Assembly: GCA_905182125.1 (NCBI GenBank)
Contig: CAJJAV010000016.1
Location: forward strand, 1-50,891
Direction of reading: 5' to 3'
DNA from: an uncultured Candidatus Poseidoniales archaeon
GTDB taxonomy: Archaea; Thermoplasmatota; Poseidoniia; Poseidoniales; Poseidoniaceae
DNA: 50,891 nucleotides
How positions within the stretch are numbered: the stretch's first letter is position 1; each line of letters starts with the position of its first letter. Under the pieces are notes generated by a model. That model was not told where the DNA came from and did not search any database. It was given only the letters and a program-made list of their open reading frames with translations. Of the stretch, positions 1 through 50,891 are shown piece by piece. The position numbers and the translations under genes are program-made.

Positions 1-2
1 TC

Positions 3-152
3 AATGGACTGAGCGTTGCCATTTGGTCGCTGATCATCGGCATTCCGTTGTTCTTGGCTGTCTCGGTGTCCATTTTACTCGGCGATTCTTGGTTCCCAAA
101 AACCGAGGAAGAAGACACCGCTGTGCTTCGACCGATACGACAGCGAACTTAA
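3..152 (+). CDS. C-terminal end of a membrane protein (cut by window edge)
   Basis: An open frame enters from the left edge and stops at TAA 150-152. The 49 visible residues begin NGLSVAIWSLIIGIP, form one hydrophobic segment of about 25 residues, and end in a short acidic then basic tail (KTEEEDTAVLRPIRQRT). This looks like the last transmembrane helix and cytoplasmic tail of a membrane protein whose body lies outside the window. The stop overlaps by four bases the stop of the ABC exporter gene on the other strand, so the two converge tail to tail. The family cannot be named from this piece. Confidence 0.6.
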   Translation, partial: NGLSVAIWSLIIGIPLFLAVSVSILLGDSWFPKTEEEDTAVLRPIRQRT

Positions 153-2011
153 TCCTCTGAGGAACTCAAACCAGCCATGTCGCCGGTTTGAATGGTCCAT
201 TGACTGGCGTAAACGCCACCTGCTGCGACCAATGAGTCGTGAGTGCCACGCTCGACAACCGCACCGTCAACCATCGAGAGGATTTCTTTGGCGTTTCTGA
301 TGGTGGAGAGGCGGTGTGCTACTGCGATGGTTGCACGATCTGAACCACTTGCGATGAGGTTCTCTTGGATCCTGCGTTCGGTTTCTGCATCAAGAGCGCT
401 CGACGCTTCATCGAGAATGAGGAGGCTTGGTTGCTTCAATAAAGCACGTGCCAATGAAACTCGAGCGCGTTGTCCGCCGCTCAATTTAGCACCACGGTCG
501 CCGACCATGGTGTCGAGTTTGTCTTCCAAATCCTGAATGAAGTCCCAGGCCCCTGCAAGTTTCAATGCAATGAGAAGCTCTTCTTCAGTGGCTTCTTGAT
601 TGTACTTGACATTGTCACGAACCGTACCGTAGAAGAGGAACGGTTCTTGTGAAACAAATCCAATTTTGTCACGCACGGAATCAAGGGTGTAGTCGTTGAT
701 GCTCTTACCGTTGATCAGCACGTCCCCGCTGTCGGGCAAATAGTACCTCATCAACAGCTTCAGGATGGTTGTTTTTCCTGCCCCAGTGTGACCCATCACG
801 CCGAGGAAGTCGCCGCCATTGGCAACGAACGAGATGCCGCTGAGCACCTTCACCGAGGTGTTGGGGTAGGTGAAATGTACGTTTCGGAATTCGACAGACG
901 TGATGCTCTCTTCAAGTTCGACTGCATCGGGGTCATCGGTGATGGTTGGCTCCAAATCAATCGCTGCAAACACCCTGCGTGCAGCGGCCTCGCCGCGTTG
1001 CAGTTGGTTGATGAGAATACCAAAGATGAACATCGGCATTGTCATTCGAGTGCTGATGAGTAAGAACGTCACAAGTTGGCCGGTTGAAATTTCACCTGTG
1101 CTCGCCAGCCAGCCACCTGCCGTGACAAGAAGGCCAAACGCAACACCGGCAATAACGTAAATCATCGGCAAAAACCTGTTGCGGTCTCGGCTTGCACCGA
1201 TGGCTTGATCGCGGTATGAACCAGATTCTCGGTCCACTCGGTTTGCTTCCCAGGATTGAGCGTTGTAAGCTTGGACAACGGAGATACCGCTGATCAGGTT
1301 CTCGAGCACAGCGTGGATATCACCGGTTGATTCACGTTGCTTGCGGTACTTTCGTTGAACCCGGGTCGAAAACCAGTAGACACAGGGGATGATGAACAGA
1401 ATCGGACCAAACAACACGCCAGCTAACTTCCATGACATCGATGCCAAAATCACAAACGCCGTCAAAAAGGTAAACACAATTCGAATGATTGAGGTCGAGG
1501 AATCAGAGACCACGTCTTCCAATTGATTGACGTCACTTGAGAGCACTGACATGATTTGCCCTGTTTGACGCATGTCGTAGTATGAGGCCTCCATGGCGAT
1601 GAGCGAACGGGTTGCATCCATGCGAAGGTCGTGTTGGATGTTGTAACCAAGCGTTTGCCACGCGTACTCAGAAATACCTTGAAACACTGCAAGCAGAGCA
1701 AATCCAAGGAAAATCAAGAACCCATAACCAACAGCTGGATCGTTGTTGATTGCGGTGACTGCGCTTTGTACAAGGCCCGGTCCAACCATGGTTCCTGAGG
1801 TGAAGTAGTCGACCGCCCAACCGATGGCAACGAAGGGTACGAGGTCGACGACACGAGCGCAAGCGTTGCCCAGAAAACCTGCGATTAACCGGCGAGGGTA
1901 GCGCTTTGCGTAGGGAATAACACGCCAGACTTGGCGACCGAGCACCTGATGGCCCTCGTTGATGTCTTCAGGGGCCATCGAGTCGACTGCACCGTTTCGT
2001 CCTCTCGTCAT
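149..2011 (-). CDS. ABC exporter, fused membrane and ATPase domains (MsbA/MDR type)
   Basis: A half-transporter that would dimerise and use ATP to export a lipid, peptide or drug-like substrate. The N-terminal half has about six membrane helices (ABC_membrane type). The C-terminal half is a complete nucleotide-binding domain: Walker A GHTGAGKTT, Q-loop VSQEP, signature LSGGQ, Walker B LLILDEASS and H-loop AHRLS. The size, about 620 residues, is normal for the family. The open frame extends to 2071, but the extra N-terminus is not conserved-looking; I prefer the ATG at 2009-2011, and the ATG at 1978 is also possible. It is divergent from the giant protease at 2114, leaving about 100 bases for both promoters. 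The substrate cannot be inferred. Confidence 0.9.
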   Translation of the reverse strand: MTRGRNGAVDSMAPEDINEGHQVLGRQVWRVIPYAKRYPRRLIAGFLGNACARVVDLVPFVAIGWAVDYFTSGTMVGPGLVQSAVTAINNDPAVGYGFLIFLGFALLAVFQGISEYAWQTLGYNIQHDLRMDATRSLIAMEASYYDMRQTGQIMSVLSSDVNQLEDVVSDSSTSIIRIVFTFLTAFVILASMSWKLAGVLFGPILFIIPCVYWFSTRVQRKYRKQRESTGDIHAVLENLISGISVVQAYNAQSWEANRVDRESGSYRDQAIGASRDRNRFLPMIYVIAGVAFGLLVTAGGWLASTGEISTGQLVTFLLISTRMTMPMFIFGILINQLQRGEAAARRVFAAIDLEPTITDDPDAVELEESITSVEFRNVHFTYPNTSVKVLSGISFVANGGDFLGVMGHTGAGKTTILKLLMRYYLPDSGDVLINGKSINDYTLDSVRDKIGFVSQEPFLFYGTVRDNVKYNQEATEEELLIALKLAGAWDFIQDLEDKLDTMVGDRGAKLSGGQRARVSLARALLKQPSLLILDEASSALDAETERRIQENLIASGSDRATIAVAHRLSTIRNAKEILSMVDGAVVERGTHDSLVAAGGVYASQWTIQTGDMAGLSSSED

Positions 2012-2113
2012 AACTAAACGGCGGGTCGCAGGGCATTTGAACCCTCGCCGAGAGCAGATGAGGAGATTCAAGCAAACAAATCATTCATGTGGGAGCCGCG
2101 CCCGTCGCAGTAT

Positions 2114-5100
2114 ATGTCCCAGACCATCCGAATACGAGCCATTGGTTTTTCATTGCTCATGCTGATTCAGGTTCTTGCTCCAATCACGTATGCGAGTGCA
2201 CCCACGGGACCGCAAGTTGTTGTCGAAACCGACGTGGATTTGGATCTGTTTAGCACCGTCGGTTTGTTACCGAGCGGTGAACTCGAAAATGGCTGGTTCA
2301 ATCCCGAAGAAGGCGTAGGAGAAATCAACCTCTTGTTCCGCGACATGGGTGTGATTGCAGTCGATGATTGGTCCGAATGGACGGGCCAAAGTACAACGCT
2401 GAACGGCTGGTACATCCTCACTCACGAATTCCCAGTGCCCACAGAATGGTTTTACCAACTCGAAGAAAAGGGGATTGAATGCTTCTCATACCTCCCACCC
2501 AACGGATTCCAATGTGAACTCAACGGCCACACAACACGAGACCTCAATGCATTGGATGTTGAAGGGATGGTTCAACTCGACCCTGTCGACAAAATCCGAG
2601 AAGATCTCGTTCGCAGCCTTACTGGCGTACAACCGATGTCGGAAAACCCTTACGCCAAAGAAGGCGAGGCACTCGTGAGCATGATTTTGTCAGGAGAGAC
2701 GCTTCCAGAAAACATCGAACAACGGTCTGATGTTTCGGTTAAGTCCGTAAGCGGCCGGTATGTCAAAGCCGTGGTGGAAACCACTGGCTTTGTTTGGTTG
2801 GCTGAGCAAAGTGAAATCGAATGGATTGAAACGATGGATTGGTTCCTTCCAATAAACGTCGAAGGGGGAAAAATCTTGCACGCTGATGACCTAAGAGATG
2901 CTACAGCAATGGCAAACGCAAACAGTTCCTGGGCGGGATTGGACGGTTCCGGAATCATCGTCACTGTCGGTGACTCTGGCATTGACAGCGGCGTGAACGA
3001 CTCAACAATGCACCCTGACTTTTCTGACCACATCAAGGGCATTTTATCGTGGCCCTCCAGAGGGTGCACATACACCTCTCCAAGCGATCCTGGACCTTGC
3101 GACGATGGAGCCGAAGATGATGATGGTCACGGCACACACGTTTCCGGCTCGGTTCTTGGTGATGGCACTGACGACCCAACTGTCTTCGGGACGGCTCCTG
3201 AAGCTCAACTGTTGTTCCATGCATGGCAACAAAGCGGATGCTTTGGTTGTGGAATCCCTTACGACTTGGTCGAGATTTTTGATTTGGCTGTCGATAATGG
3301 GAGTCGAATCCACACCAATTCATGGGGTAGTCCAGCATTTGGAGCATACACAACCAGTTCGGCCGCAGTGGATTCAGGCGCTTTCAAACACCAAGACCTC
3401 GTGATCATGTTCGCTGCAGGAAACGAAGGATCAGATTCAAACGGTGATGGAGAAATCGACGATGATAGCCTCGGGTCACCTGCTACTGCCAAAAGTGCAA
3501 TCACCATCGGAGCATCAGAGAACAACCGCCCATCATGGGGCTCGATCTCAGACAACGCTTCTGGAATGGCTTATTTCTCTTCAAGAGGGCCAACCGATGA
3601 CGGGCGTGTCAAACCCGACTTTGTGGCACCAGGTACGAACATTTTGTCAACGAAATCTCGATATTCAGGTGGAACTGGAAATTACACCTCAATGAGCGGA
3701 ACAAGCATGGCTACACCACTCGCGGCAGGATCGACTGCTTTGCTGCTTCAGCACCTTATGGAAAATCGGAATCATACCCCATCCTCTGCTTTGGTCAAGG
3801 CCATTTATGCAGCCACCGCTCATGACATGATGGGCCAATACAGCTCGTCAACAAATGGCGCAGGTGAAGCAATACCAAACACACATGAAGGATATGGACG
3901 ATTGGATATGTGGTCGGCATTGAACGCCTCATTCGTGGACAATGAATCCCTTTCCACCAACGAAGAACGCGGTTGGAGTTTCGTCGTCCCCGCATCAGCA
4001 CCGAAACTGCAGCTTGGTCTTTCCTACACCGAAAGTGCCTCAGCCGTAGGTGCTGCAACAAACCTGATCAATGATCTTGATTTTGCTGTCAAGCGCCCTG
4101 ATGGAACATGGTCCAACCTGTCTGACAATCTCAATAACCTTCGCGTCCTCAATTTCGATTCGCCTGCACAAGGCACTTGGGAAGTTCACGTCCTCGGCAC
4201 TTCAGTTCCTAGCGGGCCTCAATTCTTTTCATTAGCCCTCAATGCAGAGTACCTTCTCGTCAACCTTACACAAGACGCTGATCTTGATGGAACCGAAGAC
4301 AGCGTCGATGATTGTGCCTTCACTTTTGGAGGCTCAAGCAACGATCGTCTTGGATGCCCTGATACAGATGGTGATGGCTATTCTGATCCTTCAAGCAACT
4401 GGACCATTGCCAATGGCGCAGATGCATTCATCAGCGAAGTCACCCAGTGGAGTGACTTTGACGTTGACGGATACGGTGACAATGCTGGAGGAATTACCCC
4501 CGACGGTTGTTTGACCGTTCCAGGAACATCCACGGCTGACCGGTTTGGTTGTCCTGACCAAGATAGCGACACATTCTCTACTCCAGACGGTAACTGGACG
4601 ACGGCCCAGGGCGCTGATGGTTGCCCCACAGTCGTTGGAACCTCAAGCACTGATCGTGGCGGCTGCCCGGACACTGATGGAGACACCTACAGTGACCCTG
4701 ATCTAACCGGGACCAATGGTCCAGTATGGTGGGTTTCTGACGGCGCTGATGCTTTCATGAACGACGCCGATCAATGGATTGACACCGATGGCGACGGCTA
4801 TGGCGATAACCCCCCCCCGGCGAACGAAGGCGACAGTTGCCCGACCGTCTCAGGTACCTCGAGCCAAGATCGCAAGGGTTGCAGCGACACAGATAACGAT
4901 GGATATTCTAATCCTGACGCAACGTGGACTGCTGTTCTTAACGGCGCTGATGCCTTCCCTAACGACACCACCCAGTGGGTCGATTCTGATCAAGACGGCT
5001 ATGGTGACAACGCCACCGGTAACAACGCTGATGACTGCCCGTCCATTTCCGGGACTTCATCCGCCAATGGTCGCTTAGGTTGCACCGATAGCGATGGCGA

Positions 5101-7690
5101 TGGCTATGCTGACGTGTCCTCGGGCTACACCATCGCAGAGGGCGCAGACGCCTTCCGTTTCGATTGGACCCAGTGGAAGGACACAGACAACGACGGCTAT
5201 GGTGATAACGCCACAGGAAATCAGTCTGACACATGCCCCATTGTAGCAGGCACATCTTCACGCGACCGATTTGGTTGTATTGACACCGACGCTGACGGCT
5301 CTTCTGATGAAGATTTGAGCGGAACAAATGGACCGGTATGGAGCGTTGCAAACGGCGCTGACGTTTGGCCTTTAGATCCGACTCAGTGGGTCGATTCTGA
5401 TGGAGATGCCTACGGTGACAACCCGGCCGGTACCACGCCGGATTCATGCCCCACTGTTGCAGGTAATTCAACCACAGATCGATACGGTTGCCTAGACACT
5501 GATGGCGACAATTACTCTGACCCTGATTCAGGGTGGGCTGTTGCCAATGGCGCAGATGCATTCTCAAACGACCCTCTACGATGGTCTGATATTGATACCG
5601 ACGGCTTTGCAGATCAAATTGATGATGATTGCATCGTCATGACGTCTTTGCCTTCATCGACCATGGACCGCATTGGCTGCCCAGACACCGATGGTGATGG
5701 GTATTCTGACCCTGATACCAATTGGACGGTCGCCAATGGTGCGGACGCATTCAAAACCGATCTCACACAGTGGGCAGATCAAGATGGAGACGGCTACGGC
5801 GATAACGCAACTGGACTCCTCGCCGATGACTGTCCAACTGTTGTCGGAAACTCTTGGCAAAACAACACCCTTGGGTGTTATGATTCCGACCAAGATGGTT
5901 GGGCAAACATCGAAGATACTCATCCAGATGACAACACACAATGGGCGGATATCGATGGCGATGGCTATGGAGACAATCTTGGTGGCACCACACCCGACGC
6001 ATGCCCGGGCGCCATAGGCAATTCCACCAATGGAAACAGATTCGGTTGCGTTGACACCGATGGCGATGGATGGGACAACGACAATGATGCCTTTCCAAAC
6101 CTCACAGGTCAATGGTTAGACCAAGACGGTGATGGCTATGGAGACAATGCCACAGGACCTGAACCTGATGCGTGCCCCGGTGTACCTGGCAATTCGACCT
6201 TTGATCGGTTCGGATGCGAGGACGGCGATGGCGATGGTATGTCGAACATAAGCGATGCCTTCCCCGACGATCCAACACGTACTCAGGATTCTGACGGTGA
6301 CACACTGGATGATTTGGAAGACAACTGCACACTGGTCCCAGGAAATTCCACCATCGACCGTACGGGGTGCAGAGACACTGACGGTGACGGCTATTCCGAT
6401 CCAACCGTCGCATCGAGCAACAGCATCAATTGGAACGAAAGCGATGGTGCTGACGCACTGCCGCTTGACCCAACACAGTGGCGAGACCAAGATGGTGATG
6501 GCTATGGAGACAATCCAAACGGATCGCTCCCCGATGCTTGTCCAACCGAATATGGATCTTCAAACCTCGATCGATATGGTTGCCCTGACGGCGACAACGA
6601 TGGGGCCTCTCAAGGCAACGATGCGTTCCCTGACGAACCAACACAATGGGAAGACAGAGATGGAGATGGCTTTGGTGACAATCCAAACGGTACCTCGCCA
6701 GATGCTTGCCCGGATGTGGTCGGAACCTCAACCCTCGACCGCCATGGTTGCCCGGATGAAGACGCTGATGGTGCGAGCGATGCCAACGACCTTTGGCTTG
6801 GCGATGCAACACAATGGTTTGACACAGACCTCGATGGGTATGGTGACAACCTTGCCGGCACCAACGGCGATGCGTGCCCAACGTTGTTTGGCACCTCAAA
6901 CCTTGGCTCTACCAATGGGTGTGTTGATGGAGACCACGACGGGTACGCCGATGATGAGGACGCCTTCCCCTCCGAACCTACTCAATGGAGTGATTTCGAC
7001 GGAGATGGATATGGTGATAATGAAACCCCTGGAGCTTTCAGACCTGACCACTGGCTATATGACCCGTCACGAAATACAGCTGAAGCAGAAATGACCTGCA
7101 CCCCAATCTCACGCATTGATATCGTGGGCGGTGGATGGTTCAACTTCCAATGCACGGTGGAAGTTTTTATGGCTGCTCAAGTGACGGTTCGTGTCGAATG
7201 GCAAGCCATCTCAGCGATCAGTGCGAGTTCACAAATTCAAATCCTTACCTTTACCGAGACAACCGGTACTTCCCAAACCTTGACGTTTGATGGAGAGGTT
7301 CGCTACGCGGGCACCCATCAACTTACGCTGGTAGCGAAGGAACCTGGTTCGGAAGTAGGAATGGATTCTGTTTCAATTACACTGGAGGCTTGGGATTCGA
7401 GAATCATTCTCGAAGACGATACAAGTGGAGATGCGGGTATTCTCTCTTCTGTGATGGATAACGCAATTGTTCAAGCTGCGTTCGGAGGCTTGGTCCTGTT
7501 CGTCCTCATGGGTGCACTGATCATCCGCGGTAATGCGGGCAAGGAAAAAGAAGCCGAAGACCGGCTGGAACGTGCAAGGGATTTGATCAGTCAAAGGTTA
7601 GAGCGAAGCACCAACGCCGCCAATGATCCTCGACGCGAAGCACTCGGTTTCACCGGCAGAGTTCCACCCCCTCCACCTGGAATGAAGTAA
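2114..7690 (+). CDS. Giant secreted subtilisin-like protease with thrombospondin type 3 repeats and C-terminal membrane anchor
   Basis: Probably a cell-surface endopeptidase that degrades external protein. The open frame starts at 2087, but the ATG at 2114 begins a better signal peptide (basic residues, then a hydrophobic run ending near ITYASA). Numbering from 2087, the S8 catalytic triad is visible: Asp296 in VGDSGID, His348 in DGHGTHV and Ser540 in SGTSMATP, with oxyanion Asn446 in AAGNEG. From about residue 730 to 1650 come tandem Asp-rich calcium-binding repeats of the type DxDGDGYGDN, alternating with paired cysteines. After a beta-type domain, one membrane helix (AAFGGLVLFVLMGALII) and a charged coil end the protein at PPPPPGMK. 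Similar architectures are known in marine archaea. The repeats probably form a rigid calcium-dependent stalk between membrane and protease. Confidence 0.93.
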   Translation: MSQTIRIRAIGFSLLMLIQVLAPITYASAPTGPQVVVETDVDLDLFSTVGLLPSGELENGWFNPEEGVGEINLLFRDMGVIAVDDWSEWTGQSTTLNGWYILTHEFPVPTEWFYQLEEKGIECFSYLPPNGFQCELNGHTTRDLNALDVEGMVQLDPVDKIREDLVRSLTGVQPMSENPYAKEGEALVSMILSGETLPENIEQRSDVSVKSVSGRYVKAVVETTGFVWLAEQSEIEWIETMDWFLPINVEGGKILHADDLRDATAMANANSSWAGLDGSGIIVTVGDSGIDSGVNDSTMHPDFSDHIKGILSWPSRGCTYTSPSDPGPCDDGAEDDDGHGTHVSGSVLGDGTDDPTVFGTAPEAQLLFHAWQQSGCFGCGIPYDLVEIFDLAVDNGSRIHTNSWGSPAFGAYTTSSAAVDSGAFKHQDLVIMFAAGNEGSDSNGDGEIDDDSLGSPATAKSAITIGASENNRPSWGSISDNASGMAYFSSRGPTDDGRVKPDFVAPGTNILSTKSRYSGGTGNYTSMSGTSMATPLAAGSTALLLQHLMENRNHTPSSALVKAIYAATAHDMMGQYSSSTNGAGEAIPNTHEGYGRLDMWSALNASFVDNESLSTNEERGWSFVVPASAPKLQLGLSYTESASAVGAATNLINDLDFAVKRPDGTWSNLSDNLNNLRVLNFDSPAQGTWEVHVLGTSVPSGPQFFSLALNAEYLLVNLTQDADLDGTEDSVDDCAFTFGGSSNDRLGCPDTDGDGYSDPSSNWTIANGADAFISEVTQWSDFDVDGYGDNAGGITPDGCLTVPGTSTADRFGCPDQDSDTFSTPDGNWTTAQGADGCPTVVGTSSTDRGGCPDTDGDTYSDPDLTGTNGPVWWVSDGADAFMNDADQWIDTDGDGYGDNPPPANEGDSCPTVSGTSSQDRKGCSDTDNDGYSNPDATWTAVLNGADAFPNDTTQWVDSDQDGYGDNATGNNADDCPSISGTSSANGRLGCTDSDGDGYADVSSGYTIAEGADAFRFDWTQWKDTDNDGYGDNATGNQSDTCPIVAGTSSRDRFGCIDTDADGSSDEDLSGTNGPVWSVANGADVWPLDPTQWVDSDGDAYGDNPAGTTPDSCPTVAGNSTTDRYGCLDTDGDNYSDPDSGWAVANGADAFSNDPLRWSDIDTDGFADQIDDDCIVMTSLPSSTMDRIGCPDTDGDGYSDPDTNWTVANGADAFKTDLTQWADQDGDGYGDNATGLLADDCPTVVGNSWQNNTLGCYDSDQDGWANIEDTHPDDNTQWADIDGDGYGDNLGGTTPDACPGAIGNSTNGNRFGCVDTDGDGWDNDNDAFPNLTGQWLDQDGDGYGDNATGPEPDACPGVPGNSTFDRFGCEDGDGDGMSNISDAFPDDPTRTQDSDGDTLDDLEDNCTLVPGNSTIDRTGCRDTDGDGYSDPTVASSNSINWNESDGADALPLDPTQWRDQDGDGYGDNPNGSLPDACPTEYGSSNLDRYGCPDGDNDGASQGNDAFPDEPTQWEDRDGDGFGDNPNGTSPDACPDVVGTSTLDRHGCPDEDADGASDANDLWLGDATQWFDTDLDGYGDNLAGTNGDACPTLFGTSNLGSTNGCVDGDHDGYADDEDAFPSEPTQWSDFDGDGYGDNETPGAFRPDHWLYDPSRNTAEAEMTCTPISRIDIVGGGWFNFQCTVEVFMAAQVTVRVEWQAISAISASSQIQILTFTETTGTSQTLTFDGEVRYAGTHQLTLVAKEPGSEVGMDSVSITLEAWDSRIILEDDTSGDAGILSSVMDNAIVQAAFGGLVLFVLMGALIIRGNAGKEKEAEDRLERARDLISQRLERSTNAANDPRREALGFTGRVPPPPPGMK
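4273..7030 (+). repeat. Tandem thrombospondin type 3-like calcium-binding repeats inside the protease gene
   Basis: About a dozen units, each with a [YF]GDN block (variants such as DGDGYGDN, QDGYGDN, DGDGFGDN), are followed by a PDAC/ADDC cysteine, a short GxSxxDRxGC segment and another Asp-rich run. Spacing varies between roughly 30 and 75 residues because some units carry an insert containing NGADAF. One unit (around 5600-5625) is degenerate, reading FADQ instead of YGDN. DNA identity between units is moderate with varied codons, so this looks like an old protein repeat under selection, not recent DNA amplification. Confidence 0.9.
4810..4818 (+). repeat. Nine-C homopolymer inside the protease repeat region
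   Basis: The codons AAC CCC CCC CCG encode Asn-Pro-Pro-Pro at the end of one YGDN unit, where the other units have shorter, mixed linkers (NATG, NPAG, NLGG). A run this long is prone to slippage; a one-base change would truncate the protein in the middle of the repeats and remove the membrane anchor. Confidence 0.7.
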
Positions 7691-7755
7691 GTGCGGAAAC
7701 AGGACGACCGATTCCCTCAAAAGTGAGTGGCTTCTCGGACGGCTTACAACATCGT

Positions 7756-7826
7756 GCGGATATGGTGTAGTGGTAACATAGGAGGTTTCCAACCTCTTGT
7801 CGCGGGTTCGACTCCCGCTATCCGCA
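7756..7826 (+). tRNA. tRNA-Gly (anticodon UCC)
   Basis: A complete cloverleaf can be folded by eye. The acceptor stem is GCGGATA (7756-7762) with TATCCGC (7819-7825) and discriminator A7826. The anticodon stem GGAGG/CCTCT holds the loop TTTCCAA, anticodon UCC. The T arm GCGGG-TTCGACT-CCCGC carries the expected TTCGA sequence. CCA is not encoded: the bases after the discriminator are CCT. No clear TATA box is seen 25-30 bases upstream. Confidence 0.95.
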
Positions 7827-7914
7827 CCTCAGATGCAACCACGCCTCTCATGCGTGTTCTCCCAAGGCCACATGCTGAACTCTATCCAACACTTGGGATG
7901 AAAATACTCATCAA

Positions 7915-9909
7915 TTGTGTTGCACAGCAACAAATGTGTGGACCGAAGAACACCGTGATTGGCAGGGTGTTGATTACAGGCCACTCACCGAAGGCAGCGC
8001 ATTCCCTGAAGGATTCATGTGGGGTGTTGCCACAGCCTCTCATCAAATCGAAGGTGGCAACACCAACAATTGGTCGGCGTTTGAACCCCGGTCAAAAAGT
8101 CAACAATTAAGCGGTGAAGCTTGCGACCATTGGAATCGGAGAACTGAAGACATCGAGTTGATTCACAACCTCGGCGTCTCTCATTACCGGTTTTCAATCG
8201 AGTGGTCAAGACTGGTCCCCGAACCGGGTGTATGGGACGCTGATGCTGCTCAATGGTATTCTGATTTGGTCGATGAACTGCTGGCTAAGGGACTGCAGCC
8301 AATGGTGACCCTGCACCATTTCACTCAACCCGTGTGGTGGGAAGAGCGCGGTGGTTTTGAACGGGAAGAAAACATTCAGGACTGGGTCGATTTCAGCGTC
8401 CGAATGTTTGCTCTTCTAAGCGATCGAGTCGAATGGTGGTGCACAATTAACGAACCCGCAGTGTTCACTACAATGGGCTATGTGTTGGGTGAGTTCCCGC
8501 CTGGGATTCGCTCGTTCAAGCGCGCCCGGAATGTCGCGCTCAACATGATGCGGGCGCACGCTCGGTGCTACCAGAGCCTCAAGGCAATGGACCAAGGAAA
8601 ACATTGCCACATCGGCTTGGTCAAGAACATCAACTTGTTCGACCCTTATCGTCGATGGAACCCCGTCCATTGGGCCCAAGCGACCTTGCTGAATGGCATG
8701 TTCAACACCTGTTGGCTCAAAGGCATTCAAACGGGCCGATTCAAACCTCCTTCCGCCTTACGTTCCAAAAAAGTTGAGGGCCTAAAGGGCAGCAGTGATT
8801 TTATCGGCGTCAATTATTACACGCATTTGCTCGCCACACCGTTCATGCCAACAAAAGTGGAAATCGATCCACTAATTCGTCCATGGGAACAACGAACTGA
8901 TTTCCGATACCCAATGTATGCCGAAGGGCTTCGCCGGGCTTTTGACATGGTGAAAGGTCTGAACCTTCCAATCATTGTCACGGAGTGCGGTGTGGCTGAT
9001 GATGACGATGATATGCGTCCTGAACACGTTCGGCGTCACTTGCACATCACCGCAGAAGCCATCGCTGACGGGCTTGACGTACGAGGGTTCTATCATTGGA
9101 GTTTAATGGATAATTTCGAATGGGCCGAGGGGTATGAACAGCGCTTTGGACTGTATCATGTTGATTTCTCGACCCAAAAGCGGACGCTGAAAAACGGCGG
9201 GAAACAATTCGCTGACATCGTCAAAGCTCATCGAACGCCCCAGGTGGTGATCATGGCGGGTGGCCTCGGGACTCGACTGGGGGGCATGACTGAGCACACA
9301 CCAAAGTCCCTGATCGAAGTCAATGGCCAACCAATATTGACTCACATTCTCGATTGGGCCCAGAAGCAAGGGTGCCTGAACGCCTTGGTGCTTACCGGGC
9401 ACCTTGGCGAACAGTTTGATGGTTTTACCCACCCCGGTATGGCCGTTTCATTGTGCCGTGAACCTTCACCGCTTGGAACGGGCGGGGCCTTGTGGAACGC
9501 CCGGCATCTGCTGGAAGACCGGTTCCTTTTGCTGTGGGGGGATGACCTGCACCCGATTCACTACCGGCCACTGCTTGAGCGTCACGAGCAAAGCGGTGCT
9601 CCACTGACCATGACGGTGACACAGAACCATGAAGCGATGAACCTTTACCATCACGACGGGGTGCTGCAAGACTATGACAAAGGCAAGCCGACAAAAGAGT
9701 TCAACGGCTACGAAGCAGGCACCAGCGTGGTCGAAAAATCAGCCGTACTGGCCCATGGCAAGGAAGGGGTTTGGAGTTGGGAAGAAACCGTCTATCCGGC
9801 CTTAGGTGGGAAAGCAGCAGTTCATCTGGACGACACCGTATTCTGGGACATGGGAACGCCTGAACGCCTTGCTTTACTCGAAGAATTCCTCAACAAAACC
9901 AGCCTCTGA
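7915..9909 (+). CDS. GH1 family beta-glycosidase fused to a sugar-1-phosphate nucleotidyltransferase
   Basis: Residues about 29-440 form a glycoside hydrolase family 1 domain that cleaves beta-linked glucose or galactose. It has the entry motif FPEGFMWGVATASHQIEGG, acid/base Glu180 in TINEPAV and nucleophile Glu357 in VTECG (usually TENG). From about residue 443 a second enzyme begins, MAGGLGTRL followed by PKSLIEVNGQPIL, the nucleotide-binding signature of NTP_transferase proteins that make NDP-sugars from sugar-1-phosphates; its length of about 220 residues is normal. There is no signal peptide, so it acts in the cytoplasm. No in-frame ATG lies upstream of the conserved start motif, so the start is TTG 7915 or GTG 7936. 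The 3' end overlaps the galactokinase-like gene on the other strand by 36 bases. The order hydrolase, kinase, nucleotidyltransferase suggests oligosaccharide salvage straight to an NDP-sugar. Confidence 0.9.
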   Translation: MCCTATNVWTEEHRDWQGVDYRPLTEGSAFPEGFMWGVATASHQIEGGNTNNWSAFEPRSKSQQLSGEACDHWNRRTEDIELIHNLGVSHYRFSIEWSRLVPEPGVWDADAAQWYSDLVDELLAKGLQPMVTLHHFTQPVWWEERGGFEREENIQDWVDFSVRMFALLSDRVEWWCTINEPAVFTTMGYVLGEFPPGIRSFKRARNVALNMMRAHARCYQSLKAMDQGKHCHIGLVKNINLFDPYRRWNPVHWAQATLLNGMFNTCWLKGIQTGRFKPPSALRSKKVEGLKGSSDFIGVNYYTHLLATPFMPTKVEIDPLIRPWEQRTDFRYPMYAEGLRRAFDMVKGLNLPIIVTECGVADDDDDMRPEHVRRHLHITAEAIADGLDVRGFYHWSLMDNFEWAEGYEQRFGLYHVDFSTQKRTLKNGGKQFADIVKAHRTPQVVIMAGGLGTRLGGMTEHTPKSLIEVNGQPILTHILDWAQKQGCLNALVLTGHLGEQFDGFTHPGMAVSLCREPSPLGTGGALWNARHLLEDRFLLLWGDDLHPIHYRPLLERHEQSGAPLTMTVTQNHEAMNLYHHDGVLQDYDKGKPTKEFNGYEAGTSVVEKSAVLAHGKEGVWSWEETVYPALGGKAAVHLDDTVFWDMGTPERLALLEEFLNKTSL

Positions 9910-10704
9910 TGCAACCAGAGGCAACGATTCTGGAATCACATGTGGATGGTCGACAAGGGCGAGGATCATTCCGCCGAAACCGCCACCCATCATCCGAGCA
10001 CCAAGCACCCCCGGTGTGGCTTGTAAATCTGCGACAAGGGCGTCGACCACATCATGACTGACACCGATTGTGCGCAAGGATTGATGCGATTCGTTTAGTA
10101 AAACACCAAGTTGATTCGCATCTGCTTTGAGGGCTGCTGTTACGCGATGGTTCTCTTCACGTGCATGGGTTTCAAGGGTGGCTTGAGCAATCGAGCCACC
10201 ATAATCTGTGGTACCAAGTTCTCTGCGCACGCCGGAATCCACCAGTTTGAACACCCAATTCTCTGGCAGCTGGAACGGTTTCACATCATTGGTTGAAAAA
10301 TCAATCAGCGAGGCATAACCTTCTGAACTGAACATCATGGCCATCTGATCCAGCAAGCCACAGGGCGTGTTCAGCACTTTATGTTCAATTCGTTGTGCCT
10401 CAAGGCACGCCTTCATGGGATCCATCGAACCATTAGCACACAACACGATGGCTAGGCACAAGGCTGCAGACGACGACATACCTGCACCGATTGGAATGTC
10501 ACTGTTGATCTCAAGGCGCGCTGGCCAACCACCAGCGGCTTGCCACAATTTCACGACTGTGTCTTCACCTTCATGCTTGGCGGCGGTTTTTGCCGTCAGT
10601 GTCAGACGCAGATTCGATGCAAAGGGGAGAGCAAGCCCTCCAAGGTAATCCGTGTGTTCACCGATGATGTTGATACGGGCAGGGATTGAAGCACGCCGAT
10701 GCAT
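9874..10704 (-). CDS. Galactokinase-like GHMP sugar kinase
   Basis: Predicted to phosphorylate a free sugar at C1 using ATP. Motif 1 is the galactokinase signature ARINIIGEHTDYLGG, motif 2 is GAGMSSSAA (ATP loop) and motif 3 is GGGFGGMILALVD. NTPCGLLDQMA carries the presumed catalytic Asp. At about 276 residues it is shorter than classical galactokinases (roughly 380), so it may use a sugar other than galactose. The ATG at 10702-10704 places the signature near the N-terminus; the frame also has an ATG at 10728. It follows the aminopeptidase gene by a few tens of bases on the same strand and converges on the GH1-nucleotidyltransferase fusion, its likely metabolic partner. Confidence 0.85.
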   Translation of the reverse strand: MHRRASIPARINIIGEHTDYLGGLALPFASNLRLTLTAKTAAKHEGEDTVVKLWQAAGGWPARLEINSDIPIGAGMSSSAALCLAIVLCANGSMDPMKACLEAQRIEHKVLNTPCGLLDQMAMMFSSEGYASLIDFSTNDVKPFQLPENWVFKLVDSGVRRELGTTDYGGSIAQATLETHAREENHRVTAALKADANQLGVLLNESHQSLRTIGVSHDVVDALVADLQATPGVLGARMMGGGFGGMILALVDHPHVIPESLPLVASEAGFVEEFFE

Positions 10705-10737
10705 GATCGTCACGCCCGTTGCCGTCAAAGACGCTGC

Positions 10738-12228
10738 TCACCCGTTGGTGATCAAGTGGTACATGGTGCGAACGTGGATGCCTGTTGCTCCGTTTCCAAC
10801 CATGGTGTTGGTCTTGGATCCCCAGTATGTTCCAGCGATGTCCATGTGTGCCCATGGAATCGTTTCGCCATCCTTCTCATAGTCACGGTTTGGCACGAAT
10901 TGCTTGAGGAAAGCAGCGGCTGTGTTTGCACCGCCATAGCGTCCTGCACCCAAGTTGCGAGTGTCTGCGATTTTGGAGTCGGTCATTTCCTTTTCGAAAG
11001 CAGGAAGGAGCGGCATTGGCCAAGCGAGTTCATCAACCGCGTTTCCTGCTTCATGGATGCGGGTACGGAAGTCGTCGTCGTTGGACCACAATCCGGTTGC
11101 TTCGTGACCGAGAGCCACGACGCATGCGCCGGTGAGGGTTGCAAAGTCAATGATGTATTCAGGATCAAACTCTGCTGCCTTCCAAAGTCCATCAGCAAGA
11201 ACAAGTCGTCCTTCTGCATCGGTGTTGAGCACTTCGATGGTCTTTCCAGAAAGGGTCGTGATGACGTCACCCGGACGTTGTGCGTTGGCTGCAGGCATGT
11301 TTTCTGCCATGCAGGTAATTGCAGTGACCTTGCCAGCAAACCCAGTTGCAGCGAGGGCTTGCATGGTCCCAAAGACCGTTGCAGAGCCGCCCATGTCGTA
11401 CTTCATTTCGTCCATGTTAGCGCCTGGTTTGAGTGAAATACCACCGGTGTCGAAGGTGATGCCCTTACCGACAAGCATGGGTCCACGGCCAGTCAGATCA
11501 GCATTGAGTTCAAAGATAACCATGCAAGGTTTCCTCGAGGAACCCATTCCGACAGCAACCAAACCGCCCATACCAGCTTTCACTGCTTGGTCGTAATTGA
11601 TGATGGTGACCACGACATTGTCGTAGTCCTTTGCCCATTCCCATGCTTGGTCTGCAAAGGCTTCGGGGTACATGTCATTTGGTGGCATGTTGCCTAAATC
11701 ACGGGAGAGATGGACACCGGAAGTAACACCTGAAAGGGTGAGGATGAGGGCCGAAAGTTCGGTTTCTTGACCGACATCACACGTGACACGGACGTCGAGT
11801 TCATCTTCCTTGTCTTCATCGATTGCCTTGTAGCGATCGAAGGAGTAGTCACGAAGCATCATGCCTTCTGAGAACGCAGCCATGCATTCGACTGAGGCGC
11901 CGGAGAAGCGGACGGTGAGTTCGGTACCGTGTGCCTTCTTTCGGCTGGCTACGACCGATGCACCGGCCTTGCGGTAAGCATGGACGTCTGCATCTGATTC
12001 CTTACCGAGACCAACGAGCATGGCTTTTCCACCGTCGCCGCCCATCAAGGACATGGTCGATTTTGCTTTTGATTTGAAGTCGCCATCGTTGAGAACCATG
12101 TTAATTTGGCTCTTTAGTGCGGTATGCATACCTTCTGCATGCATATCGGGAACTGATTCAGTTCCTTCAAAAAATGGCATAATAAGAGTTCCGTTGATGT
12201 TGTGTCCTGGGCTAACGCTGACCTTCAT
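10738..12228 (-). CDS. pepA: Leucyl aminopeptidase, M17 family
   Basis: A cytoplasmic dizinc aminopeptidase that removes N-terminal residues from peptides, completing protein catabolism. The family signature NTDAEGRLVLADGL is intact. Upstream metal-binding residues lie in GKGITFDTGGISLKPG, and C-terminal blocks read DFATLTGACVVALG and HMDIAGTYWG. The length, 496 residues from the ATG at 12226-12228, is typical; the frame allows an ATG at 12267 but the extra residues look random. It lies in a same-strand run with the secreted M14 carboxypeptidase and the sugar kinase. Confidence 0.95.
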   Translation of the reverse strand: MKVSVSPGHNINGTLIMPFFEGTESVPDMHAEGMHTALKSQINMVLNDGDFKSKAKSTMSLMGGDGGKAMLVGLGKESDADVHAYRKAGASVVASRKKAHGTELTVRFSGASVECMAAFSEGMMLRDYSFDRYKAIDEDKEDELDVRVTCDVGQETELSALILTLSGVTSGVHLSRDLGNMPPNDMYPEAFADQAWEWAKDYDNVVVTIINYDQAVKAGMGGLVAVGMGSSRKPCMVIFELNADLTGRGPMLVGKGITFDTGGISLKPGANMDEMKYDMGGSATVFGTMQALAATGFAGKVTAITCMAENMPAANAQRPGDVITTLSGKTIEVLNTDAEGRLVLADGLWKAAEFDPEYIIDFATLTGACVVALGHEATGLWSNDDDFRTRIHEAGNAVDELAWPMPLLPAFEKEMTDSKIADTRNLGAGRYGGANTAAAFLKQFVPNRDYEKDGETIPWAHMDIAGTYWGSKTNTMVGNGATGIHVRTMYHLITNG

Positions 12229-12302
12229 GGGTTCACCTGATTGTGCGTAGTGCTCAAAGCACTTCAATACTCGTGCGCATCAACCACACTGTAACAAGCC
12301 GG

Positions 12303-13658
12303 TCAAGCCTCATCTTTGACGTTCTCACGTTCGTTTGCCACCGCCGCAACAGCGATGAAACAGGCCATCAGAGTCAGGGGATTAAACACGCCATACCCAA
12401 TTAGGAATGAGGTCTCTTCCTGACCAGAGGATGCGATGTCAGCCCCTTCGATTGGCTCGTTGACCCAACGGGCAGATTCAACCACGCGCACTTGGTAGTT
12501 GAGATGGAAAGCGCCGTCCATGCTGAGATCCAGTTCACTGGCGTCCAATGTGATCATGCTTGTGTTGGTTGCATTGATGCCGAAATTCGAAGAGTTCCAA
12601 AGCACCTGACCTGCTGAATCAATGTATTGCAGTGTCGCATTTGCCGTCGAGGAGCGGGCAGGATTTTCCACCGTCATCGTCATGCTTTCACCGTCGAGGT
12701 TCATGCTCTTGACTTCGAGGTGAGCTCGCCATGACCACACGTTGTCGATGAGGTAGCGCATGACTGCTAATTCTTCACCAAGACGATCTGAAAGCGCCTC
12801 GACTGTGCCGAGAAGGAATTGCTCATCATCGGTTTCGAAGGTGAAGGTAGGGTAGCCCATGATGCCGTATCCATAGTCCCGGCTTGTGCCGGAATTCGGG
12901 TAGAGGCCTTCGTTGGCATTCCGGATTGGGATGTCAGAAATGTTAGCATGGACGTCGTCGCGAATAAAGTGGTAAAGTTCCCAATCGATGGGCTGGTCTG
13001 GAATGTAACCCCACGGGTGGAGCATGATCCAAACACCCGTGTGCATGGTGATGTACAGGTCTGCATCGGGGACGACGGTGTTCATGTAATTCGCATTCGC
13101 CGTTGTTTCGGCTTCACTGAACGGACCTGAACCAGGTTGAGTTTCGTCCTGCTCGTTCCAGTGGTGATCGTAATTTCGGTTGAGGTCGACCTGGTTGATG
13201 TTCCAGCGTGAATCGAGGTCGTTTCCATCTGCGTTAAGCATTATCAGAATGTGCAATTCGGTGGTGGTGAGGACGTCGATGGCTTCTTGCTCACCAGCTG
13301 CCCAGCCCTCGATGTAGAATTCTGCGACCAAAAAGGCGAGTTCGGTTCCGAGGTGCTCGTTGCCGTGATGGCCTCCATCGATGTAGACGATGTCCTTGGC
13401 CGTTCCATCGGGTTTGGTATCGTTGCTCCAGTCGGAGATTCGAACGACCCAGAGGTTTTTCCCAAGTTCGGTTTGTCCGGCGATGGTCAAGTCGACAATG
13501 TCGGGATGGTCGTCTGCCCAAGCGTTGACGTCAACGGTAAGTGTGGCATAGGTGTGGTACCAATGCTCCTGCACAAGATCTGGTTGTTGTGCGGTCGCTG
13601 TTGGAGCAAATACGCCCAGCATCAACAATCCAAGTAGGAGCGCCGCTTTCCCTCGCAT
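12303..13658 (-). CDS. Secreted, membrane-anchored zinc carboxypeptidase, M14 family
   Basis: Likely trims C-terminal residues from peptides outside the cell. It starts with a clear signal peptide (MRGKAALLLGLLMLG, cleavage after TATA). The M14 zinc site is GGHHGNEH, with its HxxE pattern; the arginine/asparagine substrate motif is DLNRNYDHHW, a later zinc His is in MHTG, and the general-base Glu is probably in TFTFETDD. A beta domain follows, then a C-terminal hydrophobic helix (PLTLMACFIAVAAVA) and a short charged tail. This topology matches the other exported proteins of the window. Start at ATG 13656-13658. Confidence 0.93.
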   Translation of the reverse strand: MRGKAALLLGLLMLGVFAPTATAQQPDLVQEHWYHTYATLTVDVNAWADDHPDIVDLTIAGQTELGKNLWVVRISDWSNDTKPDGTAKDIVYIDGGHHGNEHLGTELAFLVAEFYIEGWAAGEQEAIDVLTTTELHILIMLNADGNDLDSRWNINQVDLNRNYDHHWNEQDETQPGSGPFSEAETTANANYMNTVVPDADLYITMHTGVWIMLHPWGYIPDQPIDWELYHFIRDDVHANISDIPIRNANEGLYPNSGTSRDYGYGIMGYPTFTFETDDEQFLLGTVEALSDRLGEELAVMRYLIDNVWSWRAHLEVKSMNLDGESMTMTVENPARSSTANATLQYIDSAGQVLWNSSNFGINATNTSMITLDASELDLSMDGAFHLNYQVRVVESARWVNEPIEGADIASSGQEETSFLIGYGVFNPLTLMACFIAVAAVANERENVKDEA

Positions 13659-13699
13659 GCTTTCTCCTCACAGGTGTAAGCCAAAAACGCTTGGTTGCT

Positions 13700-14134
13700 T
13701 CACCAATCCGAGGTGAAGGCGTTCGGATTGACCACCTTCTCTGATTCTCGGGTCCAAATTGTGCCAACTGGACTGAGAGCGTTGCTGCCACCGTAGATGT
13801 CAGCAAATGGATCGATTTCTTCGGGCTCGAGGTTGCGTTGCATGTATGCTTCGACGCGTTCACGGAGGTCTGGCTTAAATTTCCAATAGTGGATTCGCCA
13901 CTCACGACCGTCCCAGAGGGTGGTTTCCTCTGATTCAGTGGTCAAAAGATCGTAATCTTGGAACATGTAAAACAGGTTCCTGTCGGTTGGCTCGAGAGCG
14001 TTATCGATGATGCGGTTGTAAAAACCAAAGAACCCAAGTGCGTGCTCAGCCATACCCTGTGCAACTTCAGCATCCATGTCCAAATCGATGTGTTGTTGAA
14101 TGGCTTTTGTGAGTTGTGCAAGTGTCATTGTCAT
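13700..14134 (-). CDS. Conserved small protein of unknown function
   Basis: About 144 residues from the ATG at 14132-14134; the frame extends to 14164. It is helical, acidic and cytoplasmic, with no signal or membrane segment. The core reads ALGFFGFYNRIIDNALEP, then RNLFYMFQDYDLLTTE and REWRIHYWKF. This resembles from memory an archaeal family of unknown function (DUF6015-like), whose members share a 'FGFxxRIIDNxLEPxDR' block and a 'DGREWRIHYW' block. No catalytic motif is evident. It sits upstream of the M14 carboxypeptidase on the same strand and is divergent from agmatinase. Confidence 0.75.
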   Translation of the reverse strand: MTMTLAQLTKAIQQHIDLDMDAEVAQGMAEHALGFFGFYNRIIDNALEPTDRNLFYMFQDYDLLTTESEETTLWDGREWRIHYWKFKPDLRERVEAYMQRNLEPEEIDPFADIYGGSNALSPVGTIWTRESEKVVNPNAFTSDW

Positions 14135-14355
14135 ATCTTCACCTCGCCGAGGGGAAAGCCGCACGGGTGCGCAACTTCCTCCGTAGACACTCTATTGTAT
14201 TGTCCTCCGACCCATATAGACTCATCGGCGGAAATCGATGAAAATCGCCCTGAGCCGGCGAAATTTGCTTTCCAAGACGTAAGTGAGAACATCCAAAACG
14301 CGCCCGGGGAGCGTCGGATTGACCCCCTCTGCATTCTCTTTCAACCCCCAGTTGG

Positions 14356-14361
14356 TATAAA
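14356..14361 (+). promoter_or_regulatory. Putative TATA box for the polyamine operon
   Basis: TATAAA lies about 50 bases upstream of the agmatinase GTG start. Archaeal transcription starts about 25 bases after the TATA box, which would give a 5' leader of about 25 bases. Confidence 0.45.
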
Positions 14362-14407
14362 CAACACTCAACAACAGACTCAAGAAGACAACCCATGAGC
14401 CCATGGT

Positions 14408-15427
14408 GTGAGCGACACCTATGTTGAAGGCAATTTTCTAGGTCTCCCTGAGTCTGGGGAAGCCATCGATGTTGTTGTGCTTCCGCTCCCATACGAATTG
14501 ACAACATCCTACGGACAAGGGACGGCAGAGGGCCCTGCTGCTTGCCTTGCTGCAAGCGGTCAAGTCGAATTGTTCGACGAGCAACTCGGCCAAGACCTTC
14601 CCGCAGGTGCATCCATTCACACCGCTCCAGCCTGGGAAGGCCATGGCGCAACCCTTCGTCTGCAACTCGACGAACTGGCTTCGCACCTCGCACCATGGTG
14701 CACCGGTGACGTGTTTCCAATCGCCCTTGGTGGTGAACATGGGATCCTTCCACCGTTGATGTGGGCGTTGAAGGGTCATCCAAGCATCGAAGGAGACCTC
14801 TCGAAGTTAACCATTGTTCAAATCGACGCTCATGCCGATCTTCGTAGTGAATTGAATGGCGAGGTCTTCTCTCATGCATGCGCCGCTGGTCGTGCGCTTG
14901 ACATGGGCGTGGGGCGTCTGCTCCAAGTCGGCATACGAGCCTTCAGTCATGAAGAAGCAAAATGGATCAGTACGGATGAACGAATCACGACCTTCTTCGC
15001 CCGCGACACTCAATCCCCGATCACCGGCAAAGATTCGTGGCAAGCATGGCTGTCTGAGTTGGCCTCACTGACAGGTCCTGTTCATCTGACCATCGATATC
15101 GATGGCCTTGATTCAAGCCTCGTTCCCGCAACTGGAACGCCCGTCCCTGGTGGCCTTTCGTATTGGCAAGCAGTGGAAACAATCGAAGCTGTGTTCAATG
15201 CTCCAAATGCAACAGTGATCAGTGCAGATGTGAATGAGATCGCCACCAATGACCATTCACCTGTCACGGAGTTCACTGCTGCTATGCTGATGACAAAAAC
15301 GGTCGCAAGCCATCTCAAGGCGCGTGAAGACGGTCGTTGGGAAGCAACCTCGAAAGCCAAAGGAATCGAGCGGGCTGAGATTGAATGCACCTACTTCACA
15401 TCGCTAACCAAACTCGCAGAGCGATAA
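14408..15427 (+). CDS. speB: Agmatinase / ureohydrolase
   Basis: Hydrolyses agmatine (or aminopropylagmatine) to a polyamine and urea with a dimanganese centre. Ureohydrolase metal motifs are all present: GGEHG, DAHADLR and DIDGLDSS, followed by SADVNE. Length 339 is slightly long for the family. The start must be GTG 14408-14410, because nearby ATGs are in other frames and soon meet stops. It heads a three-gene operon with AdoMet decarboxylase and a deoxyhypusine-synthase-like enzyme, which fits a spermidine route. In some archaea the real substrate of such enzymes is N1-aminopropylagmatine; the sequence does not decide this. Confidence 0.92.
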   Translation: MSDTYVEGNFLGLPESGEAIDVVVLPLPYELTTSYGQGTAEGPAACLAASGQVELFDEQLGQDLPAGASIHTAPAWEGHGATLRLQLDELASHLAPWCTGDVFPIALGGEHGILPPLMWALKGHPSIEGDLSKLTIVQIDAHADLRSELNGEVFSHACAAGRALDMGVGRLLQVGIRAFSHEEAKWISTDERITTFFARDTQSPITGKDSWQAWLSELASLTGPVHLTIDIDGLDSSLVPATGTPVPGGLSYWQAVETIEAVFNAPNATVISADVNEIATNDHSPVTEFTAAMLMTKTVASHLKAREDGRWEATSKAKGIERAEIECTYFTSLTKLAER

Positions 15428-15472
15428 TATCAAAATTCAAAGCGCTACGCCTAAAATAATTCAGGGAGGGAT

Positions 15473-15865
15473 ATGATGAACGAACACACGGCACATGGGA
15501 CACATATTTTCCTCGACTTCACCGGCTATGAACCTCAGATTGAGGACGATGGAAAGTGGATGCTAAATGTGCTCGAACAGGCCGTTGAGCAAAGCGATGC
15601 ACGAAATGTTCACGCCCATGTTGTCCAATTTGATGGCACCGTTTCACCGGCTGGTTTTGCTGCTGTTGTCTTGCTCGACGAAAGCCATGTATCGGCCCAC
15701 TGCTACTCTGAAAAAGGGTGGCTAGCCGTTGATTGTTTCACCTGCGGAGGCAGCGACCCGAGCGTGATTGCTGATTTCATTCAATCACAATTGGAGGCAT
15801 CGATGCCGAACCTAAAACTCGAGCGTCGCTCGGTACAAGATCGGTTTTTGCACAAGGAGGCATGA
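15473..15865 (+). CDS. speD: S-adenosylmethionine decarboxylase proenzyme (pyruvoyl type)
   Basis: Makes decarboxylated AdoMet, the aminopropyl donor for spermidine. The self-cleavage site is Glu70-Ser71 in LLDESHVS, Ser71 becoming the pyruvoyl group. His76 and Cys91 sit +5 and +20 from that Ser, exactly where the small prokaryotic enzymes have their processing His and catalytic Cys. Length 130 is right for the class 1B subunit. A GGGAGG Shine-Dalgarno precedes the ATG. Its stop overlaps the start of the downstream gene by four bases (ATGA), so translation is coupled. Confidence 0.95.
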   Translation: MMNEHTAHGTHIFLDFTGYEPQIEDDGKWMLNVLEQAVEQSDARNVHAHVVQFDGTVSPAGFAAVVLLDESHVSAHCYSEKGWLAVDCFTCGGSDPSVIADFIQSQLEASMPNLKLERRSVQDRFLHKEA

Positions 15866-16824
15866 TGATGTCAATCCGTGCCTTTGTCGATGAACACTAC
15901 CGTCACTTCAATGCCGGTGCACTCGCAGCAACTGCGCGTTCACTCACTGATTTTTTGGACAATGGGGGTCGGCTCTTCGTCACCCTTGCTGGTGCCATGA
16001 GCACCGCAGAATTAGGTCGGAGCCTTGCCCCGATGATTCGAGCAGGCCACATCGCTGGTATCTCATGCACAGGGGCGAACCTCGAGGAGGATGTGTTCAA
16101 CCTCGTCGCCCATGCCTCCTATGAGCGCATCGAAGATTGGCGAAGCCTCTCTGCTCACGATGATGCTGCTTTGCTTCAACGGAACATGAACCGAGTCACC
16201 GATACCTGCATTCCTGAAGAGAAGGCTTTCCGTAAAGTCGAGCATCACATGCTTTCCCGATGGCAAAAAGCTGGCGCTGCAAAAGAGTCTCATTTACCTC
16301 ATGCCTACTTCTACGACATGTTGCAGTCAGGCGTTCTTGAAGACGATTATGAAGCCGACCCTCAGGCGTCATGGTTGCTGGCTGCTGCTGAGGTTGACCT
16401 GCCTTTATTCGTCCCTGGCTGGGAAGATTCCACGATGGGGAACATCTTCGCTGCACGTTCAATTGAAGCCAAGGTGGAGGTTTCAACCATCAAGAGCGGG
16501 GTTGCTTACATGATCGCCTTAGCCGAATGGTATCAAGAAGCCTCCACACCGCTTGCCTTCTTACAAATCGGTGGCGGTATTGCGGGGGATTTCCCGATAT
16601 GCGTGGTTCCAATGCTCAACCAAGACCTCGAACGTGATGCCCCTTTGTGGTCATGGTTCGCTCAAATCAGCGAATCATCGCCCTCCTATGGCGGCTACTC
16701 CGGGGCACCACCAAACGAAAAAATCACGTGGGGGAAACTTTCTGTTGAAACGCCTAAATTCGTCATCGAAAGCGATGCGAGCATCGTCGCTCCGTTGCTG
16801 TTTGGCTATGTCTTGAACCTGTAA
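15862..16824 (+). CDS. Deoxyhypusine-synthase-like protein lacking the canonical active-site lysine
   Basis: A Rossmann-fold DHS-family protein of 320 residues with the N-terminal block TLAGAMSTAELG and the central blocks SCTGANLEEDVFN and PGWEDSTMGNIFA. True DHS enzymes carry a catalytic Lys in GGGxxKxx; here the segment reads QIGGGIAGDFPICVVP and has no lysine. The sequence resembles, from memory, the bacterial (Bacteroidetes) DHS-like group that sits next to agmatinase. It may therefore make a polyamine such as a homospermidine-like product, rather than deoxyhypusine on aIF5A. Three consecutive ATGs (15862, 15865, 15868) follow a strong AAGGAGG, so the exact start is ambiguous by two codons. 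Last gene of the polyamine operon. Confidence 0.88.
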   Translation: MMMSIRAFVDEHYRHFNAGALAATARSLTDFLDNGGRLFVTLAGAMSTAELGRSLAPMIRAGHIAGISCTGANLEEDVFNLVAHASYERIEDWRSLSAHDDAALLQRNMNRVTDTCIPEEKAFRKVEHHMLSRWQKAGAAKESHLPHAYFYDMLQSGVLEDDYEADPQASWLLAAAEVDLPLFVPGWEDSTMGNIFAARSIEAKVEVSTIKSGVAYMIALAEWYQEASTPLAFLQIGGGIAGDFPICVVPMLNQDLERDAPLWSWFAQISESSPSYGGYSGAPPNEKITWGKLSVETPKFVIESDASIVAPLLFGYVLNL

Positions 16825-16879
16825 ATTGAAGGCACGAACAACCACAAGTGTTGAAAGGGAGTGCGCCCTAACTATTTCC

Positions 16880-19800
16880 ATGAATATCGAGCCACGAACC
16901 CGCGCCTTCGTGCTGTGCTTGATGCTGGTGCTTCCTCTTATGGCAAGCGCACACGCTGAAGGGCAACCTTCTGCTCCAAGCATCACGACCTCGTGGACCG
17001 ATGATGGCGCCTCTGGCGTCCGACATGCCTACACCCTCACCTTTGCCAACGATGATGCATACGAAATCAACGTTGATCTCAACCATGCAAGGGACGGCCA
17101 GGTCTTGACCTATGAGACCTTCACCACATGGTCGGTCAGCGAAGATGCTCGCATTGCCGATATCGAATTCAATACAACATTGTCTTGGGGCGATGAAATC
17201 GAAGTAACCGTCGACGTCATCGGCTGGAATGGCGAAACACTTGCTGAACCAACCTCAACATCTCGAAGCCTCACAGTGGGCACATGGAATCAGCCAATGG
17301 CTGACCATGAAGTGATGACTGCGACGACATGGGAACTCAATCAAACCTATCAAAATGAAGACGGGGACCAGGCCTTTGCCTTGTCATTTGTTGGACAGGG
17401 ATGGCAAGAGCGTGTCGGTCTCGCTCTCAATTCTTGGGAACTCGGAAACGGCAGCCTCGTCTCCACTGAAACAACCAATGATAGCGAAACAACGCTCAAT
17501 TTGGTCTTGAATTCAATTTGGAAAAATGAAACCAGCGTCAGCGGATTGCTGACCTCGCAGGTGTTTGATGCACGAGGAGCTGGTACCTTGTTGATCATGA
17601 CCGATGATGGTGAGGCTACAACGATCATCATGGCCAATGTATCCGATGGACGGTTCAATCGAACCATGATCGATGGCAACATTTCTGAACGGGTCAACCT
17701 CGAAGCCTCCGGAGAATTGAACATCAGTTCTGACAACGATGATGGAGAACTCTCAATCGTAGGGGAAATCAGCGTGTTGTACCTCGAGACATTGGATGTA
17801 AACGGCGTACGAACACTTGATCACACACAATTCGAAGCACTGGCCAAGATGCTGCTGATCGATGATGAAACGCGTTTAGACATCGACTTGGACGGCCTCA
17901 CCACCCTTGAACGGTGGGAAGATGGCGTTCGAGTGGATCACAAAGAAGAGTTGACCGGCAGCGGAACCTTCGGGTTTGGCGAGTCTGATGAAAACTCAAG
18001 CATTCAAATCAACGGCACCATTCTTGACTTTCACACGTTGATTGAAGATGGCATCACTCTGATTGATGACATCCACGTCGACGGTGTCATCACCGGCGAT
18101 GCACAGGGGAGTTTTGGCGTTGTGCGCACCATTGAGGAAACGGGTGAACAAGCAAATGCAACGGGTCAAGTGTTCCTCGTCAACGTCATCCATGACGAAA
18201 GTTGGTTCAACCTCACGGGCTTTAACGGTGGTAATTTCTTCGATGGGGAAGGCATCGGTGCATCCCACAATGAAACATGGGATTACCAAGTCGTCCAGTC
18301 CGATTGGGAAAACCGTACGGTCCGCATTGTATGGGAAGAAACGGGTTCTGATGCTTCAAGCGGTGATGAAAAGCCTGCTCGCAGCCCTATTGAAAGGAAC
18401 GCAACACAACCGGAAGCGCAGGAGATTCTTGGAAACATCACCATCGTCAGGGAAACCGGACTGATGCCGATTCCGATGGTTGCCCACGACGTGGTTCACC
18501 TCGCTGGTGAAGACGGGCTTGAATTGACCGTCGAAGCGTTCGCCACTGGCATCGACCCACGGGACGGGTTCAATCTGTCTGTGATTCACTGGCAGGGCGT
18601 GTACGGTGATTCCAGCGGCATTGCCAACGGATCAATTGTCAACCAAGGACCGTTGATGGGCTTGGTCTCAAGTGTGGTACGAAGCTTGGAACTGCCGTTT
18701 GGAGAAGAAAACGATACGGCTCTCTTCACTGAATCGCAAATGGTCGAGCGTATTCTTGCCCCTTCGATCATCACCGCTGAAAACAATTCTGCACCCGTTC
18801 TGCTCGAACTGGGTCTGACGGAAGGTGTCGTCACTGGAGAAGGTGGAAGCACTGGTACGCTTGTCGCCCACATCACCGATGCAGAATTCAACATCGATAC
18901 CGTCACCGTTGATCTCACACCACTTGGCGGCGATGTTGTCACCTTGAACGATCGTGGCCTTGACGGCGACACGGCCATCGGTGATGACCGATACACAACC
19001 CGACACATCGTGAAAGGGTTGCAGGTTGGAAACGTGACACTCAACGTCACCGCAACCGATCGATTTGGCTCAGTTATGACCGGTCAGGGGATTGTCGAAG
19101 TGGTCAATCAAGGGCCAAGGCTCACTTCGGTTGATCTCCTTCCAGACCGAGGACCGCGTGGAACAACGATGATCATCAATGTTCAGGCCTATGACGGTCA
19201 CGGCGTCGAGGCGGTTCAAATCGACATGCGAGGCAAGGGGGGCATGCTTGTCGACTTGGTTCCAACCAATGGCATTTGGGCTGGTAATTTTTCAATCCCT
19301 GAAAGTATGGCACCCGGAGATCACACGCTGGATTTCATCCTCATCGACACACTGGGTCGTAAAAACACCGTAAATGCGTGGCATGGTATGGCAGCGAATG
19401 CATCACACATAGCCCTCTATGGCAATCATTACGTTCCTGATGATGTCATGAACCTCGTGACAATCACAGTGTTCAACACCCCACCAACCATTCTCGCTCC
19501 AACAAACCTAGCCCTGACCAAAACTGATTCCAGCACCACTGAATTACTTGAAATCGAGATCTATGACAGCGATGGTGTGGCGGTCGCTCAAGCCAACCTT
19601 GGCGTCTTTACTCCTCTCGGCACTCGAAGCACCTGGGTGGCCATGAACGATGAAGGCCGAGATGGTGATCGCCTTGCTGGCGATGGCATTTACACCGTGC
19701 AAATGAGCGTTCGGGCAAGCATTCCACTCGGTACACATGAAATCCTCGTGCAAGCGGCAGATCCATACGGTGAGGCAACCGGATACACTTCGATTGGTGT

Positions 19801-19975
19801 GAGCCTCACTGAAGACGGGGGTCCAGATCTAGGCGCCAGTGGCGAATTCCTGACCACGGGCGTCTTAGTCGGTATTTTGGCGTTGTTTGGCATCGCTGTA
19901 GCAGGCATGGTTGTGGTCTCAATTCGCAACGGTCCAAAGCGCGGTGACGGTGAAGACATGTTCGGGCTCCAGTGA
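16880..19975 (+). CDS. Large secreted surface protein with C-terminal membrane anchor
   Basis: About 1031 residues of unknown function. The frame opens at 16826, but ATG 16880 starts a clean signal peptide (MNIEPRTRAFVLCLMLVLP, then ASAHA). The ectodomain is acidic, rich in Thr, Asn and Asp, with many N-x-S/T sites, and appears built of beta-sandwich modules. Two related modules in the C-terminal half carry an RGLDGDTAIGDDRYTTR-like and a GRDGDRLAGDGIYTVQ-like loop. One membrane helix (GVLVGILALFGIAVAGMVVV) and a short basic/acidic tail end the protein, the same topology as the subtilase. It could be an S-layer-associated or adhesion protein. tRNA-Gly follows about 55 bases downstream. Confidence 0.85.
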   Translation: MNIEPRTRAFVLCLMLVLPLMASAHAEGQPSAPSITTSWTDDGASGVRHAYTLTFANDDAYEINVDLNHARDGQVLTYETFTTWSVSEDARIADIEFNTTLSWGDEIEVTVDVIGWNGETLAEPTSTSRSLTVGTWNQPMADHEVMTATTWELNQTYQNEDGDQAFALSFVGQGWQERVGLALNSWELGNGSLVSTETTNDSETTLNLVLNSIWKNETSVSGLLTSQVFDARGAGTLLIMTDDGEATTIIMANVSDGRFNRTMIDGNISERVNLEASGELNISSDNDDGELSIVGEISVLYLETLDVNGVRTLDHTQFEALAKMLLIDDETRLDIDLDGLTTLERWEDGVRVDHKEELTGSGTFGFGESDENSSIQINGTILDFHTLIEDGITLIDDIHVDGVITGDAQGSFGVVRTIEETGEQANATGQVFLVNVIHDESWFNLTGFNGGNFFDGEGIGASHNETWDYQVVQSDWENRTVRIVWEETGSDASSGDEKPARSPIERNATQPEAQEILGNITIVRETGLMPIPMVAHDVVHLAGEDGLELTVEAFATGIDPRDGFNLSVIHWQGVYGDSSGIANGSIVNQGPLMGLVSSVVRSLELPFGEENDTALFTESQMVERILAPSIITAENNSAPVLLELGLTEGVVTGEGGSTGTLVAHITDAEFNIDTVTVDLTPLGGDVVTLNDRGLDGDTAIGDDRYTTRHIVKGLQVGNVTLNVTATDRFGSVMTGQGIVEVVNQGPRLTSVDLLPDRGPRGTTMIINVQAYDGHGVEAVQIDMRGKGGMLVDLVPTNGIWAGNFSIPESMAPGDHTLDFILIDTLGRKNTVNAWHGMAANASHIALYGNHYVPDDVMNLVTITVFNTPPTILAPTNLALTKTDSSTTELLEIEIYDSDGVAVAQANLGVFTPLGTRSTWVAMNDEGRDGDRLAGDGIYTVQMSVRASIPLGTHEILVQAADPYGEATGYTSIGVSLTEDGGPDLGASGEFLTTGVLVGILALFGIAVAGMVVVSIRNGPKRGDGEDMFGLQ

Positions 19976-19998
19976 GCATCCGCAATGGCCGATAACGG

Positions 19999-20005
19999 TT
20001 TATAC
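19999..20005 (+). promoter_or_regulatory. TATA box of tRNA-Gly(GCC)
   Basis: TTTATAC is centred about 28 bases upstream of the first tRNA base (20030), the expected archaeal spacing if transcription starts at or just before the mature 5' end. Confidence 0.6.
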
Positions 20006-20029
20006 CCCTGCTCAGTGGAACAGATACAT

Positions 20030-20101
20030 ACGAGCGTAGTGTAGTGGTTATCACCGAGCGTTGCCAACGCTTGAACCCGGGTTCAAATCCCGGCGCTCGT
20101 A
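20030..20101 (+). tRNA. tRNA-Gly (anticodon GCC), CCA encoded
   Basis: The acceptor stem is ACGAGCG (20030-20036) with CGCTCGT (20094-20100) and discriminator A20101. The anticodon stem GAGCG/CGCTT holds loop TTGCCAA, anticodon GCC, reading GGC/GGU codons. The T arm is CCGGG-TTCAAAT-CCCGG. The next three bases, 20102-20104, are CCA, so the 3' end is encoded here, unlike the other Gly tRNA in the window. Confidence 0.95.
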
Positions 20102-20189
20102 CCAATCGACAGACTGAACGCCTTTTCCATAGTACACAGTCATTTACAAGAGCAGTCGGAACTTTTTCGCCCAATGAACAATCGGAGCA

Positions 20190-20546
20190 TTAAAGCTCGT
20201 TCAATCGACGTTGTATCTCATCAGCAGTGGCTTCATAGAGAGAGAGCGGGCCTCCAACAGGATCCTCAAGGCCCCAATCCTGATCGATGGCCATGGCAGG
20301 GCATGACACTCCGCATCCCATCGAGATCACCATGTCATAGTCTTGGGAAGCGAACCCATCGACATTCTTCGGTTTCATCCCCGTGGTTGAAACACCTCGG
20401 CTTTGCAACACGGTCACGGCGTTTTTGGCGATGTTCCCAGAGGGATGTGTACCAGCTGAATCTGCTTCATGGCCCATGGCTTTCGCAAGACCTTCTGCCA
20501 TTTGGCTCCGGCATGAGTTCCCAACGCAAACAAACAACAGACGCAT
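20190..20546 (-). CDS. arsC: Arsenate reductase, low-molecular-weight phosphatase type
   Basis: Reduces arsenate to arsenite using a Cys relay. The phosphatase-like P-loop CVGNSCRS lies at residues 7-14, followed by QMAEG. The two resolving cysteines are in MGCGVSCP, and DWGLEDPVG is the conserved acid loop. The 118-residue length is close to the 120-140 of the thioredoxin-coupled class. No arsenite exporter or ArsR regulator lies nearby, so it is a stand-alone detoxification gene, or possibly a tyrosine phosphatase of the same fold; the extra cysteine pair favours ArsC. Confidence 0.9.
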   Translation of the reverse strand: MRLLFVCVGNSCRSQMAEGLAKAMGHEADSAGTHPSGNIAKNAVTVLQSRGVSTTGMKPKNVDGFASQDYDMVISMGCGVSCPAMAIDQDWGLEDPVGGPLSLYEATADEIQRRLNEL

Positions 20547-20598
20547 GAAGAAACCAACACTTCGACAGTATTAAGACAATCTCAATCCGAAGAGACGA

Positions 20599-20988
20599 AT
20601 GTTTTCAAACAAGAGGACGTTCAAGAGAACCATGGGTGATGCTTCGAAGGTCACAACCGCTTTTGTTTTGGCAGCCCTCCTTTATTCACTTCTGTTTGTG
20701 AGCCACATCGTTGCTGCTGCAAAGGGATGGGTGCTTGTGTTTCGCGCAGTGGTTGTGGCGATCACGGCTGTGACCTTTTTGGTGGGTCCGCTGATGGTGC
20801 TTTTGACCCGAACACACGACAAACACCTGCAGGCTTTTGCTCATAAAATCGGATTCTATACCAGTTTGTTCTTGAGCGTTGGCTTGGCTTATGCTTACGC
20901 TGGGCAAACCTTTGACGCACCACTTTCATTGGGTTTCCTCGGAATCACTGGAGTGGCCCACAGCATCACCTTTCGGTTGTTAAATTGA
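20599..20988 (+). CDS. Small four-helix membrane protein, unknown function
   Basis: 129 residues with about four hydrophobic helices (AFVLAALLYSLLFVSHIVAA; VVVAITAVTFLVGPLMVLL; IGFYTSLFLSVGLAYAYA; a weaker last one) and a basic loop RTHDKHLQ between helices two and three. No family is recognised. A second ATG at 20632 (MGDASKVTTAFV) may be the true start because the first 11 residues are only basic and polar. It lies just upstream of the Mrp gene on the same strand, perhaps in one transcript. Confidence 0.65.
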   Translation: MFSNKRTFKRTMGDASKVTTAFVLAALLYSLLFVSHIVAAAKGWVLVFRAVVVAITAVTFLVGPLMVLLTRTHDKHLQAFAHKIGFYTSLFLSVGLAYAYAGQTFDAPLSLGFLGITGVAHSITFRLLN

Positions 20989-21037
20989 TTGAGTGAACAA
21001 AAGGTGGATTGAAGTAGGCCCTTTCTGTCCAATGCCC

Positions 21038-22045
21038 ATGGCCGATTCCCCAGTGACGAAGCACGGTGCGAACAGCGAAGATGAAGCAACCGAGGCTTCA
21101 GTCCAAGAACAGAAACAAATGGAACAGGCATATGCGCAGATGAAGCGTAAGATGTCCATGGCAGAAATTGGTCGAATGATCAAGCATAAAGTGATGGTTT
21201 TGTCTGGAAAGGGAGGGGTTGGAAAATCAACCGTCTCAACCGGCTTGGCACTCTCTTTGGCACAACAAGGCCTCAAGGTTGGTATCCTCGACATCGACAT
21301 CACCGGCCCAAACGTCCCCAAGATGATGGGTTTGGAAGGACGGCGCCTTCACGTTGAAGCGGGTCGCATTCATCCTGCTCAAGGCCACCTTGGCGTCAAA
21401 GTCATCTCGATGGCTTTTTTGTTGGACAATGAAGACACACCTGTCGTTTGGCGTGGCCCAATCAAGTTGGGTGCCATTCAGCAATTCATCGCTGATGTCG
21501 AATGGGGCAACCTCGACTACCTGATTATCGACTTCCCTCCCGGCACATCCGATGAGCCTCTTACGGTGGCTCAATCGTTACCGGATATCGACGGCATGGT
21601 GATCGTGACAACCCCTCAGGACGTTGCATTGCTTGACAGTCGCAAATCAATCACCTTCTCAGAATCCCTCAAAGTGCCAGTGCTCGGCGTTGTCGAAAAC
21701 ATGAGCGGTTACACCATCAATGGCAAATCAGCGCCAAACAGCGACGTTGAAATCGACGGCCCAGCAGGAAAGACCCTCAAAACAACCGCTGATGACCAAG
21801 GGAACTTCGCCATCACCATCGATATTTTCAAAGAAGGTGGAGGGGAATCAACCGCTGAAGAGTTCGGAGTTCCTTTCCTTGGAAAGTTGCCCTTCGATCC
21901 CGGCTTCGTTCGCGGTGGCGACGATGGTGTGCATCGTATTGTCAGTGAACCAGAAGGCCCCTCTGCTATTGCTTTCGCAAAGATTGTTGCTGCCCTCCAA
22001 GAGCAGATCACTGATTCGGATGAACCAGGCTTGGAGATTATTTGA
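21038..22045 (+). CDS. Mrp/NBP35-type P-loop ATPase (iron-sulfur carrier family) without the CxxC motif
   Basis: Family members bind an Fe-S cluster at a dimer interface and pass it to apo-proteins. The deviant Walker A GKGGVGKST is preceded by VMVLS, and IDFPPGTSDEPL and TTPQDVALLDSRK are classic Mrp blocks. Where typical Mrp proteins have ENMS followed by a CxxC cluster site, this protein has an insertion of about 30 residues starting GYTINGKSAP and no cysteine before IDIFKEGGG resumes. I therefore doubt conventional cluster binding. The frame opens at GTG 20993; ATG 21038 (MADSPVT) is preferred. The next gene, 10 bases downstream, is a DUF971 protein, a domain fused to Mrp in many bacteria. 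Confidence 0.9.
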   Translation: MADSPVTKHGANSEDEATEASVQEQKQMEQAYAQMKRKMSMAEIGRMIKHKVMVLSGKGGVGKSTVSTGLALSLAQQGLKVGILDIDITGPNVPKMMGLEGRRLHVEAGRIHPAQGHLGVKVISMAFLLDNEDTPVVWRGPIKLGAIQQFIADVEWGNLDYLIIDFPPGTSDEPLTVAQSLPDIDGMVIVTTPQDVALLDSRKSITFSESLKVPVLGVVENMSGYTINGKSAPNSDVEIDGPAGKTLKTTADDQGNFAITIDIFKEGGGESTAEEFGVPFLGKLPFDPGFVRGGDDGVHRIVSEPEGPSAIAFAKIVAALQEQITDSDEPGLEII

Positions 22046-22054
22046 GGCGAGCGC

Positions 22055-22408
22055 ATGACTGAAGAAATGCCAAAACTCAAACGTTTCGAACGTCGAGAAA
22101 CCGATGTCGTCCTCGCCTATGTCGGTGGAGATGAATTCACCATCACCTATGACGACCTTCGTCATGCTTGCCCGTGTGCAAAGTGCTCACCCCTTCGAAA
22201 CGCCGATGAGACGAGCAAAAGCTTGCGCCGTCAAGTCGAAGCATTACCAAAAGAAAAGCCTCAAGTGCGAATCGTAGGTAATTATGCCCTTGGTTTCGAA
22301 TGGAACGCTGGATGTTCGAGTGGTATCTACCGATTCGAACGTATTTGGGACTTGGCCAACCGCCGAGATCCGGATAACGGCCGACCATATGTCCACGGGG
22401 CATGGTAA
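22055..22408 (+). CDS. DUF971 domain protein, Mrp partner
   Basis: 117 residues. The DUF971 core is LAYVGGDEFTITYDDLRHAC followed by VGNYALGFEWNAGCSSGIYRFERIW, as in the small domain attached to Mrp ATPases and to gamma-butyrobetaine hydroxylases. It contains HACPCAKC, a CxCxxC arrangement that could bind zinc or part of an Fe-S cluster, plus a later Cys in WNAGCSSG. Because the adjacent Mrp lacks its own CxxC, this partner may supply the metal ligands; that is inference from adjacency. Confidence 0.88.
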   Translation: MTEEMPKLKRFERRETDVVLAYVGGDEFTITYDDLRHACPCAKCSPLRNADETSKSLRRQVEALPKEKPQVRIVGNYALGFEWNAGCSSGIYRFERIWDLANRRDPDNGRPYVHGAW

Positions 22409-22476
22409 GGCTCACAACCAGCCTTTGTTGACATTCGTCGACGAGGGTTTGATGAAGACATGGCAACCCCATCAGG

Positions 22477-24588
22477 TTGGAGGTCAAAAGCTTGGACGGC
22501 ATTTACCTAACTTGGATGGTGAGCGCATTAGCGCTTGGTGTCTTGTTGTTGCCGGTGTTCAAGCAACCGTGGATGCGGCTCACGCTGCCCACATTCATCG
22601 ACTTCGTTCGACGGTACTGGATTCACATTCTGATCGTGTTCGTCATTTACAATTCAAAGGACATCCTCGACCAACTCGACAGGATCATCATGGCCAACAC
22701 TGGTTTGGATATGACGCCCTGGATTTACGCTGTTGAAGGGGATTTAGCCTATGATGTCCAAATCGCATTCAAAGCCACGTGGTTAACAGCAGCGTTGACG
22801 CATTTCTACGTCGCTGGGTTCATGTTCATCTGTTATGTTTCAGTGTTTTACTTCGCTTTCTTTGACGACCGTTGGATCGCAGACCGAATGACCCTCTCCA
22901 TTGCCTGGGTCTACATCCTTGCCATCCCGTTCTACCTTTTTTTCAACGTTCGAGTGACCGGCGATTATATCCCCGGAATGGAGACACTCGCTTACGACTT
23001 GACGCCGGAAATCGCCGATTGGTTCAGACGAATCGATCCGTTTACCAACGGATTCCCATCGCTTCATATTGGCATACCGTTCGCTGTTTGGCTTTGCCTG
23101 ACTCGCTATGATGAAGACCGACGTTGGAACCGATACCGAGCATTGGTGTTCATCTACATCGTGGTGACAGCCTTTGCGATCATCTACCTTGGAATTCATT
23201 GGTTCGTCGACATCATTGGGGGCATGCTCGTAGCGAGTTTAGCCGTCACTTTAGCAGGCCGCACCTCACCCGCATTGTGGAGCATTTTTGATGAACGCAC
23301 GATCAATTCACGTGTTGTCACTGTGTTGACAAATCCCAAAAAGGCGGTGGGCATCGTGTTCAATCGTATCCAGGAGTTCATCAAGCGATTCAGGGAGCCT
23401 AGCAGCAGAGAAACTGGGACCATCGTGCTCGCAATCTTCGTGGTCCTGTTCGCAGTTCTCACCTGGGAGTTAAGCCATCAAAGCCTTCCTGCAGGCGGCG
23501 TGGAAGCACCGCAGGACGTTGCTGCTGCAGACGGGTGGATGGTCACCATCGATAACAAATCAACCGGAGCAGTGCTCCTCGTTCATGATTTGAGCAACCT
23601 CGGTCAAGAACCAATTGAGCTGCTCAACGGAAGCCTTGAACTTGATTCACCCTTTGATGTTCAAAATGATCTCTTGGCTGTAGCGAACGCTACGTCCACC
23701 ATGGTGTTCGACTTGACCAAACCCAGTGCCAATGAAGGATTCGCAATGGTTCTGAATCACGCCATCGACCGACCAGAACGCTTGTTGATGACTTCGTCCG
23801 AAACCAGCGCTTACATCGTCATGTTGACCGCTGGCCAACTGAGTGCCATCGACCTCAACGGACTGGAGGTTGCCCTGGGCTTCAGCGAACGTCCAATCCT
23901 CCACGTACAAGTCGCAAACTTGGAATTGGCTCTGGTGTATGAAGACGCACCCACGACCGTCCATTTCGGTCGGATCGGGGCCCTAGGTTCGATTGCAATC
24001 AAAGACATCAACGCCACTGCTCCAGAAGACCAAGATGAAGTTCTTGCTTCATGGGGTACACCGGTCAATATGTCGAACGCAACCATCACCAACATGGTGT
24101 TCGATGAGCGTTTCTTGGCTGCAACGGTGAACGTCACGGCCACAGACCGACTTGTGGTTTACAACCGAAGCAGCGATGGCCAGTGGTTGCTCAGCGATCC
24201 CAAATACCCCGTCAGCGACCCTTCGATGAACAACGGGACCTTAGCCTGGTCGATTCGTGATCACCTCGATCCCACTCGGCCTCAAGCCGAGTACATGGAT
24301 GGTGAAATTCAATTCCTCAACCTCACTGAAAATCAAACCATGTTGTTGACCTCCGACGAAGTGCATCAGTTCGGCCCTCAAGTGCTGACCGATCACCTCG
24401 TCTATTTCCAAGAAGACGCTGAAGGAACGATCACTGTTCACGTTCACAGTTGGGCACCCGAACTGACCGTGTACTCCAACATCATCATGCAAATCGGTTT
24501 GTTGAGCGGATTCTTGATGGCGTTTATTTATGCTTATCAACGTCAATCTGAGCGAAGCACAGATTCGATGATCGATGAAGAAGAGTGA
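22477..24588 (+). CDS. PAP2-superfamily integral membrane enzyme with large external domain
   Basis: 703 residues. The N-terminal third has about seven membrane helices and the PAP2 catalytic signature: GFPSLHIG, then about 60 residues later GIHWFVDIIGG. Such enzymes are lipid phosphatases or phospho-alcohol transferases acting at the outer membrane face; inositol-phosphotransferase-like (Aur1/Ipt1 type) activity is possible. After another helix (VLAIFVVLFAVLTWELS), residues about 335-665 form a beta-rich external domain with regularly spaced strands, possibly propeller-like, and a last helix precedes an acidic tail ending IDEEE. The start is non-ATG: TTG 22477 opens the frame, another TTG is at 22492, and the first ATG (codon 14) falls within the first helix. 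Confidence 0.8.
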   Translation: MEVKSLDGIYLTWMVSALALGVLLLPVFKQPWMRLTLPTFIDFVRRYWIHILIVFVIYNSKDILDQLDRIIMANTGLDMTPWIYAVEGDLAYDVQIAFKATWLTAALTHFYVAGFMFICYVSVFYFAFFDDRWIADRMTLSIAWVYILAIPFYLFFNVRVTGDYIPGMETLAYDLTPEIADWFRRIDPFTNGFPSLHIGIPFAVWLCLTRYDEDRRWNRYRALVFIYIVVTAFAIIYLGIHWFVDIIGGMLVASLAVTLAGRTSPALWSIFDERTINSRVVTVLTNPKKAVGIVFNRIQEFIKRFREPSSRETGTIVLAIFVVLFAVLTWELSHQSLPAGGVEAPQDVAAADGWMVTIDNKSTGAVLLVHDLSNLGQEPIELLNGSLELDSPFDVQNDLLAVANATSTMVFDLTKPSANEGFAMVLNHAIDRPERLLMTSSETSAYIVMLTAGQLSAIDLNGLEVALGFSERPILHVQVANLELALVYEDAPTTVHFGRIGALGSIAIKDINATAPEDQDEVLASWGTPVNMSNATITNMVFDERFLAATVNVTATDRLVVYNRSSDGQWLLSDPKYPVSDPSMNNGTLAWSIRDHLDPTRPQAEYMDGEIQFLNLTENQTMLLTSDEVHQFGPQVLTDHLVYFQEDAEGTITVHVHSWAPELTVYSNIIMQIGLLSGFLMAFIYAYQRQSERSTDSMIDEEE

Positions 24589-24590
24589 CC

Positions 24591-25745
24591 TTACTTCTTG
24601 ATGCTGAGCATGCGCTCAAGACCAAGCAGTGAACCTTCTTTTATCGACTTTGGAACTTGAATATGATTTGGAACCTCACCGTCAATAATGCGTTCAAGCA
24701 CATCCATCAAGTACGCTGGGTGAATCATGTACATGGTCGAGCATGGGCAGATTTCATCATCCAAGCATTCGATGTGTTTGTCTGGATGTTCTTGGGCCAA
24801 TCGAGCGACCATGTTGATCTCTGTCCCGATCGCAATACGCGCACCGGGTGCTTGTTGCTGGACAAAGTTGCGAATGAATTGAGTGGACCCGTTTGCATCG
24901 CTCACATCCACTGTTTCTTTCGGGCATTCGGGGTGGACAACGACGATGCCTTCTGGCTCCCGTGCTCTAAATTCTTCAACTTGGGGTACCGTGAATCGCT
25001 TGTGGACTGAACAGAAGCCGTGCCAGAGGATAATCCGGCTTCCTTTGATGGCGCCCATGGCACCAATGCCCGGCGTCCATGTTGGCATCAACGATTCATC
25101 AATCCCCATCAGAGAACCCGTATTTCGACCAAGGTGTTGGTCGGGGAAAAACAAAACCGCACCGTTTGGACCCGCTCGATCAAACGCCCATTGAAGGGCG
25201 CCGGTAGCGTTGGTAGAGGTGCACACAATACCACCATGTCGACCGACGAAATCCTTGAGGTCAGCGCTGCTGTTCATGTAGGTCACGGGCACTAAAAACG
25301 AACCTCCATCGTCGGCAAGCGCAACTGGATCGGAACGTGTGATCGGATCGGTCAAGCCGGTTTGGGCGATGATCTCATCCCATGCAATCTTGACTTCTGT
25401 AAGCGTAGCCATGTCCGCCATAGAACAACCAGCCCGTAGATTGGGCAAGACCACATGCTGTTCATCCGTGGTGAGGATATCTGCCGATTCAGCCATGAAG
25501 TGAACGCCACAGAACACGATGTACTTGGCTTCCGATTCAGCTGCTTTCTGACTCAGCATGAACGAATCGCCGAGGAAATCTGCATGCATCACGATGCTGT
25601 CTCGTTGGTAGTGATGGCCGAGAATAAGCAAATCTTCACCGAGTTGAACACGGAGTTCTGTGATTCGGTCTGAAATCGCTTGCTCCTCGGCGGAGAGCGA
25701 TGTGTCCATGAAATCCACGGAACACATTGGAAGGGACACGGTCAT
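24591..25745 (-). CDS. nadA: Quinolinate synthase
   Basis: Condenses iminoaspartate with dihydroxyacetone phosphate to quinolinate, the NAD precursor, using a [4Fe-4S] cluster. Recognisable blocks are LGHHYQRDSIVMHADFLGDS near the start, FCGVHFMAE and GIVVVHPECPKETVDVSD. The three expected cluster cysteines are in GCSMADMAT, HPECPKE and DEICPCSTM. Length 384 is slightly long owing to the N-terminus; ATGs at 25745, 25727 and 25709 are all possible. Its usual partners (nadB or aspartate dehydrogenase, nadC) are not adjacent. Confidence 0.95.
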   Translation of the reverse strand: MTVSLPMCSVDFMDTSLSAEEQAISDRITELRVQLGEDLLILGHHYQRDSIVMHADFLGDSFMLSQKAAESEAKYIVFCGVHFMAESADILTTDEQHVVLPNLRAGCSMADMATLTEVKIAWDEIIAQTGLTDPITRSDPVALADDGGSFLVPVTYMNSSADLKDFVGRHGGIVCTSTNATGALQWAFDRAGPNGAVLFFPDQHLGRNTGSLMGIDESLMPTWTPGIGAMGAIKGSRIILWHGFCSVHKRFTVPQVEEFRAREPEGIVVVHPECPKETVDVSDANGSTQFIRNFVQQQAPGARIAIGTEINMVARLAQEHPDKHIECLDDEICPCSTMYMIHPAYLMDVLERIIDGEVPNHIQVPKSIKEGSLLGLERMLSIKK

Positions 25746-25830
25746 GGTAACTCATGCCAGCCACAGTGTACCCCTTCTTGAACCAATCCACACCTAAAGA
25801 ATTGATAAACCAGCGCTCAAACCCCCCACC

Positions 25831-26514
25831 ATGGTCTTCCAAGAGGGTGAACGATTGCACCTCGGCGCGGAGGCCGAAGTGTGGGCTGGCCACTGGATGG
25901 GGCGTCCTGCAGTTCGCAAGCAGAGGAGAGCCCGCTCTTGGCGACATCCAGATCTTGATCACCGCTTAGGCCATCGTCGCATGATGTCCGAGGCGAGGTT
26001 GATGGTGCGGATGCATCGGGCGGGTCTGCAAGTGCCTGCTCTGTTGGACCTCGACCCCGCTGAAGGGGTCATGGTCATGGAAAGGATTCCTGGTCGGCCG
26101 TTGATTGAAGTCCTGCGGGATGCTTCAATGTCAAGCGGACAACTTCAATATGCACTGCAAAGCACGGGGGCAGCGATTCGAAACGTGCACCGGCTCGCTA
26201 TCACTCACGGCGATTTATCGACCAACAATGTGCTCATCGATGACCAAGGGAACGCTACACTGATCGATTTCGGATTGGCTGTCATCGATTACGAAGTGGA
26301 ACGCTTTGGCATCGATCTGCATGTCATCGATGAAATTCTAGGTGCCTCACACCCAGGTGTCGAGAACGCCATCGAACACCTGTTGAACGGATACGCCGCA
26401 GAAGAAGAGCGACAAGGGCCACCTGCCGACCAGACGGGTGGTGCTGTACCGACCTCGGTCGAAGTGTTAGAGCGCTTGGAAAATGTACGGACCCGCGTCC
26501 GTTACCACGGTTGA
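25831..26514 (+). CDS. bud32: KEOPS complex kinase/ATPase Bud32
   Basis: Part of the complex that makes the t6A37 modification of ANN-decoding tRNAs. This small RIO-like kinase has the glycine/lysine region LGAEAEVW, a basic segment RKQRRARSWRHPDLD and ARLMVRMHRAGLQVPALL. Its catalytic loop is THGDLSTNNVLI, its metal-binding DFG equivalent is LIDFGLA, and EVERFGIDLHVI follows, all as in archaeal Bud32. Length 227 is normal. Kae1, often fused or adjacent, is not in the window. The ITPase gene downstream is a common neighbour of KEOPS genes in archaea. The gene ends one base before the ferritin-like gene's 3' end on the other strand. Confidence 0.92.
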   Translation: MVFQEGERLHLGAEAEVWAGHWMGRPAVRKQRRARSWRHPDLDHRLGHRRMMSEARLMVRMHRAGLQVPALLDLDPAEGVMVMERIPGRPLIEVLRDASMSSGQLQYALQSTGAAIRNVHRLAITHGDLSTNNVLIDDQGNATLIDFGLAVIDYEVERFGIDLHVIDEILGASHPGVENAIEHLLNGYAAEEERQGPPADQTGGAVPTSVEVLERLENVRTRVRYHG

Positions 26515-26934
26515 TCAATCCATTAACAATCGTAATTCTTCCACACTGCGTAGTTCTGCGAAGTAAATTTGTTCGATGGCATCCCTGAGATCTTGATCTT
26601 CAGCAACGTCCAACTGGATCATCACTTCGCCGTAAACAGCAGCGGCTTGGGTTTCGGTTTCAAGCGAATATTGCAGCATTTCCGAGTAGTCTGTGGTGTG
26701 AGTAATCTCTTGTGGATTGCGGTCAGTCACTGGAATACCTTGCAACTTGACGATGGATTGCCGAACGATGTTGGCGTGGGCCAATGATTCAGTTGCTTCT
26801 GTCGAGAACATGGGTGCCAACTGTAGGCGATGAATTCCCCTTACGTTTGCAGCATAGTGCGCGTACATGTTGATCGCTCGCAATTCCCAGCCAAGGGCTT
26901 CGTTTAGTTTGTTGATGAGGGCTTTGTGTGACAT
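26515..26934 (-). CDS. Ferritin-like diiron protein (bacterioferritin/DUF892-like fold)
   Basis: 139 residues forming a four-helix bundle with no signal or membrane segment. Carboxylate and His ligands appear in the usual order: Glu in WELRAINMYAHYA, the ExxxxxH pair in EATESLAHA, Glu in ETETQAAAVYGEV and Glu in YFAELRSVEEL. This supports a diiron site for iron storage, peroxide removal or a related oxidase role. It converges tail to tail with bud32 with no spacer. Confidence 0.82.
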   Translation of the reverse strand: MSHKALINKLNEALGWELRAINMYAHYAANVRGIHRLQLAPMFSTEATESLAHANIVRQSIVKLQGIPVTDRNPQEITHTTDYSEMLQYSLETETQAAAVYGEVMIQLDVAEDQDLRDAIEQIYFAELRSVEELRLLMD

Positions 26935-27034
26935 TGTTTCAACTCTTAGGGTTCCCGAAAGATTTCAATTCCTCCTGAACCATACCACCCGTTTGACGCA
27001 GCGATACATAAACCCATGCGATAAATGAAGAGCA

Positions 27035-27406
27035 TCAAACCCAGAGGTTTTCACCGATCTTCCAGCCTAAGAGAGCCAAAAGGGGGCACAACACCATGGT
27101 GAGGCCGATGTAGGAGAAGGCAAGCGTTGATTCACCTTGGTCAAAGAGGCTGATCGTTTCAACAGAAAAAGTCGACATGGTGGTGAACGCTCCAATCACA
27201 CCCGTAGCAAACACCAGCGCTATGTTCGGTGCGATGATGTGTTGAGCGACGCCAATGGTGAGGACGCCAAGGAGCAGGGATCCGATCAGATTGACGCTCA
27301 AGGTAGCGTATGGGAACCCATCATTGTTCAACCATTCACCGACCAAGTACCTCAGTGCTGCTCCGACAGCCCCACCCAAAGCAACGAGGCCGACTTGTTG
27401 AAGCAT
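27035..27406 (-). CDS. crcB: Fluoride ion channel CrcB/Fluc
   Basis: Exports fluoride as a dual-topology dimer. The 123-residue protein has four membrane helices and the family blocks GGAVGAALRYLVGEW, LSVNLIGSLLLG and TGVIGAFTTMSTFSVE, including the Asn and Phe/Ser/Thr residues that line the pore in Fluc channels. It appears as a single gene. I see no convincing fluoride riboswitch in the 100 bases upstream. Divergent from the ITPase gene. Confidence 0.93.
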   Translation of the reverse strand: MLQQVGLVALGGAVGAALRYLVGEWLNNDGFPYATLSVNLIGSLLLGVLTIGVAQHIIAPNIALVFATGVIGAFTTMSTFSVETISLFDQGESTLAFSYIGLTMVLCPLLALLGWKIGENLWV

Positions 27407-27508
27407 GTCCGTTGCTTGGCATCGTATCTAACAAGCCTGCCGGAAAAAATATCCACTCAACAATGATTTCAGGCGCACAACTCAAAGCCCACACCACCTC
27501 GGAGTGGC

Positions 27509-28165
27509 ATGGGACGCACGGTTTGGTTTCTTACCGGAAACATTGGGAAAGTCAGGGAAGCTACTCACCACCTGTTACCGCTCGGCTATGAGGTAAAGCA
27601 ACTCATCGTCCCTGCTGGTTCCATTGTTGAGCCCCAAGCCGACAGCTTAACCGAAGTAGCAATGGCTAAAATCGAGCAAGCGGTTCCATTCCTCGAACAT
27701 CCAAATGACCTCCTGATGGTGGAAGATGCTGGCCTTTTCATCGATTCACTGGATGGTTTTCCAGGAGTCTATGCGGCGTATGCCCTCACCACACTTGGCT
27801 GTCCTGGCATGTTGCGACTGCTCGACCATCTGGGTTCACAAGATCCAGTGCAATCGGCGAACCTCCGACGAGCGTCCTTCCAAGCCGTCGCAGTGATGTG
27901 GATGAACGGTGAAGTGTTCATCGGCAATGGAATGTGCCCCGGATGGATTGCAAATGAAATCACAGAAGGCGAAGGCTTTGGTTTTGATCCGATCTTTGTG
28001 CCTTCGGACCTCGACGAGGAAAACATGCCACTCCCACCCGGTGAATACGGTATTTTGAGCACGCACGGGTCCACTTTTGGCGGTATTTCTTTGGAAGAGA
28101 AGCAGAAGTTTAGCCACCGTACAAGAGCGCTGGAAGACTTGCTGCGTCAATTGCCATCAGCATGA
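27509..28165 (+). CDS. Non-canonical purine NTP pyrophosphatase (ITPase, HAM1/RdgB family)
   Basis: Hydrolyses ITP and XTP to monophosphates and so cleans the nucleotide pool. The N-terminal substrate motif VWFLTGNIGKVREA, the catalytic block LLMVEDAGLFIDSLDGFPGVYAAY and GEGFGFDPIFVP match the family, and SHRTRAL is the usual C-terminal block. Length 218 is normal for archaea (about 185-220). ATG 27509 precedes the first strand directly. Confidence 0.94.
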   Translation: MGRTVWFLTGNIGKVREATHHLLPLGYEVKQLIVPAGSIVEPQADSLTEVAMAKIEQAVPFLEHPNDLLMVEDAGLFIDSLDGFPGVYAAYALTTLGCPGMLRLLDHLGSQDPVQSANLRRASFQAVAVMWMNGEVFIGNGMCPGWIANEITEGEGFGFDPIFVPSDLDEENMPLPPGEYGILSTHGSTFGGISLEEKQKFSHRTRALEDLLRQLPSA

Positions 28166-28183
28166 TAAGTTAAGGCAGATTGG

Positions 28184-29128
28184 ATGATGGTGAGGCACAT
28201 GGCATTTCTAAAAAGGATGGCAGGGTTTTACGCCCTTACGGCGACTGCGATTTACATCGCATTTGCCAGTTCCTTGAGAGACGAAGTTGCTTGGGGCCTC
28301 ATCGCCTCAATCATCCTCGGATGCTTGATGTGGATCGGTGCTTCAGAACAAGCTCAACCAAAGCATAGTCAACGCCCAAGGGTCCAACGTGAAGAGAATC
28401 CAGCCCAAGCAGTCGAAGAAGAATCTGAAACCTCTGAATTCGACATCCCTGAAGCAGTCACTGAAGCATCGTTGGACGGCGCCACATTGAGGCAACGAAA
28501 ACTCGCAAAGATTCAGGCTGCAGCGGCTCAAAAAGCAGAGGCAATGGCCGTTTTCGCACCTGCTTCCGATGAGGAAGAACTCGTCGAAGTAACAATGGAA
28601 ATGGAAGATGTCCACACCGCAGACGAATTTGTGGTCGAAGTTTCTGCTGAATCAGTCGAAGACGCCGATATCGAGGCAACCGTCAAACAGCGACGAATTC
28701 AGCATGACGTCGTTCGAGAGCGCATCGAAAAGCGCCGACGAGGGCAACTTGCTGAGATTCGCGCATCGACAGCAAAATTGTGGGAAGATCAAACTGCAGG
28801 CGAAGACCTCGTCGCTTTACTGCAAACCCCCGGTCACGGACATTCGGTGCTCGTCGAACCAGAAAACCCTGCAGCAGGTCACATTTACGGTGCCACCTTC
28901 ATCCGCATCGATGATTCCAGAATTTTGAAGTTGCGCTCCCCACTTGACAGTGGATTTGCCCAGGTCAAGAAAGAAGAAGAAGTACCAACCCTCCCGGTTC
29001 TCCTTGATCCAGAGGGTAAACCACTCCCCCCATTGCCAGCTCTTGGAAGCCTCCCGCTCCCTATGCCCTTGCCTATGCCAGCGGCCAGTGGCGCACTTGC
29101 TGCGCTAAAGAATGAAATGAATTCTTGA
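28184..29128 (+). CDS. Membrane-anchored acidic coiled protein, unknown function
   Basis: 314 residues. Two N-terminal membrane helices (GFYALTATAIYIAFA and GLIASIILGCLMWIG) are followed by a long cytoplasmic region rich in Glu, Gln and Ala that looks disordered or coiled (about residues 60-200), including RQRKLAKIQAAAAQKAEA. A more ordered segment around GHGHSVLVEPENPAAGHIYG follows, then a proline-rich tail (LPPLPALGSLPLPMPLPMP). No family is recognised. The start may be the ATG at 28199 (MAFLKRM). It may share a transcript with the ITPase gene 18 bases upstream. Confidence 0.7.
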   Translation: MMVRHMAFLKRMAGFYALTATAIYIAFASSLRDEVAWGLIASIILGCLMWIGASEQAQPKHSQRPRVQREENPAQAVEEESETSEFDIPEAVTEASLDGATLRQRKLAKIQAAAAQKAEAMAVFAPASDEEELVEVTMEMEDVHTADEFVVEVSAESVEDADIEATVKQRRIQHDVVRERIEKRRRGQLAEIRASTAKLWEDQTAGEDLVALLQTPGHGHSVLVEPENPAAGHIYGATFIRIDDSRILKLRSPLDSGFAQVKKEEEVPTLPVLLDPEGKPLPPLPALGSLPLPMPLPMPAASGALAALKNEMNS

Positions 29129-29177
29129 AGTCTCCACCGGCTCAACCTTGAAGTCGGGTGGCGCCCAACCAACCTCC

Positions 29178-29897
29178 ATGGTCGATGAGTTCATCGAGGC
29201 GAGAAAACCACTTGCGTGGAACTCAACCGCTTTGCTCGGGTTGTGCCTCGTGGCCATTGCTCCAACGGTTTCTGTCGTCACAGGCTTTGTCTTTGAAGCG
29301 GGTTTGATTGCGATACTAGTGTTTATTTTGACCAAAATGTGGTTGTTCGGACTCCCCGCCTTCTGGCATCTTAAAGTGGAGAAAAAACCCATCTCTTGGT
29401 CACCACCAAACAGGGGTGGTTGGGGCGTCTCACTCGCTCTTGGGCTTGGCATCATGGTTGTGATCATCACAGCCTACCTTTTGCTCGGAGAAATGATGAT
29501 ACAAAAGCAGACCCTTCTGGAATTGCTTGAACCGGTTGGTTTGACCAAACCAGGTCGATTAGCAGGCGCCATCTTGTTCTGGGTGTTCATCAATTCAGTC
29601 TTAGAAGAATATGTTTTTCGCTGGTTCATCACTTCGAAGATCGAAGAGGTATGTGGCGGAAAATGGCGCTCCATCTTCCTTTCATCAGGTGTGTTCACCC
29701 TTCACCACAGCATCGCCTTGATGATGTTCATCAGTCCCTTAGGCACCTTGATCGCATCGCTTGGCGTCTTTATTGGAGGCGCTATATTCTCGTGGATTTA
29801 TTTGCAATACCGGAGTGTGTGGGTGGCTTGGGTTGCCCATGCATGCGCCGATGTAGCTGTGTTTGGCGTTGCTTGGCACATGATCATCGGATTCTAA
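29178..29897 (+). CDS. CPBP family intramembrane metalloprotease
   Basis: A polytopic membrane protein with about six to seven helices and the CPBP (Abi/Rce1-like) glutamate protease motifs: EEYVFRW (motif 1, EExxxR), FTLHHS (motif 2, FxxxH) and AHACADV (motif 3, HxxxD/N). Bacterial relatives mature peptides or serve in bacteriocin self-immunity; eukaryotic Rce1 cleaves prenylated proteins. ATG 29178 (MVDEFIEARKP) is preferred over TTG 29148. The remaining 230 bases to the next start hold no gene I can support. Confidence 0.88.
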   Translation: MVDEFIEARKPLAWNSTALLGLCLVAIAPTVSVVTGFVFEAGLIAILVFILTKMWLFGLPAFWHLKVEKKPISWSPPNRGGWGVSLALGLGIMVVIITAYLLLGEMMIQKQTLLELLEPVGLTKPGRLAGAILFWVFINSVLEEYVFRWFITSKIEEVCGGKWRSIFLSSGVFTLHHSIALMMFISPLGTLIASLGVFIGGAIFSWIYLQYRSVWVAWVAHACADVAVFGVAWHMIIGF

Positions 29898-30127
29898 AAA
29901 ACGTCGTTTTTCGGCTTGAAATGGGCCATCCCGTGGTTGTTTTAAGTACTGTAGACGCATAATTCTAATGGCGCAGAGCGCAACGAACTGTAGGTGTCCC
30001 AAACATGAACGAATGAACCCCCGAAACGCCACCCATCGAATACAGAGTGCCATGAGGCATTTTGTGATGGGCGTGGAGTGTCTTAACGGCACTTTGCGAG
30101 AAAGGCAAATTGGAGGAAAAAACGTAC

Positions 30128-30541
30128 ATGAACAGAAAAAAGAGACTAGCACACCACAAGCCCCGACACAACAACAAGAACCGCCACACTCGGAAGAAGT
30201 TCAAGACCCAACGGGCGAGTGGGCAAGAACCTGAGAGAGGGAAGAAGAAGCAACCTGTTGATCGCCTGAGCGACCCCGTGGATGAAGAAGCTCGTCTGGA
30301 GTGGCTCAAGAGGCAACAACACAAGCCATGTTGCGACGACAATGACAAACGTGCGGCAAAGAATCAGTTCTTGCTTAACGAACTGAACAAGTCGAACTGC
30401 GACAAGGAGTGGGATCCACTGGCCAACAGGTGGATCACAAAGGTTGTGCCACGCTGGTTCATTGCCAAGCATCGAGCGCACATCAGTCACTTCAAGGCAG
30501 CAGCCGTGAAGCGTGGCTACGTGTGGCCCCGTTGGGGTTGA
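30128..30541 (+). CDS. Small, strongly basic ORFan protein
   Basis: About 137 residues of unrecognised family. The N-terminal 40 residues are almost entirely Lys, Arg, His, Asn and Gln (MNRKKRLAHHKPRHNNKNR), suggesting nucleic-acid binding. A charged middle segment contains PCCDDND and SNCDKEWDP. The C-terminus is ordered and aromatic (WITKVVPRWFIAKHRAH, ending RGYVWPRWG). ATG 30128 has a GGAGG ten bases upstream, which decides the start over 30110. Codon choice (CGG, AAG-rich) differs from its neighbours and a GC-rich hairpin follows, so it may be a foreign or mobile gene. A frame on the opposite strand cannot be strictly excluded. Confidence 0.55.
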   Translation: MNRKKRLAHHKPRHNNKNRHTRKKFKTQRASGQEPERGKKKQPVDRLSDPVDEEARLEWLKRQQHKPCCDDNDKRAAKNQFLLNELNKSNCDKEWDPLANRWITKVVPRWFIAKHRAHISHFKAAAVKRGYVWPRWG

Positions 30542-30577
30542 ATCAACCTCTGGCGTCAATGGCGTCCGTACCCTGAA

Positions 30578-30619
30578 AGGGGGATCCGGGGGCTCGGGGG
30601 CTTCGGCCCCCTTGTCCCC
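30578..30619. terminator. GC-rich nested hairpin after the ORFan
   Basis: The inner stem GGGGGC (30596-30601), loop TTCG and GCCCCC (30606-30611) form a perfect six-base stem with a stable UUCG tetraloop. An outer AGGGGGA (from about 30578) can pair with TCCCCT (30614-30619). It lies between converging genes, so it could end transcription from either side, but no T-run follows. A cassette boundary is the alternative. Confidence 0.5.
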
Positions 30620-30631
30620 TCACACACCATC

Positions 30632-31474
30632 TCACTCGTGTTTCCACTCAGGTGTTTCACGGTTCAAGAACGCATGAACTCCAATTTCTTTGTCTTTCGA
30701 ATCGAACAAAGAAGCGAAGGCTTCTGCTTCAATCTCAACCCCTTCTGTCAATCCAACATCGAGCGCTGCACGAACAGTTGCTTTGCCAACCTTCAGTGTG
30801 TTTGATGATTTGCTTCCAATCATGCGCGCCATGGCCATGGTCGTCTCAAGCAAGTCCTCTGGTTCGCACACCTTGTTGGCCAAGCCAATGCGGTGAGCTT
30901 CTGCAGCGTCAATCATTTCACCGGTGAAAATCATTTCCATCGTCTTTCCGTAACCTACGAGGTTAGCAAGGCGTTGGGTGGCACCATAGCCTGGAATCAG
31001 GCCGAGGTTGACTTCTGGAGTTCCGAAACGTGAACGAGTGGAAGCGATGCGGACATCGCATGAACACGCCACTTCACAGCCTCCGCCCAAAGCAAAGCCA
31101 TCGACCATAGCAATCGTTGGCTTGCTCAAATTCCACAAAGCCTCGACTGCATTGTCAGCGAACATGACGCGGATGTCCTCACTCTTTTTGCCAACAAACT
31201 CAGTGATGTCTGCACCTGCAACAAAGGCGTTGGGTTTGGCTCGCTTACCTTCCAGTGGCGTGTGTGGTTGCGCACCAGTGATCACAACAACACGGACGTG
31301 TTCTGTTGCTTCAACCCAAGCCACCATGGCTTTGATTGCAGCCATGACTTCAGCGTTCAAGGCATTGAGTTTGTCTGGTCGATTGATGGTGACCATAGCC
31401 ACACTGCCGAGGTCATGTTCCGCGTTGATCGGGTGTTCTTCAATCACGATTACATCGCTCTTCGGGGCGCTCAT
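30632..31474 (-). CDS. Enoyl-CoA hydratase/isomerase family protein (crotonase)
   Basis: Adds water to enoyl-CoA in fatty-acid or amino-acid breakdown. The N-terminal block is VAMVTINRPDKLNALN. The oxyanion-hole segment is AFVAGADITEF, and the second is GFALGGGCEVACSCDVRIAS with the first catalytic Glu. FGTPEVNLGLIPGYGATQRL carries the second Glu, so both hydratase glutamates are kept. Length 280 is slightly long because of an insert (PHTPLEGKRAKP) before the AGAD block. It is an intact counterpart of the broken crotonase at 42129. Confidence 0.93.
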   Translation of the reverse strand: MSAPKSDVIVIEEHPINAEHDLGSVAMVTINRPDKLNALNAEVMAAIKAMVAWVEATEHVRVVVITGAQPHTPLEGKRAKPNAFVAGADITEFVGKKSEDIRVMFADNAVEALWNLSKPTIAMVDGFALGGGCEVACSCDVRIASTRSRFGTPEVNLGLIPGYGATQRLANLVGYGKTMEMIFTGEMIDAAEAHRIGLANKVCEPEDLLETTMAMARMIGSKSSNTLKVGKATVRAALDVGLTEGVEIEAEAFASLFDSKDKEIGVHAFLNRETPEWKHE

Positions 31475-31580
31475 GCTGTTGGCATGCCGTTGTGGTTCAT
31501 CAGTCCACCGACCGTGTCAACCATGCTCATCCATGCAGTCAAAACCAAGAATACAAAGACCATGACCATGTGCTCTATGT

Positions 31581-32372
31581 ATGGTTGAATCAGATGGACC
31601 TCTTGTCATGGCAAAAGACATGGCCAAAAAATATGGCGACTTCATCGCGCTTCATCCGCTTGATGTAGAGGTTCATGCAGGGGAGTTTTTCGGTGTATTC
31701 GGCCCAAATGGCGCAGGAAAGTCGACCTTCATCAAACTCTTAACAGGACAACTGCGACCGAGCAAAGGGCAAATCGAGGTGCTCGGAGTGGATGCGGTTG
31801 CAGACCCTCAAAAAGTCAAAGCGAACATCGGAATTGTTCCTGAATCTGAATCCCCACCCTCCTTTCTCACGCCAACTGAATTCCTCGAATTCGTGGCTCG
31901 ACTGCGTCGCGTTGAAGACATCGAAAACAAAGTTGAACACTGGCTTGATTGGTTTGGTTTGAACGAAAAGCGAGACACCATGTGCAAAGACCTCTCGAAG
32001 GGACAACGCCAGAAGGTCATGCTTGCTGCGGCCTTTATTCACAAACCCAAGTTGCTTTTCTTGGACGAACCATTTGCAAACCTCGATCCAATTTACCAAC
32101 GTAAGTGCCGTCAATGGCTGCTCGACCACGTCAAGGAGGGTGGCACTATTTTCCTCTGCTCTCACGTTCTGGAAATGGCGGAACGAATGTGCAACCGTAT
32201 GGCGATCATCAACGATGGCAAGGTCCTTGCGGCGGGTACGGTCAAAGGTCTCAAAATCAACCAAGAAGAAACCCTTGAAGATGTCTTCATTCGGCTCGTC
32301 GGACGATCGATCGAGGACGTTGAAGGTCACGATGACACTGCTTCAACCGATGGTGAATCTGAGGAGGAATAA
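31581..32372 (+). CDS. ABC transporter ATP-binding protein (ABC-2 type)
   Basis: The ATPase of a two-component ABC-2 exporter. Walker A is GPNGAGKST, Q-loop equivalent VPESESPP, signature LSKGQ, Walker B LLFLDEPFANLDP and the H-loop CSHVLEMAE. An acidic tail (EGHDDTASTDGESEEE) follows. The membrane partner starts two bases after its stop, so the two are co-translated. The substrate is unknown. ATG 31581. Confidence 0.93.
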   Translation: MVESDGPLVMAKDMAKKYGDFIALHPLDVEVHAGEFFGVFGPNGAGKSTFIKLLTGQLRPSKGQIEVLGVDAVADPQKVKANIGIVPESESPPSFLTPTEFLEFVARLRRVEDIENKVEHWLDWFGLNEKRDTMCKDLSKGQRQKVMLAAAFIHKPKLLFLDEPFANLDPIYQRKCRQWLLDHVKEGGTIFLCSHVLEMAERMCNRMAIINDGKVLAAGTVKGLKINQEETLEDVFIRLVGRSIEDVEGHDDTASTDGESEEE

Positions 32373-32374
32373 GC

Positions 32375-34075
32375 GTGTCTGGGGCCCACATTGCATCCCG
32401 TGATTGGAACGATGTGGCCGAAGGTAAGCCTGTTGCTCATACCGCAATGGGCACCTCGCCTCAAGGACAAACTCTGCATGAACCTCTGCGTGGTTGGGCT
32501 TCATTCTCTGCTACTTTTCTCGTCATGTTCAAGGAAGAAGGGCGAAAGAGCATGGAATTCGCCAAAAAGCGTCAAATCGTGTTGTTTCCTCTTTTGCTCA
32601 CACTGATCACCGCTCTGACGACCGTTGGGCTGCAATTTTTGGTTGGTGATTCCACCGCTCAAGTGAGTGATATTGAACAGAAGACCTTCAGTTGGGGAGA
32701 ACTCCGCTTCGCGCTTCACTTGCCTTTGCTGATGTTCAGTCTTGGCATGGGGACATTTGCATTCATGGGCCATGATGCCATCGTCCATCGAGCTGGTACC
32801 AAAAACTACCTTTTGGCTGCTCCAGCACTCCAACCCCTGCCAAATTCAGTGGCCCACTTTGCTTATTTCATCAAAGATCTGTGCTTCTATGTCTTGCTCA
32901 TTTTATCGCCGGTCATCGCCGGCATGGCTCTTGGCATCACCCTTGAGTCGGTTAACGGATTGAGCACGCCCCTCGAATGGTCCAGTCTTCCTTGGACCTG
33001 GTTGGCCATGATCATCACGCTTGGCCAAGGACTTGCACTGGCCTTCTTGGGGTCAGCTTTGTGGATGCGAGGGCGCCCCTACACCATCGTTGGCCCAGCC
33101 GTCATTGTGATCTTTGGTGTGGCTCTCGGACTCGGCCAAATAAACCTCGATGGGGTTCTATGGGGCCTTTATGTTCAATCAAACCAAAGCGTCCTCGTCA
33201 CCGCTGCAGCCCTTGGAGGCTGTGTGTCAATCGGCCTGATTGCAAGCGCTCTAATCGTCGATGACTTCGATGTTTCAGTGGTCCAGCGCGAAGAGATGTT
33301 CATGCCGATTTACAATAAATTAGGATTTTTAGGCGATGGGGAAATTCGTTTGATTGTAGCCAAGGAATTCGTTGACCTCATCCGATCAGGTTCGATCAAG
33401 AAAATGACGGTCTCCTATGCAGTGCCCCTTGTGGTTCTGCTGGGCATGGCTTGGCTGGTCGACTTTGCAGAGGCTCCAATTCCAATCAATCTGTTATCCT
33501 ACGCTCCGTTCTTAGGCTTCTTTGGATTCAATTTCTATTCATGGTTAACCATCCTTGATTCGCCCGAATTCATGAACGGCCTCCCCCTTCGCGTACCACA
33601 ATTAATCCGAGCGAAAGTGATCGTGTACTTCCTAGCGACTTCTTGGATTTCGCTCATATTCATTGTGCTCATGGCATGGCAACTCGACGAGTGGCCCTCG
33701 CTTCCAACAAGCATTGTAGTGATGTTCGCTAACTCGATTTACATCGTTGCTCTCACGGCTTTCTTGATGGGGCTGCGGCCAAACAAAGCCATTTTTGATG
33801 CTTCGATCATGATTTGGTTTTGGATCGGAACCGTCCTGCCGCTGCTCGGTTTGTTCCTGCTTTCCTTCACACAAGGCGATGTATCGCTGTACGGCAACTG
33901 GTGGGAAAGGGCGAGTCAAGATGGCTTAGCGGCAACCGCCACAATGTACGACCAAAGCATGGTTGAACGTGGCTATAAGGGCATGTTGATGATCTCTGTT
34001 GGTTTGCTGTTTGCTTCTGCATTGCTGTGGAAACTGATGGACCGTCGTTGGGGCAAATCAGAGTTCTCTAATTGA
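32375..34075 (+). CDS. ABC-2 type membrane permease
   Basis: 566 residues with about a dozen hydrophobic helices, cytoplasmic N-terminus of about 65 residues, and repeated pairs of helices consistent with a fused ABC-2 permease (for example VLFPLLLTLITALTTVGLQFL and LPLLMFSLGMGTFAFMG near the start; LPLLGLFLLSF and a final MLMISVGLLFASALLW near the end). The start is GTG 32375, preceded by GAGGAGG within the end of the ATPase gene. It works with that ATPase; no accessory substrate-binding gene is adjacent. Confidence 0.85.
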   Translation: MSGAHIASRDWNDVAEGKPVAHTAMGTSPQGQTLHEPLRGWASFSATFLVMFKEEGRKSMEFAKKRQIVLFPLLLTLITALTTVGLQFLVGDSTAQVSDIEQKTFSWGELRFALHLPLLMFSLGMGTFAFMGHDAIVHRAGTKNYLLAAPALQPLPNSVAHFAYFIKDLCFYVLLILSPVIAGMALGITLESVNGLSTPLEWSSLPWTWLAMIITLGQGLALAFLGSALWMRGRPYTIVGPAVIVIFGVALGLGQINLDGVLWGLYVQSNQSVLVTAAALGGCVSIGLIASALIVDDFDVSVVQREEMFMPIYNKLGFLGDGEIRLIVAKEFVDLIRSGSIKKMTVSYAVPLVVLLGMAWLVDFAEAPIPINLLSYAPFLGFFGFNFYSWLTILDSPEFMNGLPLRVPQLIRAKVIVYFLATSWISLIFIVLMAWQLDEWPSLPTSIVVMFANSIYIVALTAFLMGLRPNKAIFDASIMIWFWIGTVLPLLGLFLLSFTQGDVSLYGNWWERASQDGLAATATMYDQSMVERGYKGMLMISVGLLFASALLWKLMDRRWGKSEFSN

Positions 34076-34133
34076 TGGATAGGAAGCCTCCAATGGAGGT
34101 ATATTGATGTGCGGTGGGCGCCGCCCAAGGACC

Positions 34134-34685
34134 ATGGGTTACGTTGTTGCTGTATGCGGCATGCCGGGTTCTGGCAAAGGTGAATTCGCCGAAGTCATCG
34201 CTCAACAAGGCGTACCTGTGTTGTCGATGGGCGACATGGTTCGTGCCGAAGTACGACGCCAAAAACTCGAAGAAACCCCCGGCATTTTCGGGGAGATTGC
34301 CGCCCAACTCCGCGCCGATCATGGCGAAGATGTGCTGGCCGTTCGACTCGCTGATGCGGTTGATGCGCTGCTTCTTGAACACCCAATGGTGCTTATTGAA
34401 GGCATGAGGGGGACGGCAGAACGCACGGTGTTCTTAGCGCGATGGCCCTCGGATTTCACCTCCCTCGCAGTTGAAGCATCATCCGATGTCCGCTTTACGA
34501 GGATCCAACACCGTGGACGTTCAGAAGACGGCAACAGGGCTTCGTTTGAGGTTCGAGATGCCCGTGAAGTCGGATGGGGGTTGGACCAAATCATCGTCGA
34601 ATCCGACCACAGAATCGACAACAATCAAGATCTGAATTCATTCCACACAAGTTGTCAACTTTGGTACAAGAGTTTTACCGCGTGA
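34134..34685 (+). CDS. UPF0200 family P-loop kinase
   Basis: An archaeal nucleotide-kinase-like protein (dephospho-CoA-kinase fold family). The start is immediately followed by a Walker A, AVCGMPGSGKGEFAEV, then LSMGDMVRAEVRR. VLIEGMRGTAE provides the Walker B-like strand, and IQHRGRSEDG lies in the lid region, all typical of UPF0200. Length 184. ATG 34134 is chosen because family members start a few residues before the P-loop; ATG 34107 and TTG 34104 are in frame upstream. The substrate is not established. Confidence 0.87.
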   Translation: MGYVVAVCGMPGSGKGEFAEVIAQQGVPVLSMGDMVRAEVRRQKLEETPGIFGEIAAQLRADHGEDVLAVRLADAVDALLLEHPMVLIEGMRGTAERTVFLARWPSDFTSLAVEASSDVRFTRIQHRGRSEDGNRASFEVRDAREVGWGLDQIIVESDHRIDNNQDLNSFHTSCQLWYKSFTA

Positions 34686-34827
34686 ACATCCTTGTTTCAG
34701 GCTTGTTTCGCACGGTATTTGGCACCAGTAATTCGGTGCACAGGACGGCGTTTTTTGGGGCATTGTTCACCCAAGTGTTATAGTCGGCCACAACTTGTGA
34801 GAAATTGCTTCGGCAAGGGGTATGCGT

Positions 34828-36354
34828 ATGGCGAGAAAGAACAACAAAGGTGGTGGCAAGCGTCAGCGAGCCAAACAACGCGCTCAGTACGACGAATTGG
34901 ACAAGTACCCTGTCCTCCCACCGCACGCTTTTGCCCGGATTGTCCGGGACAAGACCACGCTCAACGTCATCTACCAAATCATCGAACCCCCGATGACCAA
35001 AAAAGAGCAAGAACAGCGTGACGAAATCTTGGACATTTTCATTCGCTCCCTGACGGCAAACATCGAAGAGATTGACGCCAACCCCGAGGCATACCTCCGC
35101 ACAGCCATGGATAAAGTCATCAAGGCATACGGAATGAAAATCAACAAGAAATCCAAGTCCAAGATTTTCTACTACCTCAAGCGTGACCTGATCGGCTATG
35201 GCGAGATGGATGTCCTGATGAACGACGTCAACGTCGAAGATATTTCCTGCGACGGGACAAACGTCCCAATTTTCGCATACCACCGTAAGTTCGAATCAGT
35301 GGAGACGACCTGCCTCTGGGCAACCGACGATGAACTCGAATCCTACGTGATTAAGTTGGCACAGCGATGTGGAAAGCACATTTCTGTCGCAAGCCCATTG
35401 CTCGACGCAACGCTGATGGATGGTTCGAGAATCGTCATGAAGCTTGGTCGGGAAGTGTCCACCCGTGGTTCAGCCTTCTGTATCCGACGGTTCAAGGACG
35501 ACCCGTTCTCACCTGCAGACATCGTAGCGTTCCGGACCATGTCCTCGCTTATGGTCGCCTACCTCTGGATTGCATTCCAGAATGAAGTGCCAATGCTGTT
35601 CGTCGGTGGTACGGCGTCAGGAAAGACAACCACGCTCAACGCCATGTGCATTTTTATCCCTTGGCAAATGAAGATTGTTTCAATCGAATCCACACGGGAA
35701 GTCAACATCCCTCAACCAAACTGGGTCCCAGGTTTGACTCGCCAAGGATTTGGTGGTGAATCCACAGACGGTGTGATCGGTGAGTTCGAATTGCTCAAGG
35801 CTGCACTCCGGGAACGACCAGAATACATCATCGTGGGTGAGATTCGTGGTGCAGAAGCCTATGTTCTGTTCCAGGCAATGGCAACGGGCCACTGCGCGTA
35901 CTCAACGGTTCACGCAGATTCCGTCGCATCCCTCGTCCACCGTCTTGAGAACAAACCAATTGACATCCCGCGCGTTTTGCTTCCTGCCCTTGAAGCCTGT
36001 TTGATTCAAATTCAGACCCGTATCAACGGAAAGCGTGTTCGTCGAACGAAACAACTGGTTGAGATTGTTGGTATCGATCCAAACTCGCTTGAAATCATCA
36101 CAAACGAAGTGTTCCGCTGGGACGTCACCACTGATGATTTCATCTTCAGTGGGAAATCCTACGTTCTCGAAAAAATCATGGTCAAGATCAACTTCTCCCA
36201 AGATGACATGCGCCGTGAATTGCGAACCCGCAAGCGCATTTTGGAATGGATGGTCCTCAACGATATCAGAAAAGCAGACCAAGTGTCCCAAATCGTCACT
36301 GAATACTACGTGCGACCGAACGAAATTCTCGCTCGAGTCGATGGATTGCGTTGA
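34828..36354 (+). CDS. Type II/IV secretion ATPase of archaellum/pilus type (FlaI/ArlI-TadA family)
   Basis: A hexameric ATPase that powers assembly of an archaeal pilus-like filament. It has Walker A GGTASGKTTTLN, Asp box IESTREVNIPQPNW, Walker B YIIVGEIRGAEA and His box TGHCAYSTVHAD. Family N-terminal blocks are present, including RDLIGYGEMDVLMNDVNVEDISCDG. Length about 508 matches FlaI. A basic tail MARKNNKGGGKRQRAKQ precedes them; ATG 34828 or 34822 may start. It is the first gene of a five-gene operon with two FlaJ-like proteins and two single-helix pilin-like proteins, and is preceded by about 136 non-coding bases that include a TTATAG near 34780. Confidence 0.92.
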   Translation: MARKNNKGGGKRQRAKQRAQYDELDKYPVLPPHAFARIVRDKTTLNVIYQIIEPPMTKKEQEQRDEILDIFIRSLTANIEEIDANPEAYLRTAMDKVIKAYGMKINKKSKSKIFYYLKRDLIGYGEMDVLMNDVNVEDISCDGTNVPIFAYHRKFESVETTCLWATDDELESYVIKLAQRCGKHISVASPLLDATLMDGSRIVMKLGREVSTRGSAFCIRRFKDDPFSPADIVAFRTMSSLMVAYLWIAFQNEVPMLFVGGTASGKTTTLNAMCIFIPWQMKIVSIESTREVNIPQPNWVPGLTRQGFGGESTDGVIGEFELLKAALRERPEYIIVGEIRGAEAYVLFQAMATGHCAYSTVHADSVASLVHRLENKPIDIPRVLLPALEACLIQIQTRINGKRVRRTKQLVEIVGIDPNSLEIITNEVFRWDVTTDDFIFSGKSYVLEKIMVKINFSQDDMRRELRTRKRILEWMVLNDIRKADQVSQIVTEYYVRPNEILARVDGLR

Positions 36355-36377
36355 AACGAAGAGAGGAGTGAGCATCG

Positions 36378-37397
36378 ATGGACCTAACGGCATGGCAAAG
36401 GATTTGCAACAGAATCCTTGGTCGCATCGTCAAAAAGCGTGCTCGAGCAGATAAGGAACTCTCGAAGAACCTCGTCAAAGGCTCAATTAAAATGATGCCT
36501 GAGGTCTACTTGGCAACCGCCATTATGACGACCTTAGCCGTCACCCTCATTTGCTGGGGATTCGTGTCTCTGTTCTTCATTCCAGACATTGGAATCATCG
36601 CTTACTGGGAATCCATTCAAGACCCCGCTACCATCGAGTATTGCTTTCAATGGGAATACTGGAACAAGGATCTGATCGACCCAACGCGAGCTGGCAACGG
36701 CTGCGATGAATTTGCCTATCAGGTGTTCCCATCTGGAGCGAAAGGAGCCATCATCGCCATCGGTGGATTCATCATCCCCTATGGAGCGTACAAGTACAAC
36801 AAAAACGGTGCCAAGCGAGAAGCCCTCCGCCGTGGTGCAATGATTGAGAAGTACCTTCCTTACGCTGCTTCCTACACAGCTGCTATGTCAGCTGCAAATG
36901 CAACGCCTTCCAAGATTTTCAGATCGCTTGCAATGAACAAAGAAATCTATGGCGACGTCTCAGACGACGCCGCACTCGTCTACAGAGATGTGGTCCTGCT
37001 CGGATACGATTTGATCACGGCCATGAAAATGAGCGTCGACCGTGCTGCATCAGTATGGCTCACAGAGTTTTTCCAAGGTATGGTTGGAACCCTCACCGCC
37101 GGTGGTCAACTCAAGTTGTTCTTCCTCAACCGTGCCGAGCACTACATGCGAGAAAACAGAACTCGCTTGCAAATGTTCCTCGAATCGATTGCACTGCTGG
37201 CAGAATCCTACATTGTGGTCGCTGTGGCAATGCCACTGTTTTTGATTGTCATGTTGGTCATTATGTTCTGGGTCTCAGGATCTGGTGCACAAATGTCTGA
37301 AGGCATGCTCTATGGAATCGTTCTGGGCTTCATCCCAATGATCCACATCGCCTACGCCATCTTGGTCTGGACGAGCAGTAAGGAACAAGACATGTAA
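36378..37397 (+). CDS. FlaJ/TadC-like pilus platform protein 1
   Basis: 339 residues. A T2SSF-like membrane platform that couples the ATPase to filament growth. Helices: one near residue 45-65 (LATAIMTTLAVTLICWGFV), one near 110-125, then a soluble T2SSF domain (EKYLPYAASYTAAMSAANATPSKIF, then LGYDLITAMKMS and FFQGMVGTLTAGG), and two C-terminal helices. The loop after helix one has two cysteines (EYCF and NGCDE). Starts at ATG 36378, 23 bases after the ATPase stop. Confidence 0.87.
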   Translation: MDLTAWQRICNRILGRIVKKRARADKELSKNLVKGSIKMMPEVYLATAIMTTLAVTLICWGFVSLFFIPDIGIIAYWESIQDPATIEYCFQWEYWNKDLIDPTRAGNGCDEFAYQVFPSGAKGAIIAIGGFIIPYGAYKYNKNGAKREALRRGAMIEKYLPYAASYTAAMSAANATPSKIFRSLAMNKEIYGDVSDDAALVYRDVVLLGYDLITAMKMSVDRAASVWLTEFFQGMVGTLTAGGQLKLFFLNRAEHYMRENRTRLQMFLESIALLAESYIVVAVAMPLFLIVMLVIMFWVSGSGAQMSEGMLYGIVLGFIPMIHIAYAILVWTSSKEQDM

Positions 37398-37405
37398 GGA
37401 GGTGA
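37396..37405 (+). promoter_or_regulatory. Strong Shine-Dalgarno for the second FlaJ-like gene
   Basis: AAGGAGGTGA matches the anti-Shine-Dalgarno end of 16S rRNA and lies five bases before ATG 37411. It overlaps the in-frame GTG at 37402, and so favours 37411 as the true start. Confidence 0.7.
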
Positions 37406-37410
37406 AAGGT

Positions 37411-39009
37411 ATGGCAAAGAAGAACAAGAACAAGGTCGTTGTTGAACTCGACCTACCGAAGGACGACACAACCCTCACCAAGTTGTATGCGATTATTTTC
37501 GTATCGATTTTACTTGGCCTCTCGACCGCCATTGTATGGTCGACCAACTCAGGATTCATTCCAACTGCGAATGGAGAACCAATGTTCACCAATGTGTACT
37601 GCGGTGCTACCGCCAAGGACAGCATGGGCAACAGCATGGGTGGAGAATTCCAAACCAGTCTGACACCCTCTTATGCCGCAAATGAATCATGTGCGATCCT
37701 TCATGACAAGCCCGATGTCGTGACATGGGTCGAAGAGGATGGATGGTCATCGGTTTCCAAACGAGGGAAAAATTTCGACGTTCCCGGTATCGATTCATCT
37801 CAAACTGGTGGACAGCCTGTAGCACAACCTCTGTGGGCCAATTGCAGCGTAAGTGCTGACATTCCGACAGAATACACCATTGCCATCCGTTCCCAAGCAG
37901 GGGAAATCATAGAGTTCCACAATGGCACAACCGACAATGACAACAACCCAGACAACGATGGTTGCTACCTCGAAGTCGCCAACATTCCAGCAGATACCCG
38001 ATACGAATTTTTAGTGTTCTCAAATGAAGAAGGGAAGTTCCTCTCGAAGGTGACCTTTGACATGACCGTCCACTACTTCGATGGTATCCCCGCAAACATG
38101 AACAATGAATCATTCTGGATCGGGCCCGAAGTTTCTCTTTTGGTCATCGACATCCACCCCTTCATTTTCCTCAACTTTTTCGGATTAACCTGGTTCTTCT
38201 TCCTCTACCCTGCCTCTTACTATTGGGAGCGGGTTGAAGGAGCCAAGAACGAAGTCGAAGAAAAGTTCCCCGACTTCCTACGTGACCTTGCAGAGTACTG
38301 GAAGGGTGGTCTTTCCATGACGGTGGCGGTTCAAACCCTAGCGACGTCCGAATACGGTGCGCTGAATGACGAAGTCAAGAAAATGTCAGATCAACTCAGC
38401 TGGGGTATCAAATTCAGTGACGTCATCAAGCAGTTTGCTGACCGTGTTGGCACACCACTGGTTCAACGGGCGATTGCTTTGATTGCAGAAGCCGACCGGG
38501 CTGGAGGGAAAATCTCCGACATTCTTGTGACTGCAGCAAACGATTCTCGTGAATTGAAGTTCCTTGAAGGTGAACGTCGCCGTGCCATCGGTTCGTACAT
38601 TGCGGTTATTTGGACCTCTTACTTCGTTTTCCTGGGTGTGATCGTTACGCTCGCTGTTGTGTTTATTCCTGCTATTGCTGGATCGAATTCAAGCGGTGAA
38701 GAAGGCGGCGACAGCGGTGGACAAACCATTGGTAACATGACCATCCGGAACATCGACCCTCTGTTCTTTTTGACAGTGTTCTACTATGGTGTTACCATGC
38801 AAGCCGTAGGGAATGGAACCATGGCTGGTTTGATGTCAACTGGACGCTTCTCAACCGGATTCAAGCACTCTGGAATGATGATCTTGGTGTCCTTAGTTGT
38901 GTTCAACTTCCTCGCCTTCACACCGAACCTCATCGGTATCACTGAAGTTCCAGGTCTGAACCCATCCTCTGGTGCGTTCGTACCTTCCGGATTGTACTTC
39001 GGTGGTTGA
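37411..39009 (+). CDS. FlaJ/TadC-like pilus platform protein 2 with a large external loop
   Basis: About 532 residues. The second T2SSF protein of the operon, probably forming a heteromer with the first. Helix one (LYAIIFVSILLGLSTAIVW) is followed by an unusual ectodomain of roughly 190 residues with four cysteines (VYCG, ESCA, ANCS, DGCY). Helix two (FLNFFGLTWFFFLYPASYYW) and a typical T2SSF domain (FPDFLRDLAEYWKGGLSMTVAVQTLA, AEADRAGGKISDIL) follow, then three or four helices. Its stop directly abuts the start of the next gene (TGAATG). Confidence 0.88.
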   Translation: MAKKNKNKVVVELDLPKDDTTLTKLYAIIFVSILLGLSTAIVWSTNSGFIPTANGEPMFTNVYCGATAKDSMGNSMGGEFQTSLTPSYAANESCAILHDKPDVVTWVEEDGWSSVSKRGKNFDVPGIDSSQTGGQPVAQPLWANCSVSADIPTEYTIAIRSQAGEIIEFHNGTTDNDNNPDNDGCYLEVANIPADTRYEFLVFSNEEGKFLSKVTFDMTVHYFDGIPANMNNESFWIGPEVSLLVIDIHPFIFLNFFGLTWFFFLYPASYYWERVEGAKNEVEEKFPDFLRDLAEYWKGGLSMTVAVQTLATSEYGALNDEVKKMSDQLSWGIKFSDVIKQFADRVGTPLVQRAIALIAEADRAGGKISDILVTAANDSRELKFLEGERRRAIGSYIAVIWTSYFVFLGVIVTLAVVFIPAIAGSNSSGEEGGDSGGQTIGNMTIRNIDPLFFLTVFYYGVTMQAVGNGTMAGLMSTGRFSTGFKHSGMMILVSLVVFNFLAFTPNLIGITEVPGLNPSSGAFVPSGLYFGG

Positions 39010-39450
39010 ATGAAGCGAGATGAAGAAGCCCAAGTCCACATCCTCGAGATGTTGACACTGTTTTGGCTGTTCTTTATGTCGGCCACATTTTTGATTCGGG
39101 TCCACGTTCCAGACGCTCCTTCGGTCGCACATGATGCATCGTTGGAGATTGCAGGCGACGATGCTATTCGCTACGCATTGGGTCTTGATGCCGTTCTTGA
39201 AGGGGACAGCAGACTCGAAGAAGTGCTCAACGATGGGCAACTCGATGAAGCATGCACCTTGTTACAAGACAGCATAGCGGTTGGCAAGGAGGCAAACTGC
39301 TGGCTGACCCAGAACAGTGGTGTGGCTACGCCTTACGGTCGAACAGGGACACCTGCTGGTGGAACGGTTACGGTTCATCATCTCGTGATCGTCGATGCTG
39401 ACGCCTGGACCGTTACCCTCGATGTGTGGGCCCGAGGAGGTGCTGCTTGA
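39010..39450 (+). CDS. Pilin-like single-helix protein A
   Basis: 146 residues with a charged N-terminus (MKRDEEAQVHILEML) leading into one hydrophobic helix (TLFWLFFMSATFLI) and an external domain with two cysteines (EACT, NCWL). The Q-x-x-x-x-E pattern before the helix recalls archaeal class III prepilin signals, although the classical KGQxSxE form is not present. Position last-but-one in the pilus operon suggests a minor pilin or assembly factor. The stop overlaps the next ATG by one base (TGATG). Confidence 0.7.
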   Translation: MKRDEEAQVHILEMLTLFWLFFMSATFLIRVHVPDAPSVAHDASLEIAGDDAIRYALGLDAVLEGDSRLEEVLNDGQLDEACTLLQDSIAVGKEANCWLTQNSGVATPYGRTGTPAGGTVTVHHLVIVDADAWTVTLDVWARGGAA

Positions 39451-39899
39451 TGCGCACTTCCACCCTCAATCAATCGAGCGATCGCGATGCTGGCCAGATG
39501 TTGTTGGCCACCGGTGTGGTCTTGCTCATGTCGTTGCTCTCAATGGCCATCTTTGGCGTCAAAGTTGCTGGACTCACCCTGCCGCATGACACAGCCGCTG
39601 ATGGAGTCATCATCACCTCGCAAGAAGTGATGGATGGATTACCAGAACTCACTGAAGCACGCACACAACTGTGGATCGATGGTGGTCTTCAACCTCTTGA
39701 GGCAGCACAAACCGCCATGGACGGCGTGCACAATGACATGCTTCATCATGGAGAGATTCGTGGTATTGAAGTCAAGATGATCAACATCGCCGTTGCTGAA
39801 ATCGATAGCACAACACTCAGTGTAACTGGTGAATTAGGTGTTTCTGACGGTGATGCAATGCTCACAATGCCAGTGAATTTCACCATCACTCACGTGTGA
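39450..39899 (+). CDS. Pilin-like single-helix protein B
   Basis: 149 residues. A short charged N-terminus (MRTSTLNQSSDRDAGQMLL) runs into one hydrophobic helix (ATGVVLLMSLLSMAIFGVKVA) and a small external domain without cysteine. The DAGQ before the helix resembles a type III pilin cleavage context. ATG 39450 overlaps the previous stop by one base, which decides the start against 39426. Last gene of the pilus-like operon; it converges with the kinase gene on the other strand with no gap. Confidence 0.7.
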   Translation: MRTSTLNQSSDRDAGQMLLATGVVLLMSLLSMAIFGVKVAGLTLPHDTAADGVIITSQEVMDGLPELTEARTQLWIDGGLQPLEAAQTAMDGVHNDMLHHGEIRGIEVKMINIAVAEIDSTTLSVTGELGVSDGDAMLTMPVNFTITHV

Positions 39900-40562
39900 T
39901 CAGCGCTTTTGATGCTCGTTCCAAGCGATGTCCATCAGATGTTTGATGCGTTCTGTATCGCTCTTAACCATCGATAAATCAACGATGGGCCATGATGCAA
40001 TTTTCGCACGGTCGCTGAGGCCTGCTTGAATCGCTCGAATGCGTGGGAAGGCGGCCAAATAACGGTCGGCTCTGCGAAATGAATGGGCATCCCGGCTACG
40101 AAGCATGCCTTTGTGGCGTTCTTCTTCACTCACCATCATCACCAACCCAACAGCGATGCCACCGGCTTCGCGCCAGCTTCGCAACAGACGTTCACTCGGA
40201 TTGATGTGGACACCTTCGATCAGCAAATCGATGCCTTCTCTTCGAGCCCGGTCGATGGTTGCAACTACGCCACTTTCCACCGCTTGGCAGGTGTCGAGCC
40301 AATCGATGACGGCCTCGCCAGATTCACCTTGAGAAAAGGAAGAGCGGTGCAGGCTGGATTGGGTTCGGTCTTCATCACAAGCCCGCATGATTTCACGGAT
40401 TGCATCCGTTGACAAAAGACGAGCAAAACCTGTATCAGCGGCAAGTTGGACCGACGCTGTGGACTTGCCAGTCCCGGTGGCACCTGCGATGACAAGAAGA
40501 CGAGGGGCACGGTCGGCAAGGGTGCGGGCAGCGTCTTGACCCAAACCTACCTTCCGAGCCAT
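39900..40562 (-). CDS. P-loop kinase, 2-phosphoglycerate kinase-like
   Basis: About 221 residues from the ATG at 40560-40562. Walker A is VIAGATGTGKSTASVQLA, followed by ARLLSTDAIREIMR, a pattern shared with archaeal 2-phosphoglycerate kinases (cyclic 2,3-diphosphoglycerate pathway) and related small-molecule kinases. LLIEGVHINPSE supplies the second acidic strand. An alternative start 72 bases upstream would overlap the ALDH start region. No other cDPG genes are nearby, so the substrate assignment is tentative. Confidence 0.7.
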   Translation of the reverse strand: MARKVGLGQDAARTLADRAPRLLVIAGATGTGKSTASVQLAADTGFARLLSTDAIREIMRACDEDRTQSSLHRSSFSQGESGEAVIDWLDTCQAVESGVVATIDRARREGIDLLIEGVHINPSERLLRSWREAGGIAVGLVMMVSEEERHKGMLRSRDAHSFRRADRYLAAFPRIRAIQAGLSDRAKIASWPIVDLSMVKSDTERIKHLMDIAWNEHQKR

Positions 40563-40682
40563 ATTGGGTTGTGGTGATGGTGCCTTGATGAGTCTTTGCG
40601 CCCATGGAGGCTTCACAGACAGGGTTTGGTCCAACCCTCTGCCAACCGAATGCCTTTGAGGGGACGACGCTTGGCGTTGAAC

Positions 40683-42119
40683 ATGAGCGCAGAACAGATG
40701 TGGGTCGCCGGTGAATGGTGCGATGCCGAAGATGGAGCAACAGCAGATATTCTCAACCCCGCAACGGGCGAAGTCATGGCCACCACACCAAAAGCAACCT
40801 TGAGCGATGTCGACCGCTGTGTTGACGCATCACGGGCTGCTTTCAACGATGCTTCATGGAAAGCGATGGACCCTGCTCAACGGGGTCGAATTCTCAACAA
40901 AATGGCTCAAGCCACGTATGCCAACGCCAAGGCACTCGCTGTCATTGAATCCAACAACAACGGCAAAACATTCCGAGAAGCACTGTCGGAAATCCGTTAC
41001 GGTGCATGGACCCTCGAATACTTCGCAGGACTTTCTGATAAGATCGAAGGCTCGACCATCCCCGTTCCTGGCAACCGACTGAACTACACCTTGCGCCAAC
41101 CGCTTGGCGTCACCGTTCACATCATTCCTTGGAACTTCCCGCTTCAGTTGGCACTGCGCTCGATTGCTCCAGCCCTTGCTGCTGGATGCACCGTGATTGC
41201 AAAGCCAGCATCGTGGACTCCACTTTCGCTCATCGCATGGGCCAAGGCCATGGAAGAAGCAAAAGTCGGCCTCCCTACGGGTGTGCTCCAAGTGATCACC
41301 GGATCTGGTGGACTGATTGGGGACGCACTCGCTGGCCACACCAACGTCGACGGCGTTGTCTTGACGGGCGGCGTTCCAACTGGCCGGGCGGTTATGGCAA
41401 AGGCAAGCGAGAACCTCACCCCAGTCACCCTCGAACTCGGTGGCAAGGGAGCAAACATCATCTTCCCAGATGCTAACCTTCGTTATGCAGCCAAAGCCAT
41501 TTGCTTTGGAATCTTCATGAACGCTGGTCAAATGTGCTGGGCTGGTTCACGCCTCATCGTCCACGAAGACGTGCACGATGAACTGGTCGAAGCCGTATGC
41601 GCTGAAGTCGCCAAGTGGAAGGTCGGTCCGGGCATGGAAGAAGGCGTCCGAATCGGTAGCCTTGTTCACGAATCCCACCGAGCCGAAGTGATGGAGAAAC
41701 TCCAAGCAGGCTTGGCCATGGGTGGCGAGGTCGTTTGTGGTGGCAACATCATCGAGGGCACTGGAGCGTTCATGGAAGCGACCGTTGTCACCGGTGTTGA
41801 CAAAGACAACCTGCTGTTCAATGATGAATTGTTTGGACCTGTCTTGGCCGTCACCAAGTTCAGCGAGGATGCTGAAGCACTTGCTTTGGCCAACGACTCA
41901 CCGTTTGGATTGCTTAATGGCATCTGGACCAACAACCTCAGCCGAGCGCATTCGATGGCTCGAGATTTGGAAAGCGGTATGGTTTCAATCAACGAATACC
42001 CGATCACCTTCCCACAAACCGCCTTCACAGGCTGGAAGCAATCTGGCATCGGTGTTGAACAAAGCCAAGACGCCATGCGCTTCTACACCAAGGTGAAGAA
42101 CGTCAACGTCAAACTCTGA
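40683..42119 (+). CDS. NAD(P)-dependent aldehyde dehydrogenase
   Basis: Oxidises an aldehyde to the acid. The 478-residue length and blocks are typical of the betaine/succinate-semialdehyde class: IIPWNFPLQLALRSIAPALAAG, the general base Glu in VTLELGGKGANI, nucleophile Cys in NAGQMCWAGSRL and ELFGPVLAVTKF. ATG 40683 (MSAEQMWVAGEWCD) starts just before the first strand; the frame opens earlier but the extra residues overlap the divergent kinase gene. The frameshifted crotonase begins nine bases after its stop, which suggests both served one CoA-thioester or semialdehyde pathway. Confidence 0.94.
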   Translation: MSAEQMWVAGEWCDAEDGATADILNPATGEVMATTPKATLSDVDRCVDASRAAFNDASWKAMDPAQRGRILNKMAQATYANAKALAVIESNNNGKTFREALSEIRYGAWTLEYFAGLSDKIEGSTIPVPGNRLNYTLRQPLGVTVHIIPWNFPLQLALRSIAPALAAGCTVIAKPASWTPLSLIAWAKAMEEAKVGLPTGVLQVITGSGGLIGDALAGHTNVDGVVLTGGVPTGRAVMAKASENLTPVTLELGGKGANIIFPDANLRYAAKAICFGIFMNAGQMCWAGSRLIVHEDVHDELVEAVCAEVAKWKVGPGMEEGVRIGSLVHESHRAEVMEKLQAGLAMGGEVVCGGNIIEGTGAFMEATVVTGVDKDNLLFNDELFGPVLAVTKFSEDAEALALANDSPFGLLNGIWTNNLSRAHSMARDLESGMVSINEYPITFPQTAFTGWKQSGIGVEQSQDAMRFYTKVKNVNVKL

Positions 42120-42128
42120 GGTGAACGG

Positions 42129-42923
42129 ATGAGTGTTGAATCCACGGACATGGAAAATGGGGTGCGTCTGATCAGATTTTCTGGTCAATCAGCAACCCAA
42201 TCCTTCTCTCGAGAGTTCTTACCGTTGATCGCCAAGGCAATTGATGCGGGACTCATTCATCCAAATGTTCGAGGAATTGTACTCACTGGAGAAGGGCAAG
42301 TTTTTCTCTGCAGGCGCAGACATACACGCTTTCGCACAATCGATTGAAGATGAAGATGCGCCTCAATTAATTCGAGACCTCACCGGAATCCTTCACCCTC
42401 TTGTTGATTCGTATGCGCCAATCCTCAACCATTTGCATCGCTGCCTGTCAACGGCGCGTGTGCTGGCGGCGGACTTGGTCTTGGCACTGGCTTGTGATGC
42501 ACGTATCGCTTCACCAAAGCAAAGATGGCTGCTTCCTATGCAGGCATGGGTCTGTCACCCGACGGTGGCACAACATGGCTCTTGCCTCGACTTGTTGGCG
42601 AATCAAGTCACCCGACGGTTCTTTTTTGAAAATGAAATATGGGATCGCGGAGCAATGCCTTTCAGTCTGGGGCAATCGATGCAATCGTCGAAGATGAAAA
42701 CCTCCTCGAAGCAGCCTATGCAATCGCTGAACGTTGGAGTCAATGGGGTACTCATACCAAAGAAGCAACGAAGCACTTACTGGATGTACAATCAATTCAT
42801 GATTTCGAAACTCATCTCAAGCATGAACGAACTTTGATCGAAGCTGCGGGAACAACAACTGCTTTCAAAGAAGGCGTCACTGCTTCTCGAAGATTCAGAA
42901 AAGCACAGAACCGTAATTTCTAA
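42129..42923 (+). pseudogene. Crotonase family (enoyl-CoA hydratase/isomerase) gene broken by at least six frameshifts
   Basis: Family blocks are visible only by switching frames. NVRGIVLTGEG (frame from 42129) continues as KFFSAGADIHAFA after an extra G near 42295. ICIAAVNGACAGGGLGL needs shifts near 42430 and 42445, and LALACDARIAS another near 42484. MAASYAGMGLSPDGGTTWLLPRL lies in a third frame from about 42521, and GAIDAIVEDENLLEAAYAIAE resumes after shifts near 42620-42655. A product of about 262 residues would result if repaired. It follows the ALDH gene closely. Either a decaying gene or a badly sequenced one; its neighbours up to 49 kb show the same kind of lesion. Confidence 0.8.
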
Positions 42924-43301
42924 ACCATGCCTTGAGTGACTCGATCCCTAAATTGAATCAACGGCGCGAAGCTTTCGTCCATGAACCGCCACTGCTGAAC
43001 AAGCATACCAAACTTCTCTCGAAGCACCAAACATGCGCTGCATGGTAAATTGGTGGCGTGACACAAAAATCACTTCCTCCGTCCTCATTCCACGCGTGTG
43101 TTTTCGGATTCTGCTGCGGATTTTCCGAACGATGTCATCCAATTCGATGTCAGGGTGATCGACAAAAATACAACACGCTCCCGTATTATGTATTTCTATC
43201 ACGGGACTGTTTTGAGTTTTATCAGCGGTGCAGGAATGTTTCTGCGCAATATCCTCTTAGTACAAACATACCTAGGAATTACCCTCGCCATTACTTAAAC
43301 A
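42924..43301. other. Gap without a confident gene
   Basis: 378 bases between the broken crotonase and the nuclease-like gene, visibly AT-richer than the flanks. The only candidate is the 84-codon minus-strand frame listed at 42948-43202. I see no RNA gene, terminal repeat or integrase. Confidence 0.5.
42948..43202 (-). CDS. Possible small protein downstream of the nuclease-like gene
   Basis: 84 residues reading plausibly as protein in the middle (IELDDIVRKIRSRIRKHTRG, then VIFVSRHQFTMQRMFG). There is no recognised family, no signal and no clear ribosome site. It lies about 100 bases downstream of, and on the same strand as, the PD-(D/E)XK-like gene, so it could be its partner. It may equally be a remnant or a chance frame. 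Confidence 0.35.
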   Translation of the reverse strand: MIEIHNTGACCIFVDHPDIELDDIVRKIRSRIRKHTRGMRTEEVIFVSRHQFTMQRMFGASREVWYACSAVAVHGRKLRAVDSI

Positions 43302-44454
43302 TCACAGTTTCGCTTTCAATTCTTTTGCGAACTTTGTCTCATCTGCGTTCTTCTTTCGTAATTGTTCCGCAACGGGGTGTGCGAAATAAAACTCAGCAAA
43401 ATCAACATCAGTTAGTGTCTTCGTGCTGAGGTATCGTTGAAGGAATGCCTCAGTGAATTCGGCGTGCAAGACGGCGTGCTCCAATAGTTTCTGCACATCC
43501 GTGTTCATTTTTATTGTCGTTTCCACATGACCTTCTGATTTTGTCTGAAATGTCTCTGACATCCCCCACATAATGCAGAATTCGTTTCACAATCATTTCG
43601 ATGATCCCAGGATTGACATCCAGATTATCTCTCGTGTGATGGACTGCCATATCTCGAGCAATTTTGTATGTGAGGAGAAGATTTGTGTAATCTCCACTTT
43701 GAGAGTCGATAATGACGACGAAGCCAGGAACCCCTGGCAAATATGCAACATCAGATACATTCTTGGAAATCGATGAAGAGGGGAGTTGTTTATCCAAAAC
43801 GATAATCGAAAATGGTGAGTCACGGTTGGCTTTTGTTTCAAGTAACTGCGACCAAACGGTCTTCTTATCGCTTGCAGCAAATCCTTTATCCATTGGTTTA
43901 CCAGTGTCCACATTGAATTTTTCTGGATCGCCAAATGGAAAATTTTTCTCAAATTTAACCTCGATGCCAACAGTGGTTAGCTCGGTTGAGCCACCGTCCT
44001 TTGGGGTGAACTCAACAGTTGCCAGAACATCCCCTGTTTTGTTTGGATCGCCCTTAGCAGACTCAAGTTGACCCTTTGTGAGCCCTGATTTCACGATGTG
44101 ATCTGACCATTTATTCTTGGTTGCATATTCATTAAGAATATCCACAATATCACCCTCTGCAAGGTCTCCCTTTTTCTGAGCCGTGTCTTCAAATTCGGCT
44201 TTTCTTCGTTCAAATTGTAGTTTGAACCTCTCCAATTGTGGAAAGATTTGCTTTTCTGTGGCATCAATAAGATGAGAAATCCTGTCAGACATCATGGCGA
44301 GTGCTCCAATGTGGAGCATCGCTTCGAATGTTGTTTGGCGCTCCTCTTTACCAAGATTATTGAACAATTGATAAACCAAGGGATCGTTTGAATCGAATTC
44401 TGGGAATTTAACCAACTCATTTTGAGAATCTAGGGTGATAACCTTTCTTGCCAT
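43302..44454 (-). CDS. PD-(D/E)XK nuclease-like protein, frameshifted near its C-terminus
   Basis: From ATG 44452-44454 (MARKVITLDSQNE), an N-terminal coiled part (TEKQIFPQLERFKLQFERRK) precedes a restriction-enzyme-like core. The helix Glu is in AEGDIVDILNEY (about residue 100), Asp in KTGDVLATVE (142) and the ExK pair in GIEVKFE (165, 167). A conserved-looking tail follows (PFSIIVLDKQ, PGFVVIIDSQSG). The frame runs on to 43450 with a poor-looking tail, whereas the overlapping frame to 43302 reads convincingly (TIKMNTDVQKLLEHAVLHAEF), so one shift near 43530 probably joins them into about 384 residues. AT-richer than its neighbours and splitting a metabolic cluster, it looks acquired; a defence role is inference. 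Confidence 0.65.
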
Positions 44455-44504
44455 GCTTCTCCTAATCCTCATTGACGAATAATGGTGCCGATTTGGTTTT
44501 GCGA

Positions 44505-45383
44505 TCACCATTCGAAGAAACCTTGACCAGATTTCTGACCAAGATGGCCCTTGGCCACCATTTCTTCCAACAGTGGGTGTGGCGCATATCGGTCGTCATT
44601 GAATGAGCGTTGCAAGTTGAGAAGAATATCTCGACGAACGTCCAAGGCCAACAAGGTCTGTCAACTTGAGTGGTCCCATTGGATGCTTGTAGCCAAGCAC
44701 CATCGCCGTGTCGATGTCTTCTGCGCTCGCCACGCCGTCAGCAAGCATGCGAATCGCTTCGTTGCCAAGCACAACACCGAGTCGACTTGTCGCAAACCCA
44801 GGCACGTCCTTGACCAAAATGGTGGTTTTGCCCATCGCTGCACCTGCCGCTTCAGCAGCAGCAACAGTTGCGTCGCTGGTTGAATCGTGGCGAACAAGTT
44901 CGAGCAGTTTCATGATTGGAACCGGATTGAAAAATGCATGCCAATGACCTGTTCTGGCCTGCTTGTTGCTCCAGCGATTCCCGCAATAGAAAGTGAGGAG
45001 GTGTTGGTGCCAAGAATGGCATGAGCTGGAGCCAAGCGATCGAGATCTGCAAAGATGCTCTGCTTCAAATCTGGAATTTCTGGTACGGCTTCAATCACCA
45101 TGTCAGCGTTGCCAACGGCTGCTGCCATATCGCTAACAGCGTGGAGGTTTTTCCCCCATTCGGCCTTTTGCTCTGGCGTCGTCTTGCCGCGAGCGATGCC
45201 TTTGTCCCAGAAGGCGTCAATACGAGCCATGCCCCGTTCTAAGCCTTCAGGAAAAGCATCGAACAGGTTGGTTTTCCAGCCGCTCTGAGCACAGATTTGG
45301 GCGATACCAGCACCCATGGTTCCAGCACCGATGACAGCGACTTCTCGAATCTCCATGCTTGATGCGAAGGGGGCGAACTTCAT
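44505..45383 (-). CDS. 3-hydroxyacyl-CoA dehydrogenase, interrupted by two frameshifts
   Basis: Oxidises 3-hydroxyacyl-CoA with NAD in beta-oxidation-type pathways. The Rossmann start VAVIGAGTMGAGIAQICAQSG and ADMVIEAVPE with GTNTSSLSI are in the first frame (45383 to 44910). This frame runs VIGMHFSIRFQS and stops, where one extra T in the T-run near 44932 would give the family sequence HFFNPVPIMKLLELV in the next frame. That second frame (to 44596) must lose a G near 44645 to read DLVGLDVRRDILLNLQRSF and to end GQKSGQGFFEW at 44505. The repaired protein is about 290 residues, normal for the family. ATG 45383 overlaps the EamA stop as ATGA. Confidence 0.85.
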
Positions 45384-46306
45384 GATGCTTCCTCGCCCTT
45401 TGCCTGTTGACTTTGAGCGAGTGCAACACCACCGACAATGAGCACGAATGAGATGAGCAGCGGCACACCGAGCTTCTCATCCAACAACAACCAGCCGCTG
45501 AAGATACCGAACGGTGGTACCAAGTAGACGTAGAGGGCGCTCTTTCCTGCACCAATTGTTCTGATGCCATCAGCAAACCAGACGTAGGAAATGACGGTTG
45601 AAAAGACAGCTAAAAACACCAAAGAAATCCAACCGTAGAGGTTCGGGTCAGGCCATCCAACATACCAGGTCTCAACCGCAACCATTGGTGTGAGCAGCAA
45701 AAATCCAACCACGGATGACCAAACGGTCAGTTGCAACGGTGAAAGCGATTCAGTTGCATCGGGTGCGGGTGTGGTCATCGCTTTCTTCATCAAAATGCTG
45801 TTGCAAGCCCATGACAAGGCTGCAGCTGCAATCAGAAGGTCGCCCAAAGCCCGCTCATTGAACGGGATGTCGACGTTTGGTGAATACAGGAATAGAATCG
45901 TCACACCGATGATGCCCATAGCCAAGCCAGTTCCGAGTCGCCAATTCATGCGTTCATTGAGGAAGAAAATTGCTAACAGAGCGGTAAAGAATGGATTGAA
46001 CGTGATCATCAAAGAAGCATCTCCCGCGGCGGTATACTGCATTCCAAACATGAAAAATGCCTGGTAAACAACCGTTGAGAAAGAACCCAATCCAAGCGAT
46101 TCGTTTCCATTCGCCTCGAGTTGGAAACACCCAATTATTCGTGAAGAAAAGGAGCGCTGCAAAGCACGCCAAAGCAACCACATAGCGTGTCCATGCCGCG
46201 ACAAATGGAGCCATCTCCTGCGGCCAGAACTCGCCCTGCGGGCCAGCCGAAGCCCCAGACGGCGGCGACAAAAAGGAGTTTGAGAGTGAACCAACACATG
46301 CTTCAT
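45380..46306 (-). CDS. EamA family (DMT) transporter, N-terminal third frameshifted
   Basis: A ten-helix drug/metabolite transporter. From about 46090 downward the frame is intact, with FSTVVYQAFFMFGMQYTAAGDASLMITFNP and the second EamA repeat, ending LAQSQQAKGEEAS. The first 75 residues of this frame (CRRRLGLRLARRASSGRRR) are not membrane-like. Other frames supply VAAVWGFGWPAGRVLA, then EMAPFVAAWTRYVVALACFAALLFF, as expected of EamA. At least three indels, one in a five-T run near 46270, would restore a normal protein. ATG 46306 overlaps the upstream gene's repaired stop as ATGA. Its place between pathway enzymes suggests uptake or efflux of the pathway substrate. Confidence 0.82.
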   Translation of the reverse strand: MKHVLVHSQTPFCRRRLGLRLARRASSGRRRWLHLSRHGHAMWLLWRALQRSFSSRIIGCFQLEANGNESLGLGSFSTVVYQAFFMFGMQYTAAGDASLMITFNPFFTALLAIFFLNERMNWRLGTGLAMGIIGVTILFLYSPNVDIPFNERALGDLLIAAAALSWACNSILMKKAMTTPAPDATESLSPLQLTVWSSVVGFLLLTPMVAVETWYVGWPDPNLYGWISLVFLAVFSTVISYVWFADGIRTIGAGKSALYVYLVPPFGIFSGWLLLDEKLGVPLLISFVLIVGGVALAQSQQAKGEEAS

Positions 46307-46841
46307 TCAAACCGCTCCAAACCAAGTTGGAGCATGCGGGATCGTGGTAGGCCTATTTCTGGTAAACCTGCGGCTGGAGCGTACATCTTCAACGCCTCTC
46401 AAGCGTGCAACATACAGCCCATAGGAGGCTATGTCGTCTGGCAAGTAAGGGGTTGGAACGCCCATTCGGGTGAGGGTTGCGCACGCTGCTTCAGAGTAAA
46501 TGGGGAAGAGGTTGGTGCTAAAATGCATCCATTCCGAAACACGCTGCGCATCGATGTTGTCGAGCGTCAACAGGTGTTCAAGCATGGAGACATCGGGGTA
46601 AGTTGTCGGTTCGAAGCGTCATTTCGACCTCGTTGGTGATGTCTTCTGGCCAAGCAAACGGTTGGTGGTTCGACCATTGGTCAGCGATTCGGATGTGCTC
46701 AAGCGAGGCTTCAGTTTCGATCGAGAACAACGCTTGTGCGTAGCTTTCGTCGTCCACGCTGTCAGCGACCAGAGCCGGTAATGCTCGATAGAAAGCTTCA
46801 CACAACTCAATGTCTACACCGTACAGTGCCACAGGAATCAT
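46303..46841 (-). CDS. Unknown protein following the diiron oxygenase, frameshifted
   Basis: Begins MIPVALYGVDIELCEAFYRALPALV at ATG 46841, seven bases after a GGAGG. A shift near 46610 is needed to continue as FEPTTYPDVSMLEHLLTLDNIDAQRVSEWMHF. Another near 46370 gives YAPAAGLPEIGLPRSRMLQLGLERFE, whose stop overlaps the EamA ATG as ATGA. The repaired protein is about 179 residues, helical, soluble and without cysteine-rich or nucleotide motifs. I do not recognise the family. Its constant coupling to the oxygenase suggests a subunit or accessory factor; that is inference. Confidence 0.65.
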
Positions 46842-48024
46842 AGTAAATCCTCCGGTGAGATATCAGGCCTTTGCCGCCGATGCCGGACGCAATGTGGCGT
46901 GCGGACATTGGCTTGTCAACGACCCATTGTTGCTTGAAGAGTTCTTTGAGGGTCACTTCATCTTCTGGACGAGCGAAGTGGTTGTGCATGTAAGCATCCC
47001 ATTCTTCATCCGAGCCTGTGAAGAGATCGCCTTCAACAGTGCATCGCTTGTTCTTGAATGCTCCAATGCTTCGTTGGAAGTTTTCGTGAGGAACATAGAG
47101 TTTTGTTGCTCCTTCTGGAAGGTAACCACACAGCTTTTGCACTTCACCAACAATTTCATCGTGGTAGTGACCGCGGGCTTCTTCGTTGAGTGTTTCCTTG
47201 TTCACTTCGACGCCTGCTTCGAGTTTCTTACGCTCGTCCCAGCGGCCTTTAACGCCCCAAACATAGGACCAGTGAGCGGATGAAGATGCATCGACACCGA
47301 ACAGATCGTGAGCTGTTGAGACCCACTTGTTGATGTAGCGTTGAAGCAAATCCAACGGGATGACTTCTGCCTTGATCACACGTCGTAGGCCGTTGGAACC
47401 TGTTCCAAGGTGGAATGATTCTTCTTTGAGCATTGGGCCCATGGAAGCTGCGAGTGGCTTGAATGCAGAAGTCGAAAGCATACCAAGTTGGAATTTTCCA
47501 TCTCGGTCCACGAACATGGTGTAGCAGAAGAAGTCGAGCCAATGAGGCATTGGTCGGTTGAAAGCGCCGAGCAAACGGTCGCCATCTTGTGCATTTCGTT
47601 CGAGGAGTTTTTGTGCTTCACGACGTCCTTGTTGTCCAAAGTAAGTCATCAAGAGGTAAGCCATTTGCCAGCCGTGACGTTGTTCTTCAGCCATGATACG
47701 AGCTGCTGCATAGCGGTCGTAATCGGTTGGAGCAGATGCGAGGAGGTGGCGTTGTTGTTCAACCGAAGCGAATTCTGTATCGCCTTGAACAGTGATCATG
47801 CTCACCAGAGCATCACGCATGCTTTGTTGAGGGACTTGAAGGCTTCGTTCCCACTTTGGTCGTCCAGCGTAATCACCGTATTCGATGACATCGCCTGCTC
47901 GGTCCCAATCAAATTGAATCGAGAGGTCAAAGTCGCCCATCCAATCACGGTTGAAACCAACACGGTCTTGCCATTCGGTAAAGTTTGAAACCCAGTCTTC
48001 CCAGGTATTTGGTAGATTGTCCAT
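46807..48024 (-). CDS. BoxB/PaaA-family diiron oxygenase (benzoyl-CoA epoxidase B-like)
   Basis: A ferritin-fold diiron monooxygenase. Iron ligands appear as two ExxH sets: Glu114 and His117 in MAEEQRHGWQMAY, and Glu202 and His205 in MLKEESFHLGTG, with a likely early Glu84. The surrounding sequence (PHWLDFFCYTMFVDRDGKFQL, SSAHWSYVWGVKGR) resembles, from memory, benzoyl-CoA 2,3-epoxidase subunit B more than phenylacetyl-CoA epoxidase A. The 405 residues are shorter than BoxB (about 470). The open frame ends at 46807, but its last 30 residues look wrong; a shift near 46905 gives an ending PDISPEDLL whose stop overlaps the next ATG (46841) as ATGA. No reductase gene (BoxA or PaaE) is adjacent. 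Confidence 0.8.
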   Translation of the reverse strand: MDNLPNTWEDWVSNFTEWQDRVGFNRDWMGDFDLSIQFDWDRAGDVIEYGDYAGRPKWERSLQVPQQSMRDALVSMITVQGDTEFASVEQQRHLLASAPTDYDRYAAARIMAEEQRHGWQMAYLLMTYFGQQGRREAQKLLERNAQDGDRLLGAFNRPMPHWLDFFCYTMFVDRDGKFQLGMLSTSAFKPLAASMGPMLKEESFHLGTGSNGLRRVIKAEVIPLDLLQRYINKWVSTAHDLFGVDASSSAHWSYVWGVKGRWDERKKLEAGVEVNKETLNEEARGHYHDEIVGEVQKLCGYLPEGATKLYVPHENFQRSIGAFKNKRCTVEGDLFTGSDEEWDAYMHNHFARPEDEVTLKELFKQQWVVDKPMSARHIASGIGGKGLISHRRIYYDSCGTVRCRH

Positions 48025-48062
48025 GACACTCCGAGGTACGGGTCTACCTTATTGCCTTTGCG

Positions 48063-48084
48063 AACATGTTCGTACGAACATGTT
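48063..48084. promoter_or_regulatory. Perfect 22-bp palindrome, putative operator
   Basis: Two copies of AACATGTT, each itself palindromic, flank the palindromic CGTACG, so all 22 bases match their reverse complement. It lies 38 bases upstream of the oxygenase ATG and overlaps the stop of the regulator gene, a natural place for an operator controlling the oxygenase operon. Read on the minus strand it could also fold as a terminator hairpin, but no T-run follows. Confidence 0.7.
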
Positions 48085-48684
48085 AGGGGCTACGGCGCCT
48101 GATGTCATCTGCAAAGGCATGGTGCACGGTTGATTCAATACGTTGTAACTGGGCGGAAAGTGTTGATTTGGCCACTTCGAGAACCACTGCAAGTTCAGTC
48201 AAGGTGATTCTTCGTGGCACATCATAGAAGCCTTCTTTCATCGCTGTATCGAACACATAGCGCTGGCGAGGCGTGAGCAGACGATTGGTAACTCCACGTG
48301 TAGACACCAACCGATAAGGGATGTTCTCTTCATCGAACCCGGCAATCAAGGCTCGAACTTTCCCTTGGGCGCATGCAATGGTCCAATCGACCCACCCGTC
48401 GCGGACTTCAAACGGGGTATGGGGGATCACACCAACGCGGAGCAGTGGCTTGAGAAAACCGCCACCTCCAGCGATGATGTCCACCGCAAATTGTCGTTTT
48501 CCAAACGCACGAACCTCTTCGATTCCCGAATGAGTTCCATCGAATTCTTCCCATGTATGGGGGACTTCAAGAGCGGCATGTGCTCTTCGATTCGTAACAC
48601 TGCTGACGGGTGGCTGCGCGTCACATCGCCTGCCCAATGCCCTTCGGGCAATCGAACTTCAATGCGAACTTGCTGCACGCTCAT
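48083..48684 (-). CDS. HTH transcription regulator, bacterio-opsin activator (HTH_10) type, frameshifted
   Basis: The C-terminal HTH_10 domain is intact: LTPRQRYVFDTAMKEGFYDVPRRITLTELA followed by VAKSTLSAQLQRIE. The start is ATG 48684, which overlaps the FBPase stop as ATGA; this frame reads MSVQQVRIEVRLPEGHWAGD and HPSAVLRIEEHMP. After about 48570 the protein continues in the other frame (EEFDGTHSGIEEVRAFGKRQF), so one indel separates the halves. The repaired length is about 200 residues, the usual sensor-plus-HTH form of archaeal Bat-like regulators. It precedes the oxygenase operon and overlaps the 22-bp palindrome, so it is the best candidate to control it. Confidence 0.85.
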
Positions 48685-49716
48685 GGGGTGAGGTTGCTGA
48701 GGTTCCTCTTGAAGGTACTCGCGTCCTTCAGAGGCGTCCGGGTGGTTTCGATTCGGCGGACCGTACCCGATGCCACATCGATGACTTCGCTAAACGTGGT
48801 GGTTGTGCGTGTCTCCCAAGAGATCGCTGCTGGAAGATACCCTTCACAAACACCTGATGCTGCAAAGATTGCGTTTTCGCTCTTGCACAAATCATGCGCT
48901 TCCCATAGACGGGTCAAATCGTCACCGACCATGTTCTCTGCACGTGCTTCTTCTTCCGGAGAACGGAAGACCAGACGTCCTTCGAATACGCCGCCCAAGG
49001 CCACGGATGGCAGTGGCTGAAATGACGCCTTCCGGTGCTGCTCCGATGCCCATGAGCAAATCAAACGGCCCGTCGGGACGGGCTGCCCAAATAGCAGCGG
49101 ATACATCGCCATCGCCCATCAGTTCAAGTTGGGCTCCAGTGGCTCGAATTTCTTTGAAAAGTTCGGTGTGTCGCTCGCGGTCAAGTGCCACAACACGAAC
49201 ATCGCTGACGGCTTTATCGAGGGCCGATGCTGTTTGTTCAAGGTTGTATGCAACCCCGCCATCCAAGCTGATGTGACCAATCAGTTCCGGCCCACCAGCA
49301 ATCTTGTCCATGTAGCAATCAGGAGCGTGAAGCAATGTTCCACGCGGTGCAGCAGCAAGCACGGCAATCGAATTCGGCGAGTTGTCAGCGCAGTTATTGG
49401 TGCATTCAAGCGGATCGACGGCAATGTCAATCTTTGGAGCACCAGCGACACCGACCATGTTTCCTATTTCTTCACCGATGTAGAGCATAGGTGCTTCGTC
49501 TCGCTCACCTTCACCAATGGCAACACGGCCATCAAAAGGCACGTTATCGAAGGTTCGACGCATGGCTTCGACAGCAGCTTCATCAGCCTTATCTTTTTCA
49601 CCAAGACCGCGCCATGCAGCACTGGAAATAGCCGCTTGGTCTACGGCTTCTAAGAAGTGGTGATAGAGGTCGCCGACGCCGCCCATACCAACAGACGAGC
49701 GCGCCCCATCCATCAA
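48681..49716 (-). CDS. glpX: Class II fructose-1,6-bisphosphatase (GlpX type), one frameshift
   Basis: A gluconeogenic phosphatase that converts fructose-1,6-bisphosphate to fructose-6-phosphate. GlpX blocks: AAWRGLGEKDKADEAAVEAMR, VAIGEGERDEAPMLYIGEEIG, HAPDCYMDKIAGGPELIGH and MGIGAAPEGVISATAIRGLGG. After RGLG an extra G in a GGG run near 49000 shifts the frame; the other frame continues GGVFEGRLVFRSPEEEARAE to TGA 48681. The repaired length is about 344, normal. The metal-site segment reads VDPLECTNNCADNSPN, where the family has DPxEGT; the Gly to Cys change and following insert are odd. Most archaea use the bifunctional FBP aldolase/phosphatase, so a GlpX suggests bacterial origin. Confidence 0.88.
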
Positions 49717-49771
49717 TGAAACGGTTGAGGGTGAAGGAGGAATTCATTGCCAAGTTGCACACGATGTGCGC

Positions 49772-50368
49772 TTATTCTTGAGCGGGCGGGCTGTATTTCC
49801 ACAGCTTCGAAGTCACCAAGCACATGATGACTATCTTTCCGAAGTCCCAAAGAAGGAATGGTTCAGTGCCCCAGACATAGGCCTGAGAGAGGGATACGCT
49901 GTACGCTGAAGCAAGCCAAAGTGTGCCAACCACATAGACTGGAATCATGGCAATGGACCAGCACAAGAGTTGAGCCGGAAGGTCTGCAATGCCAGCTTTG
50001 TACGATCTGTCAAGTCCTTCCGCTACAATAGCAGAAGCAAATGGGAAGGCCAACAGGTAACCACCAGAAGCGACCAACACTCCACCGCTGAACAACATGT
50101 CACCGCCACCGGCGAACACAGAGGCACCAGAAGCACCGACTGCGAGGTAAAGAGCACCGGAAATAAAGGCGTCATTTCGACGCAGGTAAACACCTGTGCC
50201 AAGCACTGCAAATGTTTGCAGGGTAAATGGGACCGGACTGATCGGAGTCAGGAAGGAAATTTGAGCGCACAATGCAGTGAGGCCAGCAAACAAAACCACG
50301 CCTACAGCGCGTTCATTGATGTTGGTGTTTTGATCGCGAAAAGCAAGGTGCCAATGCATTGGATTCAA
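49772..50368 (-). CDS. bioY: BioY family biotin transporter (ECF S-component)
   Basis: The substrate-binding membrane subunit of an ECF-type biotin importer. About 198 residues with six helices. The family blocks are FTLQTFAVLGTGVYLRRNDAFISGALYLAVGASGASVFAGG, with the typical G-rich helix, and GGYLLAFPFASAIVAEG. No ECF ATPase or T-subunit is adjacent; BioY can work alone or with shared modules. ATG 50368 or 50359 may start. Confidence 0.92.
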   Translation of the reverse strand: MNPMHWHLAFRDQNTNINERAVGVVLFAGLTALCAQISFLTPISPVPFTLQTFAVLGTGVYLRRNDAFISGALYLAVGASGASVFAGGGDMLFSGGVLVASGGYLLAFPFASAIVAEGLDRSYKAGIADLPAQLLCWSIAMIPVYVVGTLWLASAYSVSLSQAYVWGTEPFLLWDFGKIVIMCLVTSKLWKYSPPAQE

Positions 50369-50479
50369 AACATGGGAGTCTCACTTGGAAACAACTCTGT
50401 TCGATTTGCAATTCGAACACATGAAGAAAACCAACGTATCCTTCAATGTGTTCAGCAGGTTCTCGCTCAACAATGATGT

Positions 50480-50891
50480 TCATTGACCTTTGAACTTCTC
50501 AACAACCACAATATCAGAAATTGAAGTTCCTGGATACTGGCCTTGATCGTCTTTTTCAATTGACTTCACCATATCGAGAGCGCACAAGAGACCTGCACTG
50601 ACACCTGTGAGTGCTTCCATTTCGATTCCAGTTTTGTAATGAGCTGAGACGCGGACTGTGCATCGAAGTGAATACTGCTCCCATGACCAATTGACTGTAC
50701 AACCCTCTAGAGGGATTGGATGGCAATGAGGAACAATACGTGGAGTATCCTTGACCGCTTGAATCGCTGCGATGGTCGAAGCTTCAAGCACATCCCCTTT
50801 CTTGACTAATTTGTGTTGAATTGCTTCTGCAGAGGCTTGGCTCAAATTGAGTACACCGGTTGCAGTTGCACGTCGTTCAACAATTGGCTTC
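50480..50891 (-). CDS. moaC: Cyclic pyranopterin monophosphate synthase (molybdenum cofactor), 5' end cut by window edge
   Basis: With MoaA it converts GTP-derived 3',8-cH2GTP to cyclic pyranopterin monophosphate. The motif IVPHCHPIPLEGCTVNW carries the active-site His residues, and AHYKTGIEMEALTGVSAGLL the KTGxEMEAL signature; DMVKSIEKDDQG follows. An ATG at 50845 exists, but the frame stays open to the right edge, reading PIVERRATATGVLN, which matches the usual MoaC N-terminus, so the true start lies beyond the window. Confidence 0.93.
   Translation of the reverse strand, partial: KPIVERRATATGVLNLSQASAEAIQHKLVKKGDVLEASTIAAIQAVKDTPRIVPHCHPIPLEGCTVNWSWEQYSLRCTVRVSAHYKTGIEMEALTGVSAGLLCALDMVKSIEKDDQGQYPGTSISDIVVVEKFKGQ

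Follow-up and report, generated by a model that had tools for sequence, protein, structure and literature searches.

Does this stretch of archaeal DNA encode an oxygen-dependent route for the degradation of CoA-bound aromatic compounds, and if so, does it resemble the bacterial box or the paa pathway? The window, that is the whole stretch of 50,891 nucleotides that was analysed, belongs to a lineage close to Candidatus Poseidoniaceae of Marine Group II (MGII). The archaea of this group are very abundant uncultured members of the plankton. The initial annotation had described a cluster of an aldehyde dehydrogenase, a crotonase, a 3-hydroxyacyl-CoA dehydrogenase, an EamA transporter, a coupled protein and a diiron oxygenase. 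This gene set is real, and a regulator gene is found just upstream of the oxygenase gene:

40596–42119, plus strand: ALDH, aldehyde dehydrogenase of the betaine/phenylacetaldehyde type (PF00171, 526 bits; BADH model, 437 of 669 bits; PDB matches; homology from about 40680)
42129–42923, plus strand: ECH, PaaG-like crotonase with an LSPDGG motif, frame-broken (assigned by models of the intact homologues, alignment and position)
44508–45383, minus strand: HAD, 3-hydroxyacyl-CoA dehydrogenase of the PaaH/3-hydroxybutyryl-CoA dehydrogenase type, frame-broken (PF02737 and PF00725; pieces within 44596–45383)
45380–46306, minus strand: EamA transporter, 5′ part frame-broken (PF00892, 122.9 bits)
46306–46841, minus strand: P181, the "179-residue" protein, conserved helical partner of OXY (profile search; three frame pieces here, intact in relatives)
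46807–48024, minus strand: OXY, BoxB-like diiron oxygenase (ORF of 405 amino acids; PF05138, 54 bits; TIGR03225, 224.5 bits; TIGR02156, 37.4 bits; PDB BoxB 3per, E = 5.7e-51)
48083–48637, minus strand: HTH_10 regulator, 5′ end frame-broken (PF04967, 52.7 bits)

In this genome, which is 82% complete, six of the seven genes are however broken by frame changes, namely those of the HTH_10 regulator, OXY (at its 3′ end), P181, the transporter, the dehydrogenase and the crotonase, and only ALDH is unbroken. Frame comparison with relatives revealed intact versions of the cluster genes there. OXY matches were found in 100 fetched loci, 97 of them distinct (L130, L131 and L132 duplicate L035, L038 and L040), and P181 adjoins OXY in 94 of these 97 distinct loci, the remaining three stopping 5 to 149 bases past the oxygenase match. 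Thus the cluster is not a product of chance.

The periphery of the cluster is more variable. In Poseidoniaceae, the median overlap between the transporter gene and P181 is 4 bp and the median gap between the HTH_10 gene and OXY is 58 bp (over all rows, duplicates included). No EamA gene was found in the 16 loci from the other MGII family of the order, the second one, which we take to be Thalassarchaeaceae. ALDH is present as annotated but is not a conserved member of the cluster: the aldehyde dehydrogenase near the cluster in the second family is only 30–36% identical to that of Poseidoniaceae and is, judged by sequence, of a different lineage. The intact HAD homologue reaches 340 bits with PRK05808 (cut-off 408).

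The oxygenase and its active site

Homology of OXY to its relatives stops near position 46870, and 19 extra residues follow at the 3′ end as a consequence of the frame change; most intact Poseidoniaceae relatives have 386–387 amino acids. The protein carries motifs of the BoxB type (QGDTExASVEQQ, EExRH, DRDGK and EExxH) and is 37–41% identical to three BoxB proteins over 331–371 aligned columns. Nevertheless, it is shorter than BoxB, the benzoyl-CoA 2,3-epoxidase (PDB 3PER/3PM5; about 386 versus 475–481 amino acids), and it stays below the cut-offs of both the curated BoxB model TIGR03225 (499.1 bits) and the PaaA model TIGR02156 (280 bits).

Readable OXY sequences amount to 89 rows (86 distinct), and residues were counted on 88 of them (85 distinct MGII copies) as L086 with 358 amino acids was dropped by the length filter. 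All six diiron ligands, Glu120, Glu150, His153, Asp211, Glu240 and His243, are kept in 88 of 88 rows, which bears out the annotated BoxB-like iron ligands. The residues that orient the benzoyl group in BoxB are given in the part of PMC5489048 available to us as Gln116, Thr119, Ser123, Phe193, Phe203/206 and Thr210. Five of these seven second-shell residues (Gln116, Thr119, Ser123, Phe193 and Phe203 in BoxB numbering) are likewise conserved in every row. Position 206 is occupied by Tyr in 76 rows, among them those of Poseidoniaceae, and by Phe in 12, whereas the position of Thr210 is Val in 76 and Ile in 12 rows and Thr in no copy.

The replacement of Thr210 would suit a rival reading in which the substrate of OXY is a non-aromatic CoA thioester, for example an unsaturated, cyclic or isoprenoid acyl-CoA, in the degradation of fatty acids or lipids, with ordinary β-oxidation enzymes as neighbours. 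This would fit the description of MGII as lipid and peptide users in the portion of PMC9723583 that we could use. We consider such a substrate rather unlikely, as most of the substrate-contacting residues of BoxB are retained and as OXY falls within the BoxB clade. In the tree, which had been proposed as a check, eight MGII sequences, six other full-length Thermoplasmatota sequences and three bacterial BoxB proteins form one clade of 17 rows with PaaA outside (UFB/SH-aLRT 99/99; the program flagged long branches around the outside rows and an unsettled bootstrap).

A pathway of the phenylacetyl-CoA (paa) type fed by phenylalanine appears highly improbable. Although crotonases and a dehydrogenase of the PaaG, PaaH and PaaF classes are close by and OXY shares the superfamily PF05138 with PaaABCDE, the phenylacetyl-CoA epoxidase, OXY reaches a mere 37 of 280 bits with the PaaA model and its pocket differs: positions 116, 119 and 123 are His, Ser and Gly in the PaaA proteins from E. 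coli and Haloferax. Position 210 does not discriminate, since it is also Val or Ile-like in PaaA (Val in the E. coli and Haloferax proteins). In addition, no PaaB was found in 22 genomes, while 3 of 14 control genomes were positive, and the only two PF05138 matches in the own genome are both OXY copies, leaving none for PaaC as a second protein of this superfamily. The PaaA reading was rejected on these grounds, and of the two routes that the initial annotation had named the box-like one is the more probable.

PDB 4MUD, a "ring oxydation complex/phenylacetic acid degradation related protein", is 35% identical to OXY over 153 aligned columns and keeps the iron ligands, but it is a short form of 235 amino acids and differs at positions 116, 119 and 123. 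A structure prediction of OXY, also proposed earlier, gave a model with a mean pLDDT of 56, too poor for use in a fold comparison. The label boxB is not new for MG-II, as benzoyl-CoA oxygenase (boxB) is already named among its highly expressed genes in the section of PMC5069720 that we had, the sole mention of an MG-II boxB in the open-licence literature on box and aromatic terms that was covered.

P181, a conserved partner protein

The gene of P181 is represented in the window by three overlapping pieces that match the P181 profile (46587–46841, 46382–46606 and 46306–46419); in most MGII relatives the protein has about 177–191 amino acids depending on the start chosen. Both genes are readable in 85 rows, and in all 82 distinct loci among them P181 directly follows OXY on the same strand. 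Among 292 Thermoplasmatota genomes, 85 have a full-length OXY (of 98 positives, 13 were set aside on visual inspection as short or distant matches, their E being weaker than 1e-50). P181 is present in 83 of them, the other two stopping at a contig edge, and in none of the 292 genomes is it found without OXY. The genomes with a short-form OXY contain no P181 match.

Searches for relatives of P181 yielded nothing above cut-off in Pfam, no match in NCBIfam at E 0.001, a single match of no use in the PDB (E 5.3), no match among plasmids and only single-member matches in PHROGs (E 0.02–0.09). A DNA-glycosylase fold of the HhH-GPD type was considered because several glycosylases were among the Foldseek matches. 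It was rejected, as all of these had E > 1 and a TM-score (query) of ≤0.40 and as hhalign to E. coli MutY and Nth gave a probability below 1%. The available extracts of the open-licence literature on box and aromatic terms, a scope that is not P181 itself, do not mention the protein. P181 is a real, conserved and unnamed partner gene of OXY. The annotated protein without known counterpart holds up as a conserved gene of no known family, even though it is broken into three pieces here; its suggested role as a subunit can be kept as the most likely one, structural or coupling in nature.

Crotonases and further pathway enzymes

Two crotonases have to be distinguished. ECH, the crotonase of the window, is PaaG-like; its intact homologues match best the alternative type of oxepin-CoA hydrolase or PRK05981 with PaaG among the next models, all below cut-off. 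The second one, ECH2, resembles the N-terminal half of BoxC, lies outside the window and is intact in the own genome (G000 C19:37256–37741). In the second MGII family, 13 of the 16 loci have it immediately before OXY and in the same orientation. In other Thermoplasmatota, five of eight loci with a full-length OXY have it no more than 4 kb away; in the other three (L150, L152 and L154) it was not found within the fetched stretch.

The active centre of BoxC is located in the N-terminal domain and BoxC co-purifies with BoxB (PMC4498308, in the text accessible to us). A motif FC..(2-6)..[NQ]E[TA], chosen after the alignment was seen, occurs in 10/10 ECH2 and 2/2 BoxC N-terminal halves and in 0/11 other crotonases and BoxC C-terminal halves. 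It is also present in the ECH2 of the own genome and in PDB 2PPY and absent from four further plasmid crotonases. ECH2 thus agrees with the N-terminal half of BoxC (PDB 2W3P) in the FC...NET motif and at the two Glu positions, which argues against a non-aromatic substrate. On the other hand, ECH2 is a single-domain protein of about 285 amino acids that is also close to generic hydratases: its best models are enoyl-CoA hydratases, its best PDB match is 2PPY ("Enoyl-CoA hydratase") with BoxC ranking far below ordinary hydratases, and its BLASTP scores are higher with E. coli PaaF (107–144 bits) than with the BoxC N-terminal half (72–104 bits). One branch of the crotonase tree, supported at 89/94, unites PaaF and PaaG with the ECH2 from genomes that have a full-length OXY and leaves the BoxC N-terminal half with the ECH2 of short-OXY genomes. 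Despite the common motif the two are therefore not clearly joined by the trees. In the excerpts at hand, the open-licence literature on box and aromatic terms contains no mention of ECH2 as a BoxC relative. The affinity of ECH2 to hydratases, together with the generic β-oxidation classes that HMMs assign to the neighbours, would suit a non-aromatic acyl-CoA.

The search for further pathway enzymes, which had been suggested as a check, covered 22 genomes and gave a mixed result. Thiolases were detected in 22 of 22. A two-domain BoxC above cut-off was found in none of them, the best match per genome reaching 65–91 bits (cut-off 712); the 14 control genomes were also negative, so that the control is no proof of search sensitivity. 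Neither benzoate-CoA ligase (controls 1/14) nor indolepyruvate:ferredoxin oxidoreductase (controls 2/14) exceeded its cut-off in any of the 22 genomes. Hence entry of aromatic amino acids via the latter enzyme was discarded, which also speaks against the paa route, and neither of these two enzymes accounts for the source of an aroyl-CoA. Both results are in line with a non-aromatic substrate as well.

Each of 20 Poseidoniales genomes contains one strong PF00175 protein (G041 has a second match at 22 bits), and no 2[4Fe-4S]-FNR fusion of the BoxA type was seen. The two that were scanned in detail are CysJ-like and reach 82–87 of 459 bits with the BoxA model in the C-terminal part only. The reductase is on a different contig from OXY in 8 of the 20 genomes and 107 kb away in one. 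Of the two OXY genomes examined outside the order, G117 has no PF00175 protein and G059 only a weak one of 300 amino acids. PF01077 (sulfite/nitrite reductase) is unmatched in the 22 genomes, and the CysJ-like reductase thus lacks its usual partner.

OXY might instead hydroxylate a ring in biosynthesis or housekeeping, for instance in the precursor of a cofactor or a quinone, and P181 might then serve in targeting. This would agree with the wide distribution in a streamlined order (OXY in 51 of the 59 genomes covered, counting the own one, and in 15 of the 15 best), with the strong conservation (mean column identity 87%) and with the lack of a clear catabolic entry enzyme. We regard this as improbable, since HAD and crotonases often accompany OXY, which argues for a role in breakdown, and since OXY and the module are absent from all six genomes of a family (f3) of the same class.

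Proposed function and its meaning

We suggest that OXY functions as a BoxB-type epoxidase of aroyl-CoA within a box-like module with P181 as partner, with a probability slightly above one half (about 0.52). The bacterial box pathway may thus have an archaeal counterpart in MGII. Among the observations that count against this proposal, position 210 is never Thr, and OXY and the tested pathway enzymes stay below the curated equivalog cut-offs. It differs from the bacterial system in addition by its partner P181 and because neither boxA nor a two-domain boxC was found.

The sequences establish that OXY belongs to the BoxB clade, that its ligands and most of its pocket are conserved, that OXY and P181 form a gene pair and that ECH2 carries the motif; from these we infer the substrate, the order of steps, the roles of P181 and ECH2 and the electron donor. 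OXY, whose active site points to an aromatic substrate, would use O2 and two electrons at its diiron site to epoxidise the aromatic ring of benzoyl-CoA or of a similar aroyl-CoA, and the electrons may be delivered by the CysJ-like FAD/NADPH reductase. ECH2, with the motif of the active half of BoxC, would next hydrolyse the ring open, and the product could be completed by β-oxidation with ALDH or another dehydrogenase, the PaaG-like isomerase ECH, a hydratase, HAD and thiolase. P181 would be a small dedicated subunit loosely comparable to PaaC for PaaA, with no sequence relation.

A wider proposal is more doubtful: OXY and P181 may form the core of a new class of two-protein aroyl-CoA epoxidases across several Thermoplasmatota families, often with ECH2 as a single-domain ring hydrolase of a kind possibly ancestral to the active BoxC half, P181 being a subunit of an undescribed protein family and the module a core trait through which MGII, so abundant in the surface ocean, would use aromatic carboxylic acids.

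The small size of the gene set would allow its direct expression and assay. If the proposal is true, BoxB would gain an archaeal sister group together with a new partner protein and perhaps a simpler equivalent of BoxC, and the origin of the box pathway would thus become testable. The O2-dependent breakdown of CoA-bound aromatic rings would then be a core trait of MGII and a part of the oceanic carbon flux that is seldom credited to archaea.

The oxygenase and its locus

The window makes up the whole of contig C16 of a metagenome-assembled genome (G000; 1.85 Mb, 82% complete), and its closest named relatives are Candidatus Poseidoniaceae and Poseidonia genomes, i.e., Marine Group IIa. For the region singled out in the initial annotation and its immediate surroundings, Pfam and NCBIfam recognise an aldehyde dehydrogenase (ALDH), a crotonase (ECH), a 3-hydroxyacyl-CoA dehydrogenase (HAD), an EamA transporter, an HTH_10 regulator and an oxygenase of the PaaA_PaaC/BoxB type (OXY). 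The proposed gene set is real, but frame changes cut every listed gene of this copy except ALDH. Many relatives carry unbroken versions of these genes; we therefore take the breaks for errors or for damage confined to this copy, and the gene analysis is based on the relatives' intact copies.

Window 46807-48024, minus strand: OXY, BoxB-like diiron oxygenase
Window 43450-44511, minus strand: 353-residue open reading frame between HAD and ECH, no Pfam match
G000:C19:42501-43268 (L113), end of contig C19: HTH_10-OXY region with a second OXY copy, 96% identical

Given the two near-identical HTH_10-OXY regions, the assembled genome appears to be a mixture of two strains. A search of 100 OXY loci gave a relative of the 353-residue frame in L045 only (30% identity), so that the gap between HAD and the crotonase looks like a place of variable accessory genes.

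OXY scores 224.5 bits against the BoxB model and 37.4 bits against the PaaA model, below the respective cut-offs of 499.1 and 280, and its top PDB match is BoxB (3PER, E 5.7e-51). An IQ-TREE phylogeny of 28 rows joins eight sequences from Marine Group II (MGII, order Poseidoniales), six other full-length sequences from Thermoplasmatota and three bacterial BoxB in one clade (support 99/99) and leaves PaaA outside; the program flagged long branches among the rows outside the clade and a bootstrap that had not settled, and the clade has no firm internal order. The phylogeny thus places OXY with BoxB.

The BoxB-like iron ligands noted initially are borne out, as all six are kept in 88 of 88 rows (85 distinct) of readable MGII OXY. 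The same rows all keep Gln116, Thr119, Ser123, Phe193 and Phe203 (BoxB numbering; ligands and benzoyl-orienting residues as listed in the accessible part of PMC5489048). Position 206 is Tyr in 76 rows and Phe in 12, and Thr210 of BoxB is replaced by Val in 76 and by Ile in 12. In contrast, the PaaA proteins of E. coli and Haloferax depart from BoxB at positions 116, 119, 123, 203, 206 and 210. Since most contact positions are kept, the OXY pocket appears to be largely BoxB-like, position 210 being the one that is consistently changed.

Of the 59 genomes searched around the window (its own included), 51 carry a close OXY homologue, as do all 15 of those with completeness of at least 90% and contamination of at most 5%. 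Over the phylum, the OXY profile matches 98 of 292 genomes: 38 from the window's family, 39 from the second MGII family, eight others with full-length and 13 with short or distant forms. None was found in six genomes of a further family of the same class (f3).

The putative partner protein P181 and the gene order

The "179-residue" protein, P181, for which the initial annotation knew no counterpart, indeed matches no Pfam family over cut-off and no NCBIfam family at E 0.001, nor was there a useful PDB profile match or a plasmid match. Wherever both genes are readable (85 rows, 82 distinct loci), P181 lies downstream of OXY in the same orientation, with a median gap of 16-17 bp. By tblastn, P181 is found in 94 of 97 distinct OXY loci, and the three others (L110, L111, L122) stop within 150 bases past OXY. 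An alignment including distant members (A5) finds it in 83 of 292 genomes (80 with the narrower A3), all of which also carry full-length OXY; in G130 the two genes are on different contigs. Only G058 and G095 have full-length OXY and lack P181, and in both OXY is at a contig end. P181 is missing from all 13 genomes with the short OXY form.

The AlphaFold model of P181 is all-helical (pLDDT 84.7), and Foldseek returned nothing at E <1; several DNA glycosylases were among the weak matches, a kinship for which hhalign gives no support. No cysteine is among the columns invariant across both families, which makes an iron-sulfur role unlikely.

The order in the window's family is HTH_10-OXY-P181-EamA-HAD, with ECH and ALDH beyond, usually on the opposite strand. 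In the second family it is ECH2-OXY-P181-HAD on one strand (13 of 16 loci), ECH2 being a single-domain crotonase encoded outside the window; in L114, L122 and L128 OXY is instead preceded by HTH_10, with ECH2 either 4-7 kb upstream or beyond the stretch. Among other Thermoplasmatota with full-length OXY, ECH2 is within 4 kb of OXY in five of eight loci (L149, L151, L153, L155, L156) and was not found in the stretches of L150, L152 and L154. It directly adjoins the short OXY form in L157 and L159.

Crotonases and a candidate electron donor

ECH is PaaG/oxepin-hydrolase-like. ECH2 has both hydratase glutamates and a motif FC...NET, picked after inspection of the crotonase alignment, which occurs in 10/10 ECH2, 2/2 BoxC N-halves and 0/11 other rows. 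It is also present in the intact ECH2 on contig C19 and in PDB 2PPY, and absent from four further plasmid crotonases. The 2PPY structure, from Geobacillus, is the closest solved relative of ECH2 and is labelled only enoyl-CoA hydratase. By its title, one paper treats how Azoarcus and Bacillus stearothermophilus break down benzoate aerobically. According to the accessible part of the review PMC4498308, BoxC has its activity in the N-terminal crotonase domain alone, and BoxB and BoxC co-purify.

In BLASTP, E. coli PaaF outscores BoxC-N as a match of ECH2. In the crotonase tree, a branch with 89/94 support groups PaaF and PaaG with the ECH2 of genomes that have full-length OXY, whereas BoxC-N remains with the ECH2 of genomes that carry the short form and with a Haladaptatus crotonase. 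Scores and tree count against ECH2 as a BoxC relative. As the tree leaves this kinship less clear, we have lowered the weight of our main explanation, a BoxB-type aroyl-CoA epoxidation module with P181 as partner, to slightly better than even (about 0.52), and that OXY and P181 form the core of a new two-protein class of aroyl-CoA epoxidases appears doubtful. The alternative that OXY acts on a non-aromatic CoA thioester has gained weight for the same reason, though we still consider it rather improbable.

A GGR-like FAD flavoprotein adjoins ECH2 in both MGII families; that of L125 scores 28 bits against TIGR02032, well below the cut-off.

L034 580-1830: GGR-like flavoprotein
L125 5656-6972: GGR-like flavoprotein
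L174 2309-3658: GGR-like flavoprotein
L175 16559-17851: GGR-like flavoprotein

In L175 a 2[4Fe-4S]-like ferredoxin reading frame lies nearby; L123, L124 and L129 have relatives.

Of the pathway parts expected elsewhere in the genome, thiolase (22/22) and PF00175 reductases (21/22) were found in 22 genomes (20 Poseidoniales and two others); BoxC, benzoate-CoA ligase and indolepyruvate oxidoreductase over cut-off, and PaaB, were found in none. Two scanned PF00175 reductases are CysJ-like FAD/NADP domains, and tblastn finds the same reductase in the loci of 13 of the 20 Poseidoniales genomes, these 13 being the ones with the locus examined. As PF01077 (sulfite/nitrite reductase) is absent from all 22 genomes and 11 of 14 controls are positive, its acceptor is probably other than a sulfite reductase. 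In 11 of 20 genomes the reductase lies no more than 25 kb from OXY (2.8 kb in G121); in one genome the distance is 107 kb, and in eight the two are on separate contigs. This placement makes it at most a candidate electron donor for OXY. In the window's genome it is on contig C12 (L167, L176), with relatives in L161-L175; the 612-residue form of L171 has, by our own reading, an N-terminal flavodoxin-like stretch, and the forms in L163, L167 and L175 are shorter.

Genes annotated as phenylacetic acid catabolic protein and as metal-sulfur cluster assembly factor are near a crotonase on a Thermus plasmid (L194) and on Haladaptatus plasmids (L184, L195). The latter two have a PaaB-like gene in addition, and L195 a nearby benzoate-CoA ligase family gene. 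These sets are possibly another aryl-CoA epoxidase variant.

The proposed reaction sequence

We suggest that OXY would epoxidise an aroyl-CoA with O2, with P181 as its dedicated partner, and that ECH2 would then open the ring hydrolytically; oxidation, isomerisation (ECH), hydration, dehydrogenation (HAD) and thiolysis would follow. On the sequence evidence, the first step is the best supported part; the substrate and where its CoA thioester comes from are inferred, as are the electron donor and the parts played by ECH2 (ring opening) and P181.

In the accessible part of PMC5069720, benzoyl-CoA oxygenase (boxB) is listed as one of the highly expressed genes of MG-II in the Red Sea; the label is thus already in print. 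Searches of an open-licence library for box and aromatic terms turned up nothing on P181, the motif shared by ECH2 and BoxC, or the missing parts. By strict tests the MGII gene set is not a member of the Box pathway as bacteria define it; the module may well function as the opening steps of that pathway do.
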